Position numbers and translations under genes: made by a program. From Paramarasmius palmivorus (taxonomy: Eukaryota; Basidiomycota; Agaricomycetes; Agaricales; Marasmiaceae): a stretch of DNA of 64,000 bases. The notes beneath the pieces are model-generated. The model made no database searches, was not told where the DNA came from, and worked only from the letters and a program-made list of their open reading frames with translations. The stretch spans positions 124,001-188,000 of the forward strand of contig JAYKXP010000062.1 of NCBI GenBank assembly GCA_037176845.1, read 5' to 3'. The first letter of the stretch is position 1, and each line of letters opens with the position of its first letter. Below, piece by piece: positions 1 through 64,000 of the stretch.

Positions 1-1807
1 AGTGGGCCCAACGCCGCCAAGGTTTGGATATTCCTCATTTGAATACTGTCAACGCTAATCCCTGCACTTATCCAGGCCTGCAAGCTGGATTTTGACGCTT
101 TCTCGACTGTGAAGTGAGTGGTCTATTACACAATCCTGTGCATTGTAAACTGATTCTAACATAGGGATATCAACTACCTCCAGCTATTTGGCTACAGTAA
201 CTTGGAGAGATTGCCTGCGCTGGTATTTTATGATTGTGAGGCATCTGTTGTAACTGCGTTGACTTCTCTGAACGATGTTGTAGCGTTTGTGCCAGTATCA
301 CACATATTCGAACGAAACAGATTCTCATCTATCTTGTTCACATATCTGTCCTATCAAGTATGTTCAGATTGATTCCCTCGAATTACAACCAGATATAACT
401 GTCTTCTCTTTGCAGGCGGTAGCGGTACAGAGGTTCGATGATCAAATAGTAAGCCGATTATACAAGAACTTCCCGATGCTGACAGATCAATCTCGGAATC
501 GCAGCTGCTTCGCGAACTCTGGGCTGACCCAAGGACAGGAATGTTATACAGAGGACTCTATGTCGAAGACTCGTCCAACGTCATATATCAACCTTCTCTA
601 CTCCAGACTGCACCAATGTTAAATGAAGCTCGTCCTTCCCTGACTCTACAATCATACAACGACACCATCAGTCTGTTTGACTACCTCAATGGAACACTCT
701 CTACGAGCGGCATCATTCAAGGCATCCGCTTATCCAGTAGATCGACTCCCGACTGGCCAAATGACAGAGACGCAAAGTGGATCTTATCATTTCTGCCTGG
801 CACAATTTACCGAAAAACTAATCTGGAAATCGTCGCCCAATATCCAGGAGACAGGAAGACATGGTATTATGAACTTCGGGAACGAGGGTCAATCATACCG
901 GACGTTATGCAAGCAACCACTTTCAAAACAGCTGATGGATCAATGAGGTGCGTCTAGAATAGTGGCGAAGAGGTTATCTAGGCATTGATGGGAATCCCAG
1001 GTTCATGTTAAAATCGACGAGCCTGGAAAGTCTTAACTCGTTCGAGCTGCGCTATGCATTGCGACCCTGGGAGGCATGGAACGATATAGCGGATTCGTGG
1101 TTGTCGCAGGCGCATGGTATTTTTTGCCAGCTTGGGATTGGGACAGATGTACAGGGGGAATATTGTACGTGTTACCATAGTTCTCTACCTCTTTTAGCCA
1201 GCAGTGCTGACTTAACCTATGACAGCGACGCTGTTAAACCTTTGGCTAGAGTTTGAACGTATCGAGGAGAACGAAACATCCGACATTGGAGTCCGAGAGG
1301 ACATCTCGACCGATATACCGATTTACCTCTTCATCCGACCAATCCCTCGTCCATGCGATGACGAGGACAGATGGGATAATTGGCTGAGAGCGCCTAAGTA
1401 CTACTGGTCGTTCAACTCCTCTGGAGCAACAGAGATGTCCAATGTTGAACGGCTGTGTTTGGGACTTCCATCATTTACGACCACTATAGAAGTGTGGCAC
1501 GACTGGTGGGACCGCGATGCTTATGACGTCCTTGGAATGATCCATCGTTCAAAAGGTTTTGACCCTGTGTCAATGGCGCTTGCTAGATTGCTAGGGGGCG
1601 CTATACTCGAGGTCGTTGATTGCAAGTCGCGTTTCCGAGATGTCAAAGGTGATAGTGATTCAACTTCAAGTTATCATCTGCTGTTGTCCAAACCTCTACT
1701 TAAGCAGAACCTACAATGCAGATGAGGAAGCTATGGCCGTGGATGTCGATAATCCGACTTCAACATTTTCTGCGTTGTGCTTCAAGCCCGACTGCCCAAT
1801 CCTGTGA
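1..1807 (+). CDS. GGNF-family protein, copy 1 (5' end outside window)
   Basis: Multi-exon member of the family repeated at 3.3, 8.1, 10.9, 22.6 and 61-63 kb; its product has no function I can name. The window opens inside exon 2 (SGPNAAK). Later exons give the family blocks LQLFGYSN..LPALVFYD, HIFERNRFSSILFTYLSYQ, ELWADPRTG, RPSLTLQ, ADSWLSQAHGIF and, near 1321-1420, IYLFIRPIPRPCDDED followed by KYYWSF. Each block is separated by a short GT..AG intron at the same place as in the paralogues. The acidic tail around 1730-1807 resembles copy 3 (VDVDN..TST) but lies in a frame that the conserved phase-1 intron does not reach, so the 3' end is uncertain and may be decayed. No transmembrane segment or known catalytic motif was seen. 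Confidence 0.7.
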
Positions 1808-2009
1808 TGCGACGGAGCTCCATCCAGCCCACAGAGGTACTGTTCCTCACGAATCTCTTCTCTTTCCCCTGCTCAATCAGTTAGTTCCGAGTCCACGCAT
1901 TCAAGATGACTCATCGTTCTCCGTATTCCACGGCACAATGTTCCCTGATCATGGCAGCTCACTGCGATACTGTACACTTGCAATCAAATCACAATATGAT
2001 CGAATTTGA

Positions 2010-3332
2010 AGATTAGTTCTTAACCGACCGCGACGTCGAAGTTTGATAGTCAGCTACTACAACTCCTCGAACCCCGTTCTGCTTGCCGTTCTATGCAAGG
2101 CTTGCAGTGTCTATTCTCAGCGTATGCATGCGGTCACGCGATTTTAGTGGTACCAGTCAAGTACCAGTAGTAGTAGACCAGGCTGCACTTGTTAGGAAAG
2201 GAAGTTTGACGGTTGACCTAGTCTTGAAACAATCCTTTATAACAGGACGCTCCAGGTATTCACTCATTATAAAGTCTTGGACGGTTGTCATGATTTTTGT
2301 GACGTGTGGTGCGGGCCTCGAAAATCTGACAGCGGCGGGACGGCAACCGGAAATATCGCTGAATTAGGCAGGATACACCGAGAAGCCGTTCTATATCTCT
2401 TTCCTTCGCGACGCGTTGTTCTCGCGCTCTCCATCGTAGTATATCCTACAAACTTTCCGCAAACATCACTGTCTTGTTTCCTCGATTGAATGGTGTTTGA
2501 GATACGGATGATCCAAGCTCGTACGAGAGCAACGGAGCTCACCCAGTCTCCGAAGTGTTTAAGGATTCAATAAGGATTCGAGGACAATTTGAGGACACAA
2601 CGCATGCTACAACAACACCGGCTACCAGTCAGAATGCTGCACCTTTCCAATGATGTTAGGAGCGCCTCCATCTCAAAACATCTATGCTCCAGGTCCAGGA
2701 GCATTGTCAGACCTCCGTCTTTATTAACCTGACAAACTGACCAATCTACTTAGCTCAACAGTTCGCTACCCTACATTTCAGTGTTATATGAGTGCATGCC
2801 AGTTCCCCGTCATCTTAGGCCTTCACTTCGAGCCACAGAATGCAATTTTTTGACACTCGAGTTGCGTTAGACCGTTCCAGGCACGGAGATCATCACAACG
2901 ATTCACAATCCCTCAGGCCTCAAGCCACGGCGAAAAGGATGTGATTTCACGCGGTAATGATATGGTGAATAGATATCGGAGAAAACGAGGACGGCCAGAG
3001 GACGAGAGAACGAGAAAGAGCCATTAGTGAGTCCTAACGAAATTTTCGAAAGAGAGACGTAATGATGACAAGCGCCAGGAACGCTGTACCTACAGCCGAA
3101 GTTGCTGGCCGTCCCATGCCGCTGTCAAAATTCAGACTCCGGACCACACGTATCGAAAATGCCAACAACCGTCTAAGCTTAGGTTGACCTGCCCTAAACT
3201 TGCAAGTTTTACCTGAAGCGCCGGGTTAACTGCCCACTTTGCATTATCTTCATCATGCCGCCCTGCCTGATCCCGACGTAGAGCTGTGCTAGTGGTGACC
3301 GGTGTTGTTCGATTTCTCACCTCAGCACTCTC
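2010..3332. other. Intergenic, no gene recognised
   Basis: Only short overlapping ORFs without family resemblance. A Gln/Pro-rich stretch near 2610-2730 reads like coding sequence broken by stops and could be a relic. A minus-strand ORF at 2288-2542 lacks splice or homology support. Confidence 0.4.
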
Positions 3333-5332
3333 ATGTCATTCGAAAGATGTGCCGGTTTTTCCATCGAAGGGGGGAACTTCAACGCTGTCGAAGGAACTCA
3401 AAATGTGTACCACATTCGAGGAGACCTATTACAATCCCTGGGCTGTAAAGGAGAATCAACTAATTTGAGACAGGTGTGTTAGTTTACAGAGGAAAGCAAG
3501 CTCGTCTAACCGAAGTATACCCTGTCAGTATCAGGAGGTTCCGGTGGGTAAGGTGTACTTGAAGAGGAGGATTGCAGAAACTACGGTGAAGAGAAGGGAC
3601 ATGATATACTGGAGAAGATTGGAGGCACGTCGGACCATCCACGTTGCCAGGGTTCAGGGTGAAGACAAAGAGGAAGAATTCTTGTACGTTCAATATACAG
3701 GTCCCGACGCTGTCAAAGTTAGATTGTTTTACGCCCTTTTCGTGCTATGTCGTCACTAATCATGTACAATGTAGGCCTACAAGTACGAGTTTGATACCTT
3801 TTCAACCGTCAAGTGAGCGATGTCCACCACACTTCTCCAGCATTCTCAGCTGATAATTCTCACAGGGATACCAATTACCTTCAGCTTTTCGGCTACACCG
3901 GGCTGAATACATTACCTGCGCTTGTTTTCTACGATGGTGGGTCAATATCTATTTCCCGGCCCAACTATGACTCGACTCACCTCCGACCTTTGTAGCACCT
4001 GTGCCGGTGTCGCACGTCTGGGAGCGGAACAGGTTTTCGTCAATCTTGTTCACATACTTCTCCTACCAAGTATGCTCAAATCTTATAATCTGCCTCACGG
4101 TGATTGCTGATGTCTTTGTCATATCAGGCAGTGATGGTGCAAGGAATAGACCATCAGACAGTAAGTGTACGTGTTCGGAGGTGTTAATCTGAAGCTAACG
4201 AATCGGTATACAGTCCGTTCAAGAACTCTGGACTGACCCGCGGACCGGTCTGCTTCGCAAAGGACCCGATGTCAAGCATTCTAGTAACATCGATCACCAG
4301 CTAGCTTATCTTCCGAACCAAACCACCTTGTTGCCTAAGGGCGATTATCCTTCCCTCCCGATACAGGTGTACGACGATGCTGAGACGCTCTTCAAATACC
4401 TTGCTGGAACCCTCTCAGCCGAGAACGTTATCACAGGCATCCGCCTGTCCAATCGAGCAACACTCCACTGGCCAAACAATGTAGATGCTAGATTGATTTT
4501 GTCATCTCTATCTGGGACGGTTTGTCACAGAACCTCGTATGAAACCATTGCTCGATACCCTGGAAGCGGCGGGAGATGGTCGTACGAACCATGGCAACCT
4601 TTCTTCACCGTACCCAATACTATGCGGGGAAGTAGGTGTAGCATTGAGAATGGAGCAGTGAGGTATTGTCTATGATGCTATCAAAATGGCTATCCAATCT
4701 CACAGCAAGTACAGGTTTATGTTAACGCTTTCGGACGCGAAGACCCTTAAACATTTTGAATTGGGTTATATCCTACAGCCTTGGACAACATGGAACGTCT
4801 TTGCCGACTCGTGGTTGTCCCAAGCACACGTTGTTCTAAGTCAGCTCGGGATTCAGGTCAATCAGCTGGGAGACTATTGTAAGTTCTTTGAACAGCCATC
4901 TTGAGTATAGGTCCTGATCGATACACGACAGCCATACTCGACGATCTATATCTTCATTTCGAACGTGTACACGAGGAAGATGTAACCCGGTCCAAGATAC
5001 GCAACAACATACCGCTCGATACGCCGATCTACCTCTTCATTCGGCCAATACCTCGTCCTTTTGACGACGAAAACCAACGGACGGGGCAGCCAGAAAGCAC
5101 AAGGTACTACTGGTCGTTCGACGATTCCGGCGCTCGAGCAATACCGGATGATAACCGACGGAATATGGGGCTTCCATTGTTCAAGACCACCATATTGGTG
5201 TGCTTTCGCTGGTGGGGTCGTGATGCGTACGACGTGATGCAAATGGTGCATCTTGGGAGAGGCTTTGGTCCCAGGACAGTGAAACTAGCTACGTCGATTG
5301 GGTACCCGATTCTCGAAGTCTCTGAGGACTAA
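3333..5332 (+). CDS. GGNF-family protein, copy 2 (appears intact)
   Basis: The start at 3333 gives MSFERCAGFSIEGGNFNAVEG, which aligns with the N-termini of copies 4, 5 and 7. Exon 1 runs 3333-3473 and ends in frame at a GTGTG donor; exon 2 starts at 3529 with YQEVPVGKVYLKR. Later blocks: LEARRTIHVARVQGEDKEEEF, YLQLFGYTGLNTLPALVFYD, PVSHVWERNRFSSILFTYFSYQ, ELWTDPRTGLLRKGP, ADSWLSQAH and IYLFIRPIPRPFDDE..RYYWSF. The protein ends early with LEVSED and lacks the acidic EDDEVVLYPR-type tail of copies 4, 5 and 7. No frameshift was found, so this is a good representative. Function unknown; the N-terminal half looks beta-rich and no signal peptide is visible. Confidence 0.75.
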
Positions 5333-5824
5333 AAGGCTCGAAGAGCTGAAAGATAAAGATAATGGTGAATCTTTTATTGTTGCACTTGAATATCGCCAGC
5401 TCACGATGAACATTGTCATGCAGATACTGACATTGGGACACCTCAGCAGTCAAAGTTCTCGACGAGGTTTTTAGACAGAATCCAGTGGATACGGATGTAC
5501 CACTCGTTATATCCATACTCTCGGACACACTCGCTCGATGTTTTCAGCTTTGATCCTGGTCACTATTCACCCTGTATAGTACATCCACATTAGATACCTG
5601 TTATGCAGATACATTTCCGAGTGCACACATTGATATCATAAAGCGAGCTCTCTGTTCTCGAAAGTAGCTTTCTATATCTTCGCGGCGACTGCAGCGCTAG
5701 GGTAAAGGGTTAATTGCACATAGAAAGTCATTATGCGAGATAAAGAAGAAACTAACCCCCGGCGGATCTTGGGTGAGATTTGGAGGTAGTCGCTTTATTG
5801 TCGAAGATTGCATGGCAGAGTGAT
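5333..5824. other. Intergenic
   Basis: Downstream region of copy 2; no ORF, RNA gene or repeat that I can support. Confidence 0.4.
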
Positions 5825-7125
5825 CTAGTAGCGTACTGAGCAGAATCGCCGCTGGGAGTTCTTCGCGTCATATCTGTTACAAGGTTAGACAAGGTCAACG
5901 GAACATGGTGACAAACTGACCACTGCTGGCGGTGGAGGTTGTAGGTATCTTCTGAGCAACGTCGTACGACCGCTTCCAGTGCCCAGAATTTGCGTCATTG
6001 AGCGATATATCGCAACCTATGTTAGCGTGGGCCCCTGGAAGAAAGGACGATAATTAGCGACGTACCTTTGTTATTCAGGTTCGGTATTGCTCGGGGGTAG
6101 TCTCTGGAAGAGCACGGGCTGCAAGGTGACCCAAGAAGCTGGTTGCGAATGTACTGCGTTGTCTTTGGGGATTGTATTTATTTCTTCTGTTCGTCATGGA
6201 TCTGCAGGAGAAGACGAATCAGGATACCCAAGTTGAAGACGCATGGAAAAGACCTACCAATGACCTCATCCTGCCATACGAACTATGGCTAAAGAGAAAG
6301 GTGAGCCTAGTTTCAAATAAAAACATAGTTGGAGAAGACGTACCGCAGATGGAAAACGACATTTGGTTCGTGCCGAAGAAACCGTACGCCATGCCCATTC
6401 CCCATGCTACCTGACACCACGGTCCACGAATCAGTAACCTCAAAAAACCTGAATTAGGGAATCCACCACAATTTGTCGGCCGTGTCTCGCATCCAAGGAA
6501 TGCATAAGGTCGATGCCTACCATAGCAATTCCGTAGGCTGGGCTTAGGTATCGTTGCCCCTCGTCTTCAGTGAAGATAACCTTTTTTATATTGCTCCACG
6601 CCTTCAGAAGTTAGAACGTGTATCGTCTATGGATAGCAGGCGTAGACAGCACCTCGTGTTTCAGGGTCCTCGATCCCTATAGCGTGAGCGATCACCGGCG
6701 AGTGATGTAACAAAATAGCGTGGTGAAGTGTTCTTTGACAGTTAAACTGATGAAGAAAGGGGTACGTTTTGATAGACGACCATGAATAGATGCTCTCAAG
6801 AAGCCGCTTTTGTCGCAGCACACATTGCTCAAACATTGCTATAACGATCTGGGAGAACGTATCAGCGGTGTAGGAGTGGATGACGTGTGAGATGGTATAC
6901 CTGAGGCAATCAGTGTTTTGCCAGTTCTAGCATCTTGAACGATACTCGAAGAGTTCTATACTGGGGATATGAATAGAGGCCGAGTAGGGAGTGGTGTAGA
7001 TGCACTAGGACGAGGTGGGGTATCGGTTGATCTTGAACGTTTGAACATTGAGGCGTTATACAGACAAACGATGTGGATGTGTCAAGAGCAGGGTCTTGTT
7101 TGAGACAGCTAGCAGTCTGTATCAA
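5825..7125 (-). pseudogene. Unidentified multi-exon gene, probably decayed
   Basis: Several minus-strand stretches read like genuine protein and are bounded by plausible splice sites, but they do not join in one frame. They include a block at about 6630-6895 with YTISHVIHSYTADTFSQIV and YPFLHQFNCQRTLHHAILLH, one at about 6465-6600 with FTEDEGQRYLSPAYGIAMVG and LDARHGRQIVVDSLIQ, one at 6345-6415 with VAWGMGMAYGFFGTNQMSFS, and one at 5940-6145 with YIRNQLLGSPC and RAIPNLNNKGAHANIGCDIS. The last exon would end at 5825 (CSVRY, stop). Phase clashes between blocks, and a TGA after the FSIC block, suggest frameshifts. I do not recognise the family. It could still be a real gene whose exons I have placed wrongly. 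Confidence 0.35.
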
Positions 7126-8096
7126 ACAAGAAAGTCAGTTCAATCCCAAATATGAACAACACGAACAGAAAAAGAGTTGAAGAGACGCACTCGCTAGCAC
7201 TTATTAAAATCAACATATTGTTTAGCCGAAAACATCCTCTTCTCAATTCAAAAACATGCTCTTGTATCCTTTGCGTATAGTATCCAACTCTCCATTCCCT
7301 GTCCGTGAACACCCTCTGCCATGGACAACGTCATGCTTGGAGGTTGAGTTTTTCGAGGACATGAAAACAAGTTACTTGTTTAGCGGTGAGAAAGGACGGG
7401 ATAAGATATTTCCCTCGGGTTGTAGAAGACGTCAGATGTCTGGCGATGTTGCCATTAGTGTCCTGAGGTTACTAGTTTTCCGAATACGTGGTTGCAAGGT
7501 GTCGTTGAAATGGAGCTGAGCAACTTGAGGATTAGGCGTTGAGGCCGAGGTACAGGACTGATTTATCTACCTTGCTTGGGGTATAAGAGTTGTTTCTGGA
7601 TTGCTATTGCGATAAGTATGGCAGTTGAAGAGTCGACAGAGTTGACGCGTCCTATCTTGACCTGCCCTAAAGTCGAAGCGCCGGCTTAGCGCTTGGCGCA
7701 CAGACGTTTTGTCTCAATACCACAATGTTCTCTCCAAGTTATTTTCTCTCTCTCTCTCAGGCGTTCTAATCCCCCATTTTCCTAAACCCTGACTGCAGTG
7801 GTGAGCCTCATACTGTACCTGCTCTTGTATATCCTCATGGTTACTTTGACTATACCGGGAAACGAATCTCAGTGTAGTACTTCTACGGCGATGAGCTTTC
7901 GGCGCGTATTTGAAAGTTACGCTCTTTGTGCATCAGTCAAAGGCGCTATCGCATGGGGCTCATGACCAACAGATCTCTGTCAAACCTGTGTTATGCAGTA
8001 CGAGGGCTTCTCCCGCCCTCATGGTAAACACGCCTAAAGGACGCCCACATTTGTCACATTTGTTCCCTGCCATCCTACTCCCATCGCTTTCGCCCC
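7126..8096. other. Intergenic
   Basis: No supported gene. A short motif at 7664-7690 (CCTGCCCTAAAGTCGAAGCG) recurs at about 22260-22280, with a weaker form near 3187, so it is probably part of a dispersed low-copy repeat. A pyrimidine (CT) run lies at 7743-7760. Confidence 0.4.
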
Positions 8097-10311
8097 ATGG
8101 CGCTCAAACGATGTTCTCGGTTCGCTATCAACGGAGGAAACCTTAACGTTATCACAGGGTCTCAACATGTTTACCATGGGAGCGTAATACAATGTTTGCA
8201 GAGCAAGAACAAAGTCCGAAGTATTCTGGACGAAGTATGTTGCCCAATGAATGTTAATTCGCCGTTTTTACTGATACGTGTCCAGTATCAAGAGATTCGA
8301 ACAGGAAAGGTGTATCTCAAGCGGAAAATCGCAGAGACTGACGTGAAGATACGATACCGGAAAGAATGGAGAAATGTAGATGCTCGTCGAACCATCCATG
8401 CTGTTAGAATCACAATGAAGATAAAGACGAAGAGTTTTTGCACGTTCTATACAGTGGTCGCGATGCCGCCAAGGTGAGCGAGGACATCATGTACCTAGTC
8501 TGGTTGCTGTTTGCTGTAACTTCAGGGTGTATCCAGGCTCATAAATTAGATTTTGACACTTTTTCATATGTCAAGTGAGCAGTGCCCGTCATACTTAATG
8601 GACAGTGTGGGCTAACCATTGTACAGAGATGTCAACTATGTTCAACTGTTCGGTTACAGTAACATGAACGCACTACCAGCGTTGGTGTTCTACGATGGTA
8701 AAGCCGACCCACGATCCCGCCTTTGATAGCCTGTCTCAATTTCAAGCCTGCTGTAGCGCCTGTACCAGTATCCCAGATCTGGGAACGGAACAATTTCTCG
8801 ACGATCTTGTTTACTTATTTTTCCTACCAAGTATGTTTCAACATGTACATTTCATTCTCGCTGATGTTGACCGACTCCCCTTCACAGGCAGTTGTCGTAC
8901 AAGGCCTCGACTATACCATAGTACGTTACGGTCTGGGAGACAGATGCTTGGAACTAATGAATTGAATTTATAGTCACTTGAGGAGCTTTGGCTTGACTCG
9001 AGAATCGGCTTTTTGCGCAAAGGGCCTGTTGTTCAGGATTCTAACAATATAATTTACGAACTCGTTGATCTTCCGACCGCTCTACCCAATCGTCCTTCCC
9101 TGACTCTCCAAACATATAGTAACACCAACATTCTTTGTGAATACCTCAACGGAACGCTCTCGATAAGTGACATCATCCGAGGGATCCGCTTTTCTAATAA
9201 AGTATCCCTCAGTTATCCAAATGATGAAGACGCTAAATGGATCCTATCATCTTTACCCGGCACGTTTTACTACCGAGCCTCTCGGGACATCATCGCTCAA
9301 TATCCGGAAGACAGGGAGAGATGGTATTATGAGTTTCGGGAGGGCTATTCCGTCATACAGGATGCTCTGCCAGGAAGCACGTTTACAATGGATGATGGAT
9401 CAGTGAGGTGTGTTTGGAAAAGTGGAAAACTCCCAAGTGATTACTTAGGCTGACTGGATTCCAGGCTCGCGTTGAAACTATCGGATATGGGAGGTCTACA
9501 GTCGTTTGAACTATATTATGGCTTACAGCCCTGGGACTCACGGGTAGACTTTGCGGAATCTTGGTTATCGCAGGCATACAGCATTTTTAGCCAGCTGATG
9601 ATTGGAAAGGATAAGTGGGAGGAATACTGTACGTTTCATTGCGTTTCTTCGAGAGCACTGATAGAGTCTTGATAGGTACAATGACGCAGTTTGGGCTCAC
9701 TTTCAAACGCATTGACGAAAATGAGGTGTCTCATAGGTGCATGGACATGCCAGGGCAAATGCGAATTTACCTATTCATCCGATCAATTCCCCGTCCATGC
9801 GATGACGAAGACAAATGGGACTACTGGCTGAGAGAGGCAAAGTATTACTGGTCGTTTGACTCTTCTGGTACTGAAGAGATATCCGAGAATGAACGGCTGA
9901 ATCTGGGGCTTCCGGCATTTACGACCAAGACTGAAGTGTGGCATGATTGGTGGGATCGGGACGCCTACAGCATCCTTATTATCCATCAGTCCCAATTTTC
10001 CGAGCCTACGTCAACAGAACTTGCCTCATCTCTCGGACACACGATCCTAGAAGTGTCAGGTGGGAAGTCGCATTTTGGTGTAATAAACGACAACTGTGAG
10101 TATCACTTTCATTTCAATGTTCTCGCCTCTAGACAAGTGCCCTACTAAAACTATCAATTCAGCCAATATTGACAAGATGGACGTCGACAATCTCGCTTCA
10201 ACATCTTCTGCGTCCAATTTCGACTCGGATGCCATGATCATTGACGAACCAGCTGTTCCATGCCTACCATTGGACGAGCCACACCGGGATAATTCGATGG
10301 AGATCGACTAG
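8097..10311 (+). pseudogene. GGNF-family copy 3 with a frameshift in exon 2
   Basis: Starts MALKRCSRFAINGGNLNVITG at 8097 and keeps all family blocks (YQEIRTGKVYLKRKIAE, VQLFGYSNMNALPALVFYD, QIWERNNFSTILFTYFSYQ, ELWLDSRIGFLRKGP, ESWLSQAYSIFSQL, IYLFIRSIPRPCDDED). Near 8411-8418 the frame breaks: upstream reads RRTIHAVRIT, while the expected continuation EDKDEEFLHVLYSGRDAAK lies one nucleotide out of phase, consistent with a 1-nt deletion. The remaining exons, including the conserved phase-1 intron before the tail, are open to the stop at 10309-10311. The tail (KMDVDN..., Asp/Ser-rich) differs from copies 4, 5 and 7. Either a recent pseudogene or a sequencing indel. Confidence 0.6.
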
Positions 10312-10891
10312 TAGACGTCTTTCTTTTTGGTAAGCTTGCTCTCGGCCTAAGGTATTATTTCTATTTTCACACTATATTTTCAGGAGCTCGCTCCGATGCG
10401 GGGCGACCTGAATTGCATACGAACATCCTCTTCCGCCCATGCAAGATTATTTTCAGGCAATTCACGGCCAAATCGATAATCACAAGTATATGGTCGACGC
10501 GCCACATCCGCAACGAGGCGCAGTGCCTTACGGTCCACCTCACCAACTTGAAGGATCATAGCTGGATCCTCATTAACGGAGATTTTTTAGCGTCACGAGA
10601 CATAATCCAAGTAGTCAATCCTCAAATACCAATCAGCCATTCAATCCCACATGATGCACCATCGTTGCAATTTATTCCCTTTACGGGAAACTCAAAGCCG
10701 ACGAGATTAAATTCAACGCCTTCCGTACTATCACCGAGGGTCATGCTGTATCGTGTGGTATGCATGACGATTAGCGATGATAGGGGTCTGTCAGTGCTGT
10801 GCCATGCTGTGCACAAGAGCCTCTCTCGCTTCTCATTCAACGACTCTTGAGTCCATGCAAGTTTCCAACTTCCCTCATCATCATAGTTCCC
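10312..10891. other. Intergenic between copies 3 and 4
   Basis: Contains a short ORF starting near 10439 that reads like a Gln/Pro/His-rich peptide (VDAPHPQRGAVPYGPPHQLE) before a stop. It has no visible splice context and may be a relic of a longer tail. Nothing else supported. Confidence 0.35.
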
Positions 10892-13103
10892 ATGTCGCTT
10901 CAAGGATGCTCTCAGTTTACTATCGATGGCGGGAATTTCAACGCTATCACTGGGCCTCAGTATGTTTACAATGGAAAAGTGGTACAAATTTTGCAAAGCA
11001 AGGAAGGTGTTCGGGGTATTTTGAACGAGGTATGTCGTTAGTTGAATGAGAGTTTACTGGTTTTCTTGATATACACTGTGCTTTAGTACCAAGAGGTTCC
11101 GGTCGGAAAGGTGTACCTCAAGCGGAAGATTACCGACACCATCGTTTGGGGACCCAAAAACGGCCGGAGAAAATTGGATGCCCGTCAAACCATTCATGCC
11201 GCTAGGATTTGTGGTGAAGAAAAGGAAGAAGAGTTCATGCATATTCAGTACAGCGGTCGTGACGCCGCAAAGGTTAGGACATGTCGCATACACATGCTGC
11301 CGCCACTAACTTCTGTATGTTTATAGGCTTGCGAACTAGATTTCGACGCTTTCTCTGTTGTCAAGTGAGCATATCATTGAAGATATCTTCGAATCGTGGT
11401 CTGATCATAGCGCAGGGACATTAACTGCGTTCAACTATTTGGCTATAGCAATTTGAACGCGTTACCCGCACTAATCTTCTACGATGGTGAGGCCCGCGAT
11501 GTTGGTCGGCTGTACCGCTCAAAGCCATGCTATAGCGCTTGTACCGGCATCTCACATCTGGGAACGAAACAATTTCTCGCCTGCCTTGTACACCTATTTT
11601 TCATACCAAGTGCGTAACAATCTATTTCGATCGTCGTTCTGGACTTAGCAAACTTCTTTTCACAGGCCGTGTTAGTCCAAGGCTTGGACGATACATTGGT
11701 ATGTAAGACTGTCCCAGCTGCCTATTTTATACCCGACATCAATCACTTTGAATTCGCAGTCAATTCAAGAACTTTGGATTGACCCAAAGATCGGCTTCCT
11801 ACGCATAGGGCCTGTTGTGGGACATTCCAGCAATGTCGATTATAGACTTACTTATTTCCCGACCGCCTCACTGCCCTGTGATGAACACCGTCCTTCCCTG
11901 ACTCTTCAAACATACAACGACGCCAACGTTCTTTTCGATTACCTTAAAGGGACACTCCCGATAAGCAGCATCGTTCAAGGCATTCGCTTGTCCCATAATG
12001 TGACTTTTGATTGGCCAGACGACGAAAATACGAAGTTGATTCTCGCATTGCTCCCTGGCACAATTTACCACCTAACGTCTGGGGAGATCATCGCTAGGTA
12101 CCCAGGATCCAGGGAGAAATGGTATTACGGACTTTGGGAAACACATTCCAGTATACCAGATGCTCTACAAGGAAGCATGTTGACCATGGGCGATGGATCA
12201 GTGAGGTACGCCCAGAACGGCGCACGGTTGCAAAAAGAGTGGCTGATTAGAATTTCAGGTTCACATTGGAACCATCGAATATGAACGGTCTTGATTCATT
12301 TGAACTGCGTTATGGGCTTTGGCCCGAGGAAGAGTGGATGGACTTTGCGGATTCATGGTTATCGCAAGCCCATGGAATTTTTAGTCAACTCGGAATTGGA
12401 ATGGAGGAGTGGGGAGAATATTGTACGTCACGATTGTATTCTGTTTATCTCTCCGAAGTGAAGACATTGATCGAGTGATGGTAGCCATATTGGCACGTAT
12501 CTGGCTCAAGTTTGGACGCGACGAAAAGCAGGAGGCAACGCAGATCCACGTAGACACCTCGGACGATAAGGCAATCTACTTTTTTGTCCGACCGATTCCC
12601 CTGCCGTACGATGATGAAGATAATTGGGATCTTTGGCTAAGCGAGGCAAAGTACTACTGGTCATTCGACCCGTGTGGGTAGATGAGATGCCGGAACGTGA
12701 GCGGCTAAATCTGGGACTTCCAGCGCTTACAACTACAATCGAAGTATGGCATCGCTTGTGGGACCACGGTGCTTATGACACTCTGGAGATGGTCCACCGC
12801 TCTCAGGGGTTTGAATCTACATCAACGGAGCTTGCTAGATCTCTGGGCTGCTCCATTCTAGAGGTTGTTATCGCGTTTCGACGAGGTCGACGATATTGGT
12901 GAGCTCTCGATTGCGAAATGCACGATACAGCCTAGATTGACGATTTGCACCACAATATACTCCGTGGCATAGATGGCTATCACTCCTCTGACATGGTAGA
13001 AAACACGGAAAGAGCAGTCCACGAAGAATTAGTCACAACTTTGGAGGGCAACACAGAGGACGACGAGGTGGTTTTGTACCCTCGTTCGAAACTGTATCTG
13101 TGA
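10892..13103 (+). pseudogene. GGNF-family copy 4, two frameshifts in the 3' half
   Basis: Starts MSLQGCSQFTIDGGNFNAIT at 10892; exon order and introns match copies 2 and 3 up to IYFFVRPIPLPYDDED and KYYWSFDP. At about 12675-12680 a G appears to be missing, so the frame hits TAG; in the next frame the expected DEMPERERLNLGLPALTT continues. A second break at about 12862-12872 is an apparent 8-nt deletion relative to copy 1 (LEVV joins out of frame to SRFDEVDD). The last exon restores the family tail EGNTEDDEVVLYPRSKLYL before the stop at 13101-13103. Without both indels the gene would be a full paralogue, so it is probably a young pseudogene. Confidence 0.65.
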
Positions 13104-13307
13104 CCAGAAGACTCTGGCAATGGCATTTCAAAAGGATACTTTTCTCTCGCCATGTACATTACTATAGTTATTCGGTCGAAACGAAACTACCGTCGGAAGT
13201 GACAAATAGAGTGTGACACTACGCGACGCGCCGTCGGCTCAGAGTGTTTACTCTTGGCACCTGACCACCACCACGACCTTTCCTCATCGCGACCGACGAC
13301 AACGGCG

Positions 13308-16300
13308 ATGTCCAATCCACCGCAAGGTCGCTCCGTCTACACACATGCGGCTTTACCCTCAGTCAATCCACGTCGGGCTCCGCCTCCTCAACCTCCTCCT
13401 TCCCATCGAGCTCCAGGACCTCCACATCCACAGCCAGGAGCAGTGTACTACGCTCCAGCTCCCCAGTTTCATCCACCTCCTCCCTCAGCGATGTCGGCAA
13501 CTTCTTCGACGGACCTTCTCGCGCAAAGGATCATGCATCAAATCGTTCCAGTGCTGTCTGAACATCAAGTAGCTTTTCAATCACGCCTTGCTGCCCTCGA
13601 ACAATCCGTCATTTTGACCCTTCAGCCATTCAAAAACGAACTCGATGCTTATAAGAAAGAACTAGAGACGTACAAGAAAGAACTTTTGCTCGTTTTTGCA
13701 AGAGCGGACGAGCAAAGGAGAAGAGATTTGCAGGCGCTGGCGGATAAGATGACGCAAATAGAGAAGACAGTTGGGAAAGGGCGGGAGCTTCCAGGACAGG
13801 AAATTTCGTTGACAGATAAACTGGATAAGGTGGCATTCGTTGTTGAAGAGCTGTTAGAGAGGTTCAGAGACCCCAAGGCCGACGAAGGTGAGCAAAATCT
13901 TTGTTTCTTTGAGCTAGGCTGACTTTTTCTGCCGACTTAGAGCCTACCATTCGACATGATGCATCTATCAATACTGATAGTGAGTAATCTCCCGGAATTT
14001 GATACATCAAACACTAACAGCGTCTTTCTTCCATTCCTGTGTAGTCGCCGCCGAGATTGAGCCTCGAGCGCTACACCATGACATGGCAGTTGAAACAAGT
14101 CCTATCGAACATAGTACGGCTTTTGATCCCGGGGACGGTCTCGTACTCATTGCGTTGTATAGCACCCACACCAGCACCATCTTACAATGCCCCAGCAACC
14201 GAGCAACGCATGCGTTAGTACCCCTTTGTTCCGATGTACTTCATCACCTAATCAACTATTCGCTTCAGCTGCAGTACTCTACAACGATATCGGTACAAGC
14301 CCTCGCAAACCCAAAAAGGACAGGTCACTAAGGTTTCCGCGTACACCGCCCAGCTCAATGACGCCAGAGGCGGAGCCTCCAGATCATGGTTTGTCTTATC
14401 CTTTGTCCCTACTCTATCAACCACTCATGCTGATATGCCAGACTCGGATAAAGAGGATGCTGAAGAAGAAGAAAACACTAGCAAGACCCTCTACACCTCC
14501 ACGTCGAGCTACGCCTTCTCCCCTGTCGACTGGGCGAAAAGGCATGCAAACCTTGATGTCATGACCTTGACAACGCTCAAGATTCCACCCCCACCATTCG
14601 AGGTGTCTGTTCAAGCGACCCAGGTCGCTTCGCCTGAAGGGTCACAGATTGGTTTACCCAGCGCTGGGCCTGACAATGACCAAGAGGATAAAACTTCATC
14701 TCGGTCGCATGGACCAAAGGAGTACCCAGAAGACGACCTGCTTGACTTTTCGCCCAACCCCACACCTTCTAAAGCCTCTCGCGAAGGCGGCTTTGGTTCC
14801 TCAATTGCCGGTACCTCGACGCCTTTCGTCCCTTTATCCCAAATGGCATCTGGCTCACGAGCAGCTAGTGCCTTTGACGACGAATTCCATGTTCCTTCTT
14901 CTCGTTCACCTTCGCCTATCGTGCTTCCTTCACCGCCGGTCTCTTCTCAGTTTCCCCAGACTCTGACACCCCGTCACACTCAAACTCAAAGCCAGACCCA
15001 AATGCCCTACTCCCAAACCCAAGCCGAAGAAGATTTCGTTGCGCAAATGATCACTCGTACACCGCCTCCCTCGACACCAGGACCATCCACAGCAAGGGCG
15101 CATACATACACGAGTGACATTGACGACGAGCTATCTGACCTGAGCGAATTGAGCAGTATTGATGGCTCCGAGGGCGACGAAAGCGAGGACGAGGCGCATA
15201 CGAACAAGAAGCTCAGGTTAGCCTCTGAACCCGCTGGAAAGGTCAAACGAGAAGCCATTTCGGCTTCACCTTCCAAGAAGAGAGGACGACTACCGAAATC
15301 AAAGTCGAAAGCATCGGGATCTGCGCCTCCTGTAGCTAGCTCGAGTCGTATGAAAGCTGAAGACGGCAAGGGCAAGAAGCGGAAACGCGCCGAAGGAAAA
15401 GAAGGGGACAAGAAGGAGAAGAAGAGGATACACTGGCCAACGAAGATTACGGATGATGGGGGCGCTTCGATGAAGAGTTTGGTAGAGTGTGAAAAGTGGG
15501 TGTCTTTCTCCTTTTCCTTGCTTTACCTTCTCGCTCTGCTGAGTTTTGGTTCCACAATCGGTGTCCTTCTCTTTTGGCTATGGCTTATAATCCGAATGCT
15601 GACACAAATATCACATATAGGTGCACATGCTGGTATCACCTCGGCTGCGTGGGCTTCAGAGTCGGAGACCCATTCTTGGCGGATCCCAAAACACACTTTA
15701 TATGTCCGGCTTGTGTTGCTAAAAAGTAAGGTGTTTACCCGCTGTTGCTTTGGGAGCTGAGTGCTGACTGTTCATCTACGTTGTTCTGTGTCTTTCATTG
15801 GTATTAGGAAACGTCAGTCGCTTTTCGTTCAGTCTACCTCGCATCATGCTAACCCAAACTTATTGCACAGCGAACAAGAAATTCAGTGGTATCGAAGGAC
15901 GGTGTGCACGTCCTCGGTGTGATATTATAGGTTCAGACGATGATTATTTCGTTGAGAGGATTATTGGGAGGAGGATCAAGATTGTCAGCGGGCAGAAGAG
16001 TTGGCTCTGGCTAATCAAGTGGTTAGAGTGAGTGCTGTTCCTTTGGTTTCACATCACCCTTCTTTCCGTGCTTGCGGCTCCGTCCTACTTGCGACTCATC
16101 CTGAGATAATTCTCCGTGTACTAACGTCTATCTTCACAAGGTACCCTATTGACCGTGCAACGTGGGAATCGTCTGACGCGCTGAGCGATCCTGCGCTCAT
16201 TGACGATTTCGAGAAGGATGTCAAGGCTGAAGGAATCACAGACGGGGGGCAAGAAGTCATCTTGCTCCAGGAGGCGCTTGACGGAGGGTGGTGTGTAGAG

Positions 16301-16342
16301 GATCCGGATATTAAGCCCCTTCCAAAAGATGGTGCTGTTTAG
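13308..16342 (+). CDS. PHD-finger and chromodomain protein (nuclear chromatin reader)
   Basis: Ten exons by my reading: 13308-13887, 13941-13979, 14045-14137, 14196-14213, 14269-14388, 14442-15495, 15621-15725, 15808-15812, 15871-16027 and 16141-16342. The N-terminus is Pro-rich, then a charged coiled coil (repeated YKKELETYKKELL). A long acidic/Ser-rich middle holds SDIDDELSDLSELSS and basic, nuclear-localisation-like runs (KKRKRAEGK). Next is a PHD-like zinc module (LVECEKCTCWYHLGCVGFR ... FICPACV). The C-terminus is a chromodomain (YFVERIIGRRIK ... WLWLIKWLEYPIDRATWE). PHD fingers and chromodomains read histone-tail methylation, so a chromatin role is inferred. The 5-nt exon 8 is needed to keep frame and is the weakest call. 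An upstream TTG-initiated extension was rejected in favour of the ATG. Confidence 0.75.
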
Positions 16343-17805
16343 GCTTCATCCTGCTTTTCGTGAAGCCCGTGGATTGGATTGAACATGCTACACCTACACC
16401 GGAATACACGCTACCCTGGAATCGGAGTTGGAGGTTGGTTTCTTGGTACATACTCGAGTGGGAGAGTCAGATTTCATACGGCTTTCTTGGTGACTCTCCC
16501 CTCTTCTTGTGGCTTCAGCTACAGTTACAGCTTACTTATTGCATTAATTTATGTCTATCGTCTACTCTACTTTATGTTCGCCTTTGTGTTCTATTTTTCT
16601 ACGTCTCTTTCTTGTTCGCTAGCTGAGTGCTACGTATACATTACATGTACCACCTTAGTTCTTTTTGTACATGTGTCCTTATCGTTTTACAGATGATATA
16701 TGAGATCGAGATAAGGCGCAGTAGCACTGCGACTATCACCAATATAACGACTGCTTCCGCAGTCAGCGAAGCATGGAGTAGCACATCCATTCAACTAGAG
16801 GATAAAAGGCATGCGCTTCAACATGTTTCCTACTCATTTCAAGTTGCCTGTCCATTCAATAATGTGGTATATGCTTTGCTATTTCACGCCTTATCGTGCT
16901 GTTCGACTCGGAGCAATTTACTCCAAGTCTACATCTCTGAGTGCGTTCGCGTGTTCATTCAGAGTTAAACATCGCACTGATCCTGTCCTCACGGAGAAGC
17001 CGATCTCCCATTCTCTTGAAATAGCACGCATCCAACCCCAGTCTTTAGATTCGCGTCAATCCCAGAAGGGCCGTGGCCATTCTCCGTCGTCGCACCCACT
17101 CAGACACCTTTTCCTCACTCGGCATCTTCTCAATGTACCACTGGCTAGTGTCCTGTTGAGATGCCTGTAACGTAGACGTAAGAACGTGAGGTACCGCCAT
17201 CAGAATGCACTGTGCATTACCAGTCATGAACACAAGCACAAGCAGTGAGTCGACGCACAGACTCGGAGTCGTTCCAGATCGTAAACTTCTCCGAGTTCTC
17301 CCCTAGATACAAACATGTTGAGATGACGGTTGTAGATGGTGAAAGCTGAGTACTGACAGGACAGCCATGGAACGCCATGAAGAGTTTGCGTAAGTACGTG
17401 GGAGAAGGGACACGGTGCAGGGCGTGTGACATGAGGATTACGTTTATGAGGAAGACGAGTTGGTATGTTGGTGTACACGCCGTGCTAGAAACATACTTGG
17501 GACTTGCAGCTCTAAGCGTGCATGTGAACGTAGAGGTAAGGAAGGTTAGGCGAAATTCCAGTCTGAGTGAAAACGCGCATGGTCGGTTCACGTGCACATC
17601 GCGTCAACTCGGAGTTTGAAATTTGATGCGCCGGTTAAACGGGTTGAATTGATCCCATCCGTCATGCACTCTACTTTTAACATCATGAACCCTCTTCCTG
17701 TCGCATCACTGTCAGTGCGGAAAGGCCATGTAGACATTGTTACTTATGCAACTAGAGCCTCGACACCCTCAACAGCTTTCTGTGATCGTTCCATCAAGTT
17801 CCTCG
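16343..17805. other. 3' flank and poorly resolved region, possible broken minus-strand gene
   Basis: 16343-17040 shows only shadow ORFs. On the minus strand, 17045-17600 contains coding-looking pieces: near 17045-17225 a segment with FMTGNAQCILMAVPHVLTST, DTSQWYIEKMPSEEKVSEWV and a basic RRRR, and near 17390-17500 a hydrophobic piece (YQLVFLINVILMSH). They resemble the end of a polytopic membrane protein, but I could not join them in frame, so no CDS is claimed. Confidence 0.3.
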
Positions 17806-18792
17806 ATGAAACGCAATATTCCCTTGGATTCGCGATCTAAGGATTCATCTCCCAAACGCCCGAGGGTCCATTTCGCGAACGAGGTGTTGGCTTCAACCAC
17901 TATGTATACCAGCTCTAAGCGTCAAGCCAACATTCGTGCATCGGAAAAACTCACAAAGTGCGTAACTTGACCAGTATTTTACTGGGATTAACCAATCCGC
18001 ATTCCCTCGGGCAGATTCTTCAAGGAAAAGACCGAAGACCCGCAGACGAGCTCCCAGCAGTGGTTAGAGGATCTTTGTCGAGATAGAGGTGTCGAACCCG
18101 ATGATGGCGAGCGTACCCAGGAGGATATCGGTGTGTCTACTGCCTTCCATGCGCAATTATGTATACCTCGCTAAAAACTTGTAAGGTCAAGCTTTCCCGT
18201 CAAGGTCTATGACATACACTGGTTCTGTCGTTGACGAACCCGTCTCGAGCCCTCAAGCTCTCGGGGAATCACAAGAAATTGCTCAAGGTCAGTTCGCAGC
18301 TTTGAATACAAAATCAACAATAACTCACACATTTTTTCCATGCAAAGATGCTGCAAGTCACCAGCTCTTGGGGGAAGAGGACGAGATAGGGCAAATGCTA
18401 GTCAAGGATGTAAATGTGGATGACGACGTCCGGTGTGTATAGATTTCATTTCTGGTCTTTGAAGCGTAAACTAAATAGAGTCCGACAGGAGGCCCATTGA
18501 GAACAATAATGCGGCAATCCTTGATCTCGAGTCACGGCTTGCACAAGAGGAATCGAAGAACCATGAGCTCGCTCGCCAGCTGACTGCCGCGGAAGAGGCC
18601 GTCGCCGACCATGATACTAAGCTCACAAGGCTGGAGTCAGAGCTGGCCAGTGTCCGAGAGGAGTTTGTCGATGCTGGAAAGATGAGGGAGGCTGCACAGA
18701 ATGAAGCTCATCGTCTTGGAGAGGAGGTAGGCGAATTGAAAAGGGATTTTACTGAGTTTAAACGGAAACTGGCTCAGTTAGCCGATAGCTGA
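17806..18792 (+). CDS. Coiled-coil protein of unknown function
   Basis: Five exons: 17806-17957, 18015-18130, 18186-18287, 18348-18432 and 18489-18792. The protein begins MKRNIPLDSRSKDSSPKRPR, a Ser/Lys/Arg-rich, nuclear-localisation-like N-terminus, followed by FFKEKTEDPQTSSQQWLEDL and an acidic linker. The last exon is a continuous heptad-like coiled coil (LDLESRLAQEESKNHELARQ ... FTEFKRKLAQLADS). An upstream ATG (17737 or 17746) in the same frame is possible; 17806 was chosen because the downstream composition is consistent. No enzymatic domain is visible. A structural or scaffold role is an inference from the coiled coil only. Confidence 0.6.
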
Positions 18793-19194
18793 CAAGCTGT
18801 ACATCGAAGTCGCGAAAGACTGGGAAGAAGAAATATCAATCGTAGTGTTTTTCATGTTATTGTTTTGCAACTTGTGTATGTTCGGCTTATCACATTGAAC
18901 CCGATGGATCGATGAGCGGCAGCGTAAAGTCGATAATCAATCGCTTGAGCGCCCGCGACTAATGGCGCTTTGACTTTTAGGCCCACAACTCTCAACATCC
19001 GGTGACCTGCAAGCCTTTTCTTCCGCACATTTCCGTTCAAATAACAATGTCCACATGCACCGGCAACCCCAGCTCAGGATCACCAGGCCAGGAAAAACGG
19101 TCTCGAGACCAAATTGATAATCCTGTCTTACCTATCCTTAAAAGACGGGTCAAGCTCTCTACCTTTCTTTCAGCACTTCCAAGACAGTATTAAA

Positions 19195-19626
19195 ATGACA
19201 AGTACGTTCAACCCGCTCAAATATCGCACTCCGTCTGCTGACAGCTCCCAGGCCCATCGAAAAACCCCAAACGCGTCGCTGCAGGCCTGAAAGCGACGTT
19301 ACGCAACCCAAATACATCCGAAGAGACCAAGGCACGGGTAAACCAGCGTCTGCAGGAGCTGAAGATGCAGGGAGAGGGGGAGAATACGCCAACACAAGCT
19401 GTTGTCGGTGATGAACATAAAACTGCGGATGCTACTGAAGGTGAGCTCACATTGTGAGGTTGTGCTGTAAATCAGTCCTAATCGTGGTCGACGTGTAGCG
19501 CAGGTTAATAAGCCACAAACACGGGGAAGGAAAAATACAGTTGAGTGGTTTGGGCTTTTGGGTGTAATGTCTTTGTTGAAACCGATTTTAGCGAGCTTGA
19601 GGCGGAGTGAACTTGGAGTCATGTAA
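19195..19626 (+). CDS. CON-6-family small protein, copy 1
   Basis: Exons 19195-19201, 19252-19440 and 19499-19626. The 7-nt first exon gives MT and joins in phase to SPSKNPKRVAAGLKATLRNP ... SEETKARVNQRLQEL, the signature of the conidiation-specific protein 6 (Con-6) domain, which is present once. The C-terminus is a hydrophobic stretch (WFGLLGVMSLLKPILASLRR) that could form a membrane anchor or amphipathic helix and is absent from the neighbour. Con-6 proteins are small soluble fungal proteins linked to conidiation and stress in ascomycetes; their biochemical role is unknown. It lies head-to-tail with the second copy, with the same short first exon, so a tandem duplication is likely. Confidence 0.75.
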
Positions 19627-19972
19627 AGTTCTCTTTGTGCGTGTTGCCTTTCCATTTCCACGATCTCTCATATTCATCATTGCGATACAGATTCTTGAAT
19701 CTTTCTAAGCTGGGTGTTATCGACATCGGTTATTGTATAATAATATCTTCTAAACACGATCGACCTTCATCGTCAACACCGCTCCCTTAATTCCTTCGTC
19801 ATACGCGAGGAGATCGAATCGAACGTACTTGTGAGACCTTTACGCTCCGATGTCCACAACGACAACAATGTACATGCTTGTACATGACGCAGAACGACCC
19901 TATTACTCCCATTACGAATCGATATCATCATTCGATCGCTAGCCCATTACACCTCGCTTAGGCTCAATACAG

Positions 19973-19980
19973 TATATAAA
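19973..19980 (+). promoter_or_regulatory. TATA box of CON-6 copy 2
   Basis: Perfect TATATAAA about 80 nt upstream of the ATG at 20061, with a pyrimidine-rich initiator stretch and CA-rich leader between. Confidence 0.6.
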
Positions 19981-20060
19981 CCCTTTTCTTTTCACCTTAT
20001 CCCCCAGAACTCGCTTCACAGTTTAAACTACCCAACGCAACACATCAAGAAATCCCCAAC

Positions 20061-20534
20061 ATGTCTTCTTCCAGTGCGTCTCGTCCATTCTACCTCGAAG
20101 TACCCCTGACTGATCCTTCCTTAACAGAGAACCCCGAACGCGTCGCTGCCGGTCTCAAAGGCACATTAAACAACCCCAACGTTTCCGACGAAGCCAAAGC
20201 CCGCGCTAGCGAGAGACTTAACGATATGGGTGTCTCCGAAACGTCGACCACCACCGCGGCGACTGAGCGTGAAACCCCAATCAGACAAATGAGAGCATCG
20301 GAGAGGGATGTCGATTCGGCTCCTGCATTAAAAGGTGCTGTAAACAATGGTGAAGGGCCAAAAATTGTCGAAGGTATGTTTCTCCTGTTTTCTGGGTTGT
20401 AGGTCGACATTAACGCCTGGTTGGTAGATGCGGCCGTCTCGCTGGATGATGAAGATGAGTACAAGCCTCAGGGAGATGTATTGGCACAGGATCCGGAAGA
20501 TGAGAAGTATGAGTACGGATATGATGATTTCTGA
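20061..20534 (+). CDS. CON-6-family small protein, copy 2
   Basis: Exons 20061-20073, 20128-20373 and 20428-20534. The first exon (MSSS) joins to KNPERVAAGLKGTLNNPNVS and DEAKARASERLNDMG, a Con-6 domain close to that of the gene just upstream. A second, partial Con-6-like echo (APALKGAVNN) follows. The C-terminus is very acidic (LDDEDEYKPQGDV, DPEDEKYEYGYDDF) and has no hydrophobic tail. Reading through the first intron gives an in-frame but non-homologous N-terminus, so the spliced form is preferred. A strong TATA box sits about 80 nt upstream, consistent with an inducible gene. Function is inferred from family only. Confidence 0.8.
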
Positions 20535-20691
20535 TTGTACGTGAGAGACAGATCTGTATATGATATGAGCATATTGTGTATATGTGTATTCCAGGATAGC
20601 GCTATTTCTTGAATGATAAACTGTACATGAAAGCATTGCGAAAACGATGTGTTGAGAAGTGTATCAAGATTGTGTCATGTGTATACAAAGT

Positions 20692-22008
20692 TCATTTCTT
20701 CTTCTTCGTCTTCTTCGTGGTCCCTTGCGCTTTCTCTGGCTTCTTCTGCTGTTTCTTGGGTTCCTTCTTGGGCTTTGTCTCTTTGACATCTTCTGGTTCT
20801 TCTACAACAACTATTGAAGCTGGAAGTATCCCAAATACTTCACGAACGCTAACGAGGAAGAATAAACAAGTTAGTGCCCGTTCGGATCAGCAGGGGACAG
20901 TTACTCACCGAGGATTAATTAGCAGGGTTTCTTGTACTGCTACCGCGAAATGATTCGTCATGAAGACAAGTAACAACCCCACCGGAACCTGCAAAACGTA
21001 TGCCCCCAGCCCAAACGTCAGTGGGGTTAACCACCGGAAAATAGAAGTATTGTTGAGAATCGCCTCTGATCCTTCCAGCAGAAAAGAATTAATCCGCGGC
21101 AATTCATCCTTATCCTTCCCTTCCATTCGATGAACCCGACTTTTCGATTCAGCCAATGCAGCCCAATGATACGCAGTACCACACAACGCCCCCAAAATGG
21201 GCGTAGGATCCCCTGCTGCGAGATTCGTGATACCCATCCACTCCAAACCCGTGTTATGCTGCAGCTGAGGGACGGCAGCGCACATCCTGTACACCCCGAT
21301 ATAAGCTCCCCAAATTGTGGGAGGCCCAAAAAGAAGCGTTCTCACAATAACGCTAATTTTCGTCCACCTTGGATTCCGGATCCCGACGACTTGCGGATAG
21401 TAATGGTCGTTTAAAATCCTTTTGACACCAGCGATCGTGTCTGTGTCGGGGTTGTTCATTTTCTGTGTGACATATTTTGATAGCTTATCGATGTGGTTGT
21501 TTGCTGTCATGAGACGTTGGCGGGATATTTCGGTGGGGAAGATCATTAGTCGGATGACGAAGAAGGCGAGGATGAGGGTACAGCTCCAGGGTAAGGTGGG
21601 TTCGAGGAAATGGATCTGGGAGGCTATCCAACGATAGAAACCGGCTGGGGTCATTGAGAGGAGGCCTAGTGAGGAAAGGGTGTCGGGATGAAGAATGTAT
21701 GGTGCGATTTCATCGGAGAGATTGGCTAGTTCGACTGGTTCTGAAGCTACCGCTGACGAGGTCTTTCCGGCAGCATCGTCGATGAATTCTGAGGGTGCAC
21801 TGGAGGTATGATCTGGTTGTGTACTATTCCGAGAGATTCCACGAGAAATTAGGGAATAGGCTGGCAGGATATGTCTGTTCTAAGAGTACACGATCAGTAC
21901 GACAGTCCCCTTTGAAGAAAATAGCGAACGCACTAAACGCGGAGCTGAAGCAATAGCCCGCTCTCTTGCCCAGATACTCCTCGCTGCACGCAGACGGAGA
22001 CCTAGCAT
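20692..22008 (-). CDS. OXA1: Oxa1/YidC-family mitochondrial inner-membrane insertase
   Basis: Three exons: 21934-22008, 20909-21879 and 20692-20848, giving about 400 aa. Exon 1 encodes MLGLRLRAARSIWARERAIA, an Arg-rich amphipathic presequence typical of mitochondrial import. The core has hydrophobic segments starting LPWSCTLILAFFVIRLMIFP followed by TEISRQRLMTANNHIDKL, then IVRTLLFGPPTIWGAYIGVY and WLTPLTFGLGAYVLQVPVGL, the general Oxa1/Cox18/YidC arrangement. The last exon is a Lys-rich hydrophilic tail (KKTKKKK); in Oxa1 such a tail faces the matrix and contacts the mitoribosome, which favours Oxa1 over Cox18. The assignment rests on architecture and motif memory, so Cox18 remains possible. 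Confidence 0.65.
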
Positions 22009-22598
22009 ACTTCCTCACCTATCTCAACATAGGCACGCGATGGTGGTTGGATTCCAGAGTCAATTGCCGAGGAACCGCCGGTTCTTGGCCGGTTCTGTAC
22101 ATGGTGAGGAAAGGTACCGTGGTGTTGAAATTTACAGTGACCGGGAAGAATTATGGATGGTCTCGAGGATTTGTCGCTTGCGAAAAACGAGTATGGGAGG
22201 TCATGGATGCAGCATAACGATAAGAGCTGGTACGCTGGCTAAAATGTAGTCAGCGAGCCTGCCCTAAAGTCGAAGCGAAGCGCCCAGAACTACCCGGAGT
22301 AGGTACTTAGTACCTTCCTGCATGAACCATGACTTGGACTAGTCCCTTTGACTGGTCTCCTGGTGTGTTATCGGTACGTTTTGCACTGAAAAAATTGACG
22401 ATTTTAGCGGCAAATAGCCTAATATTCAACATTTATGTTTACATGGGTTGCTACGTGTTCACTGATGAGCCTGTTTCTGGCGCGATTTAGACACCCTTTC
22501 TCACAGTTGACAGGCACATAGCCCGTGCGCAACATGAAATCGTTTAAAACGGGCTTCGTGCACTGGGATCCTTCCCCTACGATACCAAACCTTCCATC
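22009..22598. other. Divergent intergenic region between insertase and GGNF copy 5
   Basis: Presumably holds the promoters of both flanking genes. At 22258-22285 a copy of the CCCTAAAGTCGAAGCG repeat seen at 7.67 kb is present. Nothing else is supported. Confidence 0.4.
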
Positions 22599-24957
22599 AT
22601 GGCGTTCTCTGGCTGTTCAGCTTTCACCATTCACAACGGCCATTTCACGAACATTCAAGGCTCTCAACATATTCATATTCAAGGAGATGTAATTCATGAA
22701 AGTGCTCAGGAAGAGGAGGTAACGAATTGGAACGATGTGCGTTGGCTCACTGCTATTTTCTGTATATAGCGCTAAAATCTGGCTCGACACTAATAGTATA
22801 GACGACTACGGACTGGAGACATTCGCATCCTACGACAAATTGGTATCAATGATACACTTGATTCTCCTTCTTTTTGCTGGAATACCGAAAGCTGGAAAGG
22901 GAAGGTAGTAGCTCGCAGGACGTTTAGCGTTGCTCGTGTCTTTGGCGATAACGAAGGAGAATTCTTACATGTCGGGTATAGCGGTCGGGGTGCCTTCGAG
23001 GTCAGTAACGCGTGCCCTTTGACGTTTGTACCTTGTGTTCTTACGTCCATGTGACAGGCGTTCCAGGAGGATATGGAGCAATTCTCTATTGTCAAGTACG
23101 ATGATAACTACTTGGGTTTGAGCCTACAAAAACTCACGCAAGACTGATTAGAAACGCAAGCGTCGCCCAGCTTTTTGGATATAACAACCGTCGAAGCTTA
23201 CCAGCATTGATTTTCTATGAAGGTACGTTTGTTCCAGCTCGCTTCCATAATGAAACAGCCTCACCTAGGTCTCCATCAGCACTGGTGCCCCTGCTTCTTA
23301 TTCGTGATCACTCTGACACAGGGAGTCGCGAGGATTCCTTGATTTTCAACTTATACTGTGCCTTGCAGGTACGACAGATGGATCCCTCGTATTGCCCACG
23401 GAGATTGACTGCCCTTTTACTGCGCAGCTGCACGTCACACAGCTAATCGACGATATCGATATTACCTTCGTGCGTTCTCTTGTGCTATGAATGGCTTTTC
23501 GGAGGAACTTAATCATTCAATAGCGCTCGGGGGATATATGGATTGATCCAAGAACAGGTACATTTCATAAAGGACCTAGTTTCAAGGATTTCAGCGACGC
23601 AATGAGGACGCTACCTTCAGAATCCGAGTTACCCTCAGGATCAAACGTGGTTCATCAGCCTCTGTCAATCCAGGCTTTCAGCGACAACAATACGGTTCTG
23701 GATTATATGTCCAGGGTTTTTCCGGTGGAGGTTCTTTTCGACATAATCCTCAGATTCGGAACATGGAGAGGCGGAGGAGTAGATTTACACGAGGTTTTCA
23801 AGCGCCTCGTTGGTTTCGTTCATGGCAGTGAATCTAAAGTCCGAAATCACATCACACGTCCACAGAGAAGGTTCACAAATGTGCCTTCTTACCTACGGAT
23901 AGAGGGAAGTTATTACCCAAGTTTTGACCATCGAGTTACTACACCCATGACTGTCTTGGAAAACGGATTGTTTAGGTGAGTTAAAAACGGTTTCTTCGGG
24001 AACGCACTCGACTAAAAGGATCGTAGGTTTCAATTCTCTCGACTCCCGTTATCGAATGACGGCCATGTTTCCATCATATATACATTGAATGTTGGGACAT
24101 GGTGGCTCTCTCAAATTCATCTCCCTTTTAGTAACTACGATCGGCATCGGGACTCTGAATGGAGCAATTACTGTAAGTCCAGATATTCTCAGTTTGTCGT
24201 AGAGCGTGCTGACGATCATCGATAGATGTTCCTTATTCCTTTGAACTCGACTTCTTCCCTGATGAAGAAGCCATCCATCTCGACAAAGAAGCCAATCGTT
24301 CAACGAATGAATCCGACACTGTATACCTCTTTATCCGACCTGTTCCTCCTCTTTCCGACGGCGAGTCTGCGTGGCAGTCATGGATCGCAGGGCCAAAGTA
24401 TTATTGGTCGTTTGATCGTACGGGAGAAATAGTAATGTCAGAGCGAGGCCAAGTACTCCTAGGGCTTCCTTCCTTCGGGGCCCATTTATCGCTTAATGAA
24501 CGTCTATGGTGTCAAGACGACTACGACGACATTAAGCATATTCTTAAAGTCAAGGGTATGGATCACAAATTGACGGCTTGGGCTCAATCTCTCGGTTTCC
24601 CCGTCGAGTTCGTTGGACGTGATGTGTGGTTTTGGGACTCAAATTCCACGGATTTGGAGTGGATAGACACGACCTGGTATGGTGTTGACGATCGCTCTGA
24701 TTCTGACTCTCCTACTGGTACGTCGGAATCCGGATGTTTCCAGGATGAAAGTGAAGGTATGAAACGTCGTGTCCCTTTTATGTTCTAAATGATGTACTGA
24801 TGTTTGCGAAACAGATGATTTTCATTCATCTGACACCGAGGATGTCGATGACGAGGTGGTCTTGTATCCTCGTTTTGGCACCAAGCTCGCTCTGGCCGCG
24901 AGCCACATAAAGCCAACCACCGCGTTTTTGACGCGGCGAAATTGGGACTACATTTAA
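22599..24957 (+). CDS. GGNF-family protein, copy 5 (divergent, intact)
   Basis: Exon 1 (22599-22736) gives MAFSGCSAFTIHNGHFTNIQ and exon 2 from 22797 gives YRRLRTGDIRILRQIG, matching the family YQE.P.GKVYLKR block. Later exons keep AQLFGYNNRRSLPALIFYE, DIWIDPRTGTFHKGP, LSIQAFSDNNTVLDYMS, TVYLFIRPVPPLSDGE, KYYWSFDRTG and LGLPSFGAHLSLNERL. The C-terminus is long, Ser/Asp-rich and ends near DVDDEVVLYPRFGTKLAL, the same EVVLYPR signature as copies 4 and 7. All splice phases match the paralogues and no stop was found, so the gene is probably functional. It is the most diverged full copy, isolated from the 1-13 kb cluster. Function unknown; no membrane segment is seen. Confidence 0.75.
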
Positions 24958-25080
24958 ATCGAGATGGAGTCTAATCCAATCTTGATGCCCCCCACATTTT
25001 GATTTGTTTTGGAACCATCATCAAACAAAACAATAATATTACATTCAAGTTAATAGCTCATAAAGATTGCCACCGAACCC

Positions 25081-26317
25081 TTATACTGTCGACGGAGCGA
25101 TGCAGGAGGTGTATCCAGGAGGTGGTGGTCCATGCTGTCGTCGAAAAATATCCAACTGTTCTTGCATACTCCTGACCTCCTCGCGAAGTTCTTCAACCGC
25201 TAGATCCGATGATTGTAAAAATGTGACAGAGCTCTGTGTCTGCGTCTCAAGATGCCGAAGCTCATCTCTTAAGCTCATCGCACGGCTCTGAAGTTCTTCG
25301 CGTTCGGTCCCTTGGGAAGTCTCCAGCTGTTTTATGAACAGCCGTTCAGGCATCTGCGGCAAAGAGACACCTGGCAGCTGGATATGTCCCCCATTAAGAG
25401 GGGTCGGATAAGGCTGTACCGGCTGAGTATGTCCGTGTGGCGCGGACAAACCATTCTCCTCAGAAAGAATACGAGGTAGTGAGTGGTGTTGGGCGTGTTT
25501 GGATGTTGTCGCTGTATGAGATGATGTGATAGCATGTGTTCTCCGTTTCCTCCGGTATACAAAGAAGACAACGAACGCTATCACAACAAACATCCCGCCG
25601 ACGGCACCTCCGACAATTGCGCCTGTCAACGTGGACGATGACGGCGCAGATCCAGAGCTTGGATCAAGTATCTCATACCTACGCAGCATAAGTGTTGGAA
25701 ATTTAATAACTATACAAGACTCACGTATAATTCGCATAGTCAAAGTTGAGATAGACTTCATGATCTAACCCACCCACACTCATCTTCAACGAGTGAGAAG
25801 TGTTTGCAAGCCCCGAAATGTTGAATGCCTCTTCTCCGTATTTTAATCCAGGTTCCGAATCTGGCGTGTAGACATATTCCTTTTGCAGCTGGCCATCGAG
25901 TGTAAAATTGCACTGGGATAGTGTGGTGAGGCCGGTTTGTTCCAAGTGGTTCACCACGATCAGAAAAACTGATATCCCAGTCCCTAGAACAGATGCAAAG
26001 GTCAACAAAGATCTCAATGATGCAACAGCGTACACACCCTGAAATTGAAGCGAGACCGAAATTTCATCCCCCGCTACACGTCCCGGACGGTATGTAGCTG
26101 CAGACCATGTTCCTTGATAGGCCAAAGCAGGATCTGGAATTATTGCGCACCTTTCGGGTCCGCATGTGTTATCATCCCATACACTGGTGGGGAAATAGAC
26201 TGGCTTGATTTTTGTCTGTTCGTCCCCATTTGTGTCGTCGATGATTGTATAGAAGGTTTTTGAGGCGACAAAAGTAGTGAATAGACTGGAAATCAAGAGG
26301 ATGATCTTGGTGAACAT
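25081..26317 (-). CDS. Type I membrane protein with ectodomain and coiled-coil tail, copy 1
   Basis: Three exons: 26038-26317, 25725-25983 and 25081-25678. MFTKIILLISSLFTTFVASK is a signal peptide. The ectodomain starts TFYTIIDDTNGDEQTKIKPV and holds a CGPERC pair, AYQGTWSAATYRPG, several N-glycosylation sequons and VYLNFDYANYT. A single transmembrane helix (GAIVGGAVGGMFVVIAFVVF) is followed by a basic stop-transfer YRRKRRT. The cytoplasmic tail is Ser/Pro/His-rich with a terminal coiled coil (ELREEVRSMQEQLDIFRR) and ends in a proline-rich PPPPGYTS. Agaricomycetes carry many proteins of this plan; a surface sensor or adhesin role is plausible but unproven. An upstream in-frame ATG (26407) would bury the signal peptide and was rejected. 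Confidence 0.75.
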
Positions 26318-27591
26318 GAGAGGGGTCACGGTTGTGTGCCAGTGGGCGTGAAGGTAAGAAGGACAAGAATCAGACTCACGCTTTCGGTTACCGAATAGCG
26401 GACACAACTACACCGCCAACTAGCTTTGAGCCTTGACTCTCATAAGGCTAGAGTGACCTAATAAATCCAAACATCAACAGTTCCGTCAAGTTTGATGAGT
26501 GTGGTCGAAAGAGCTGTTGACCTCAATGAAGCCCAGACTGTGGCAACGAATGAGGAGTTCTATAACGTTTGAAAAGATTGAGTCATCGGTCGTTAGACAG
26601 AATGGCTAGTCCTGGTGTGTACCATCCCATACCAGATCCGAAATTCTTCACAAGTAAGCCCTTAAGCACTCTTGAGCAGTGGCGTCCGTGGCGATCAACC
26701 GTGACCACACCTCGACTTCGTATCTATTCGTGTCAGCAGTGATCGATTGATTCGTGTTGTCCGTGCAAGTCGAATATCTCATAATGCATAGCTATTATTA
26801 GCATTGGTGCCATGTGCCTATGGCCTAGTAAGATTAGATAGAGGACTTCGCATTCCACGTATCATGCTGCTACTAAGTTCAAAAATTCAAAAACAATTCG
26901 ACATCCAATCGACATCACCATATTCTCAACTTGAAAATCTGGCACCGAGGAAAATTCAAGAATACCTATTGGAAGAGACGCTCGGAGCCTTTTTTTCGAC
27001 TTCGAGCGCCATGGTTGTGTTTTTGCGCATTTCGAGTGCAGCAATGTCGGCGCTAACCCGACACGAGATGACATCACGATCAGAGTCAAGGACGAAGACA
27101 TAGTAAGAACGATAATGAAACCCTCACCACGTCATTGGATCCCGCTAGACGTCTCGAGCTTCGTATAAGTGTTTGTTTCTAAGATCTATGTTCGAATTGG
27201 ACATCAATTGGACATAGTTTGGGCTGAATAACCGTGACGGTCGAGCCCACTTTTACAGGGAGAAAGGAGGATTGAATAAAGACGTACTAGACTTGTACTA
27301 GACAGAAAGATCTTTCCGGATTATATGTCATTCTTGTTGCATACGTTGTGCACACAGGCGGTATCCCAACGTGCTTCCTATGCCAGCAACGAAGCTTAAG
27401 ATGAACGGGAACATCACGGTTGAGTTCCAAGATGAAGTACCGAAAAAATTGCCGGTTTCATGACATCATATGATCCACACAAGAACTTCTACCAATGGTG
27501 ACCATTACATTGTCATTCCTAATCCCATTATGATGACATATACACTAATATATACTCATGTTCATTATGTCCTCAAACCCTCAGCACCATA
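26318..27591. other. Intergenic between membrane-protein paralogues
   Basis: About 1.3 kb with no ORF that shows splice or family support. It should include the promoter of copy 1 and the 3' flank of copy 2. Confidence 0.4.
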
Positions 27592-28793
27592 TCAAGACGT
27601 GTAAACCGGCGGTGGTCCACTGTCATGCCTTAACGCATCCAGCTGCTCTTGGATCCTTCGCATCTCCTCTCTCAGCTCTGCAACATTCGTATCTAGTCCA
27701 CTATCCGGAATTGATGGCGCAGGATTCTGCGTTCGAGAACCTTGCAAATGCCGAAGTTCGTCCCGCAGGCGACGAAGCTCTGCTCGCTCGGCGCTATACT
27801 TCTCATTCGCAGATGAAGAGGAAGACGGTGCGCTTGAGTGACTTTGACTTTTTAGCGTTGTTGAATAAGGTATAAACTGGGGTTGCCTGATGCCTGACTC
27901 TGCTTCGTCGGATGAAACGAAGAACGGTGTTATTGCTGGGTCAACAGAAACTGGGGTAGCTCGTGTTCTTCGTTTCCGGCACACAAGGAAAACGGCCAGG
28001 GCAATGATCGCTAACAAAGCGAGCACTCCGCCAACGACACCTCCGACAATGGCACCCGTCGAGGATGATGACTCGGGTAAGGAAGAAGGGAGGTTGGAGG
28101 CAGAGTCTGGTATCTCGTATCTAGGCAGAGTTTATTGGGCGTAGTTGTATCAGAGAGGTAAGGAGACGCACGTATAGTTTGCATAATCGAAATTCAAGAA
28201 AACCTCATACCCCAATCCACCCGCGCTGATCTCCACTAGGTGAGAAGAATTAGATAGCCCCGAAACGGTGAACGCCTCTTCCCGGTATTGTAGCCCAGAT
28301 TGCGAAGTCGGAGCGTGTCTGTATTCCTTCATGAGTTGGCCATCCAGCGTGAAATTGCATTCAGTGAGAGTAGTGACCCAGGGACGTCCAAGATCGTTCG
28401 CTAAGATGAGGAAGATGGATATGCCGGTTCCTAAGAAGATATATAGTCATCGAAGGAAAGGGTAGGGATTCGTTGACACACACCTTGAAAACCGAATAAC
28501 ACCGATATTTTATCCCCACTAACAGCTTTTGGGCGATAGGTAGCCGCTGTCCATGTCCCCTGATACGCCAATGCTGCATCTGGGACTATCGCGCACCCTT
28601 GTGCATCTCCACACGTGTTATCGTCCCATACACCAGTAGAGGGAAAGTAAGTCGGTTTGACTTTCGTTTGTTCATCACCGTTTGTGTCGTCAATGATTGT
28701 GTAAACGGTTCTTGAGGCGGCGAATTCGATCGAAGTGAATAGGAGAAGATGAAGAGGTATGAGGAGCCTGAGAAATGACCAGCGTTTCGGCAT
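27592..28793 (-). CDS. Type I membrane protein with ectodomain and coiled-coil tail, copy 2
   Basis: Exons 28484-28793, 28172-28430 and 27592-28120, with the same intron positions and phases as the 25-26 kb gene. The signal peptide is MPKRWSFLRLLIPLHLLLFT. The ectodomain keeps TVYTIIDDTNGDEQTKVKPT, AYQGTWTAATYRPKAVSGDK, TECNFTLDGQLMKEY and VFLNFDYANYT. The helix is GAIVGGVVGGVLALLAIIAL and the stop-transfer CRKRRT. The tail again ends in a coiled coil (ELRRLRDELRHLQ; ELREEMRRIQEQLDAL) and PPPVYTS. The conserved ectodomain and helix contrast with a diverged Ser-rich linker, as expected for a tandem duplicate with an adapter-like tail. Confidence 0.75.
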
Positions 28794-30962
28794 GAGGTTT
28801 TGGGTGAGTGTGAAGTGAGAGGTGGTGGGAGGAGTACAAGGGACTCACCAGCAAGAACTGAGCAGGGAAGTAAGGAACACTAGTTTCACCACAGCGCCCA
28901 CGAGTAAGGCGGTGATGGGCGTGATAGGCAAATCAGGGTCGTGCAGTGGTTAGCAACCAGATTGAAATGACTGTTCGATACGAGCCTCGAATCCTTCGGA
29001 GCCACCTAACCTCAGGTTTAGACTGTGGTATTATGCAGAACTCTGTCATTCTGAACCTCGGACCCGTATCGTAGAGGTGGAAAATTTCTGCGATCCTTCA
29101 GTGTAGCGCCTAGTGGGAGTTTTGGATACTGTACGGAATAATCGACAATCAATGATGCAGTCAATAATCAACAAATGATCCGATGGAATAAAACAAGCGC
29201 TAAGCATGTTTCAGAATGCAATAAACGTTGAATTTTCCGGTTTTTTAACATATTGACTCTTGAGGTTGCCAACTGAGGTGCCTCTCAGTGTCTCTCAATG
29301 TCACGGTGTATCGAAGAACTAGGACGTACAAAGAGCGCCTTTATCTCGACCGAACGTGAGCGCTCCCTGGCGAATGCTTGGACGTGCTTAGGGTGTGAAA
29401 ATTGTGATTGGGTGCGCTCTGGGCAGATATGTGAGCTACGTGTATTCGGATAAATACATTTTGATAGGCCAGGGCAAACATGCCTATGTCCTCCAAGCGA
29501 TTACAATCGGAAATGAGAAGTGGAGAAATAGGCTGGCGAAGCATACACCCCCGGATGATCCAGACTCCAGAGGATGAGCTTGAAGAAGAGTGGATGGAAG
29601 GTGGAAAGAAAGCTTGGCAAAAAGTCGAACGCCGACTTACGCCGAACCGGAACTTTTAACGGGCACGTGTCCTCGTTCTTCGGATCAGATCCGAATTTGG
29701 AGATCTTGGACTTACGTATGCTACTGACTTGCGATGGAAATTAGTGCTCATGCTTCAAGTTCCAGAACTGTGTGCTAATTTGGTGCTGGTTCAGCTGTAA
29801 AACCTATACATCTCTCGCTATTCGTGTACTGTGCATGTAGCATGTTTGTGCTGCATTTCGAGATTGAACCGTCGTACACCACCGCCCTTCTATTGCCCAC
29901 AGGTACATACCAGAAGTTGACTGGCGTATACATCGGCTGTGCGCCCTGCATACAGATGAGCTTACGTCCAGTGTACAGTATTCCAAGGGAAGTTGAATTT
30001 TGTACTTCCCTCCCTAGGTCCCATTCCATTCTTTCTCTCGATCGCCATCTCTCGGAGTAAAATACACAGTTACACTGTTTCATGATATTGATAACTAGGG
30101 AGAGCACGGGATGTCGTTTTCAGGATTCGTGCCGTAACGATCATGACACTATACTGGCATACTGGCAGTGTCAATCAAAATCTGGTACTCCTGTTGACAT
30201 ACAACTTGAACTTAGTCCTGGGCCTTTAAGTATTACCGGCTAATCACACGTTACACCCTTGCAGAAGAGACTGACATATTGTATTTCCAGTTATGGAAAT
30301 TTTAGCGCCGAAAAGACGCTGACCATTCATGAAACGAAACCACGCTTTGCGAACCTTATATTCTTATATGCTTGAATTGCAGAGCTCTATTCTGTTCATC
30401 TTGTGTATGGGAGCCTAAAAGTGGCCATTGAATAGCGCATTACAAGTGCACAATTAGCATGCACTTAACAGGGAATTCACAAACCTTGTATCCTACAAAA
30501 TTGGCTAACTCACGGGGATGCACTGATACAGGCACTTGAGAACGGCACTCCAGCTCCCCGCGCGGATGCCTTGACCGTGACCATCGTTCTACATGGTGCA
30601 TGAGCGTTTGGGCTTGAGCTAGTGAGCCGAGTAACGGACCTTCTAGTTTCCACTTGGTTGGACGGTCACTCAACCTCAATAGACTCGAGAACACCGGAGG
30701 GCTGAGCAATAGGCTCCTTCCCTCACTCCATAAATCCTGCTTCATTTCCATTCTTGAGCTAAAAGTGCCTCACGAAGAACAGGCATCCTCACCGTTCGGG
30801 TTAGAAGTAGAGATAAGGTTTTTAATTCAAGGGCTCATCGGTCAACGGCGAACTGATGTGAGATATACGAGCATACCGGAGGATGATAATGGTACAATGC
30901 CCAAATTCCTAGGAAAGAATTCGGAGCATATGAAAAGGTGAATGATCTCTTCGGATGTCACT
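28794..30962. other. Intergenic, 2.2 kb
   Basis: No convincing gene on either strand. A copy of the dispersed motif (CCAGTTATGGAAA..TTAGCGC) lies at about 30287-30312. ORFs at 29395-29577, 29775-30107 and 30654-30941 have no splice or family support. Confidence 0.4.
30287..30312 (+). repeat. Dispersed TTAGCGC-type repeat, copy a
   Basis: Short block (CCAGTTATGGAAATTTTAGC...) shared with 33552-33577. A related form with an ATTATTAGCGCC core occurs beside the cysteine-rich peptide genes at 35.2, 39.7 and 43.66 kb. Confidence 0.5.
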
Positions 30963-31566
30963 ATGGCCGCTCAGCTCTCTGGTTCCACCTTCCTCAGTCA
31001 CACGGTAGCTACACCACTGCGGCTCTATATTTCTGATTTGGATGTAAGCCCACTTCCCACTGGGTAAATCTGCCTCCGAAGACAACTAAAACCTTCTATT
31101 TTGTGCATTAGGTAGTCTACGTTGGTCAACTCAAGAACCTTCAAAGGCCGTCACCGAGCTCAACAATCATGGGGACAATATTAACCAGGGTTTTGGTGCC
31201 TCGTAAGTACCATGCATACACAACCTCAAATACACAAACTCAGATCCCTGTGCTTTGTTCACCAGACTTGTCTACCTTGTCCCAACGTACACCAACGAGA
31301 ATGATCCCGACAGTGCAGCAACGTCCTTCAAGATCGTCATCCAAGGCTCCCCTGACCCGAAGAGAAAGAATCTGACGGAGGCTACAAGTGGCGATTATCG
31401 CTATATAATCCCTATGCAGGCTGCTTTGGCACCCAAGATTACCGAAGTGCGTCTTCGGAACGGGTCGAGTTTAGAGAATCCTCCGAGCGGATTTAATGGG
31501 ATATCGACGGATATCAACCGTGGAAGGGGAGGTGATTTCTTGGATATCATTTGGAAGTCATTGTAG
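30963..31566 (+). pseudogene. Small beta-rich (DIN-G-GG) protein, copy 1, frameshifted
   Basis: Exon 1 (30963-31043) has a longer leader, then LYISDLD, equivalent to MPYINDFD of copy 2, with the same phase-0 donor. Exon 2 starts VVY at 31112, but then shows two extra nucleotides: the expected STQEPSKAVTELNN continues in another frame. The rest is conserved: NINQGFGASLVYLVPTYT, DSAATSFKIVIQGSPDPKRK, GDYRYIIPMQ and TDINRGRGGDFLDIIWKSL. The second motif of the first half is GAS instead of GG[EK]. Frameshift plus lost glycine suggest a pseudogene; a hidden splice alternative was sought but not found. Confidence 0.55.
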
Positions 31567-31841
31567 TCAGTGCTTAAGATACAGAAAGAAAAAGACTACG
31601 CATAGGGATATTTTCTATCATCGTGCCCGGTTCGGGACTAGATACCGCATTTCATGATTTTTCACCCACTGCTTAGCGCCATCGTACAGGAGGTGGCGTT
31701 ATGACTTCTCATGCTCTCGGCAAAGGCAGGCTGCCGAGCCCCTGCATTGCCGTCACGGCGTTTGGATTCTTCCGTGCCACGAACGTCGAAACCTGACATC
31801 AATAATTAGCCTGGCTTCCGAGTCAAACCCTTGTTCATCCC

Positions 31842-32120
31842 TTGAATCGTAAGGTCCGCATAGTATTCAATATACGTCAACTGGTCTGTCAAATGCGAAG
31901 ATTCATAAAGCACGGGGTCTATGATTCTATGGAAGCCACCCAAAAAGGGAAGGTGGTGGTCGAAGATTATGTGATTCCCGTGCAACCTGTACAGGCCAAC
32001 TTGAAGCTTGAAGGACATTGTATTTCGAATACCCTCCTACTTACTGAGAAAGGCGCCGATGTGACCAACATGAACAAGGGCAGTCACTTGCAAGGGTACT
32101 GCTCCGTACTTTGTTTATAA
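31842..32120 (+). pseudogene. Possible relic of the small beta-rich protein
   Basis: One plus-strand frame shows EDYVIPVQPVQANLK followed by GADVTNMNKGSHLQGYCSVL, which weakly tracks GDYRYVIPVQGPQAKVT and ITSDINKGRQGDFLYII of the intact gene 700 bp downstream. Similarity is patchy and could be chance. Confidence 0.25.
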
Positions 32121-32797
32121 CTATCGTCGCAGGCGGTGAGCTCGATCGGTATTGTTGTTGGTAGTACCTTAAATCATGTTTCTCGCAATCGGTGCTTCGT
32201 TCCTAACATACCGGGACTTTCTATTGTTGGATCGTCCCCTGTTCTATCGAGGAACGAAGGAACGCTACTAGTACATCTGCACCATTTGTTGTTATCGACG
32301 AGAGCTGCTAATATCGTTTGGTCGATGGTAAATACTATGAACACTAATGATAGAGCATGAATGTAAATTTCAAGGCGATATTATCCATCTGAGCTATTGA
32401 GCTCGAACGGTTGAGTGGTAATAATAGCTTGCACTGAATAGCTTTGCAGTTATCCTAATTTTCCTATCAAGTATGAAGAGCACACAAGCTTACAAGGTAC
32501 AAATTAATTCAGGGTGAGTGGCATGCTGTGGAAGACATATTTTCTGACACGCCTGAGTTTTATATTGCGCTTTCAAGGTCTGGACCACAGTTTTGACGTT
32601 ACTATGTTTGACAACACGAATTATTGCGGGAAAGCGTGTACTAGTATTCAATCCGAAATGCATTTTTTCGACTGCTGACCGACAACACCGGGAAAAGAAA
32701 TATTATAAAAGGGTGACCTACGGACACATCTCTCCAGTGCTAAATACCCAGTGCTAAACAACTCAGTCCTCTACCACTACTAATCTACTTCGACGCC
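32121..32797. other. Intergenic, promoter side of beta-rich copy 2
   Basis: No gene seen. The proximal part contains a TATA element at 32702-32710. Confidence 0.4.
32702..32710 (+). promoter_or_regulatory. TATA box of beta-rich copy 2
   Basis: TTATAAAAG about 90 nt upstream of the ATG at 32798. Similar TATA elements precede copies 3 and 4. Confidence 0.5.
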
Positions 32798-33326
32798 ATG
32801 CCTTACATCAATGATTTTGACGTATGTGTGCTACTGCGCTGATCACAAGCATTCCTCGCTGACATCCAACAATCCACAGGTATACTACACAAATCAAGAA
32901 GCGCAACAGCCACCCAACGCCATCCCCGAGTTCAACGGCGCCAGCAATGATATCAACAAAGGATTCGGTGGCGAGTAAGTACCATCTCAATCAATTGTGG
33001 TTATAGTTACTGATGCACCGAGCTTCCCTAGATTTGTCTACCTCATTCCCTCGTACACTGACGATGCCAGCAAAGCTGCCACGTCTTTCAAGATTGTGAT
33101 TCAAGGCACTACTGACCCATTAAGGAAGGACATGGCCAAGGGTGCAGGTGGAGATTATCGCTATGTGATTCCTGTTCAGGGTCCACAGGCCAAGGTCACC
33201 GAAGCGCAACTCATCAGGAGTGAGTCAGCCTTGCAGCACCCTCCTAGCGGGTACAGCGGTATCACTTCCGACATCAACAAGGGCAGGCAGGGTGATTTCT
33301 TGTACATAATTTGGAAGACTGCTTGA
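32798..33326 (+). CDS. Small beta-rich DIN-G-GG protein (MABP-like beta-prism?), copy 2
   Basis: Exons 32798-32821, 32880-32974 and 33032-33326 give about 137 aa. MPYINDFD joins to VYYTNQEAQQPPN. Two internal repeats follow: NDINKGFGGEFVYLIPSYT and SDINKGRQGDFLYIIWKTA. The spacing of D-[IL]-N-x-G-x-G-G-x-[FY]-[LIV]-Y-[LI] resembles the MABP/beta-prism signature (DLN.G.GG.YIYL), so a beta-prism fold is inferred, not proven. Between them lie TSFKIVIQG and AGGDYRYVIPVQ. There is no signal peptide or transmembrane helix, so a cytosolic protein is expected. Beta-prism folds bind membranes or carbohydrates in known families; the ligand here is unknown. Confidence 0.7.
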
Positions 33327-33930
33327 CGAGCACGGGGAGAGGTGGGAAGAGCGACATGGCGCGATGTTGAAGCGTTTTCTGATTCTCTGATTTCGAAATA
33401 ACCTAAATACATAAACTCTGCATCACCCATAAAATCCCATACATATCTGCTCTTGTACTTCTGGATGTAACATGTCTTTTCGCATCTCAAAATCGAACTC
33501 TTGCGTTTTTTGTGTCGGACCGTTTCCAAAGTCGGTAGGATTGATAGGGGCGCAATTCCAGTTATGGAAATGTTAGCGCTGAAACCATCTAGCGCTGAAA
33601 CCATCCGCGATTAAAAGCTGAAATGCGGAGTTCTGTTTGTTCAAATCTCCATGTCTTGTATATGGCCCGGGGAGTATGGATGTATGTATCGAGCTCTACT
33701 TCGCGCGGCGATCAAGAAACTCTACAGTCGCGGAGACAGCACAACCAAGACGTGGGCGGCCTCCAAAACAAGGTGTTATCGGCAGATATTTCCATATTCG
33801 GATAACACAGTTCGATTTCCAGTACAAGCGCAGGAAGTACATAATACACAGACTCACAGAAAGTATGGTTTCACATCTTTACCAAAGATTCAGAAACACC
33901 ACGACGCTTCAACATGGCGTCTCCTCCCCC
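33327..33930. other. Convergent intergenic region
   Basis: Lies between convergent copies 2 and 3. Contains a second copy of the TTAGCGC-type repeat (33552-33577) with an adjacent internal duplication (GCGCTGAAACCATC twice, 33575-33605). No gene seen. Confidence 0.45.
33552..33577 (+). repeat. Dispersed TTAGCGC-type repeat, copy b
   Basis: CCAGTTATGGAAATGTTAGC..., matching the block at 30287 with one or two substitutions. Confidence 0.5.
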
Positions 33931-34463
33931 TTACGCGCTCTTCCAAACGATATACAAATAATCGCCCTTCCTACCCTGATTAATATCAGTCGACAATCCA
34001 TTAAACCCACTCGGAGGATAATCCTGCTTGGATCCACTCCTCAACAACCTCGCCGAAGTGATCTTACGCGCGCCTGGATCCCGCATGGGAATCACGTAGC
34101 GATAATCGCCTCCTGCGCCTTTGGCTAGATCCTTCTTCTCTGGATCGGCGTGGCTCTGAATGACGATTTTGAAAGATGTGGCGGCGTCGTTGGGGTTGTT
34201 GGTGGTGATTGGGGTGAGGTAGACGTATCTATCGGAAGGTGAGTCGAATCCGACTTGGTGCAAGAGGGATGAGGGCACTTACTCGCCATGAAACCCCTTG
34301 TTGATATCGTTGCCGCTGTTGTTGAGGTCAGTGACGGTGTTGGGGGGCTCTTGAGCCGCCTGAGTGGAGTATACAACCTGATGTTGTGAGAGGTTAGAGC
34401 TAAGTGGTAGAGAGAGCATTTAGACGAATGAATGCGTACATCAAAGTTGGCGAGGTAAGTCAT
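33931..34463 (-). CDS. Small beta-rich DIN-G-GG protein, copy 3
   Basis: Exons 34440-34463, 34283-34377 and 33931-34228, with the same 24-nt first exon and 95-nt second exon as copy 2. The protein starts MTYLANFD, VVYSTQAAQEPPNTVTDLNN, then NDINKGFHGEYVYLTPITT, TSFKIVIQSHADPEKKDLAK, GAGGDYRYVIPM and STDINQGRKGDYLYIVWKSA. In the first repeat one Gly of the GG pair is His. It is convergent with copy 2, about 600 bp away, which suggests duplication with inversion. A TATA element sits upstream at 34526-34536 on the minus strand. Confidence 0.7.
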
Positions 34464-35286
34464 TGTGTTAGATAGATGATGAGCTGCGATTTCTGAGACT
34501 GAGGTAGTACAGAGACCTGATTGAACTTTTTATAACGTGTAAAACACCATTTTCTACACGCACCAGAGTCCATTCTTGCGCCCCTAATCGCCTCTGGATC
34601 CTCAAGTCCCTGCAGCATTTAACCCGACATGGTCATATACATACCACTTCTTGAACACGTTGGACCCCAGATCGCACAAGGTTTAGGTTAAAGCCGTTGT
34701 AAGGACAAGCCAATTCAACGCCACAGTGTCCGGCGCTTATTTTCCTCTCTTTCTCCGCAGCGCTTTAAATGACAGGTCATCTAGAGGCACGTCTAGAGGC
34801 CCCTCGATTGGGGCTGGTCCGTACCGCATACCCTTTGAGTAGCTGTAAACCTTCATTCCAATGAGGTATTTGACTCAAGTCCGCTTTGAGTCCCCGGGCA
34901 ATGGTTGTTCAACGTAAACTAAACGGGAAGATCGTTTGCTGACACTCTTTTACGCTTCCTTGACCAAGTTCTAGTCGCGTCTTGAACATTTGATTTCAAG
35001 GACCCGGTCGAGTCCTACTGACCGAGGCCCAATTACTATTATTAGCTGCAACACCTCGATAGCAAGGTCCCCGCACACAGCGCTCACTGACTGTGCGTGT
35101 AATCCTGATCCATTCTGTCTCTTCTTGAATCCAAGTGGCTCAAAGGCACATGCATATCATGTGTACTTGCACTAGAAATCGAAATCAAAACTACGATGTT
35201 ATCCGAACATGGAATTATAAGCGCCGAGGAGCGCTCCAACCTCGGTTCGGGTCAGCAGTACAAAAATAAACGATCACAATTTCAGT
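34464..35286. other. Intergenic, 3' flank of peptide gene C
   Basis: No gene. The part from 35090 to 35286 is the conserved downstream flank that accompanies the peptide genes, including GGAATTATAAGCGCC and an inverted GCGCCGAGGAGCGC motif near 35215-35240. Confidence 0.45.
34526..34536 (-). promoter_or_regulatory. TATA box of beta-rich copy 3
   Basis: Minus-strand GTTATAAAAAG roughly 65-70 nt upstream of the ATG at 34463. Confidence 0.45.
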
Positions 35287-35628
35287 TCAACGTTCACCAT
35301 CAGAAACCTTGATTCCAACAACACAACTCGACCCACGACACGACAAGCACTCTCCTTGAGCACATGCCTCGGGGTTTGGGTTTGGGTTTGGGTTTGGAGC
35401 TGGATAACGTTTTTGGTTCTGGGTATCCAGTTCGTTAATTACCAGCTCGACGAATTAGTACAGACATACCTCAAACGTAGATCTAACAAGGGATGAGCTG
35501 GAATTAAAAGTTATGCATTGGATGAACACGTACATATGTTTGGCTGCAACCGTGACCGCCAGAAGGAAGAAGCTCACTAGGCAGAGGGAACGTATTCTTG
35601 CTACTAGGAATTCCGAATAATTAATCAT
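35287..35628 (-). CDS. Secreted cysteine-rich peptide precursor C
   Basis: Exons 35534-35628, 35470-35482 (13 nt) and 35287-35418 give about 79 aa. The N-terminus has a long hydrophobic signal (LCLVSFFLLAVTVAA). The start used by paralogue D is ATA here, so translation would begin 11 codons upstream at 35628 (MINYSEFLVARIR...). After the signal: ISTFE, NQKR (Kex2-type site), then dipeptides YP-AP-NP-NP-NP-NP-EA, then C-AQGE-C-LS-C-RGSS-C and a VVGIKVSDGER tail. The NP repeat is encoded by telomere-like hexanucleotides. Exon 2 could alternatively be 28 nt, also in frame. Role unknown; secretion and processing are inferred. Confidence 0.7.
35373..35397 (+). repeat. Hexanucleotide repeat (GGGTTT)n inside peptide gene C
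   Basis: About four units that on the coding strand read CCAAAC and encode the Asn-Pro dipeptides. Copy D has only two NP units. Confidence 0.8.
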
Positions 35629-36793
35629 CCATCGTTTTTACCTTTATATATCCCTCGACGCTAGCTAAAGTTAGCTCAAACCTGATCGATTGATATATTG
35701 CACCGCAACGATGATTTCTCGCGTCAAATGATGTCGGTTAGCCAACGAGGTATTGAAAGACGGGAGAGGCCATTCAAAGTTGAAACATTTAATTAGATCG
35801 CATTGGATCCGTGAAATATATCGGGATTCTGGGTCGCAGGGATTAGAGTCAGACAAGAGGAAATGTTCGAGCTACAGCACCCACATCGCATAGATTAATG
35901 GTAAGTCGAATAGCTCAGAGTAATATGAGGCGGACCGTGTACATTCAAACATCTGGAACTCGTCCAAACACTATATGGTCCTATATAGTGGAAATAGTCG
36001 TATAGACCAGATAGCTCACCTGGGCTCTATATATTCGCCTTCTAACTATCAGAGGGAGTGGTGCAACTATCTGCGACTATCGCAGACTATATAGTACGTC
36101 GTGGAACCGATTCAAGCCGGTGGTACGGCATCGATTTCCTCATTTTGCCTTGCTCCGAGCGCCTTGATTGGCCAACAGCTTTTTGCGTCTGCACGCCATG
36201 AAATCGTCCATCCCCTCGATTGCTAGCATTCTCCCAGGCCTTAGTAGCATTCAACGTATCTGATAATTGTATGGAAGTTGTATAATCATTCGTTCAGATT
36301 GTCTACTAAAGGTTATTACAGTATTCAACGTTATTCAACTTCGATCTACTTGATACATATGCTACGACACTATCCGACAACAGGCGGCGCCTTGGGAGTG
36401 GACCTTAAGTGGACGAGGGAAAACGGAGTGCATGTGTGACTCGTACGTCGGGCAGCTTTTATACATACAATAAACTAACAAGGGTACTGCAGGAGAATGT
36501 ACAGAGAACTTTGAAGTACCGACCATAACACCTCTCGGCAAATCGACCGGAGTTACACCTCGTCTATATAGCACTATATAGTCAGATGAATTTCCAACGA
36601 AAACCCAGTCCTGCAATACCTCTGTAATAAGGTGCGCATGTGCTACTATCCAGACTATCGCTCTATCCTGACTATATAGAAAGGGCCGTACTATTTGAGA
36701 AATATCAGGTTCCAGATGAAAGGCTTCACTTCATGAACCAACTTGAATAGCCATCCTAACTACCAGTCTATTTCAGTCATGTTCTCCCTTTAT
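35629..36793. other. Intergenic between peptide genes C and A
   Basis: No gene seen. 35960-36700 contains repeated short palindromes built on CTATATAG (for example near 35970, 36090, 36565 and 36675), of unknown meaning. Confidence 0.4.
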
Positions 36794-37067
36794 TTAACCC
36801 CCCACAGTAATGCAACTTTTATCTGACCTACGACAGGGAGAGCACCCAGAATCTACGCTACAAGGCTCCGGTGCTGGATCAGGATCCCGTTTAGACACCT
36901 TGCGAAGTGTAAAAATGGATGAAATAATGGAGAGCTGACGTTTGACATACCAAGACTCTAGAATCGTGCGTTAGTTCTGCTCCCCTCTGAGCTAACGTGA
37001 CTTACCTTGCTGTGACTTGCAAGAGAAGAAGAGGAAGAATGATCACGACTGCGCGGGATAAAAGCAT
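36794..37067 (-). CDS. Secreted cysteine-rich peptide precursor A
   Basis: Exons 37006-37067 (62 nt), 36951-36957 (7 nt) and 36794-36898 (105 nt) give 57 aa. MLLSRAVVIILPLLLLQVTA is a clear signal peptide. The micro-exon adds RVL, followed by VSKR (Kex2-type site). The dipeptides DP-DP-AP-EP lead directly to C-SVDSG-C-SP-C-RRSDKS-C and a short ITVGG end. Exon lengths, phases and the 5' flank match gene B on the other strand about 5 kb away, which strongly supports the gene although no single ORF reveals it. The four cysteines could form two disulfides. Function unknown; candidates are an antimicrobial, signalling or effector peptide, or a RiPP-like product. Confidence 0.8.
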
Positions 37068-37130
37068 TTGAAGTTCAAAGTTTCGAGTCGGGGGTGCAGC
37101 AATGGGGTTTGTTGCTGCGCTCTGCGGGTG

Positions 37131-37140
37131 ATTTTATATA
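37131..37140 (-). promoter_or_regulatory. TATA box of peptide gene A
   Basis: Minus-strand TATATAAAAT about 65 nt upstream of the ATG. The flanking sequence (AATCACC-GCAGAG-GCAGCAAC) is conserved upstream of gene B. Confidence 0.65.
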
Positions 37141-37472
37141 CAACTGCGTTGCTGAAACTCCCGTACTTTGATCTCGTTGTAAGATGAACTTGATTGCGTC
37201 CAAGTTGTTCGGGTCCGTCACTGATCCCGGTTCTCGATAATAGGCAGTTGGTTAATTAAGCCAAAAAAACACGGACGTAGTTATCTACGACGCACCGACA
37301 GAGTGATAGGTTATGTCTCGCGTTTCTAAGGCTCACTGCTTATTACCTGTTTCTGGGTATTTTATAGTTAGGTTCGTCGAGGTGGTAGATACTAGTATTC
37401 ACTATCCTTAGTCTACATAGGCAGAGGCGAATATCAATTTGTAAACATTGTAAACAACATCCGGGTCGATAC

Positions 37473-37778
37473 TTACTGCAGTTCCTGTAAATAATGACAA
37501 AAATTGCTGCGAAAAACGCGCGCGGCATCCGTCCCAAAAAGGAAATGTCTCTTCGCACGGCTGCAACTGGCATTCAACGTGGTTGTACTTTCCTCGGAAT
37601 ATTCTCTAGTATATGGCTTCAATTGTTATGGTATACATTATGTCTCGTATGGTTCGTCAAGAAAATCTCCTCCAAAGTCGTTTTAGTGTACAGTTCTGGG
37701 TCATTTCCTTTTTGGGACAGATGCCGCGGCAGAAAAATTCACACGTTTTATTGTCATTATTTACAGGAACTGCAGTAA
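37473..37778. mobile_element. MITE-like element, 306 bp
   Basis: Perfect 28-bp terminal inverted repeats starting TTACTGCAGTTCCTGTAAAT at both ends. There is no transposase. The target-site duplication is not evident. It sits immediately left of the helicase-bearing element. Confidence 0.65.
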
Positions 37779-37795
37779 AATAGGCCTGTGACATG

Positions 37796-39484
37796 CCCCT
37801 ACGTGACGCGTAAACTCAGTACGTAGGGGCCTGTACATCTGGGTTTAAATTGGCGGGAGACATTTTAGGGATTTGCCGAAACTCGAAAAGGATTTGAGAA
37901 TCCTTTTTGGGAAGGCTCGTAATACATATGACATGACAGCGTGTAATAATGATGACACACGCGGAAATAAAAAAAGATTCTCTGCCGTCGACCATCGCGT
38001 TGAACCATACTACTTCCACACGACTACAACGACGCGGACGACTCGGAACTTGCGCTGCTCATGGTACAGGTGCAAAAAATCATGAAGATGTCATCAAAGA
38101 CAAGAAAATCCATTATTCCTCCGACTATCCTCACCTCTCTCCACCCTACATGACAACCTTGTGTTGGCCCTCAAAGCAGTCATCATTGGGTATCTCATCA
38201 CGGATGGCCGCGAAATTCCTTGGGAACTACAGGTTGATGCTGTTAGAATGTCGTATGAGAAGGACTCGGCTGTGTTTGCGGGAATTGGTTCAAGGAAGAC
38301 GATCGCACTGTGCATTCCTGAGATGCTTTGTAGGCCAAGGATTTTGGACTGAAAGACACCAATATTGGCCATTAACGGAGAGACAGATAGGACCACGAAG
38401 TTTTGGAAGATGCGTATCATATTCTTTTGCTACATAAATCGTCTAACGTGAATGCAAATTGCAGGAGAATGTATGAGCAAAGGCCGGATTCTCCGAAGCT
38501 ATCGACATTTCTTTGTAACTCCCGAACAACTATTCAAGCTCAAAGAAGGATACTACTCGCGTTTTGGAGTTTCATAGGTCACATTTTTGTTGACGAGGCT
38601 CACTTCATTTACTACCCTGGACACTCGCGCTACCCGCTACCTGCCTTTCGTAACGCCTACGGTGAACTTGCCAATATCAAGCAATGTTCTCCGGTATCTC
38701 ATGGCATGCACTGACAACTACGGCGCCCCCTCAGTACAACCACATCATCGCTGCGGTTCTCAGCCCTCGTCACTCGCTAATCCGGTACACAAGTACTTTA
38801 TCTCGCGTGCAACGTCGTTTCGACTCATGTACTCTGTCATCAACGGAATCCAATGGTGAATCCGTCCTTGTATCGTCTGCATACGAAGGAATTTGCCACG
38901 AGAAGTCCATTTTTTCGAATGTACTGTCGCTTCTGTGGTGGATTGGATGTGGACGATTGCGAATTCAGTTCGGTGGCAGTTTCGGTAACAGACTTCCAGG
39001 GACATTAGGATGTGCTTCATTGCGGGCTCCAGAAGACATGGATGTAGGCGACTCGGAGGAGTGTAGGTAAAACAAGTACTGTAGGCAATGTTTAGAGCCC
39101 TGCGTTGAGGTAGTATTGGACGCACGGACCTCGTAACTTCACTCCAACTTGAAGTGACTACAGCAATCCTATCCGTTCCGAGTCCAATTTCATCCCTCCG
39201 CTTGTCTGTCTTGTTGAAGCTTGAAGTATGGCCAGACATCCTAGTACAGCTTGAGATACGAGGAGAGCGAACCAAGAGCTCACGAAAGCGGCAGATAGAA
39301 AATTTCTTTTATTTCCGCATGTGTCATCATTATTACACGCTGTCATGTCATATGTATTACGAGCCTTCCCAAAAAGGATTCTCAAATCCTTTTCGAGTTT
39401 CGGCAAATCCCTAAAATGTCTCCCGCCAATTTAAACCCAGATGTACAGGTCCCTAGTACATGCTTGTCATCATCACTAGGGATC
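37796..39484. mobile_element. TIR element, about 1.7 kb, with hairpin ends and a RecQ-like relic
   Basis: Near-identical inverted repeats of about 160 bp at 37827-37985 and 39295-39450 (CCTGTACATCTGGGTTTAAA...). Just outside, each end carries a small hairpin (CCCCTACGT...ACGTAGGGG on the left; CCCTAGT...ACTAGGG on the right). The interior holds broken helicase coding sequence. No intact transposase was seen, so it is a non-autonomous or dead element; the superfamily is not determined. Confidence 0.65.
38161..38870 (+). pseudogene. RecQ/DEAH-type helicase relic
   Basis: Fragments in different frames carry helicase landmarks: WELQVDAVRMSYEKDSAVFA then a degenerate Walker A (GIGSRKT) at 38161-38352; VDEAHFIYYPGHSRYPLPAF (motif II, DEAH) and AYGELANIK at 38580-38690; and ALTTTAPPQYNHIIAAVL (motif III-like) near 38705-38760. 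The order matches RecQ-family helicases. Stops and frame changes separate them, so it is not functional. It lies wholly inside the TIR element. Confidence 0.6.
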
Positions 39485-39529
39485 GGTTACAGGTCTAGCA
39501 GTAAAATGGAACATGGCAACTTGCAATTG

Positions 39530-39860
39530 TCCAAAGCACAGCTTCATCTCTAAAATCCAAACTTTTGAGTTACCTGCTGCAATCAGCGCACGGGGTCCTG
39601 TAAATGCGGCTAAATCTTGACGGGCAAGGCTCATATCATGAATTCTAATATTGTGTACGTAGCGCTGAATGGTGCTTATACTGAAAATCGAAATCGAAAT
39701 TGCTAGTATCCGATTGCCGAATATAGAATTATTAGCGCCCGACAGACGCTCAGGGCTAAAGGATTTGAGCTTGATTCCCGCGATTCCTCAGCCAGGAACC
39801 TAAGAGTTCAACGTTCAACGTTCAAAAGCCATAAACACCGACTCCAAACCCTTGGATTAC
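39530..39860 (+). repeat. Duplicated block, copy 1 (partner at 43460-43800)
   Basis: Direct repeat with 43460-43800, clearly alignable from AAACTTTTGAGTTACCTGCT through ATTCTAATATTGTGTACGTA to the ATTATTAGCGCC core. Its far end contains a decayed remnant of the peptide-gene 3' end on the minus strand (AACGTTGAACTCTTAGGTTC). Confidence 0.7.
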
Positions 39861-40167
39861 TTAATCGCCAAGGGACGTTTCGCTTGTGATTGTCAGGTAG
39901 TATCATCAGTCTGGATTCTCGAGACTAAGAAGCCTGGTACATTGTTTCTCTTCTTGCATTCGAGCGGCTCAAAGGCATTGCACTGGAATTGGCAATCGAA
40001 ACTACCATGTTACTTATCCTTTTTTGGGCCTTGGCTTAATCAACCAACTCCCTATTATCGAGAACCAGATGCTATCAAGGGACCCCAACAACGCAATCAA
40101 GTTCACCTTACAACGAGATCTCAGAGTCGCCGAAATCACTATTCAAAGCACGGAAGTTTCAGAAACG

Positions 40168-40173
40168 TAGTCG
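40168..40173 (+). repeat. Target-site duplication, left
   Basis: TAGTCG, identical to 42086-42091 on the other side of the foldback element. Confidence 0.75.
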
Positions 40174-42085
40174 TATGAGTGTTAAAGTGTTCAAAAAATA
40201 AATCAGGTCCCCGGTAATAATTTTTCAGTTCCCCGGTAATAATTTACCTACTTTCATGACATTCCAGTACATTACGCCCCCCGTAAATAACATAGAAATC
40301 CCCCGGTAATAACACTCTTCGACGAAACACCGCCCGGTAATAATCGGCTATTTCGGCAAAGTACTTTCCCACGCACGTGGCCTATGTCGAACACATCTTG
40401 AACATATCCTCAGTGCTCAGGCTTCATGATCTAAGCTGAACTGAGTATTTGATTTGATTTATGATATATTCAAGTACCTAAATATGCAATATCTTGTGTT
40501 TCTGAGGTGTAGAGCATGGCCCATAGCGACGTACTTTTGTGTGACCTACTGAAAGAGACATAAACAAGGCCTTCAGCATCATTAGAAAAGCTGGTTCGCC
40601 TCTTGAACATGACGCAATGGTAAAAGTATTGCATTTTCATTGTTGAGGACGTTGAGTACTGTATGGGAGTGACCGTGGCGCCTCATGAGTACTTGAGTCA
40701 CGATGGGAGTGTTGACCAGAGTTGCCAAATATGGCAAGTTGGGGAAAGTGCTCTTGGTACCTTCGTCAAACTTGCAGGAGTATGGAGTCTCCCGTACAAT
40801 TATACTGACAATTAAAATGGTAGTAGATACCTTTATATCATTAGTTTATGGGAAAATACGAATCAATGCTTGAAGAGTTCAATTGAGCTATTTTCAATTA
40901 GGGTCCAGAAATGATAGACAGCTTGAATTTATCATTGTAACTTGTAGCCTGAAAATAACTCTCGAGAGCTTTAATATGTACAACTATCTAGGTATACTGT
41001 GGTGAGTCGAGACATTAGTGAGGATCAAAACAATGGTAATAACATTACTACATGGCTGCATATAAGGTAATGTACTGAGTAGTGTTGAAATTGCTGTGAG
41101 CCCTGATATGGGCACCTAATTGTGATGCTATGACATTTTCGAGGACTCCATTGACGAGGATCCAACGTTCAATGCTGAATACAAGACTGACAGTCTTGTA
41201 TTCACTGATATTAGATATTAGATATTAGAAACCTATTGTGGACCAACTTGATCAGCGCAGCGGTCGTACTACAGGTAGACAGACAGATAAAGTTGCTAGA
41301 TGCTACGGCTAACTACCCACTGAAGAATGAGATGATGTTGAATGTTGAACAACACCCATTCGCCTAACTAACGACAGTGTCCACGCTCAACATATCAAGA
41401 TCGCCTTCCATCATTACTGAAACTGGCATATGAGGATATTCATACATACTCTATGCCAAGCTCTACACTCTTCATACCGAATTTTGCCTGAGCAGCGACG
41501 CAGTTACTTGAACGCAGCTGAATATGTGTGATAGCGTGCCAAAGCGTGGGAAAGCTCCTATTGAAATGTAGAGCAAATGTCCATTACGACTCATGAGACG
41601 CCACGTTTGATTTCATACTCAACATACTTGATGATGACTCGTCAGAATGTAATAGTCTTAGTGAATCACGTTCAAGAGGCGAGCTGGCTTTCTGAACGAC
41701 ACTGAAATATGTGTGAAAATAAAGTACGTGGCTATGGTCTATAATCTACACATCAGGGACTATTAGATATTGCATATTCAAGTGCTTGGATATATCCTGG
41801 ACCAAATCCTATACTCAGTTGAGTATAGATCATTTTGCCTGAGCACAGAGGATATGTTCAAGATGTGTTCGACATAGGCCACGTGCGTGGGAAAGTACTT
41901 TGCCGAAATAGCCGATTATTACCGGGCGGTGTTTCGTCGAAGAGTGTTATTACCGGGGGATTTCTATGTTATTTACGGGGGGCGTAATGTACTGGAATGT
42001 CATGAAAGTAGGTAAATTATTACCGGGGAACTGAAAAATTATTACCGGGGACCTGATTTATTTTTTGAACACTTTAACACTCATA
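40174..42085. mobile_element. Foldback transposable element, 1,912 bp, no coding capacity
   Basis: The outer about 247 bp of each end are near-identical inverted repeats beginning TATGAGTGTTAAAGTGTTCA. The inner parts of the two halves also pair, less perfectly, almost to the centre, where 41177-41203 is a perfect 13-bp-arm palindrome. The subterminal region repeats CCGGTAATAA several times per arm. Flanking 6-bp TAGTCG duplications mark the insertion. Joining the flanks restores a sequence that aligns with the uninterrupted promoter of peptide gene A, which confirms the boundaries. There are no ORFs of interest, so mobilisation would need a partner elsewhere. Confidence 0.85.
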
Positions 42086-42091
42086 TAGTCG
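42086..42091 (+). repeat. Target-site duplication, right
   Basis: TAGTCG, matching 40168-40173. Confidence 0.75.
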
Positions 42092-42093
42092 TG

Positions 42094-42102
42094 CATAAAA
42101 TC
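42094..42102 (+). promoter_or_regulatory. Degenerate TATA element of peptide gene B
   Basis: CATAAAATC at the position of TATAAAATC in gene A, only a few bases from the right end of the foldback element. Confidence 0.5.
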
Positions 42103-42176
42103 ACCAGCAGAGTGCAGCAACAATCCCATTCCTGACCCCCCAGAAACACTATCGACTCAAACCCTTAAACTTGAAA

Positions 42177-42456
42177 ATGCTTTTGTCCCGCGCAGTCGCG
42201 ATCATACTTCCTATTTTCCTCTTGCAAGTCACAGCAAAGTAAGTCATTTCAGTTCACAGGGGACTCGGAGGAGCACTAACGCATAATTCTAGATTCTTGG
42301 TATGTCAAACGTCAACTCTAGATCATCTCATCCATTTTTACACATCGCAAGGTGTCTAAACGGGTACCTGATCCAGCACCGGAGCCTTGTAGCACTTCTG
42401 GATGCTCTCAGTGTCGTAGGCTAGATGGACGTTGTGTTGTTCAGACGACGGGTTGA
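42177..42456 (+). CDS. Secreted cysteine-rich peptide precursor B
   Basis: Exons 42177-42238 (62 nt), 42293-42299 (7 nt) and 42352-42456 (105 nt) give 56-57 aa with the same exon sizes and phases as gene A. The signal peptide is MLLSRAVAIILPIFLLQVTA. Then KFL, VSKR (Kex2-type), dipeptides VP-DP-AP-EP, and C-STSG-C-SQ-C-RRLDGR-C with a VVQTTG tail. Most differences from A are in the mature part, whereas the signal, site and dipeptides are kept. The upstream promoter is separated from the core by a 1.9-kb transposon, so expression may be altered or lost. Function unknown. Confidence 0.8.
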
Positions 42457-42928
42457 GTCAAGGGAGACTATGACTGAAATGGACTAGTGGTTCCCCAAGT
42501 TTTGATGTCGGAGGATGGCTGTTGTTGGTTCAAGTGTAAAATGAAGCAAAGCCTGTTGAATGGACATGGTCTGCCTCACGTTACTCTGAGCTGTTCGACT
42601 CGTCTTTCAGTGCAATGTGGCTGGTGAGATTCTCCGATTGCTCGAGCATTTCCTTTCGGGCATTCTCTGAGACCCAGAATGGCATACATTCCCCGAGATC
42701 TTTCACGGCTCCAATTCCACTGGTTGCGATGTGATTTAAGTTTCAACTTTGAATGGTCTCTCTCCCGCCTTTCAATACGTCGTTGGCTGACTCGGACATC
42801 ATCGGTCAGAGGTTTTGATGCGAGATATCATCGTCGCGGCATCGATCAGGTTTGAACTAACTTTAGCCACCGTCGAAGAATATATAAAGGTAGAAGTGAG
42901 GAATGATTAATGAAGCCTAACAGCAAGA
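42457..42928. other. Intergenic between peptide genes B and D
   Basis: No ORF or repeat supported. It should hold the promoter of D; a TATATAAAG element lies at 42881-42889, about 45 nt upstream of the ATG. Confidence 0.45.
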
Positions 42929-43224
42929 ATGCGCTTCCATTGCCTGGTGAGCTTCCTCCTTCTGTCGGTCACGGTCATGGCCGGGCATACGTACGTGTTC
43001 ATCCAGGCATATCTTCCAATTCTAACATTTCCCCCAACAGATCCAAGTCTGAGGTATGTCTATGCTCATTGTCCCGGTCCAAGTTGCGTATTAACGAACT
43101 GTAGGCCCAAAAACGTTATCCAGATCCAAACCCAAACCCAGAGGCATGTGCTCAGGGAGAGTGCTTGTCGTGTCGTGGATCAAATTGTGTTGTTGGGATC
43201 AAGGTTACGGATGGTGAACGTTGA
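42929..43224 (+). CDS. Secreted cysteine-rich peptide precursor D
   Basis: Exons 42929-42990 (62 nt), 43041-43053 (13 nt) and 43105-43224 (120 nt) give 64 aa. The signal peptide is MRFHCLVSFLLLSVTVMAG. Then TSKSE, AQKR (Kex2-type), dipeptides YP-DP-NP-NP-EA, and C-AQGE-C-LS-C-RGSN-C followed by VVGIKVTDGER. It is the closest relative of gene C and shares the first-exon length and splice phases of A and B. The ATG is intact here, in contrast to C. The C-terminal tail is longer and charged compared with A and B. Secretion and processing are inferred from the sequence; function unknown. Confidence 0.8.
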
Positions 43225-43459
43225 ACTGTCAGGTTGAATGTGTAGCTGCTCTAGAAATTAAGTCACTGTGATCATTTATTCTTGTATTGTTCTGACCGAG
43301 CGTCTCGTCGAGATGGGAAAGGGTCCCTAAAATGGATATTAGATATTAGAAAACCTGCTGTGGACCGACGCGATTAGCGCAGGGGTGGTACTACATGGTA
43401 CTACTCTCAAAGCTTGAGCTTGATCACCGACTTGTCCGAAGCACAGGTTCCTTATCTTT

Positions 43460-43800
43460 GTTCTTAAACCTAAAGTCTAAACTTTTGAGTTACCTGCTGC
43501 GGACTGTGCCCAATCAGCACACGGGGTCCTGTAAACACGGCTAGAATTTGACGGGCAAGGCTCATATCATGCATTCTAATATTGTGTACGTAGCGCTGAA
43601 TGGTGCTTACACGAAATCGAACTTACTGCTAGTACCATGTTATCCGATTGCCGAATATAGAATTATTAGCGCCGATGAGACGCTCACAGCTAGGGGGTTT
43701 GAATCCCGATTCCTCAGCTCAAACGTTCAAAGTCCACCATCAGGAACCTGAGAGGTCAGCCGACCCCAAACCACGACCTACCCTTGGATTATGCCTCTTC
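43460..43800 (+). repeat. Duplicated block, copy 2 (partner at 39530-39860)
   Basis: See copy 1. The minus-strand end at 43700-43760 (CCTGATGGTGGACTTTGAAC) resembles the 3' end of peptide genes C and D, so the block probably spread with a peptide gene that has since decayed. Confidence 0.7.
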
Positions 43801-44235
43801 GCATTAATCGTATTTTCGGTTGGTCACCAGTGGCTGCTGTAACCAAGGTCCGAAATCCCCAAATTTAGACTCTAGAGCGAATATGAACAAACGAAAACGT
43901 GACGAGCTGCTATTACTGTTTACATCTCATCGACAAGATCATTCAGCCAGCATCCGCGAACTTGTGGATCATACACTCACTCAAGAATTTGATGCGGTTT
44001 CTAAATTCTTCCGTGTGGTACTTCTCTTCCAAAGTCCCCAGTTTGAACTCTGAATTCAAGATGAAAACCTTGGCTATGGGTTTGCATTCCTAAATGTACG
44101 CTTTAGTGCTCTCGTATGTATCATGATGATCAAAGGCGATCGCATCAAGCAAAACAATCGTTATGACATTTAAATTTATCCATTCCCCATCTCCCTAAAC
44201 CTCCCCCGACGACCAAAGAACGCTCTGACTCTAAA
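43801..44235. other. Intergenic
   Basis: Small ORFs only (for example 43883-44053, MNKRKRDELLLLFTSHR...), without splice or family support. Confidence 0.35.
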
Positions 44236-44482
44236 TTAACGCTCCGAGTCCGGAATTGAAACCCCAACAATACAGTGTGATCCACGACAAGATATACACC
44301 CTCTTCCATCACTACCGCATGGGTTGGGAGTGCGCTTCTGGGGCTACGATATGCTCGTCGTTAATATGCTACGCACTTGATTCTCGGAGGAATGAATCTA
44401 CCTCTTTGAAGTTGGGGCTTGAAGGTACTGCTGATGACAGCACAAGTGGAAGGATGAAAATGATGGGACTGAGGAAATGCAT
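44236..44482 (-). CDS. Secreted cysteine-rich peptide precursor E
   Basis: Two exons, 44402-44482 and 44236-44343, around a 58-nt GTAGAT..TCGTAG intron, give 62 aa. MHFLSPIIFILPLVLSSAVP is a signal peptide. Then SSPNFKE, PQKR (Kex2-type site), two dipeptides TP-NP, and C-GSDGRG-C-IS-C-RGSH-C with an IVGVSIPDSER tail that clearly matches the VVGIKV.DGER tail of C and D. Unlike the others it lacks the micro-exon and has the shortest dipeptide run. It is the most diverged member and shows that the family is not just a recent duplicate pair. Confidence 0.75.
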
Positions 44483-46684
44483 TTATGAAGTTGTTTCTGA
44501 CCTTTTGGGCTTTATATATAGATTTCCGAATTCTCAGGTTCTCGCGATGATGCTGTATAATCATGATTGATAGATAGATCTGAAGCTTGATGTGAACCAG
44601 TGCCATTACCAAAACAACACGGGGGATAATACAAAAATTTAACCATCCTGGCCGGGAAGGAATTTGAAATGGTCGGACTCGGACTCGGACTCGCGCGCGC
44701 CAACTACCAAGTGTGTTGAAAATGAGCAAGATCCCCTTGGACAAGGTCGTGCACTGATGATCAAGAAACGGGATGTTCAAGTTTGAGTTTAATTTTAGGT
44801 CTGATATCTGAGTTCCGAGCGGCATCAGGGTTCTTCGCTTAGTGTATATTCTGTCAAGGTCACAAGTCCCGGCAATAGAATTTAGAAACACGCATCTTTG
44901 ATATTGACGGGAATCTTGTTATTGGAGAAGGTCGCAAGTATTTTGCTGTGGAAGTCTGAATTGGATTGCGTATGGTTTTTAATAGGGATAGGGAGTTGGA
45001 TAAGAAGTTGTGGATGATGGCTTAGTTCGGACTAGACTCGGGAGTATGTTTTTGTTTTGTTTGTCGTTAGTTGTGGGGACGTGTTTTTTTGAGTAAACGC
45101 GTTCACGGGAAATCGAAATCGAGCCGATGAGACCAGGTAGCTTGATTCCCAATCCCGGGCCTCAGCTCAACGTCTAAAGTCCACCTTGATTTCAATAACA
45201 CGATGCAGGCAAGCACTTGTTTAGGTTTTAGCCCTCGTTCCTGAAGCACAAACGCCACGGCCTTCTTCGCATTACCGTATTTTGGCTACCCGAAATCAGA
45301 AATCAGAAAACGACACCTGACAAGTTTGATGCGTTTCCTTCGCGTGATGAGGGATGTAGGAAGTTGTGGGTTGTAACTCTTTCCTCCGAGTCCGAGTCTG
45401 CGTGGGATACGACCAACGTGGTTTTTGTTCGTCGTTCTTTTTTGTCGAGCCTCCCAAATCCCGCGCCTAGATGGCGAATTTCCGCGCGGTGCTGATGAAA
45501 CCATAAACTAAACCAAATCCCTAGGACTCTTTGAGTGAATTTGATACCCACAGAATCCAGAAACACCCTGCACCAAAAAGACAGGGTATGCGAGCGGGCC
45601 GGCATGAGATTGGGAACGATACATGGTTTGGAGTTGGAAGGTTGGGTGTTCAAGGAGGCGGGGGTGTGGAGGGGGTGCGATGTGAAGCGCAAGGGAACCA
45701 GAAGGAAGAACGTGGACGGGGGCGGTGTTTGAAAAGCGAGGTTAGTTAGTTGGGAAGGAGAGATTATTTCTATCATGGAAGGCGGGAATTGGAGGCGTGG
45801 AAGTGGAGGGACGAAAAAAAAGAAAAATGTTCGACGTACCAGTTCGAATAAGCTCTTCCTTCCTGCGCTTTAACGACCTACTCGGTGTTTGACATACCCA
45901 TACTATAATGGACGTGGCTATGGAACCCAGGTGCGTGAGGTGGAAGGTGGGTGTGCGTTGATTTGGGTGAAGGAGTGCGTGAGAGAGGGTGCGTTTGCGG
46001 CGAAACGGGAAGGGGTGAGTGGAAGAAAACGGAGGAAACGAGGTGTTTGGGAGTTCGATTTCTGATTGTACAGCCGGTAGACGAACTTCAACGGGAACCG
46101 TCGTCGGTGTATTGAAAAAGGTATTGCCGGAGATTTGGGTAGAAAGCTGAAGCTGAAGGTTTGTTGTCGAAGGGCCTGGGTGTGGGAGAGTGAAAGGACG
46201 AAGTGGGCGGGGAGCGAGTGATATCGATAAAAGCCTGAGATGGAACGATAGCTGCTGTTCATATCAGTAAACTGGCGACTCACCTGGGGAAATAGGCCGT
46301 ACTTGGTGAATACAACCGTGGACCTAGTGCGAGAACGTTAATTGGCAGGCGCTGGGTACACGAGATGTTGTGTTTAGGGTACAGTGTGACTCGAAATCGG
46401 AGCATCGGTGTGTAATGTGTTTGAGATTGAACCTGGACATGAAGAATACCAACGCATGCGACGGAGCGAGTGTGCGGTGAGGTATCTAAGCGGTAGGCGT
46501 AGAGGGATTTGATTTTTGAGGGACGTGAACTGAGAGGTTGACGCGAAGGGAGAGAGAGTTTGTGTGTGGAGAGTGCTTCGGGTTGGGTGTTGAGTGGAAG
46601 AGAGAAAGATGACCTGTGGAAGGGAATGGATGACGTGGCGTGTCGAAAAAGATCAGGAGGTGCGATGTTGTACGTAGAGGAACA
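44483..46684. other. Intergenic, with a peptide-gene relic near 45.12-45.25 kb
   Basis: On the minus strand 45165-45220 reads AAGTGCTTGCCTGCATCGTG ... AAATCAAGG ... GACGTTGAG, a degraded form of the 3' exon of peptide genes C and D with an internal deletion, next to the shared downstream block. The long ORFs at 44361-44891, 45303-45776 and 45918-46283 have no splice or family support and are treated as chance. Confidence 0.4.
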
Positions 46685-46776
46685 GGTGCTATAGTGTAGT
46701 GGTTATCACTCGGGATTTTGATTCTAGTATTTGTAGGACTATTCCCGAAACCCAGGTTCGAACCCTGGTAGCACCT
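46685..46776 (+). tRNA. tRNA-Gln(UUG): tRNA-Gln (anticodon UUG) with an intron
   Basis: Acceptor stem GGTGCTA pairs with TAGCACC. The D-arm is TAGTGTAGTGGTTATCAC. The anticodon stem CGGGA pairs with TCCCG with TTTTGA in the loop, giving UUG at 34-36. An intron of about 20 nt follows position 37 (TTCTAGTATTTGTAGGACTA). The T-arm is CCAGG-TTCGAAC-CCTGG. The spliced length is about 72 nt. This is the canonical intron position for eukaryotic nuclear tRNAs. Confidence 0.9.
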
Positions 46777-48200
46777 TTAAAAAAGGAGCGTCGCACTTTT
46801 GTTGAACAGAGTATGTAAGCAGCCCTTCCTTTCTCCTTCTCTTTCACCACACGCCCGAGATGCCATATCCCAGACGTACCTCAAGCAAACGACTATTATT
46901 TCGCCAACCACGACACCGCTTCTCTTTTCATACACTGGGTGGAGATGATGATGGGTTAGAGCTGGAAGGCAGACGACGAAGACGGGCTTTTTTTTTGCAC
47001 CGCAGTCGACACCGCACGCCAAAGAAGATTATCCTCTCCCTGCGTCGTTGGGTTGGGACGGTTCGACATCTCCCTTCCGACGACTACTCGACTCTACCTC
47101 GAATGAAGAACACCACGCATCAGACGCGGCCTCACGCATCCCACTACGTCCTTTGATCGATCCCTCTCGATATCTGTCGCACCTTCGTTTTCCTGCCTAC
47201 ACGACGTCGACACCATAGCTCTTTTCGTACAACCAACACCCAACGCTCTTAGTTCGTTCATACCGCCGTGCGTTTGGGTTTTGGGTTTGGGTGAAGATGC
47301 CGATGATGGGTTGGGTCGGAAAGAGATGACGATCTACACTCTTCCTGCACCAAAAACCAGGACTCGACTCTACCATACTTCCTCTGCACCCGAGAAGACT
47401 ACCTGGGTTGTTTCAGGCCGTACTTGGGTTAGGTTGGTGGAAAGAGACGATGAACGGCAGGACTCTGAGCTCTACCCCTTCAACACCACCATACACCGCT
47501 TGCCTTTACCCTTACACTTCACCTCCCCTTCATCTCATTTGTTCGTGGTCCGCACAACCCAAACCACCGAAAATCCGAACTTGGCTTTCCTCCCTTCCTC
47601 GGGTCCGTATCGTTGGATTCGGGCAGCGTGAAGAGAGAAGAGAGAATAACCTCCTTTCTACCTTTGGTTTGAGGTCTAGGCGTCCTCATCGTTGGTTTTG
47701 GGGAGATGTCGAGGGGGAGTGGGGTGTTGGGTGTCGGAGGAGGGGGTGGTGCGGGGGAATCGGAAGTCGGACTAGCGAGGTAGGGGGCAGTGGGTTCAAA
47801 GGCAAGAAAAGGGAAGGGAAGGGGCGAAGGGAGGAATCGTTAGTCTGGTCTGGATTACGGACATTTTCGTTGCAAGAGTACGAAGCTGAAGCACAGACGA
47901 AGATCAAACACGCGGCTTGGGGGCCAGAGTCGGTTCGTAATCTCGTTTTCAGGCCTCAGATTTTCATGGGGGGATTTTTAGCGCTATATTTTGGTGTTGG
48001 TGTAGAGTAGGGCTGTTTTAGTTCGCACACAAAAACGAAAAAACGTCACTGGAGGTATCTTCAAGCGTCCCAAAACAAGAAAACGAAAAAGGAAAGACAC
48101 CACCTGGCCCCGGGGGTTTTTGTATCTCGATAAAGGGCGGTTTTGTTTTGTTTCGTTTTCGATGGTACTCGGAGGGTTGGGTGACGAGGACGACCTCCGT
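46777..48200. other. Intergenic, low-complexity flanks of the tRNA
   Basis: Several overlapping ORFs of 70-200 codons in both strands with Ser/Pro/Arg or Gly/Arg-biased composition and no splice structure or homology to other genes here. I see no gene. Confidence 0.4.
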
Positions 48201-49850
48201 TTTAGCCTTTTCAGGGAAGGAATTTGAATCTTGATGCGTGGGAGCAGAGTTTGAATGAACGACGAGCCACGCGAGAGTATTCCGAGTCAGGATCAGACTG
48301 CGATTACTTTCTTGCTCGGACGTTATCGCGTTTCTTTACCTCGGATGGAGGAGTGCGGCGTGAGAATATTCCGAGTCCTTGTCCATTCATGAACTTGAAC
48401 GGGGTGGCAACTTCCACCTCCACCTCCACCGGGCAAGGTCACTCGATCGAAATTCAAGTTCGCTCTGAATTGGTGCGTCAACGCGTCAACCGCAGGCTGG
48501 AAGTTCAAAGGTAGTCCTCCATGAACGAAGACGTGGTGTGTAGACAAAGAATAACCATACGCCAGTGGTGAAGTCTCCGCGCGCCGAGTTTTCAGATTCG
48601 TCTTCGTCTTCGTTGGTCGACGGAGATCAAGCTGCACTTTTTGATTGCAATATTCATATTCATCTCGACCTCTAAATGATATACATACAAATAATCCTTC
48701 ATTGATATTACTCCTCGACTCGGGACTCGGCCATCAAGCCACGCGAGAGTATCGTATCTTGGTCGCCGATTTGAATCGACGCACGCTTTCTTTCTCTCGT
48801 TGCCAACTTGCCATCTCTTCCCACTGCCAGACAAACATTTCTGGAGGGGATACGAGCACACGGAAAGATTGGGACCAGCCTGAGGTATGGTTTCAATTTG
48901 GGCTTGATTCTTATTTCTTGTTACCTAGTTTAAGATGAAGGGATTCGAGAATTTCGTTTGGCGATCCTTTGCGGTCACGGTGCGGCGGAGAGAGCGGGGA
49001 AACAGAGGCAATGGAGGTGAGTGTGTTCTTTCTCAGGGTTCTAACTGTTAATGACCATTTTGCCTACCAACAGGATTTCGAACTATCAAGTCAGGGTTGG
49101 GCCTACACTTTGGCCACGCGAGAGTAATTTTGAATCGGCCCGGGGGCATGATCAGACTGCGATTATTTTCTTGCTCTCCAGGGCTGATTCCAAGTGTTGG
49201 TTCTCGCGTTTCTTTACCTCGGATCAAGCACTGGCGGGAGTGCGGCGTGAGATTATTCCTTGTCCATTCAACAGGGTGGCAACTTGAAAAATTCACTATT
49301 CACTGGCAGCACACCTTCACCTTCTCTGACTCGCTTGCAGCCCACTCGATCGAAACAATCTAGTCAATTTCAAGTTGGAGACGCTCTGACTCTGAAGCCG
49401 GGGATGAGTTGGATGAGCTTGAAGCCTAAGGCAGATGAACGTTTACTGTCCCACTCGCGGAGGAAAGGATCGATGCGTCAACCGTGACCTGGGCTGCGAT
49501 TCTCATCTGGAAGTTCATATCATCGATCACAGGTCAAGCCTCGCCCGGCGGTTCATAAATAATGAGCTCGTCCGAGTCAATCTAGTTCCATTTCCTCCCT
49601 GCTTCAAGTTCGTAGTCGGCTTGGCGAAGAGGCGGTATGTAGACAAAAAAATAACCGCTGCTTCGAGTTGTGGTGAAGTCTCCCGTCAGATTCGTCTTCG
49701 TGTATCGATTCGGTGGCGGGACCTGGTCGACGGAGATCAAAGCACCGTGACGCTATACTTGTTTATTGCGATATTCATGCACATTCCTCTTCACGAATCA
49801 CAACGCCGACCTTGAAATAATATATGTACAATCAATCCCGGAGTTACTGC
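48201..49850. pseudogene. Two decayed tandem copies of the GGNF-like gene and beta-rich gene unit
   Basis: The sequence GCCACGCGAGAGTAT... recurs at 48268, 48734, 49117 and 49860. The unit 48734-48900 matches the 5' end of the gene at 49981 (CAGACAAACATTTCTGGAGG), and 48950-49095 matches its exon 2-3 junction (GGCAATGGAGGTGAGTGT...). At 48650-48720 and 49795-49850, fragments match the 3' end of the minus-strand beta-rich gene at 51942. Stops and gaps interrupt all of them, so these are eroded tandem units upstream of the surviving third unit. Confidence 0.6.
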
Positions 49851-49980
49851 GGTCGTCAAGCCACGCGAGAGTATCTTGGTCGCCGATTTGAACAGCGCTA
49901 ATGCTGATAAAGATCCTGAGACTGCGATTCGTGGGCACGTAGCGTGCACGTTGTATGCACGCTTTCTTTCTCTCGTTGTC

Positions 49981-51618
49981 ATGTCCATCCACGGCTCTTC
50001 CCAGACAAACATTTCGGGAGGGAATCTGGCGGCTGTCGCAGGGGATCAGCATATAACTCATTATCATGTACGAGCAGGCAACGTGATACAATGTCCGCAT
50101 GGAAATTCGATACAAGATTGCCACAGCGCTTGGGACCAGGTATGTTTTGAGCTTGATTCTTATCACCTAGTTTCACTGAAATATATGCTACAGTATCAGG
50201 AGTTTACAATGAAAGATATCTATGTCGAGAAGAAGCTGGCCGAAGCTCGGGCTGTGAAAGGATTGGATGCCCATCGAGAATTTCATTTGGCTATCTTTCG
50301 CGGTGGAGAGAGCGGGGAAAAGTACTTATTTGTTCAATATCGCGGTCCTGAGGCAATGGAGGTGAGTGTATTCTTCCTCAAGGCTCAGAAATATATCTTT
50401 TGATGACCATTCTATACTTTTTCAAATTACTGGTATAGGCCTACCGACAGGATTTTGAGAATTTCTCCACTATCAAGTGCGGGATGACTTTCACACGCAA
50501 ATTTATGCTGAACTTGACATGAATACTTTTTACTATTCAGGGACCCTGAACGTCTTCAGCTTTTTGGCTACAATAGTTGGAAAGAGTTGCCATCATTGAT
50601 TTTCTACAACCGTGAGACGCACTTGAAGAATCCAAGTGACCATGCTAATACCACTTCAAACGCTCTTCAGCGTGTCTCTTGGACTCTTGCCAAAGGAGAT
50701 TTTCGCCTAGTCTTCTCGACCAGGACCCCGAAGTATTGGAGCCGCACGCTCAGCATAATAGCCCAAAGGTTTTGACCTCTACCTTGGATGATTCAACAGG
50801 TTCTTGCTCGACACAACCTCAGGAGGAACTTTGGATGGGCAAGGCCGTTGGTATTACGAAGGCAGGTTCGGATTACTCGTCCGATGATATGAACTTCCAA
50901 GTAGGGCAGACCATTGGCATCACGAAAAAGAAGAAGAAATCCAAGATGCATGAGTGCGAGATATGTCATAAATTGTTTCCCCGGTGAGTGTCCCTGTTCC
51001 TGCCTTATTCATTAGCTTATACCAACTTTCTCAAGTCCAAGTGGGCTCAGGACGCATATGAACACACACAACAATGTCAAGCGTATGTGAACCATTTTCT
51101 CCTTGCTATAAGACATTCTCACAATGCCATTCGTAGCATTCGTGTGTATCTTTCCGGGATGTAACAGATCCTTCACGGTTCGCTCCAACGCTAAACGGCA
51201 CCTTCGTACCCATGGTGTCCTACCAGAAACGCTTGTCCCTCCTAGCCTTGAATATATGGTGAACTTTGGTGCTCCCATGGTCCCCGACTCGCAAGGGCAA
51301 CAATTCAGCACACTTCCGCCAAAGCTGAAATGGATGCCGACCAGTCTTCTTGACAGAAACAACTTGATCAATTTGGACCCGGTCTCTGAAGACGGAGAAG
51401 ACTTTGACTCAGAGTTGGACGAGCTTGAAGATGATCCGGCAAGTCAAAGTTGCACCCAGGCGGTCAATGTCCCGCTCCTGGCGGTGGCTCCAGCGCATGT
51501 CGAGGATAGGATTGGTGTGGATTGGTGTGGAGACCGGAATTCTTATCCTGAACACGGACCTTACCCATACTATCCAACACAGGTCAAGCGTGCTCCTGGC
51601 TGCCCTGTTCATTACTAA
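49981..51618 (+). CDS. Chimeric protein: GGNF N-terminal domain fused to two C2H2 zinc fingers
   Basis: Exons 49981-50139, 50194-50361, 50439-50476, 50541-50611, 50671-50983, 51036-51082 and 51137-51618. The first four encode the GGNF start (MSIHGSSQTNISGGNLAAVA), YQEFTMKDIYVEKKLAEAR, YRQDFENFSTIK and LQLFGYNSWKELPSLIFYN. Instead of the usual continuation, exon 5 is a Ser/Gln linker with a Lys-rich run, then CEICHKLFPR, joined over two introns to PSGLRTHMNTHNN and CIFPGCNRSFTVRSNAKRHL. These are two classical C2H2 fingers (C-x2-C..H-x3-H and C-x4-C..H-x4-H). An acidic region ends the protein. The fingers imply DNA binding in the nucleus; the N-terminal part may bring a regulatory or oligomerising input. 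Confidence 0.7.
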
Positions 51619-51941
51619 CGAGCTCGTCAACTTTCTAGTTCCATTTTCTCCCCGGACCTTCATATTCTTTGCTTCGTAGTCTTATGGCAATCGGTTAGGC
51701 GACACATGAACGAAGAGGTGGACAAAAAAATAGCCACAATAGCCACCATTCAATAAGCGCCTTAGGCGCTTCAAGTTGTGATGAATCATGATTTCACTAT
51801 CTCCTGAGTCCTCGGGGCTTTTTAGGGGCTTTTTAGATCACATATTTGTGTGTCGATTCGGTGGCGGGACCTTGTTTATTACTAGCACTATATCGACGAA
51901 GATCAAGCACGGTACACTTCATGCACATTACTCTTCACGAA

Positions 51942-52472
51942 TCACAACCCCGACCTCCAAATAATATATAAATAATCCCCTCCTCTGCCTTCGTTGATAT
52001 TACTCGTAATACCATCCCATCCCGAAGGCGGATATTGGGTACTAGCTCCACTTCGCAATAATTTCGCTTCGATAACTTTATCTGGGTTATGTGGATCTTG
52101 CATGGGGATTACATATCGATAATCACCACCTGCACCCCAAGCGATATCGTCTCTGTCGTAGTCACGTTCGCTTTGGATGACGATTTTGAAGGAGGTGGCG
52201 GCGACGGAAGGGTCGTCGGTGCACATGGGGACGAGGAAGACGTATCTGAGGCCCGGGGAAGGTGAGATGGAATGCGAGAAAAGGAAGAAGGGAGAAAGGA
52301 GACGTACTTGCCACCGAAACCGTGGTTGATATCGTCGCAGCCACCGTTGATGTCGGTTATAGCGTTCGAAGGCTCTTTGGAGGCTTCTTCGGCGTAGACG
52401 ACCTAGTAGGAGACAACGGTGGGCGTGTAGAGATGATAGTCTTACCTGGAAATCGTAGATGTATCTGGACAT
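51942..52472 (-). CDS. Small beta-rich DIN-G-GG protein, copy 4
   Basis: Exons 52446-52472, 52308-52402 and 51942-52245. Starts MSRYIYDFQ, VVYAEEASKEPSNAITDING, then DDINHGFGGKYVFLVPMCT, TSFKIVIQSERDYDRDD, GAGGDYRYVIPMQDPHNP and SNINEGRGGDYLYIIWRSGL. The second exon is 95 nt as in copies 2 and 3. Both repeats keep the double glycine, so this is the best-preserved copy. It is convergent with the chimeric zinc-finger gene, and eroded pieces of the same pair occur upstream. A TATA element lies at 52514-52523 on the minus strand. Probable cytosolic beta-prism-like protein, ligand unknown. Confidence 0.7.
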   Translation of the reverse strand: MSRYIYDFQVRLSSLHAHRCLLLGRLRRRSLQRAFERYNRHQRWLRRYQPRFRWQVRLLSPFFLFSHSISPSPGLRYVFLVPMCTDDPSVAATSFKIVIQSERDYDRDDIAWGAGGDYRYVIPMQDPHNPDKVIEAKLLRSGASTQYPPSGWDGITSNINEGRGGDYLYIIWRSGL

Positions 52473-53161
52473 TGCGATAGAGGTGATGGATTGGACGAGA
52501 AGGGAATGTTCGTGTTTTTATACCTGTTCAGGGACTCGGGGGTACCGAAATGCTTTTAGCTTACACGTAAAAAGACACTATTCATGTGCCGTCAAAGTCG
52601 GAGCGAAGCGCAAAAATTTACATTTCCGAGACGTTTGTAGTGCGGAGACGAGGATATTCCTGACAGAAGTTTTAATATCACGAAATTGTTATTGTATCAT
52701 AGAGGTCACCTTGTGCAAACGTAGGGTACAAAGTCCAGTGGTTTGTGGCGTTTCTCGGACGCGCACAATGTCCAACCGAGATGAAGGGAGTTGGGGCGGA
52801 TTTTGTGGTTAAAGGTGCTGTGGCGCGTGGTTCTAGAAGGAAAAGAGCGTTTCTGGAGTAGCAGCAGTGATCACTTGATTGTGTCCCGAGGTACCTGAAT
52901 AACCTTGGTATAGGACGCGAGGTGTGGTCAAAGTTATTTGTGAGCGCGAGACGCTCCTTTTGAGATGCTGAAATCATGCCGTCTGCTGCTTTGAGATGCG
53001 CACCTCAAACATGAACCTTTTGGGACAAGGGGTCCGTACCTATTCCGTGACCTTCTGCATCATTAAAAACATGGTGCAAAATTGACATTTACCAAATACG
53101 CTGGCATCTATGGGTTCGCAATTGACAGCAAATATTTGACATACACCTTGTATATAGTGCT
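52473..53161. other. Intergenic
   Basis: Promoter side of beta-rich copy 4 and 3' flank of the reductase gene. No further gene seen. Confidence 0.4.
52514..52523 (-). promoter_or_regulatory. TATA box of beta-rich copy 4
   Basis: Minus-strand GTATAAAAAC about 45 nt upstream of the ATG at 52472. Confidence 0.45.
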
Positions 53162-54596
53162 TCACTGCGAAGGAAGCTGCGGTATACCCAGAGGCTGAGG
53201 ATATGGCATCCTCTGAAAGTTTGCCGCGATCTTCATGAAGAAAAATGTTTCGCTTCCGTCTCCCTGAATTTTGAGTATGACTCTGAGCAAAGAATCGAAA
53301 GCGATATCGGGGCAGGGAACGTACGATGGAATTCATTGGGAACCCAAGATTGAACGGTAGCTGACTTTCCAAGAACTTGATTTGTTCCGCCGACAGAGTG
53401 ATATCCAGCGCCTCGAGGTTTGCTTTCAACTGCTCGATCTTTCTACCACCGATGATTGGGAAGACATAAGTTGTTTTTTGCATGACATATGCAATAGCAA
53501 CTGTTGAGGATATCCGTCAGCACACGCAGATGGGCAATTAATTGTGCTTGACGCACCAGAAGTGATACTCTTCGCGCCAATCTCATTAGCAACCTTCTCT
53601 AGCGCTCTACTCATCTTGATCTCATCTTCGTTCCTCTTCCAATCCGTACCCAGATGAGTCCGGCCCTTCTCACCGGTTTCGGCTCTTCGTTGTTCTTCGG
53701 CATCGGTGCGAAGTTTGCCACCACCAACGACGCTGAAAGGTGCTAACGCCAAGCCGAAGGAGCGAGCCATTGGGATGATGTCTCGTTCAAAGGAGCGTTC
53801 CATGACGTTCCATCTCCCTTGATAGATGACGAATGGGGTTTTGCCGTAGGCTTTTGCGTACGTGTTGGCTTGGGCTACGACCCAGGCGGGGGCGTCTGAG
53901 ATACCCTGATAAAGCGGTGTTAGTTCGAGTTCAAGGGGCGAAGTTAAGGGCATACGAGGTAAAGGACTTTGCGACTCAAGACCAAGGTGTGTAGCGCGTC
54001 CATGATCTCTTCGATGGAGGTATCATAGTCCCAAAAGTGTACGTAGAGGATATCGATGTAGGAAGTACGCAGTTTCTTCAAGCTCGCTTCTACGCTGAGG
54101 TGTAGACTCTTTGCGTTGTTGCCTGTGTAGTTGACCTTTTGGATGATGGTAGGGTCGCTCTTCTTGTAGAGCAAGCTATACTGAAAACCGGTCCATCGAT
54201 CATAGGAACACATCGGTGTGGGGAACGCAACTCACCTTGGTAGCGATGATCAGCTGATCCCTAATACCTCTCTTCTCCGCCCATTCCCCGATAAACTCCT
54301 CGGACGACTCTTCTTGACTTTTATCACAGCGTAAGTTCGACATCATGAAATAGAGAGGGGAAAGAAACCTACTAGGCATTGGCAGTATCGATGAAATTAC
54401 CACCCATGTCAAAATACGCATCTAGTAGCTCGAAACTGGACTCTTTGTTCATGGCTCCTCTGACATCACCCCATTGGTCGCCAATACTCGCACCCCCAAG
54501 AGCAAACGGCGAGACGTGCACGCCAGCGTGAGGCGAAAGAACGCGATAGATACCAAGCTTGGTAGGTGGTGCAGGTGCAGGTGCGAACGAAGACAT
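53162..54596 (-). CDS. Aldo-keto reductase, aryl-alcohol dehydrogenase type
   Basis: Six exons: 54373-54596, 54236-54317, 53956-54180, 53557-53905, 53325-53500 and 53162-53263. The AKR tetrad is visible: Asp in [13 protein letters not shown], Tyr in the same segment (its codon is split by intron 1), Lys in LIIATK and His in [30 protein letters not shown] and [20 protein letters not shown] follow, and the NADPH-binding end contains [19 protein letters not shown]. The C-terminus ([14 protein letters not shown] ... [13 protein letters not shown]) is the typical AAD/norsolorinic-acid-reductase-like ending. These cytosolic NADP(H) enzymes interconvert aryl aldehydes and alcohols, relevant to lignin or secondary metabolism in fungi. 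No other pathway gene is adjacent. Confidence 0.9.
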
Positions 54597-55280
54597 CTTG
54601 GTTGAGGAGTGTTGGTTAGTTGGCCATGGTCAGGATCTGTAAAACCTTTTATCTCCAGTCCTGCGGCAAGCATCCGTCGAATTCTCATGTTCGTTTTGCG
54701 TTGAAGTGAACGATGCAAAGGAGAAGCTTTGGTGTTGTGTCTTTCTAGGCGATTTATGCGTCGGGTTTGCACCGTTTACGGGAATGAAATGACAAAGCGG
54801 ATATATTTAGATAGTGAGATGCAATCCTTGAGGCCTTGAGCTGCCAACGGATAGTTCCCGAGTGGTCATATCGATAGAACGTTGACGCGGGCTTGTGAGT
54901 CGAGTCAAGTGATAGGTATGCGTTTGGCGATATACATATTTAACTTCCTAGAGGAAGAATATAACGGCTGAGCTGATTAAGTGTTCAATTGAATATCCTT
55001 GCTTTGTGAACCAAGGGGTGAGCGACTCGAGATGTAACATGGCCTATACAATGAAAATTCCACAGATATATTTAAGATCTTGTTGCGGTCTTGAGTGGTG
55101 CTTTGAGCTTTGGTCGGCTAGGCTTGGTGAACGACGTGGGAGTCCCGGGAAAAGAGGCAAAAACGCACGTGATGAATGCAGATCCGGTCCGAATAAGGGC
55201 GGGAGACTGACGTCATGACTGAGCGTATTGCATTTCGCTTGCTCGCTAACCTCTGCCTTGAACCACAACCACGACGAGCA
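54597..55280. other. Divergent intergenic region
   Basis: Between the divergent reductase and membrane-protein genes; probably holds both promoters. No feature beyond AT-rich stretches. Confidence 0.45.
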
Positions 55281-56585
55281 ATGGAGAGCCTCCCCATAGA
55301 CATGTCGCACCCTTCGGTGCGAGAGTATCTTTCTTTGATTCGGTGAGCTTATTTCAAGGTCTTTGCTCGTCAAATATCTGATGCATTTCACAAGACTTCA
55401 AGTATTGACGCCGCTCTCACTGTTGATTAACATTGCTTCAATTATCATTTGTGCTACGGTGGTCACTCCTTCAATTGGTGCGTCTGAACACATTCATGGG
55501 CCTCAGTGGATACTAACGATGACGCTCAACAGGAGTCATCTCGAAGCGATTTCCAACATCGATTTCCCCAAAACCCGTCATCGTATCCATCTACGTCGCT
55601 GCGCTGTTCATAGGCCAGTTAGGATACTGTATCCTGTTGGTTCTTGTCAAAAATGCGGATACAAAAGTGTGTTGTGCTCCTCTCCCACTGTCACGTTTCG
55701 CTTATGCATTAAACACGCAGAAAACTCTGACCAAAGGCGTCGGGCTTTCTCTCGTTTTCGCGAACTGGGTGATGGCATTGTGGGCAATAACCTGGGTACG
55801 TGGATACCCAAAGCTCAAAACATGTCCGCTGACGGCTCTATAGGTCTTTGAATGGTTCATCGCTTCAACCGTCTTGCAGGGCATCCTATTGCTCCTCCTG
55901 ATATACTCCAACCTCGTGCTCCTCATATATCACCGCCCGACCCGAACACGCATCTTTGATACGATGCTCATCCATGCTCCTATGCGTTTCTTCCTCGTGC
56001 TTCAAATCGGATTGATGTTCCCACTATCTCTTTTGTAGGTTATCTCTATCTACTCGAGTTTTAGTATTCGATGCTCAACGCCTTCCGTTCGTGTTCCAGC
56101 ATTGCATTGGGCTTAGTTTACGACTCTTCCTACCCTGGACCACCTGTCAACTACTCCGAAAACCCCTGGCCTGGTTTCGGAGTGGTATTCGGTACCAACC
56201 TACTCGGCCTTCTTGTCGTCATATTCAGGCGGGACATCGTGTGGTGTGTCGCTGCAACGTGGATTTGCATTAGTATATGGGCGGAGAGACCTAAGCCTGG
56301 TCCCGTTTACGTGTGTAATTGCATTGGTCTTCTCTGAGCGAGACTCTAATCATCTTTCCCTTATAGATCACAGTTCTCTTGTTCACGGTGCTACATCCTG
56401 TAGCCCTGCTTGGAACGTACATTCATGCATGGTTCTTCAAGAAGGATGAAGGAGTGGTGTTACCTCCAGGAGACGATCATCCTGGGTTGTACAGGGGTTC
56501 AAGTCGACGAGGAGAGCAGGACCAGCATCAGAATGGAAGGCAAGGCGGACCAAGAGAAGTGGATGCTGAGGCTGTTTGGGGATGA
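55281..56585 (+). CDS. Polytopic membrane protein of unknown function
   Basis: Seven exons: 55281-55342, 55395-55477, 55533-55666, 55721-55795, 55844-56034, 56101-56310 and 56367-56585. MESLPIDMSHPSVREYLSLI leads into about seven hydrophobic segments, for example TPLSLLINIASIIICATVVT, VSIYVAALFIGQLGYCILLV, VFANWVMALWAITW, LQGILLLLLIYSNLVLLIYH, FFLVLQIGLMFPLSLF, FGTNLLGLLVVIFR and ITVLLFTVLHPVALLGTYIH. The C-terminus is hydrophilic and Gln/Arg/Gly-rich. An apparent 16-nt intron in the first gap was rejected for a 52-nt one that keeps frame. I do not recognise the family. The seven-helix layout could suit a receptor or transporter, but no diagnostic motif is visible. Confidence 0.65.
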
Positions 56586-57655
56586 CTCCGGAGCTGAGGA
56601 AGATGCATGCAATGGACTACAAACTACATACTATCGTTCAGTGTACGTACACTAGGATCTTAGTGATATCTGTATTGTAAACCGCGGTCATTTTCTCATA
56701 GCAAGGAAACCTATGCAGTCATCCAAAATGTCGATCGAAAGGTAAGGAAATCGTGAAACGGTTAGCACCATGAGCGCAGAATGTCATGAAAGATGAAGAC
56801 GTAACGGATTCAATGACAATCCTTGCTCGGAATGTAATGCTTTTGCAGGCGCAGGGCCATAAGATTTTAAGGAATATTGAAACTGACACCAATTAAGGTC
56901 CCGATCATATGCATTGTTATTCAGGCCTGCTTAAGGCTCAAGATGACGAGCCTTGAAGCGCGAAACAGTCCACAAATGGCCCAAAAAACCTTCTTCTAAG
57001 CGACTTTGAACGCTGACCTATCAGAACGCTGACCTATCAGAACGCTGAGCGAGATTTTCATCGATGGTAAGGTGAGTCAACCACATACCTTAGTAGGGAT
57101 ATGAAAGCGTTGTGGAGCTCGCTTCATTCTCTTCTACCAGCCGACCAACGCTATCAGACTCATATCAGACCGGCTAGGAGTGCGGGGTAGGCCTGCCGTC
57201 ACGGTCGTTCGCGTATCCCTTGGGGTAAACTTCCGTTTTTGATTTCTCGATTCTAACAGCGACGTCGGACTGCCACCTCTTCAAGGGAATATCTAAAAGT
57301 TGCAAGAGTGTGAGGCATTCCATCGTTGCTGAACGTGTAAGTAATGTCGAACTCGAAGACCATTAGGGTTTGATTAGGGTAACATAAGCAAAACATAAGC
57401 CGGGAAATGTCAGGACCAAGAACATGGCTCGGTGTTTTCAAACCACCGTGCTGCTCGTATGATAGAGTATGAGACTGAATAGGCACAGAATGTTCGAGTC
57501 TGGACGTACTTATGTAGCGCCAGAACACGGCGGAGAAAGTGGGAGAGAGATCTAAGGCCGGTAAAGGCAAATTGCCGAGCCGGCACTTGATTTTTTCTGC
57601 TTGTCATTGTTTTGCGACATGGGCGCTAATTTTGACAACGACGACAACGACCACC
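56586..57655. other. Intergenic
   Basis: No supported gene. 56996-57050 contains a short tandem duplication (GAACGCTGACCTATCA twice). The minus-strand ORF 57253-57570 lacks support. Confidence 0.4.
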
Positions 57656-58222
57656 ATGTCGCTACCCCTCATCCAGGCTACATGCCGTTCGTTCCCATTC
57701 ACTAGTCGGCAAAGGCTTCTCTTCAAACCTAGACTCACTCAAGAAATAGTTTCCGAAGACCATTGGGGCTTGACTACGGGGACAGCGGTACATGTCATCA
57801 ACCGAACTCGCTAGAAGGCCCTTGACCTGGAAGACCACTTATGCAATCTCCTATGACACTTATAGGCCGCTATTTTCACGCGAATCGGTCGAATATTTTT
57901 TCTAGTCACCGGACAATTGATTCTCCAAGCCCTACGTTTTCTTAGTGCATGCTTCATCGGAATTCTTCGCCTTCAGATCCGCTTTCCATCAAATCAAGAC
58001 TGCATGCACCTTCTGCGTCTGGTCATTCTCGATACCATTTTCAGACCCATTTCTTACCGATACTTCGGCAGCATGACCCGATTACCATCAAAAGGACCTG
58101 AAACTCTGGACAACGGTGATAGCTTTGACTACTTATTCGCACTTGGTGGAAGGCCTGATTGGGGCAAAGCGAAACCTTGTGATGCGACTTCCTCTACAGG
58201 TCCCTATGCTTACTGCTCGTAA
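57656..58222 (+). CDS. Small membrane protein, possibly mitochondrial, unknown family
   Basis: Two exons, 57656-57787 and 57866-58222, joined in phase 0 (about 162 aa). The N-terminus MSLPLIQATCRSFPFTSRQR is Arg/Ser-rich without acidic residues, as in mitochondrial presequences. HWGLTTGTA and AIFTRIGRIFFLVTGQLILQ then form one likely transmembrane helix. The remainder (IRFPSNQDCMHLLRLVILDT, RPISYRYFGSMTRLPSKGP) is weakly informative. The second exon stays open for 119 codons and the splice sites are good, but codon content near the 3' end looks less convincing. It may be a truncated or decayed gene. Confidence 0.4.
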
Positions 58223-58536
58223 CCCTGACGAAAAAGTATGGATGTCTATCAGCTGATGCAGGCTTCTCCCTGCACTCCTTTGGTATTGGGTGTGCCGCGT
58301 TCTTATGATAAATCTCGATTCTCTGGGCTAGGAGCTCGTTTTGGGCAATCGCCCGGCAAAGTAAGAGGATCTCGCACTAGGCATGACCTGGAATGCGCGC
58401 ACCTCCCCACGGTCTTGATAGAGGCACCAAAGAATTAGGCTGGATCAAGTTTGGCGTATAAAATGGTGGAACGCTCATTTGTAAGTCTTCCGATATCTTC
58501 TCCTGATATCTCCCCTGACCGAGCTTTTATTTCTCC

Positions 58537-60116
58537 ATGTCCAAAGAGGGATCTTCTGTCACCCATACAGATTTAATGTCTAAGGACGGCAGCATCAACC
58601 ACATTGAAAACCACCGGGTCGATACCTTAGTGAAGGAGTATTACGAGCCCAATCGTTGGTGGAAATATCGGTACATTTTACCTCACCTCGGCGAGTACAG
58701 TCCTCTAACGTTGGCCGACGCAGGCAAGCGCTGCGAGAATATGCAGCCGAGTTTGCTGGAGTTGCATGGTGCGGTTATTGTGGTTTCACCGTCGATGGTT
58801 GTTCATTTCTGCCCCCTAGTATAATCATATTCGGCGACGGAGTCGTCTGTCAGGTCGTCCTGTCCGGCAACATCAGTGTCGCTGACAGTCAAAAAGGCGT
58901 GCGCACTTACCCCTTCTACCTCCGGCGTCGCTCGTACTTACATCTATTCGCTTCAGTCATATCTTTCAATCAGCTTCGGATGGGCCATCGGTGAATAGCC
59001 TTCATTTTCTCGCTCAGATTCAGGCTCACATCGTTCTCATTTCAGGTGTCGCAGTTGCCGTATGGCTTTCTGCAGGCATATCTGGTGCACATCTCAACCC
59101 AGCGGTACGTAGATACCCCCGAGCACTCCATATCCTTGACCCCACATATGACGTTCCCGTATCTCGACAGGTGACCATTTCCCTTGCCACCTTTCGCGGC
59201 TTCCCGTGGAAGAAAGTACCTGGTGAGTCTACTCCTCCTAATTGAATTCAATTTCTGAATCTCTGACCACATGGGCGGGTTTCCGTCTTACATAGGATAC
59301 TGCGTTGCTCAGCTGATGGGCGGTTTAGTCGGCGCTGCTCTCATATATGCAAACTATATCCACGCGATTGATATCGTCGAAGGAGGAAGAACGATACGAA
59401 CGCTGAAAACGGCTGGGTTATTTTCTACTTACGCCGTAAGTGCCCGTCTCTCACTAACACCTTATGCACCTTCTGACCTGCTGATTACGCAGCTCAACTA
59501 CATGACATCCGTTTCGTGCTTCTTCTCAGAGTTCTTTGCATCGGCGGTACTTCTGATTGCTGTATTCGCTTTCATCGACAAGAAGAACCACGCGCCACCC
59601 GCTGGTCTCCTCCCAGTACCGCTGTTCATACTCATCCTTGGTATCGGAGCTTGCCTTGGAATGCAGACGGGTAAGGCCCTTCCGCATCGTCATATGTTTT
59701 GGTTTTTGATCTCTGGTACTTATGAATAGGCTATGCAATCAATCCCGCTCGTGATCTTGGTCCGAGGATATTGACGTCGATGGTAGGCTATGGGACTCAA
59801 GTGTATTCATTTAGAAAGTGAGCCTATTTTCCTTCGACTTTCTCATGCCAATGCCAGGATGTTGATTATCATGCACTTCTTCCTTCCCGCAAGTCAATAC
59901 TGGCTCTGGTGTCCCGTAATCGCTCCCGTGTGCGGTGCCTTGGCTGGATCGTTCTTCTACGACGCATTTTTATATGATGGAGAGGACAATGTGATCGCAA
60001 AATGGTTCCATACAACGTATGTGCCGTGCTTGTTCCTATGATTCTGGTGGGAAGCTTATTCCAGATATGATAGAAAAACGGTCACAAGACGACGGAGTGA
60101 TGATAGCATGGCTTAA
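58537..60116 (+). CDS. Aquaglyceroporin (MIP family)
   Basis: Eleven exons: 58537-58670, 58724-58768, 58820-58898, 58957-58990, 59046-59104, 59171-59222, 59296-59435, 59493-59670, 59730-59817, 59894-60016 and 60065-60116. After a short cytosolic N-terminus, [20 protein letters not shown] begins the first helix. The first channel box is [10 protein letters not shown] and the second [13 protein letters not shown]. Asp after the second NPAR is the usual mark of glycerol-permeable (GlpF/aquaglyceroporin) members as opposed to strict water channels. Other signatures: [20 protein letters not shown] and [20 protein letters not shown]. The C-terminus is basic. Plasma-membrane glycerol/water flux and osmoadaptation are inferred from family. 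It is full length, about 325 aa, with no defect. Confidence 0.92.
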
Positions 60117-61030
60117 ACAATTGAATTATTACTATTCTTGGTTCTTGGTTTCATGATTGGCATGATTGGCATGATTGGCACGAGGCTGTTGTACTGCTAC
60201 TGATGTAGAATGGTAGATTAGTGTACACGGGTATATAATGTAAGAAGTGTCTCTGTGTACCTTAAACCGAGGTGGTGAGTCAAGGTTGATGGAGTAGTAC
60301 ACACCGATTTTCGTGGGGAATGTAATTCGTGTGGAACATAATGGCTGCATGAAACTGAGCGTGAGGTAATGTGGATGGCAAAATGGCAATTGCCAAGGTA
60401 CGGCAAAATCTTCAATCGGATAGTTACTTAGACAAACGATCCCGGAGATGGTTGGGAATTTGCTTAAAAAGGTCAGCATAACACTTCAGACGATAGAGTG
60501 CAAACATACCTTCATCAGCTTCGAGGTCTATGAGCCTTTTTGAAGAGCTCTCCGCCAACAGTGTTTCCGCCAACGACATCTTCTGTCCTGGCCAGCCCCA
60601 TCCCAACCATCATTTCCTATTGAACTGCCTGCATTTCGTTCTCCTTTGCTCATCCTTTTTCTGCGCTTCATGATCCTTCTTCTTCTTAGGTGTCGAGTTC
60701 GTCTTTGAACAGTTGAGAGGTGAAACCATAGATTGTTCGAGGGCGGTGGATGCGGTGGTGCGCTGGCTGACAAGGGCAGGACTAATGGTTACTTGAAGAC
60801 AACGCTACAGATGGTTAATTCAGACGACCAGGTATACAGGGTGTCGTCGTTGGCCGCGATGAGGACAGGACATGGTGGTGGTCGAGTACCAAGAGTGATC
60901 AGTTCACCTGACGCGCGAACCCAAGCATTTGATTGCACCCTTCAAAGCTCCACCTTTCAATGGTAGTGACGGCTTTATTCGAATAAACCAGAATACGTCG
61001 GATTCTCGGACACAACCCCGAATCACCCGG
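60117..61030. other. Intergenic, possible small minus-strand ORFs
   Basis: Minus-strand pieces at 60424-60600 (SLAETLLAESSSKRLIDLEA, LKCYADLFKQIPNHLRDRLS) and 60600-60730 (TPKKKKDHEAQKKDEQRR) look coding-like but do not join with good splice sites, so no gene is claimed. 60130-60190 holds a short tandem repeat (GATTGGCAT, about three units). Confidence 0.35.
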
Positions 61031-63229
61031 TCACAGATACAAATTCAAACGAGGGTACAGAATCACCTCGTCGTCATCAGTGTCGCCTTCCACTGCGTCT
61101 GAATCTTCAGAGACCGACTCGTCTGTGGTTGTTGATCTATTCATGTCAGGGCTGAAATAGCAATCTGTTGGCAGGTGCAAACCGTCAATTTTCGGCAGTA
61201 CGAGCATTCAAAATCAAGAACTGACCATCATAGTCAACCTCTTCGAAGCGCGACTTTCCACCTGCTACTTCCAGTATCGTGTCTCCAAGAAATATAGCAA
61301 GCTCCGTCGATGTACGCTCGAAACCTTGCGAGCGATGTATCATCTCAAGCACGTCGTAGGAGCTGCGATCCCACCGATCATGCCACACCTCCATCTCAGT
61401 CGTAAACATCGGAAGCCCCAGATTCAGCCATTTATATTCCAACATCTCTTCGACCCCAGAAGGGTTAAGCGACCAGAAGTACTTCGCCTCTCTCAGCCAG
61501 GAATCCCATCTTTCTTCATCGTCGCATGGACGGGGAATCGGTCGGATGAAAAGGTAAATTGGCGTTTCCTCCGAAAGGTCCATGCCTGCATGAGATGTCT
61601 CATGCTCCCCGACATGTTCAAACTTGAGCCGAAAACCTAGGATCGTACCTATCATGATCTTATCAGTACCCTCGCCCGAAGCGACGAACAATGAAACTCA
61701 CAATATTCCCCCCATTCATCCTCATCAATCACAAGCTGGCTAAAAGTACCATGTGCCTGCGATAGCCATGATTCCAAAAAGTCAGTCCGAGCTTCCAAGG
61801 GCCGCAGGAAATAACACAGTCCAAATGACTCTCGATCTCCCATATCCGTTGGTTTCAACGTGAACCTGGGATCTCAATCAGCATAAATATCCACTTTGCC
61901 ACCATTCGCCGCAGACACACCTCACTGATCCATCGTCCATTGTGAACGCGCTCCCTTGCAGAGCGTCTGGTATGACGGAATTCCTTTCCACAAACTCGTA
62001 ATACCATCTCTCTAAGTTGTCTTCTGGGTATTGAGCGACGATTTCCCGAGAGGCTCGGTGGTAAACCGCGCCAGGTAAAGATGATAGAATCGATTTTGCG
62101 TCTTCTTCATTTGGATAATCAAGGGATGCTTGGTTGAACCAGCGGATGCCCCGAATGATGTCGCTTGTTGAGAGCGTTCCATTGAGGTATTCGAAAAGAA
62201 CGTTGGTGTTGCTGTACGTCTGAGGACTCAGGGAAGGGCGAACTTCATCAGCGGTTGGAAGGTCAACAAGGTCGTAGATGACGTTGCTGTTATCTGGGAC
62301 GACAAGCCCGATGTGTAAGGAACCAGTCCTCGGGTTGAGCCAAAGTTCTCGACATAACTAAATGTTCAAGGAATTAGGGTCTGGCAATGATCTCGCTGAG
62401 GCTGACATACCAATGTACAATGTAAGCCTTGCACTACGACGGCCTATATGAGAAAAACAGTCAACCAAACAAGAGGGAAAGTGTACGTGTTGGAACGTAC
62501 TTGGTAGGAAAAATATGTCAGCAGGGCGGATGAGAAGTGGTTTCGTTCTACGATTTGCGATACTGGCACAAAGGCTATGACACACAACGCATTAAGCCAG
62601 ACTAACGTAGCAGAATTCTGACCTTACCATCGTGAAACACTAGTGCAGGCAGCAGGTTCATCCTACTGTAGCCAAATAGCTGGAGGGTGTTACTATCCCT
62701 GGATTAAGTATCGTCAGAATACAATATACAATATTTGAAAGATGAAAGGCCTACTTGACGACGGAGAAGCTATCAAAGTCAATTTTCCAAGCCTATGCAA
62801 ATACAGAGGTCAGCGATATCACCTACTAGATTGGGATTAGCCTTACCTTGCAGGCGTCGCGACCACTGTATTTGACATGCAAGAACCCTTTTTCTTTATC
62901 TTCGCCGCTGACCTCAGCCAAGTAAATAGTTCGGCGAGCGTCCAGATTTTTCCACCCTCTTTCATCCGTTCGCACTGAGGTCTCAGCAATCTTTTGCTTG
63001 AGATAAACTTTTCCAATCGGGATTTCTTGGTACTGGATAAGGCAGGTGCGGAACGTCAGAAAAGTACTGAATACGCTTCCATTCGGCGACGTACCTCGTC
63101 CAGAATCGTCCGTTCTCTTCTTTCCCTGTGATGCGAGCACTGTACGATACTGACATGTTGATCCCTGCCAACAGTCGAAAAGTTTCCGCCTTCGATAACA
63201 ACACGGGTGGATCCCTGGAAAAGAGACAT
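61031..63229 (-). CDS. GGNF-family protein, copy 7 (intact)
   Basis: Starts at 63229 with MSLFQGSTRVVIEGGNFSTV. The first exon ends after ILDE and the second starts YQEIPIGKVYLKQKIAE, as in copies 2-4. Blocks in order: LDARRTIYLAEVSGEDKEKG, LQLFGYSRMNLLPALVFHD, PVSQIVERNHFSSALLTYFS, ELWLNPRTGSL, RPSLSPQTYSNTNVLFEYL, ESWLSQAHGTFSQL, IYLFIRPIPRPCDDEE and KYFWSLNPSG. The acidic tail ends DTDDDEVILYPRLNLYL, confirming EV[VI]LYPR as a family C-terminal signature. No frameshift was noticed. It is on the opposite strand and about 38-48 kb from the other intact members, so the family has moved as well as tandemly duplicated. Function unknown. Confidence 0.75.
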
Positions 63230-64000
63230 GGGAGGCGATGAAGGGAGGAGAGCAAGGAAGGGGAACAGCTGCTGTATATATGTTTAATCATCTTACCCAC
63301 GAGGACGGGAGAAGCCCTCGCACTGCTCAACATGGAAACTGACAGAGCCCTATCATTTCCAGCAAGTCATGATTACTAAAAAAAAATAATACAGCACGAC
63401 AGCGCCTCTCGCTGATAGCACGAAGAGAGCTAATGCTGAAATCCGCACTGGGGTCATCAACTATCTGCAGCCTCCGAATTCCGATCGTGTAATTCCTTCC
63501 ATGACGGTATCGATGTCTTGCGGGAGTACACCTCGAATGATAATACACGCAAAGTGGGTTTCAGGCGCTGTTACTAGTACACAGATGATCCAGGACGTTG
63601 GGGTATTGAAGTTGGAAAGAAGCGGCTGATGGCAATTGTGTGGTATAATTCGTGTCCTAAGAATGTTCTCATCTTACCAATTCATTCGGTCATGAAGACC
63701 AACTCCACGTCTATATCCAATGGGGGGCTGAAGAGTGTGCAGCCAGTAGACGCACACTGAACGGCACCCGTCAACGTGTCCCTTGAGAAGCCGGAAGTGA
63801 TTGGATTTGCTCAAGAGCTATATGATGGACTGGGAATCCTATATCAGAGAGAAAACGAAGCGCTATGAGCCACTTAATTGTGAGTAAATGAGTACATGCT
63901 GAGAGAAAAGCTGATGAGGTCAAGTTGAAAACTCACGACTCAAATCTCGGAGAGGTCGGAATCTGAGCATGTTCACAACTAGTGTATATCTGAGGGTGTA
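63230..64000. other. Promoter side of copy 7 and right window edge
   Basis: No supported gene. The ORF at 63327-63548 (minus) has no splice or homology support. Confidence 0.35.

Follow-up and report, generated by a model that had tools for sequence, protein, structure and literature searches.

Precursors of the ascomycete alpha-type (e.g., MFalpha1) consist of a signal peptide, a Lys-Arg (KR) site, X-Ala/X-Pro dipeptides that are removed by a Ste13-type enzyme, and a short secreted peptide, and the number of cores in alpha-pheromone precursors ranges from one to 16 in the available text of PMC6339444. The occurrence in mushrooms of precursors whose Kex2/Ste13 signature resembles that of alpha-pheromones is presented, in the available parts of two reports, as a surprise still without an explanation, since lipidated a-type peptides serve for mating in basidiomycetes (PMC9769878; PMC6339444). 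Peptides of Pleurotus stem from precursors with XP/XA runs and were termed likely STE13-processed, while the XA/XP run of a Coprinopsis precursor was gone when it was produced in Pichia pastoris (PMC9769878, as far as available). The main text of that report contains neither "cystein" nor "disulfide". The published screen for KEPs, the precursors of this kind with repeated cores, requires at least three repeats (PMC6339444, in its available text). In another class, the Kex2-processed pro-domain (K2PP) effectors, a secreted precursor carries a pro-segment closed by a Kex2 site (PMC8528282, in the part available).

The locus described here lies on a contig of Paramarasmius palmivorus (Agaricales, Marasmiaceae), of which a stretch of 64 kb (the window) was analysed, and it contains a family of five small genes, A to E. 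By all sequence tests applied, these are confirmed as genuine related precursor genes. In their models, the frames are intact and the introns, 48-58 nt long, have GT-AG borders; the exon junctions rest on the sequence and on the comparison of paralogues. The shared signal peptide, KR site, X-Pro dipeptides, and four-cysteine pattern described in the sequence-only reading were recovered in 5/5 models, where the signal peptide is a hydrophobic N-terminus judged from hydropathy only. The precursors (57, 57, 79, 64, and 62 residues in A to E) have a short pro-segment between this N-terminus and a single KR site (at 26, 26, 39, 28, and 30), which falls in the first half of the precursor and closes the pro-segment in all five. 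Each has one core of 22-27 residues with four cysteines, C-x(4-6)-C-x2-C-R-[RG]-...-C (5/5), with a predicted net charge of +1, +2, 0, 0, and 0 in A to E, and an extra dibasic pair (RR) is found within the core of A and of B.

Gene A (minus strand) was modeled with a signal-peptide exon 1 (37006-37067), a 7-nt micro-exon in the pro-segment (36951-36957), and exon 3 with the stop (36794-36898), encoding VSKR, four X-Pro dipeptides, and the core CSVDSGCSPCRRSDKSCITVGG (36797-36862). Gene B (plus strand) has the same layout, with a signal-peptide exon 1 (42177-42238), a 7-nt micro-exon of the same length and phase (42293-42299), and exon 3 with the stop (42352-42456), encoding VSKR, four X-Pro dipeptides, and the core CSTSGCSQCRRLDGRCVVQTTG (42388-42453). 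In gene C (minus strand), exon 1 (35534-35628; model and C/D comparison) is drawn from an upstream in-frame ATG (35628), where C may begin with an N-terminal extension, and the start codon of D reads ATA in C; a 13-nt micro-exon (35470-35482) follows, for which an alternative acceptor, read by eye, would give a 28-nt exon still in frame, and exon 3 with the stop (35287-35418) encodes NQKR, seven X-Pro/X-Ala dipeptides, and the core CAQGECLSCRGSSCVVGIKVSDGER (35290-35364). Gene D (plus strand) comprises a signal-peptide exon 1 (42929-42990), a 13-nt micro-exon (43041-43053), and exon 3 with the stop (43105-43224), encoding AQKR, five X-Pro/X-Ala dipeptides, and the core CAQGECLSCRGSNCVVGIKVTDGER (43147-43221). 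Gene E (minus strand) has only two exons: exon 1 (44402-44482), encoding the signal peptide and pro-segment and equivalent by phase to exon 1 and the micro-exon of A to D taken together, and exon 2 with the stop (44236-44343), encoding PQKR, two X-Pro dipeptides, and the core CGSDGRGCISCRGSHCIVGVSIPDSER (44239-44319). All five last exons are supported by the model, the motif scan, and comparison. The earlier claim that coding is split around 7- or 13-nt exons thus holds for A to D but not for E, which is without a micro-exon.

The X-Pro dipeptides had also been noticed before; what had gone unnoticed is that they lead from KR to the first cysteine (Cys1) in an exact two-residue register, a register that points to maturation by Kex2 and a Ste13-type enzyme. 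The X-Pro/X-Ala dipeptides between KR and Cys1 number 4, 4, 7, 5, and 2 in A to E, and the spacers are accordingly 8, 8, 14, 10, and 4 residues long, all even. Pro or Ala ends 22/22 spacer dipeptides and the register to Cys1 is exact in 5/5, counts that are not independent because A to E are homologues. The spacer occurs in four different lengths, and the difference between C and D is 12 nt, i.e., two whole dipeptides. The pattern [KR]R-(X[P/A])>=2-C-x3-7-C-x2-C-x3-7-C, composed after the genes were known, occurs at five places in the 64-kb window, exactly A to E, and at none in 60 random windows generated by a first-order Markov model, while the shorter [KR]R-(X[P/A])>=2-C returned the same five places only; the random windows held 0.48 such places on average and never more than 2.

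As in alpha-type precursors, the X-Ala/X-Pro dipeptides stand immediately behind the Kex2 site in 5/5; A to E are distinguished from those precursors by their occurrence in a basidiomycete and by four cysteines, compared with none or two in the examples compared. Melittin-like venom precursors also resemble A to E, since their X-Pro/X-Ala pro-segment is removed by dipeptidyl peptidase IV, but they are of animal origin and release a linear helical peptide. We know of no melittin-like precursor with a Kex2 site immediately ahead of the dipeptide run, as seen in A to E. The KEPs share the Kex2/STE13 signature and the class of fungi with A to E (PMC9769878, in the part available), whereas their cores are repeated and A to E have one cysteine-rich core each. 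The KEP screen could not return A to E because of its three-repeat minimum (PMC6339444, in its available text). K2PP effectors, judged from the available text of PMC8528282, are like A to E in the secreted precursor and the pro-segment closed by a Kex2 site, but in A to E the mature part is very short and that site is followed by an X-Pro run. In A to E, the Kex2/Ste13 signature is thus carried by single, cysteine-rich cores.

By analogy with the alpha-type precursors and the KEPs, a Kex2 cut followed by trimming with a Ste13-type dipeptidyl aminopeptidase is probably the maturation route of A to E. Each would be a prepro-peptide releasing one secreted, disulfide-bonded peptide of 22-27 residues. 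Signal peptidase would take off the N-terminus, Kex2 would cleave behind the sole KR site, X-Pro/X-Ala would be stripped pairwise down to Cys1 by a dipeptidyl aminopeptidase of the Ste13 type (type II membrane), and two disulfides would form in peptides that act outside the cell. In A, B, and E, trimming would stop there because the next dipeptide is Cys-Ser or Cys-Gly, without a Pro or Ala end. Cys-Ala follows at this point in C and D; the enzyme would not be stopped by this dipeptide itself, and one more trimming step might leave an N-terminal Gln. The Arg-Arg in the A/B core may be a second Kex2 site, which would split the core unless the fold protects it. We infer the processing, secretion, and disulfides of these peptides from their sequences; the structure model for the last exon of D was weak (pLDDT 60.5, pTM 0.24) and uninformative on the disulfides.

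Kexin-type and DPP-IV-type sequences are present in the genome. Both of the two P_proprotein (kexin) matches have a GTSAAAP motif upstream, and one also has a DDG motif further upstream. One DPPIV_N gene, stretching over about 7 kb of the assembly, has an exon 1 that reads, by eye, as a cytosolic tail with a single transmembrane segment behind it, a type II topology. Among the 13 S9 matches in the genome, those at C144:66748-66921 and C144:71456-71617 (GWSYGG serine motif) lie 4.5 kb apart, and because of this gap the predicted DPP-IV-family gene is possibly not intact in this strain.

The pairs A/C and B/D form the two arms of an inverted duplication, one on the minus strand (35283-37145; C and A) and the other on the plus strand (42087-43228; B and D); 35283-35948 pairs with 42556-43228 (72%), and 36758-37145 with 42087-42492 (78%). 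C and D are 92% identical in the last exon and 72-73% identical in the introns (Fisher p = 0.0004). Their pN and pS are 0.037 and 0.243 after KR (p = 0.005) and 0.035 and 0.283 in the core (p = 0.007), values by which the C/D cores are under purifying selection, and this excess of pS over pN, together with the exon-intron contrast, provides independent evidence of coding. The A and B cores have diverged far more than those of C and D, without purifying selection (pN 0.317, pS 0.255; p = 0.76), and diversification and relaxed constraint would fit this divergence equally well.

That automated annotation would miss the family, as had been anticipated, is probable. Proteins of the same genome are in the database on both sides of the locus (VNI00_012889 at 33934-34392 and VNI00_012892 at 51945-52417), while the family had no match in either protein search, and at most two annotated genes would lie in the interval with all five if the locus tags run in contig order. 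None of the 273 candidates for the profile of the five precursors, which was searched with at most 100 words and thus sampled the five sequences in part, reached E up to 10, and no database entry shared three 5-residue words with the D precursor. The family had not been recognised from the letters, and it was likewise without a match in Pfam (0/5 precursors) or among PDB chains compared with the five-sequence profile, both at E up to 10. Queries built from four last exons (A, B, D, and E) returned only the five loci in the genome itself, C among them without being a query; the D/E queries missed A/B and vice versa, so more distant paralogues could exist. Of the window's 35 ORFs with 150 aa or more, 30 were scanned with Pfam, which identified aldo/keto reductase in two ORFs and otherwise only matches below the curated cut-offs, with no role-suggesting gene beside the cluster among those scanned.

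The resemblance among A to E might be the mere shared descent of recent copies that are decaying or non-functional. The changed start codon in C, possible remnants nearby, and the lack of detectable constraint on A/B agree with this, yet it is very unlikely in view of the C/D constraint after KR and the five intact frames; moreover, coding indels are whole codons, splice sites are kept, and E is a third, more distant member in the same register. RiPP precursors modified by UstYa-type enzymes, a role that the sequence-only reading had allowed for, are hardly probable at all: Kex2-cut precursors are common to dikaritins and the genome has at least 36 UstYa matches, but none of the 36 listed is on this contig, a single core with four cysteines is found per precursor, and no tailoring enzyme was found among the 30/35 ORFs scanned.

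Two further readings accept functional secreted peptides. A to E might be Kex2-processed small secreted effectors or antimicrobials that keep the X-Pro run on the mature peptide as a proline-rich linker or pro-segment, which we regard as unlikely though worth keeping in mind. The cysteine-rich core without relatives in the protein-database searches, the quick divergence of A and B, and the inverted-repeat elements at the locus would be in keeping with it, and the available text of PMC8528282 treats pro-domain effectors cut by Kex2 as a well-established class. However, a linker needs no exact two-residue register across five precursors and four spacer lengths, the C/D cores are under purifying selection, and the core charges are not those of typical cationic antimicrobial peptides. 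Alpha-pheromone-like mating or communication signals would explain the KR-(XP/XA)n-core layout, of which single-core precursors exist (PMC6339444), the conserved C/D core, and the parallel with the unexplained basidiomycete precursors (PMC6339444; PMC9769878; both in their available text). We consider such signals quite unlikely, since the 36 exon-wise STE3 receptor matches lie on contigs C22, C64, and C100 and not on this one, A and B diverge fast, and the compared pheromones have fewer cysteines; the genome search gave no STE2 match, although the control genomes gave none either. The mating-pheromone reading is not supported.

With Kex2/Ste13-type maturation as the preferred route, any single reading of the role would at best fall somewhat short of an even chance. 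Our guess would be that peptides of the fast-diverging A/B type work as antagonists or in an effector-like manner, and that those of the conserved C/D type address a fixed target outside the cell, perhaps in signaling. A speculative picture, to which we give a low probability, is that of single-core, disulfide-rich mushroom peptides on the pheromone route serving non-mating communication or rivalry, with C/D as a fixed signal and A/B diversifying, missed by gene prediction because of micro-exons and by repeat screens. Should there be cysteine-rich precursors with a single core, the Kex2/Ste13 route would be more common than the published count, which is based on repeats, indicates. For each mature peptide the prediction names one exact N-terminus, plus an alternative in C/D, and the register rule (even X-Pro/X-Ala spacing from KR to Cys, applied to raw frames without gene models) offers a simple finder for other genomes.

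Three stretches chosen by eye were compared with the family (30 comparisons, 200 shuffles each). The stretch at 39780-39920 was dropped as a remnant, its score with C being reached by 3/200 shuffles on either strand. Two others, both on the minus strand, are tentatively regarded as possible decayed remnants of a C/D-type last exon: 43727-43797, which scored 37 with C (shuffle maximum 34) and 30 with D (28), and 45167-45217, which scored 36 with D (28) and 32 with C (30).

The five small genes that the sequence-only reading had proposed as encoding secreted cysteine-rich peptide precursors (A, 36794-37067, -; B, 42177-42456, +; C, 35287-35628, -; D, 42929-43224, +; E, 44236-44482, -) are all readable at these positions. 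Genes A and B each have exons of 62, 7, and 105 nt and a product of 57 residues, C has exons of 95, 13, and 132 nt (79 residues), D has exons of 62, 13, and 120 nt (64 residues), and E, which is without the first intron of the other members, has only two, of 81 and 108 nt (62 residues). The nine introns all have GT-AG borders, with lengths of 48-58 nt. Because the micro-exon lengths (7 nt in A and B, 13 nt in C and D) are a multiple of three plus one, the last exon begins in phase 0 in every case. C carries ATA where D has its start codon, and an in-frame ATG lies further upstream in C.

Each precursor consists, in order, of a hydrophobic N-terminus (by hydropathy only; best 12-residue value 2.57-2.96), a short pro-segment, one KR pair, a dipeptide spacer, and one core of 22, 22, 25, 25, and 27 residues in A-E, respectively, which starts at a cysteine (Cys1) and contains four. 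The spacers comprise 4, 4, 7, 5, and 2 dipeptides, and proline or alanine is the last residue in 22 of 22. A six-frame scan of the window found the complete pattern at five sites, all of them the five genes; it was absent from all 60 first-order Markov-random windows. The short pattern [KR]R-(X[P/A])n-C, confined in the window to the same genes, averaged 0.48 occurrences per random window (maximum 2); since the pattern was composed after the genes had been seen, these counts are a check on chance and not a discovery test.

The dipeptide register between KR and Cys1 is exact in spacers of four different lengths, as would be needed if Kex2 cleaved first and a Ste13-type dipeptidyl aminopeptidase then trimmed the spacer. 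In C and D one more cut would be possible because the dipeptide following the spacer is Cys-Ala; a disulfide on Cys1 might block it. The RR pair within the A and B cores is a possible additional Kex2 site. The genome contains at least two matches to the kexin-type P_proprotein domain, which lie ~115 kb apart on one contig (C58:161228-161398 and 276112-276282), each with a GTSAAAP motif upstream, and at least one DPPIV_N gene on another (C144:64.4-71.6 kb), the N-terminus of which is predicted, by eye, to be of the type II membrane kind. In this assembly 4.5 kb separate two successive S9 matches of the latter gene; this stretch, in which no repeats of ≥40 bases were found, may be an insertion, a long intron, or an assembly effect, and the gene may thus not be intact.

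Ascomycete alpha-pheromones are an established case of the Kex2/Ste13 route; their precursors contain 1 to 16 cores (PMC6339444), so that a single core alone is not new. For mushroom precursors with repeated cores, the occurrence of which in basidiomycetes the authors call surprising, STE13-type trimming was termed likely (PMC9769878), whereas A-E have a single core. The screen described in PMC6339444 required a minimum of three repeats and could therefore not have returned precursors like A-E. What sets A-E apart is a single four-cysteine core in an agaricomycete.

The C/A pair (35.3-37.1 kb) and the B/D pair (42.1-43.2 kb) are inverted copies of each other, with identities of 72% and 78%. 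Between the two copies sit three pairs of inverted arms, 37473-37778 (81% identical), 37819-37987 with 39289-39459 (95%), and 40174-40537 with 41721-42085 (92%), which look like inverted-repeat mobile elements (37473-37778, 37819-39459, and 40174-42085). A direct repeat (39550-39792 and 43470-43718, 79%) flanks the 40-42 kb element together with the B/D arm. Two minus-strand stretches are tentatively regarded as remnants of a C/D-type last exon, 43727-43797, which narrowly outscored 200 of 200 mononucleotide shuffles, and 45167-45217, which also outscored all 200; they are held tentative because they were chosen by eye and are two of three stretches tested, in 30 comparisons.

Selection and identity comparisons rest on small counts with two hand-placed gaps. 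C and D are 92% identical in the last exon and 72-73% in introns (Fisher p = 0.0004), and their cores show pN 0.035 and pS 0.283 (p = 0.007). Last-exon conservation between A and B does not exceed that of introns (p = 0.36), with core pN 0.317 and pS 0.255 (p = 0.76), which diversification and relaxed constraint fit equally well. The two pairs differ in the proportion of non-synonymous core sites changed (p = 0.0001), while the A/B introns are if anything less diverged (85/100 aligned positions identical vs 69/95 for C/D; p = 0.04), which sits badly with a single duplication of a two-gene unit, unless conversion occurred.

The peptides may serve in defence or antagonism, act as effectors, or function as signals. 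Judging from sequence, the fast divergence of the A/B cores with their cysteines kept would lean toward defence, antagonism, or effector action, and the conservation of C/D toward a fixed target. The predicted net charge of the cores, 0 to +2 (neutral or weakly cationic), counts against a classical cationic antimicrobial peptide. STE3 has at least 36 exon-wise matches, on three contigs other than this one, and a genome search for STE2, made without a positive control, gave no match. At least 36 UstYa matches are listed for the genome, none of those listed being on this contig.

The expectation that annotation had missed the five genes is likely right. A small neighbouring protein matches VNI00_012889 of Paramarasmius palmivorus (99% over 86% of the query), VNI00_012892 of the same species lies at 51945-52417, and the interval 34.4-51.9 kb would contain no more than two annotated genes if locus tags follow the order along the contig; neither a five-precursor profile nor the D precursor matched the protein database. 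Own-genome searches of limited reach, with the last exons of A, B, D, and E, returned the five loci only.

These two database proteins, both ~140 aa, belong to a four-copy family (31126-31560, +; 32859-33323, +; 33934-34392, -, VNI00_012889; 51945-52417, -, VNI00_012892) with 13 related proteins from Pluteus, Elaphomyces, Aspergillus, and others. None of the four matches Pfam, and the family profile matches Mpf2Ba1 in PDB over ~40 positions (E 1.5e-10); the fold may be a beta-prism (MABP-like). An aldo/keto reductase gene, with two ORFs over the Pfam cut-off, lies at 53040-54022 (-).
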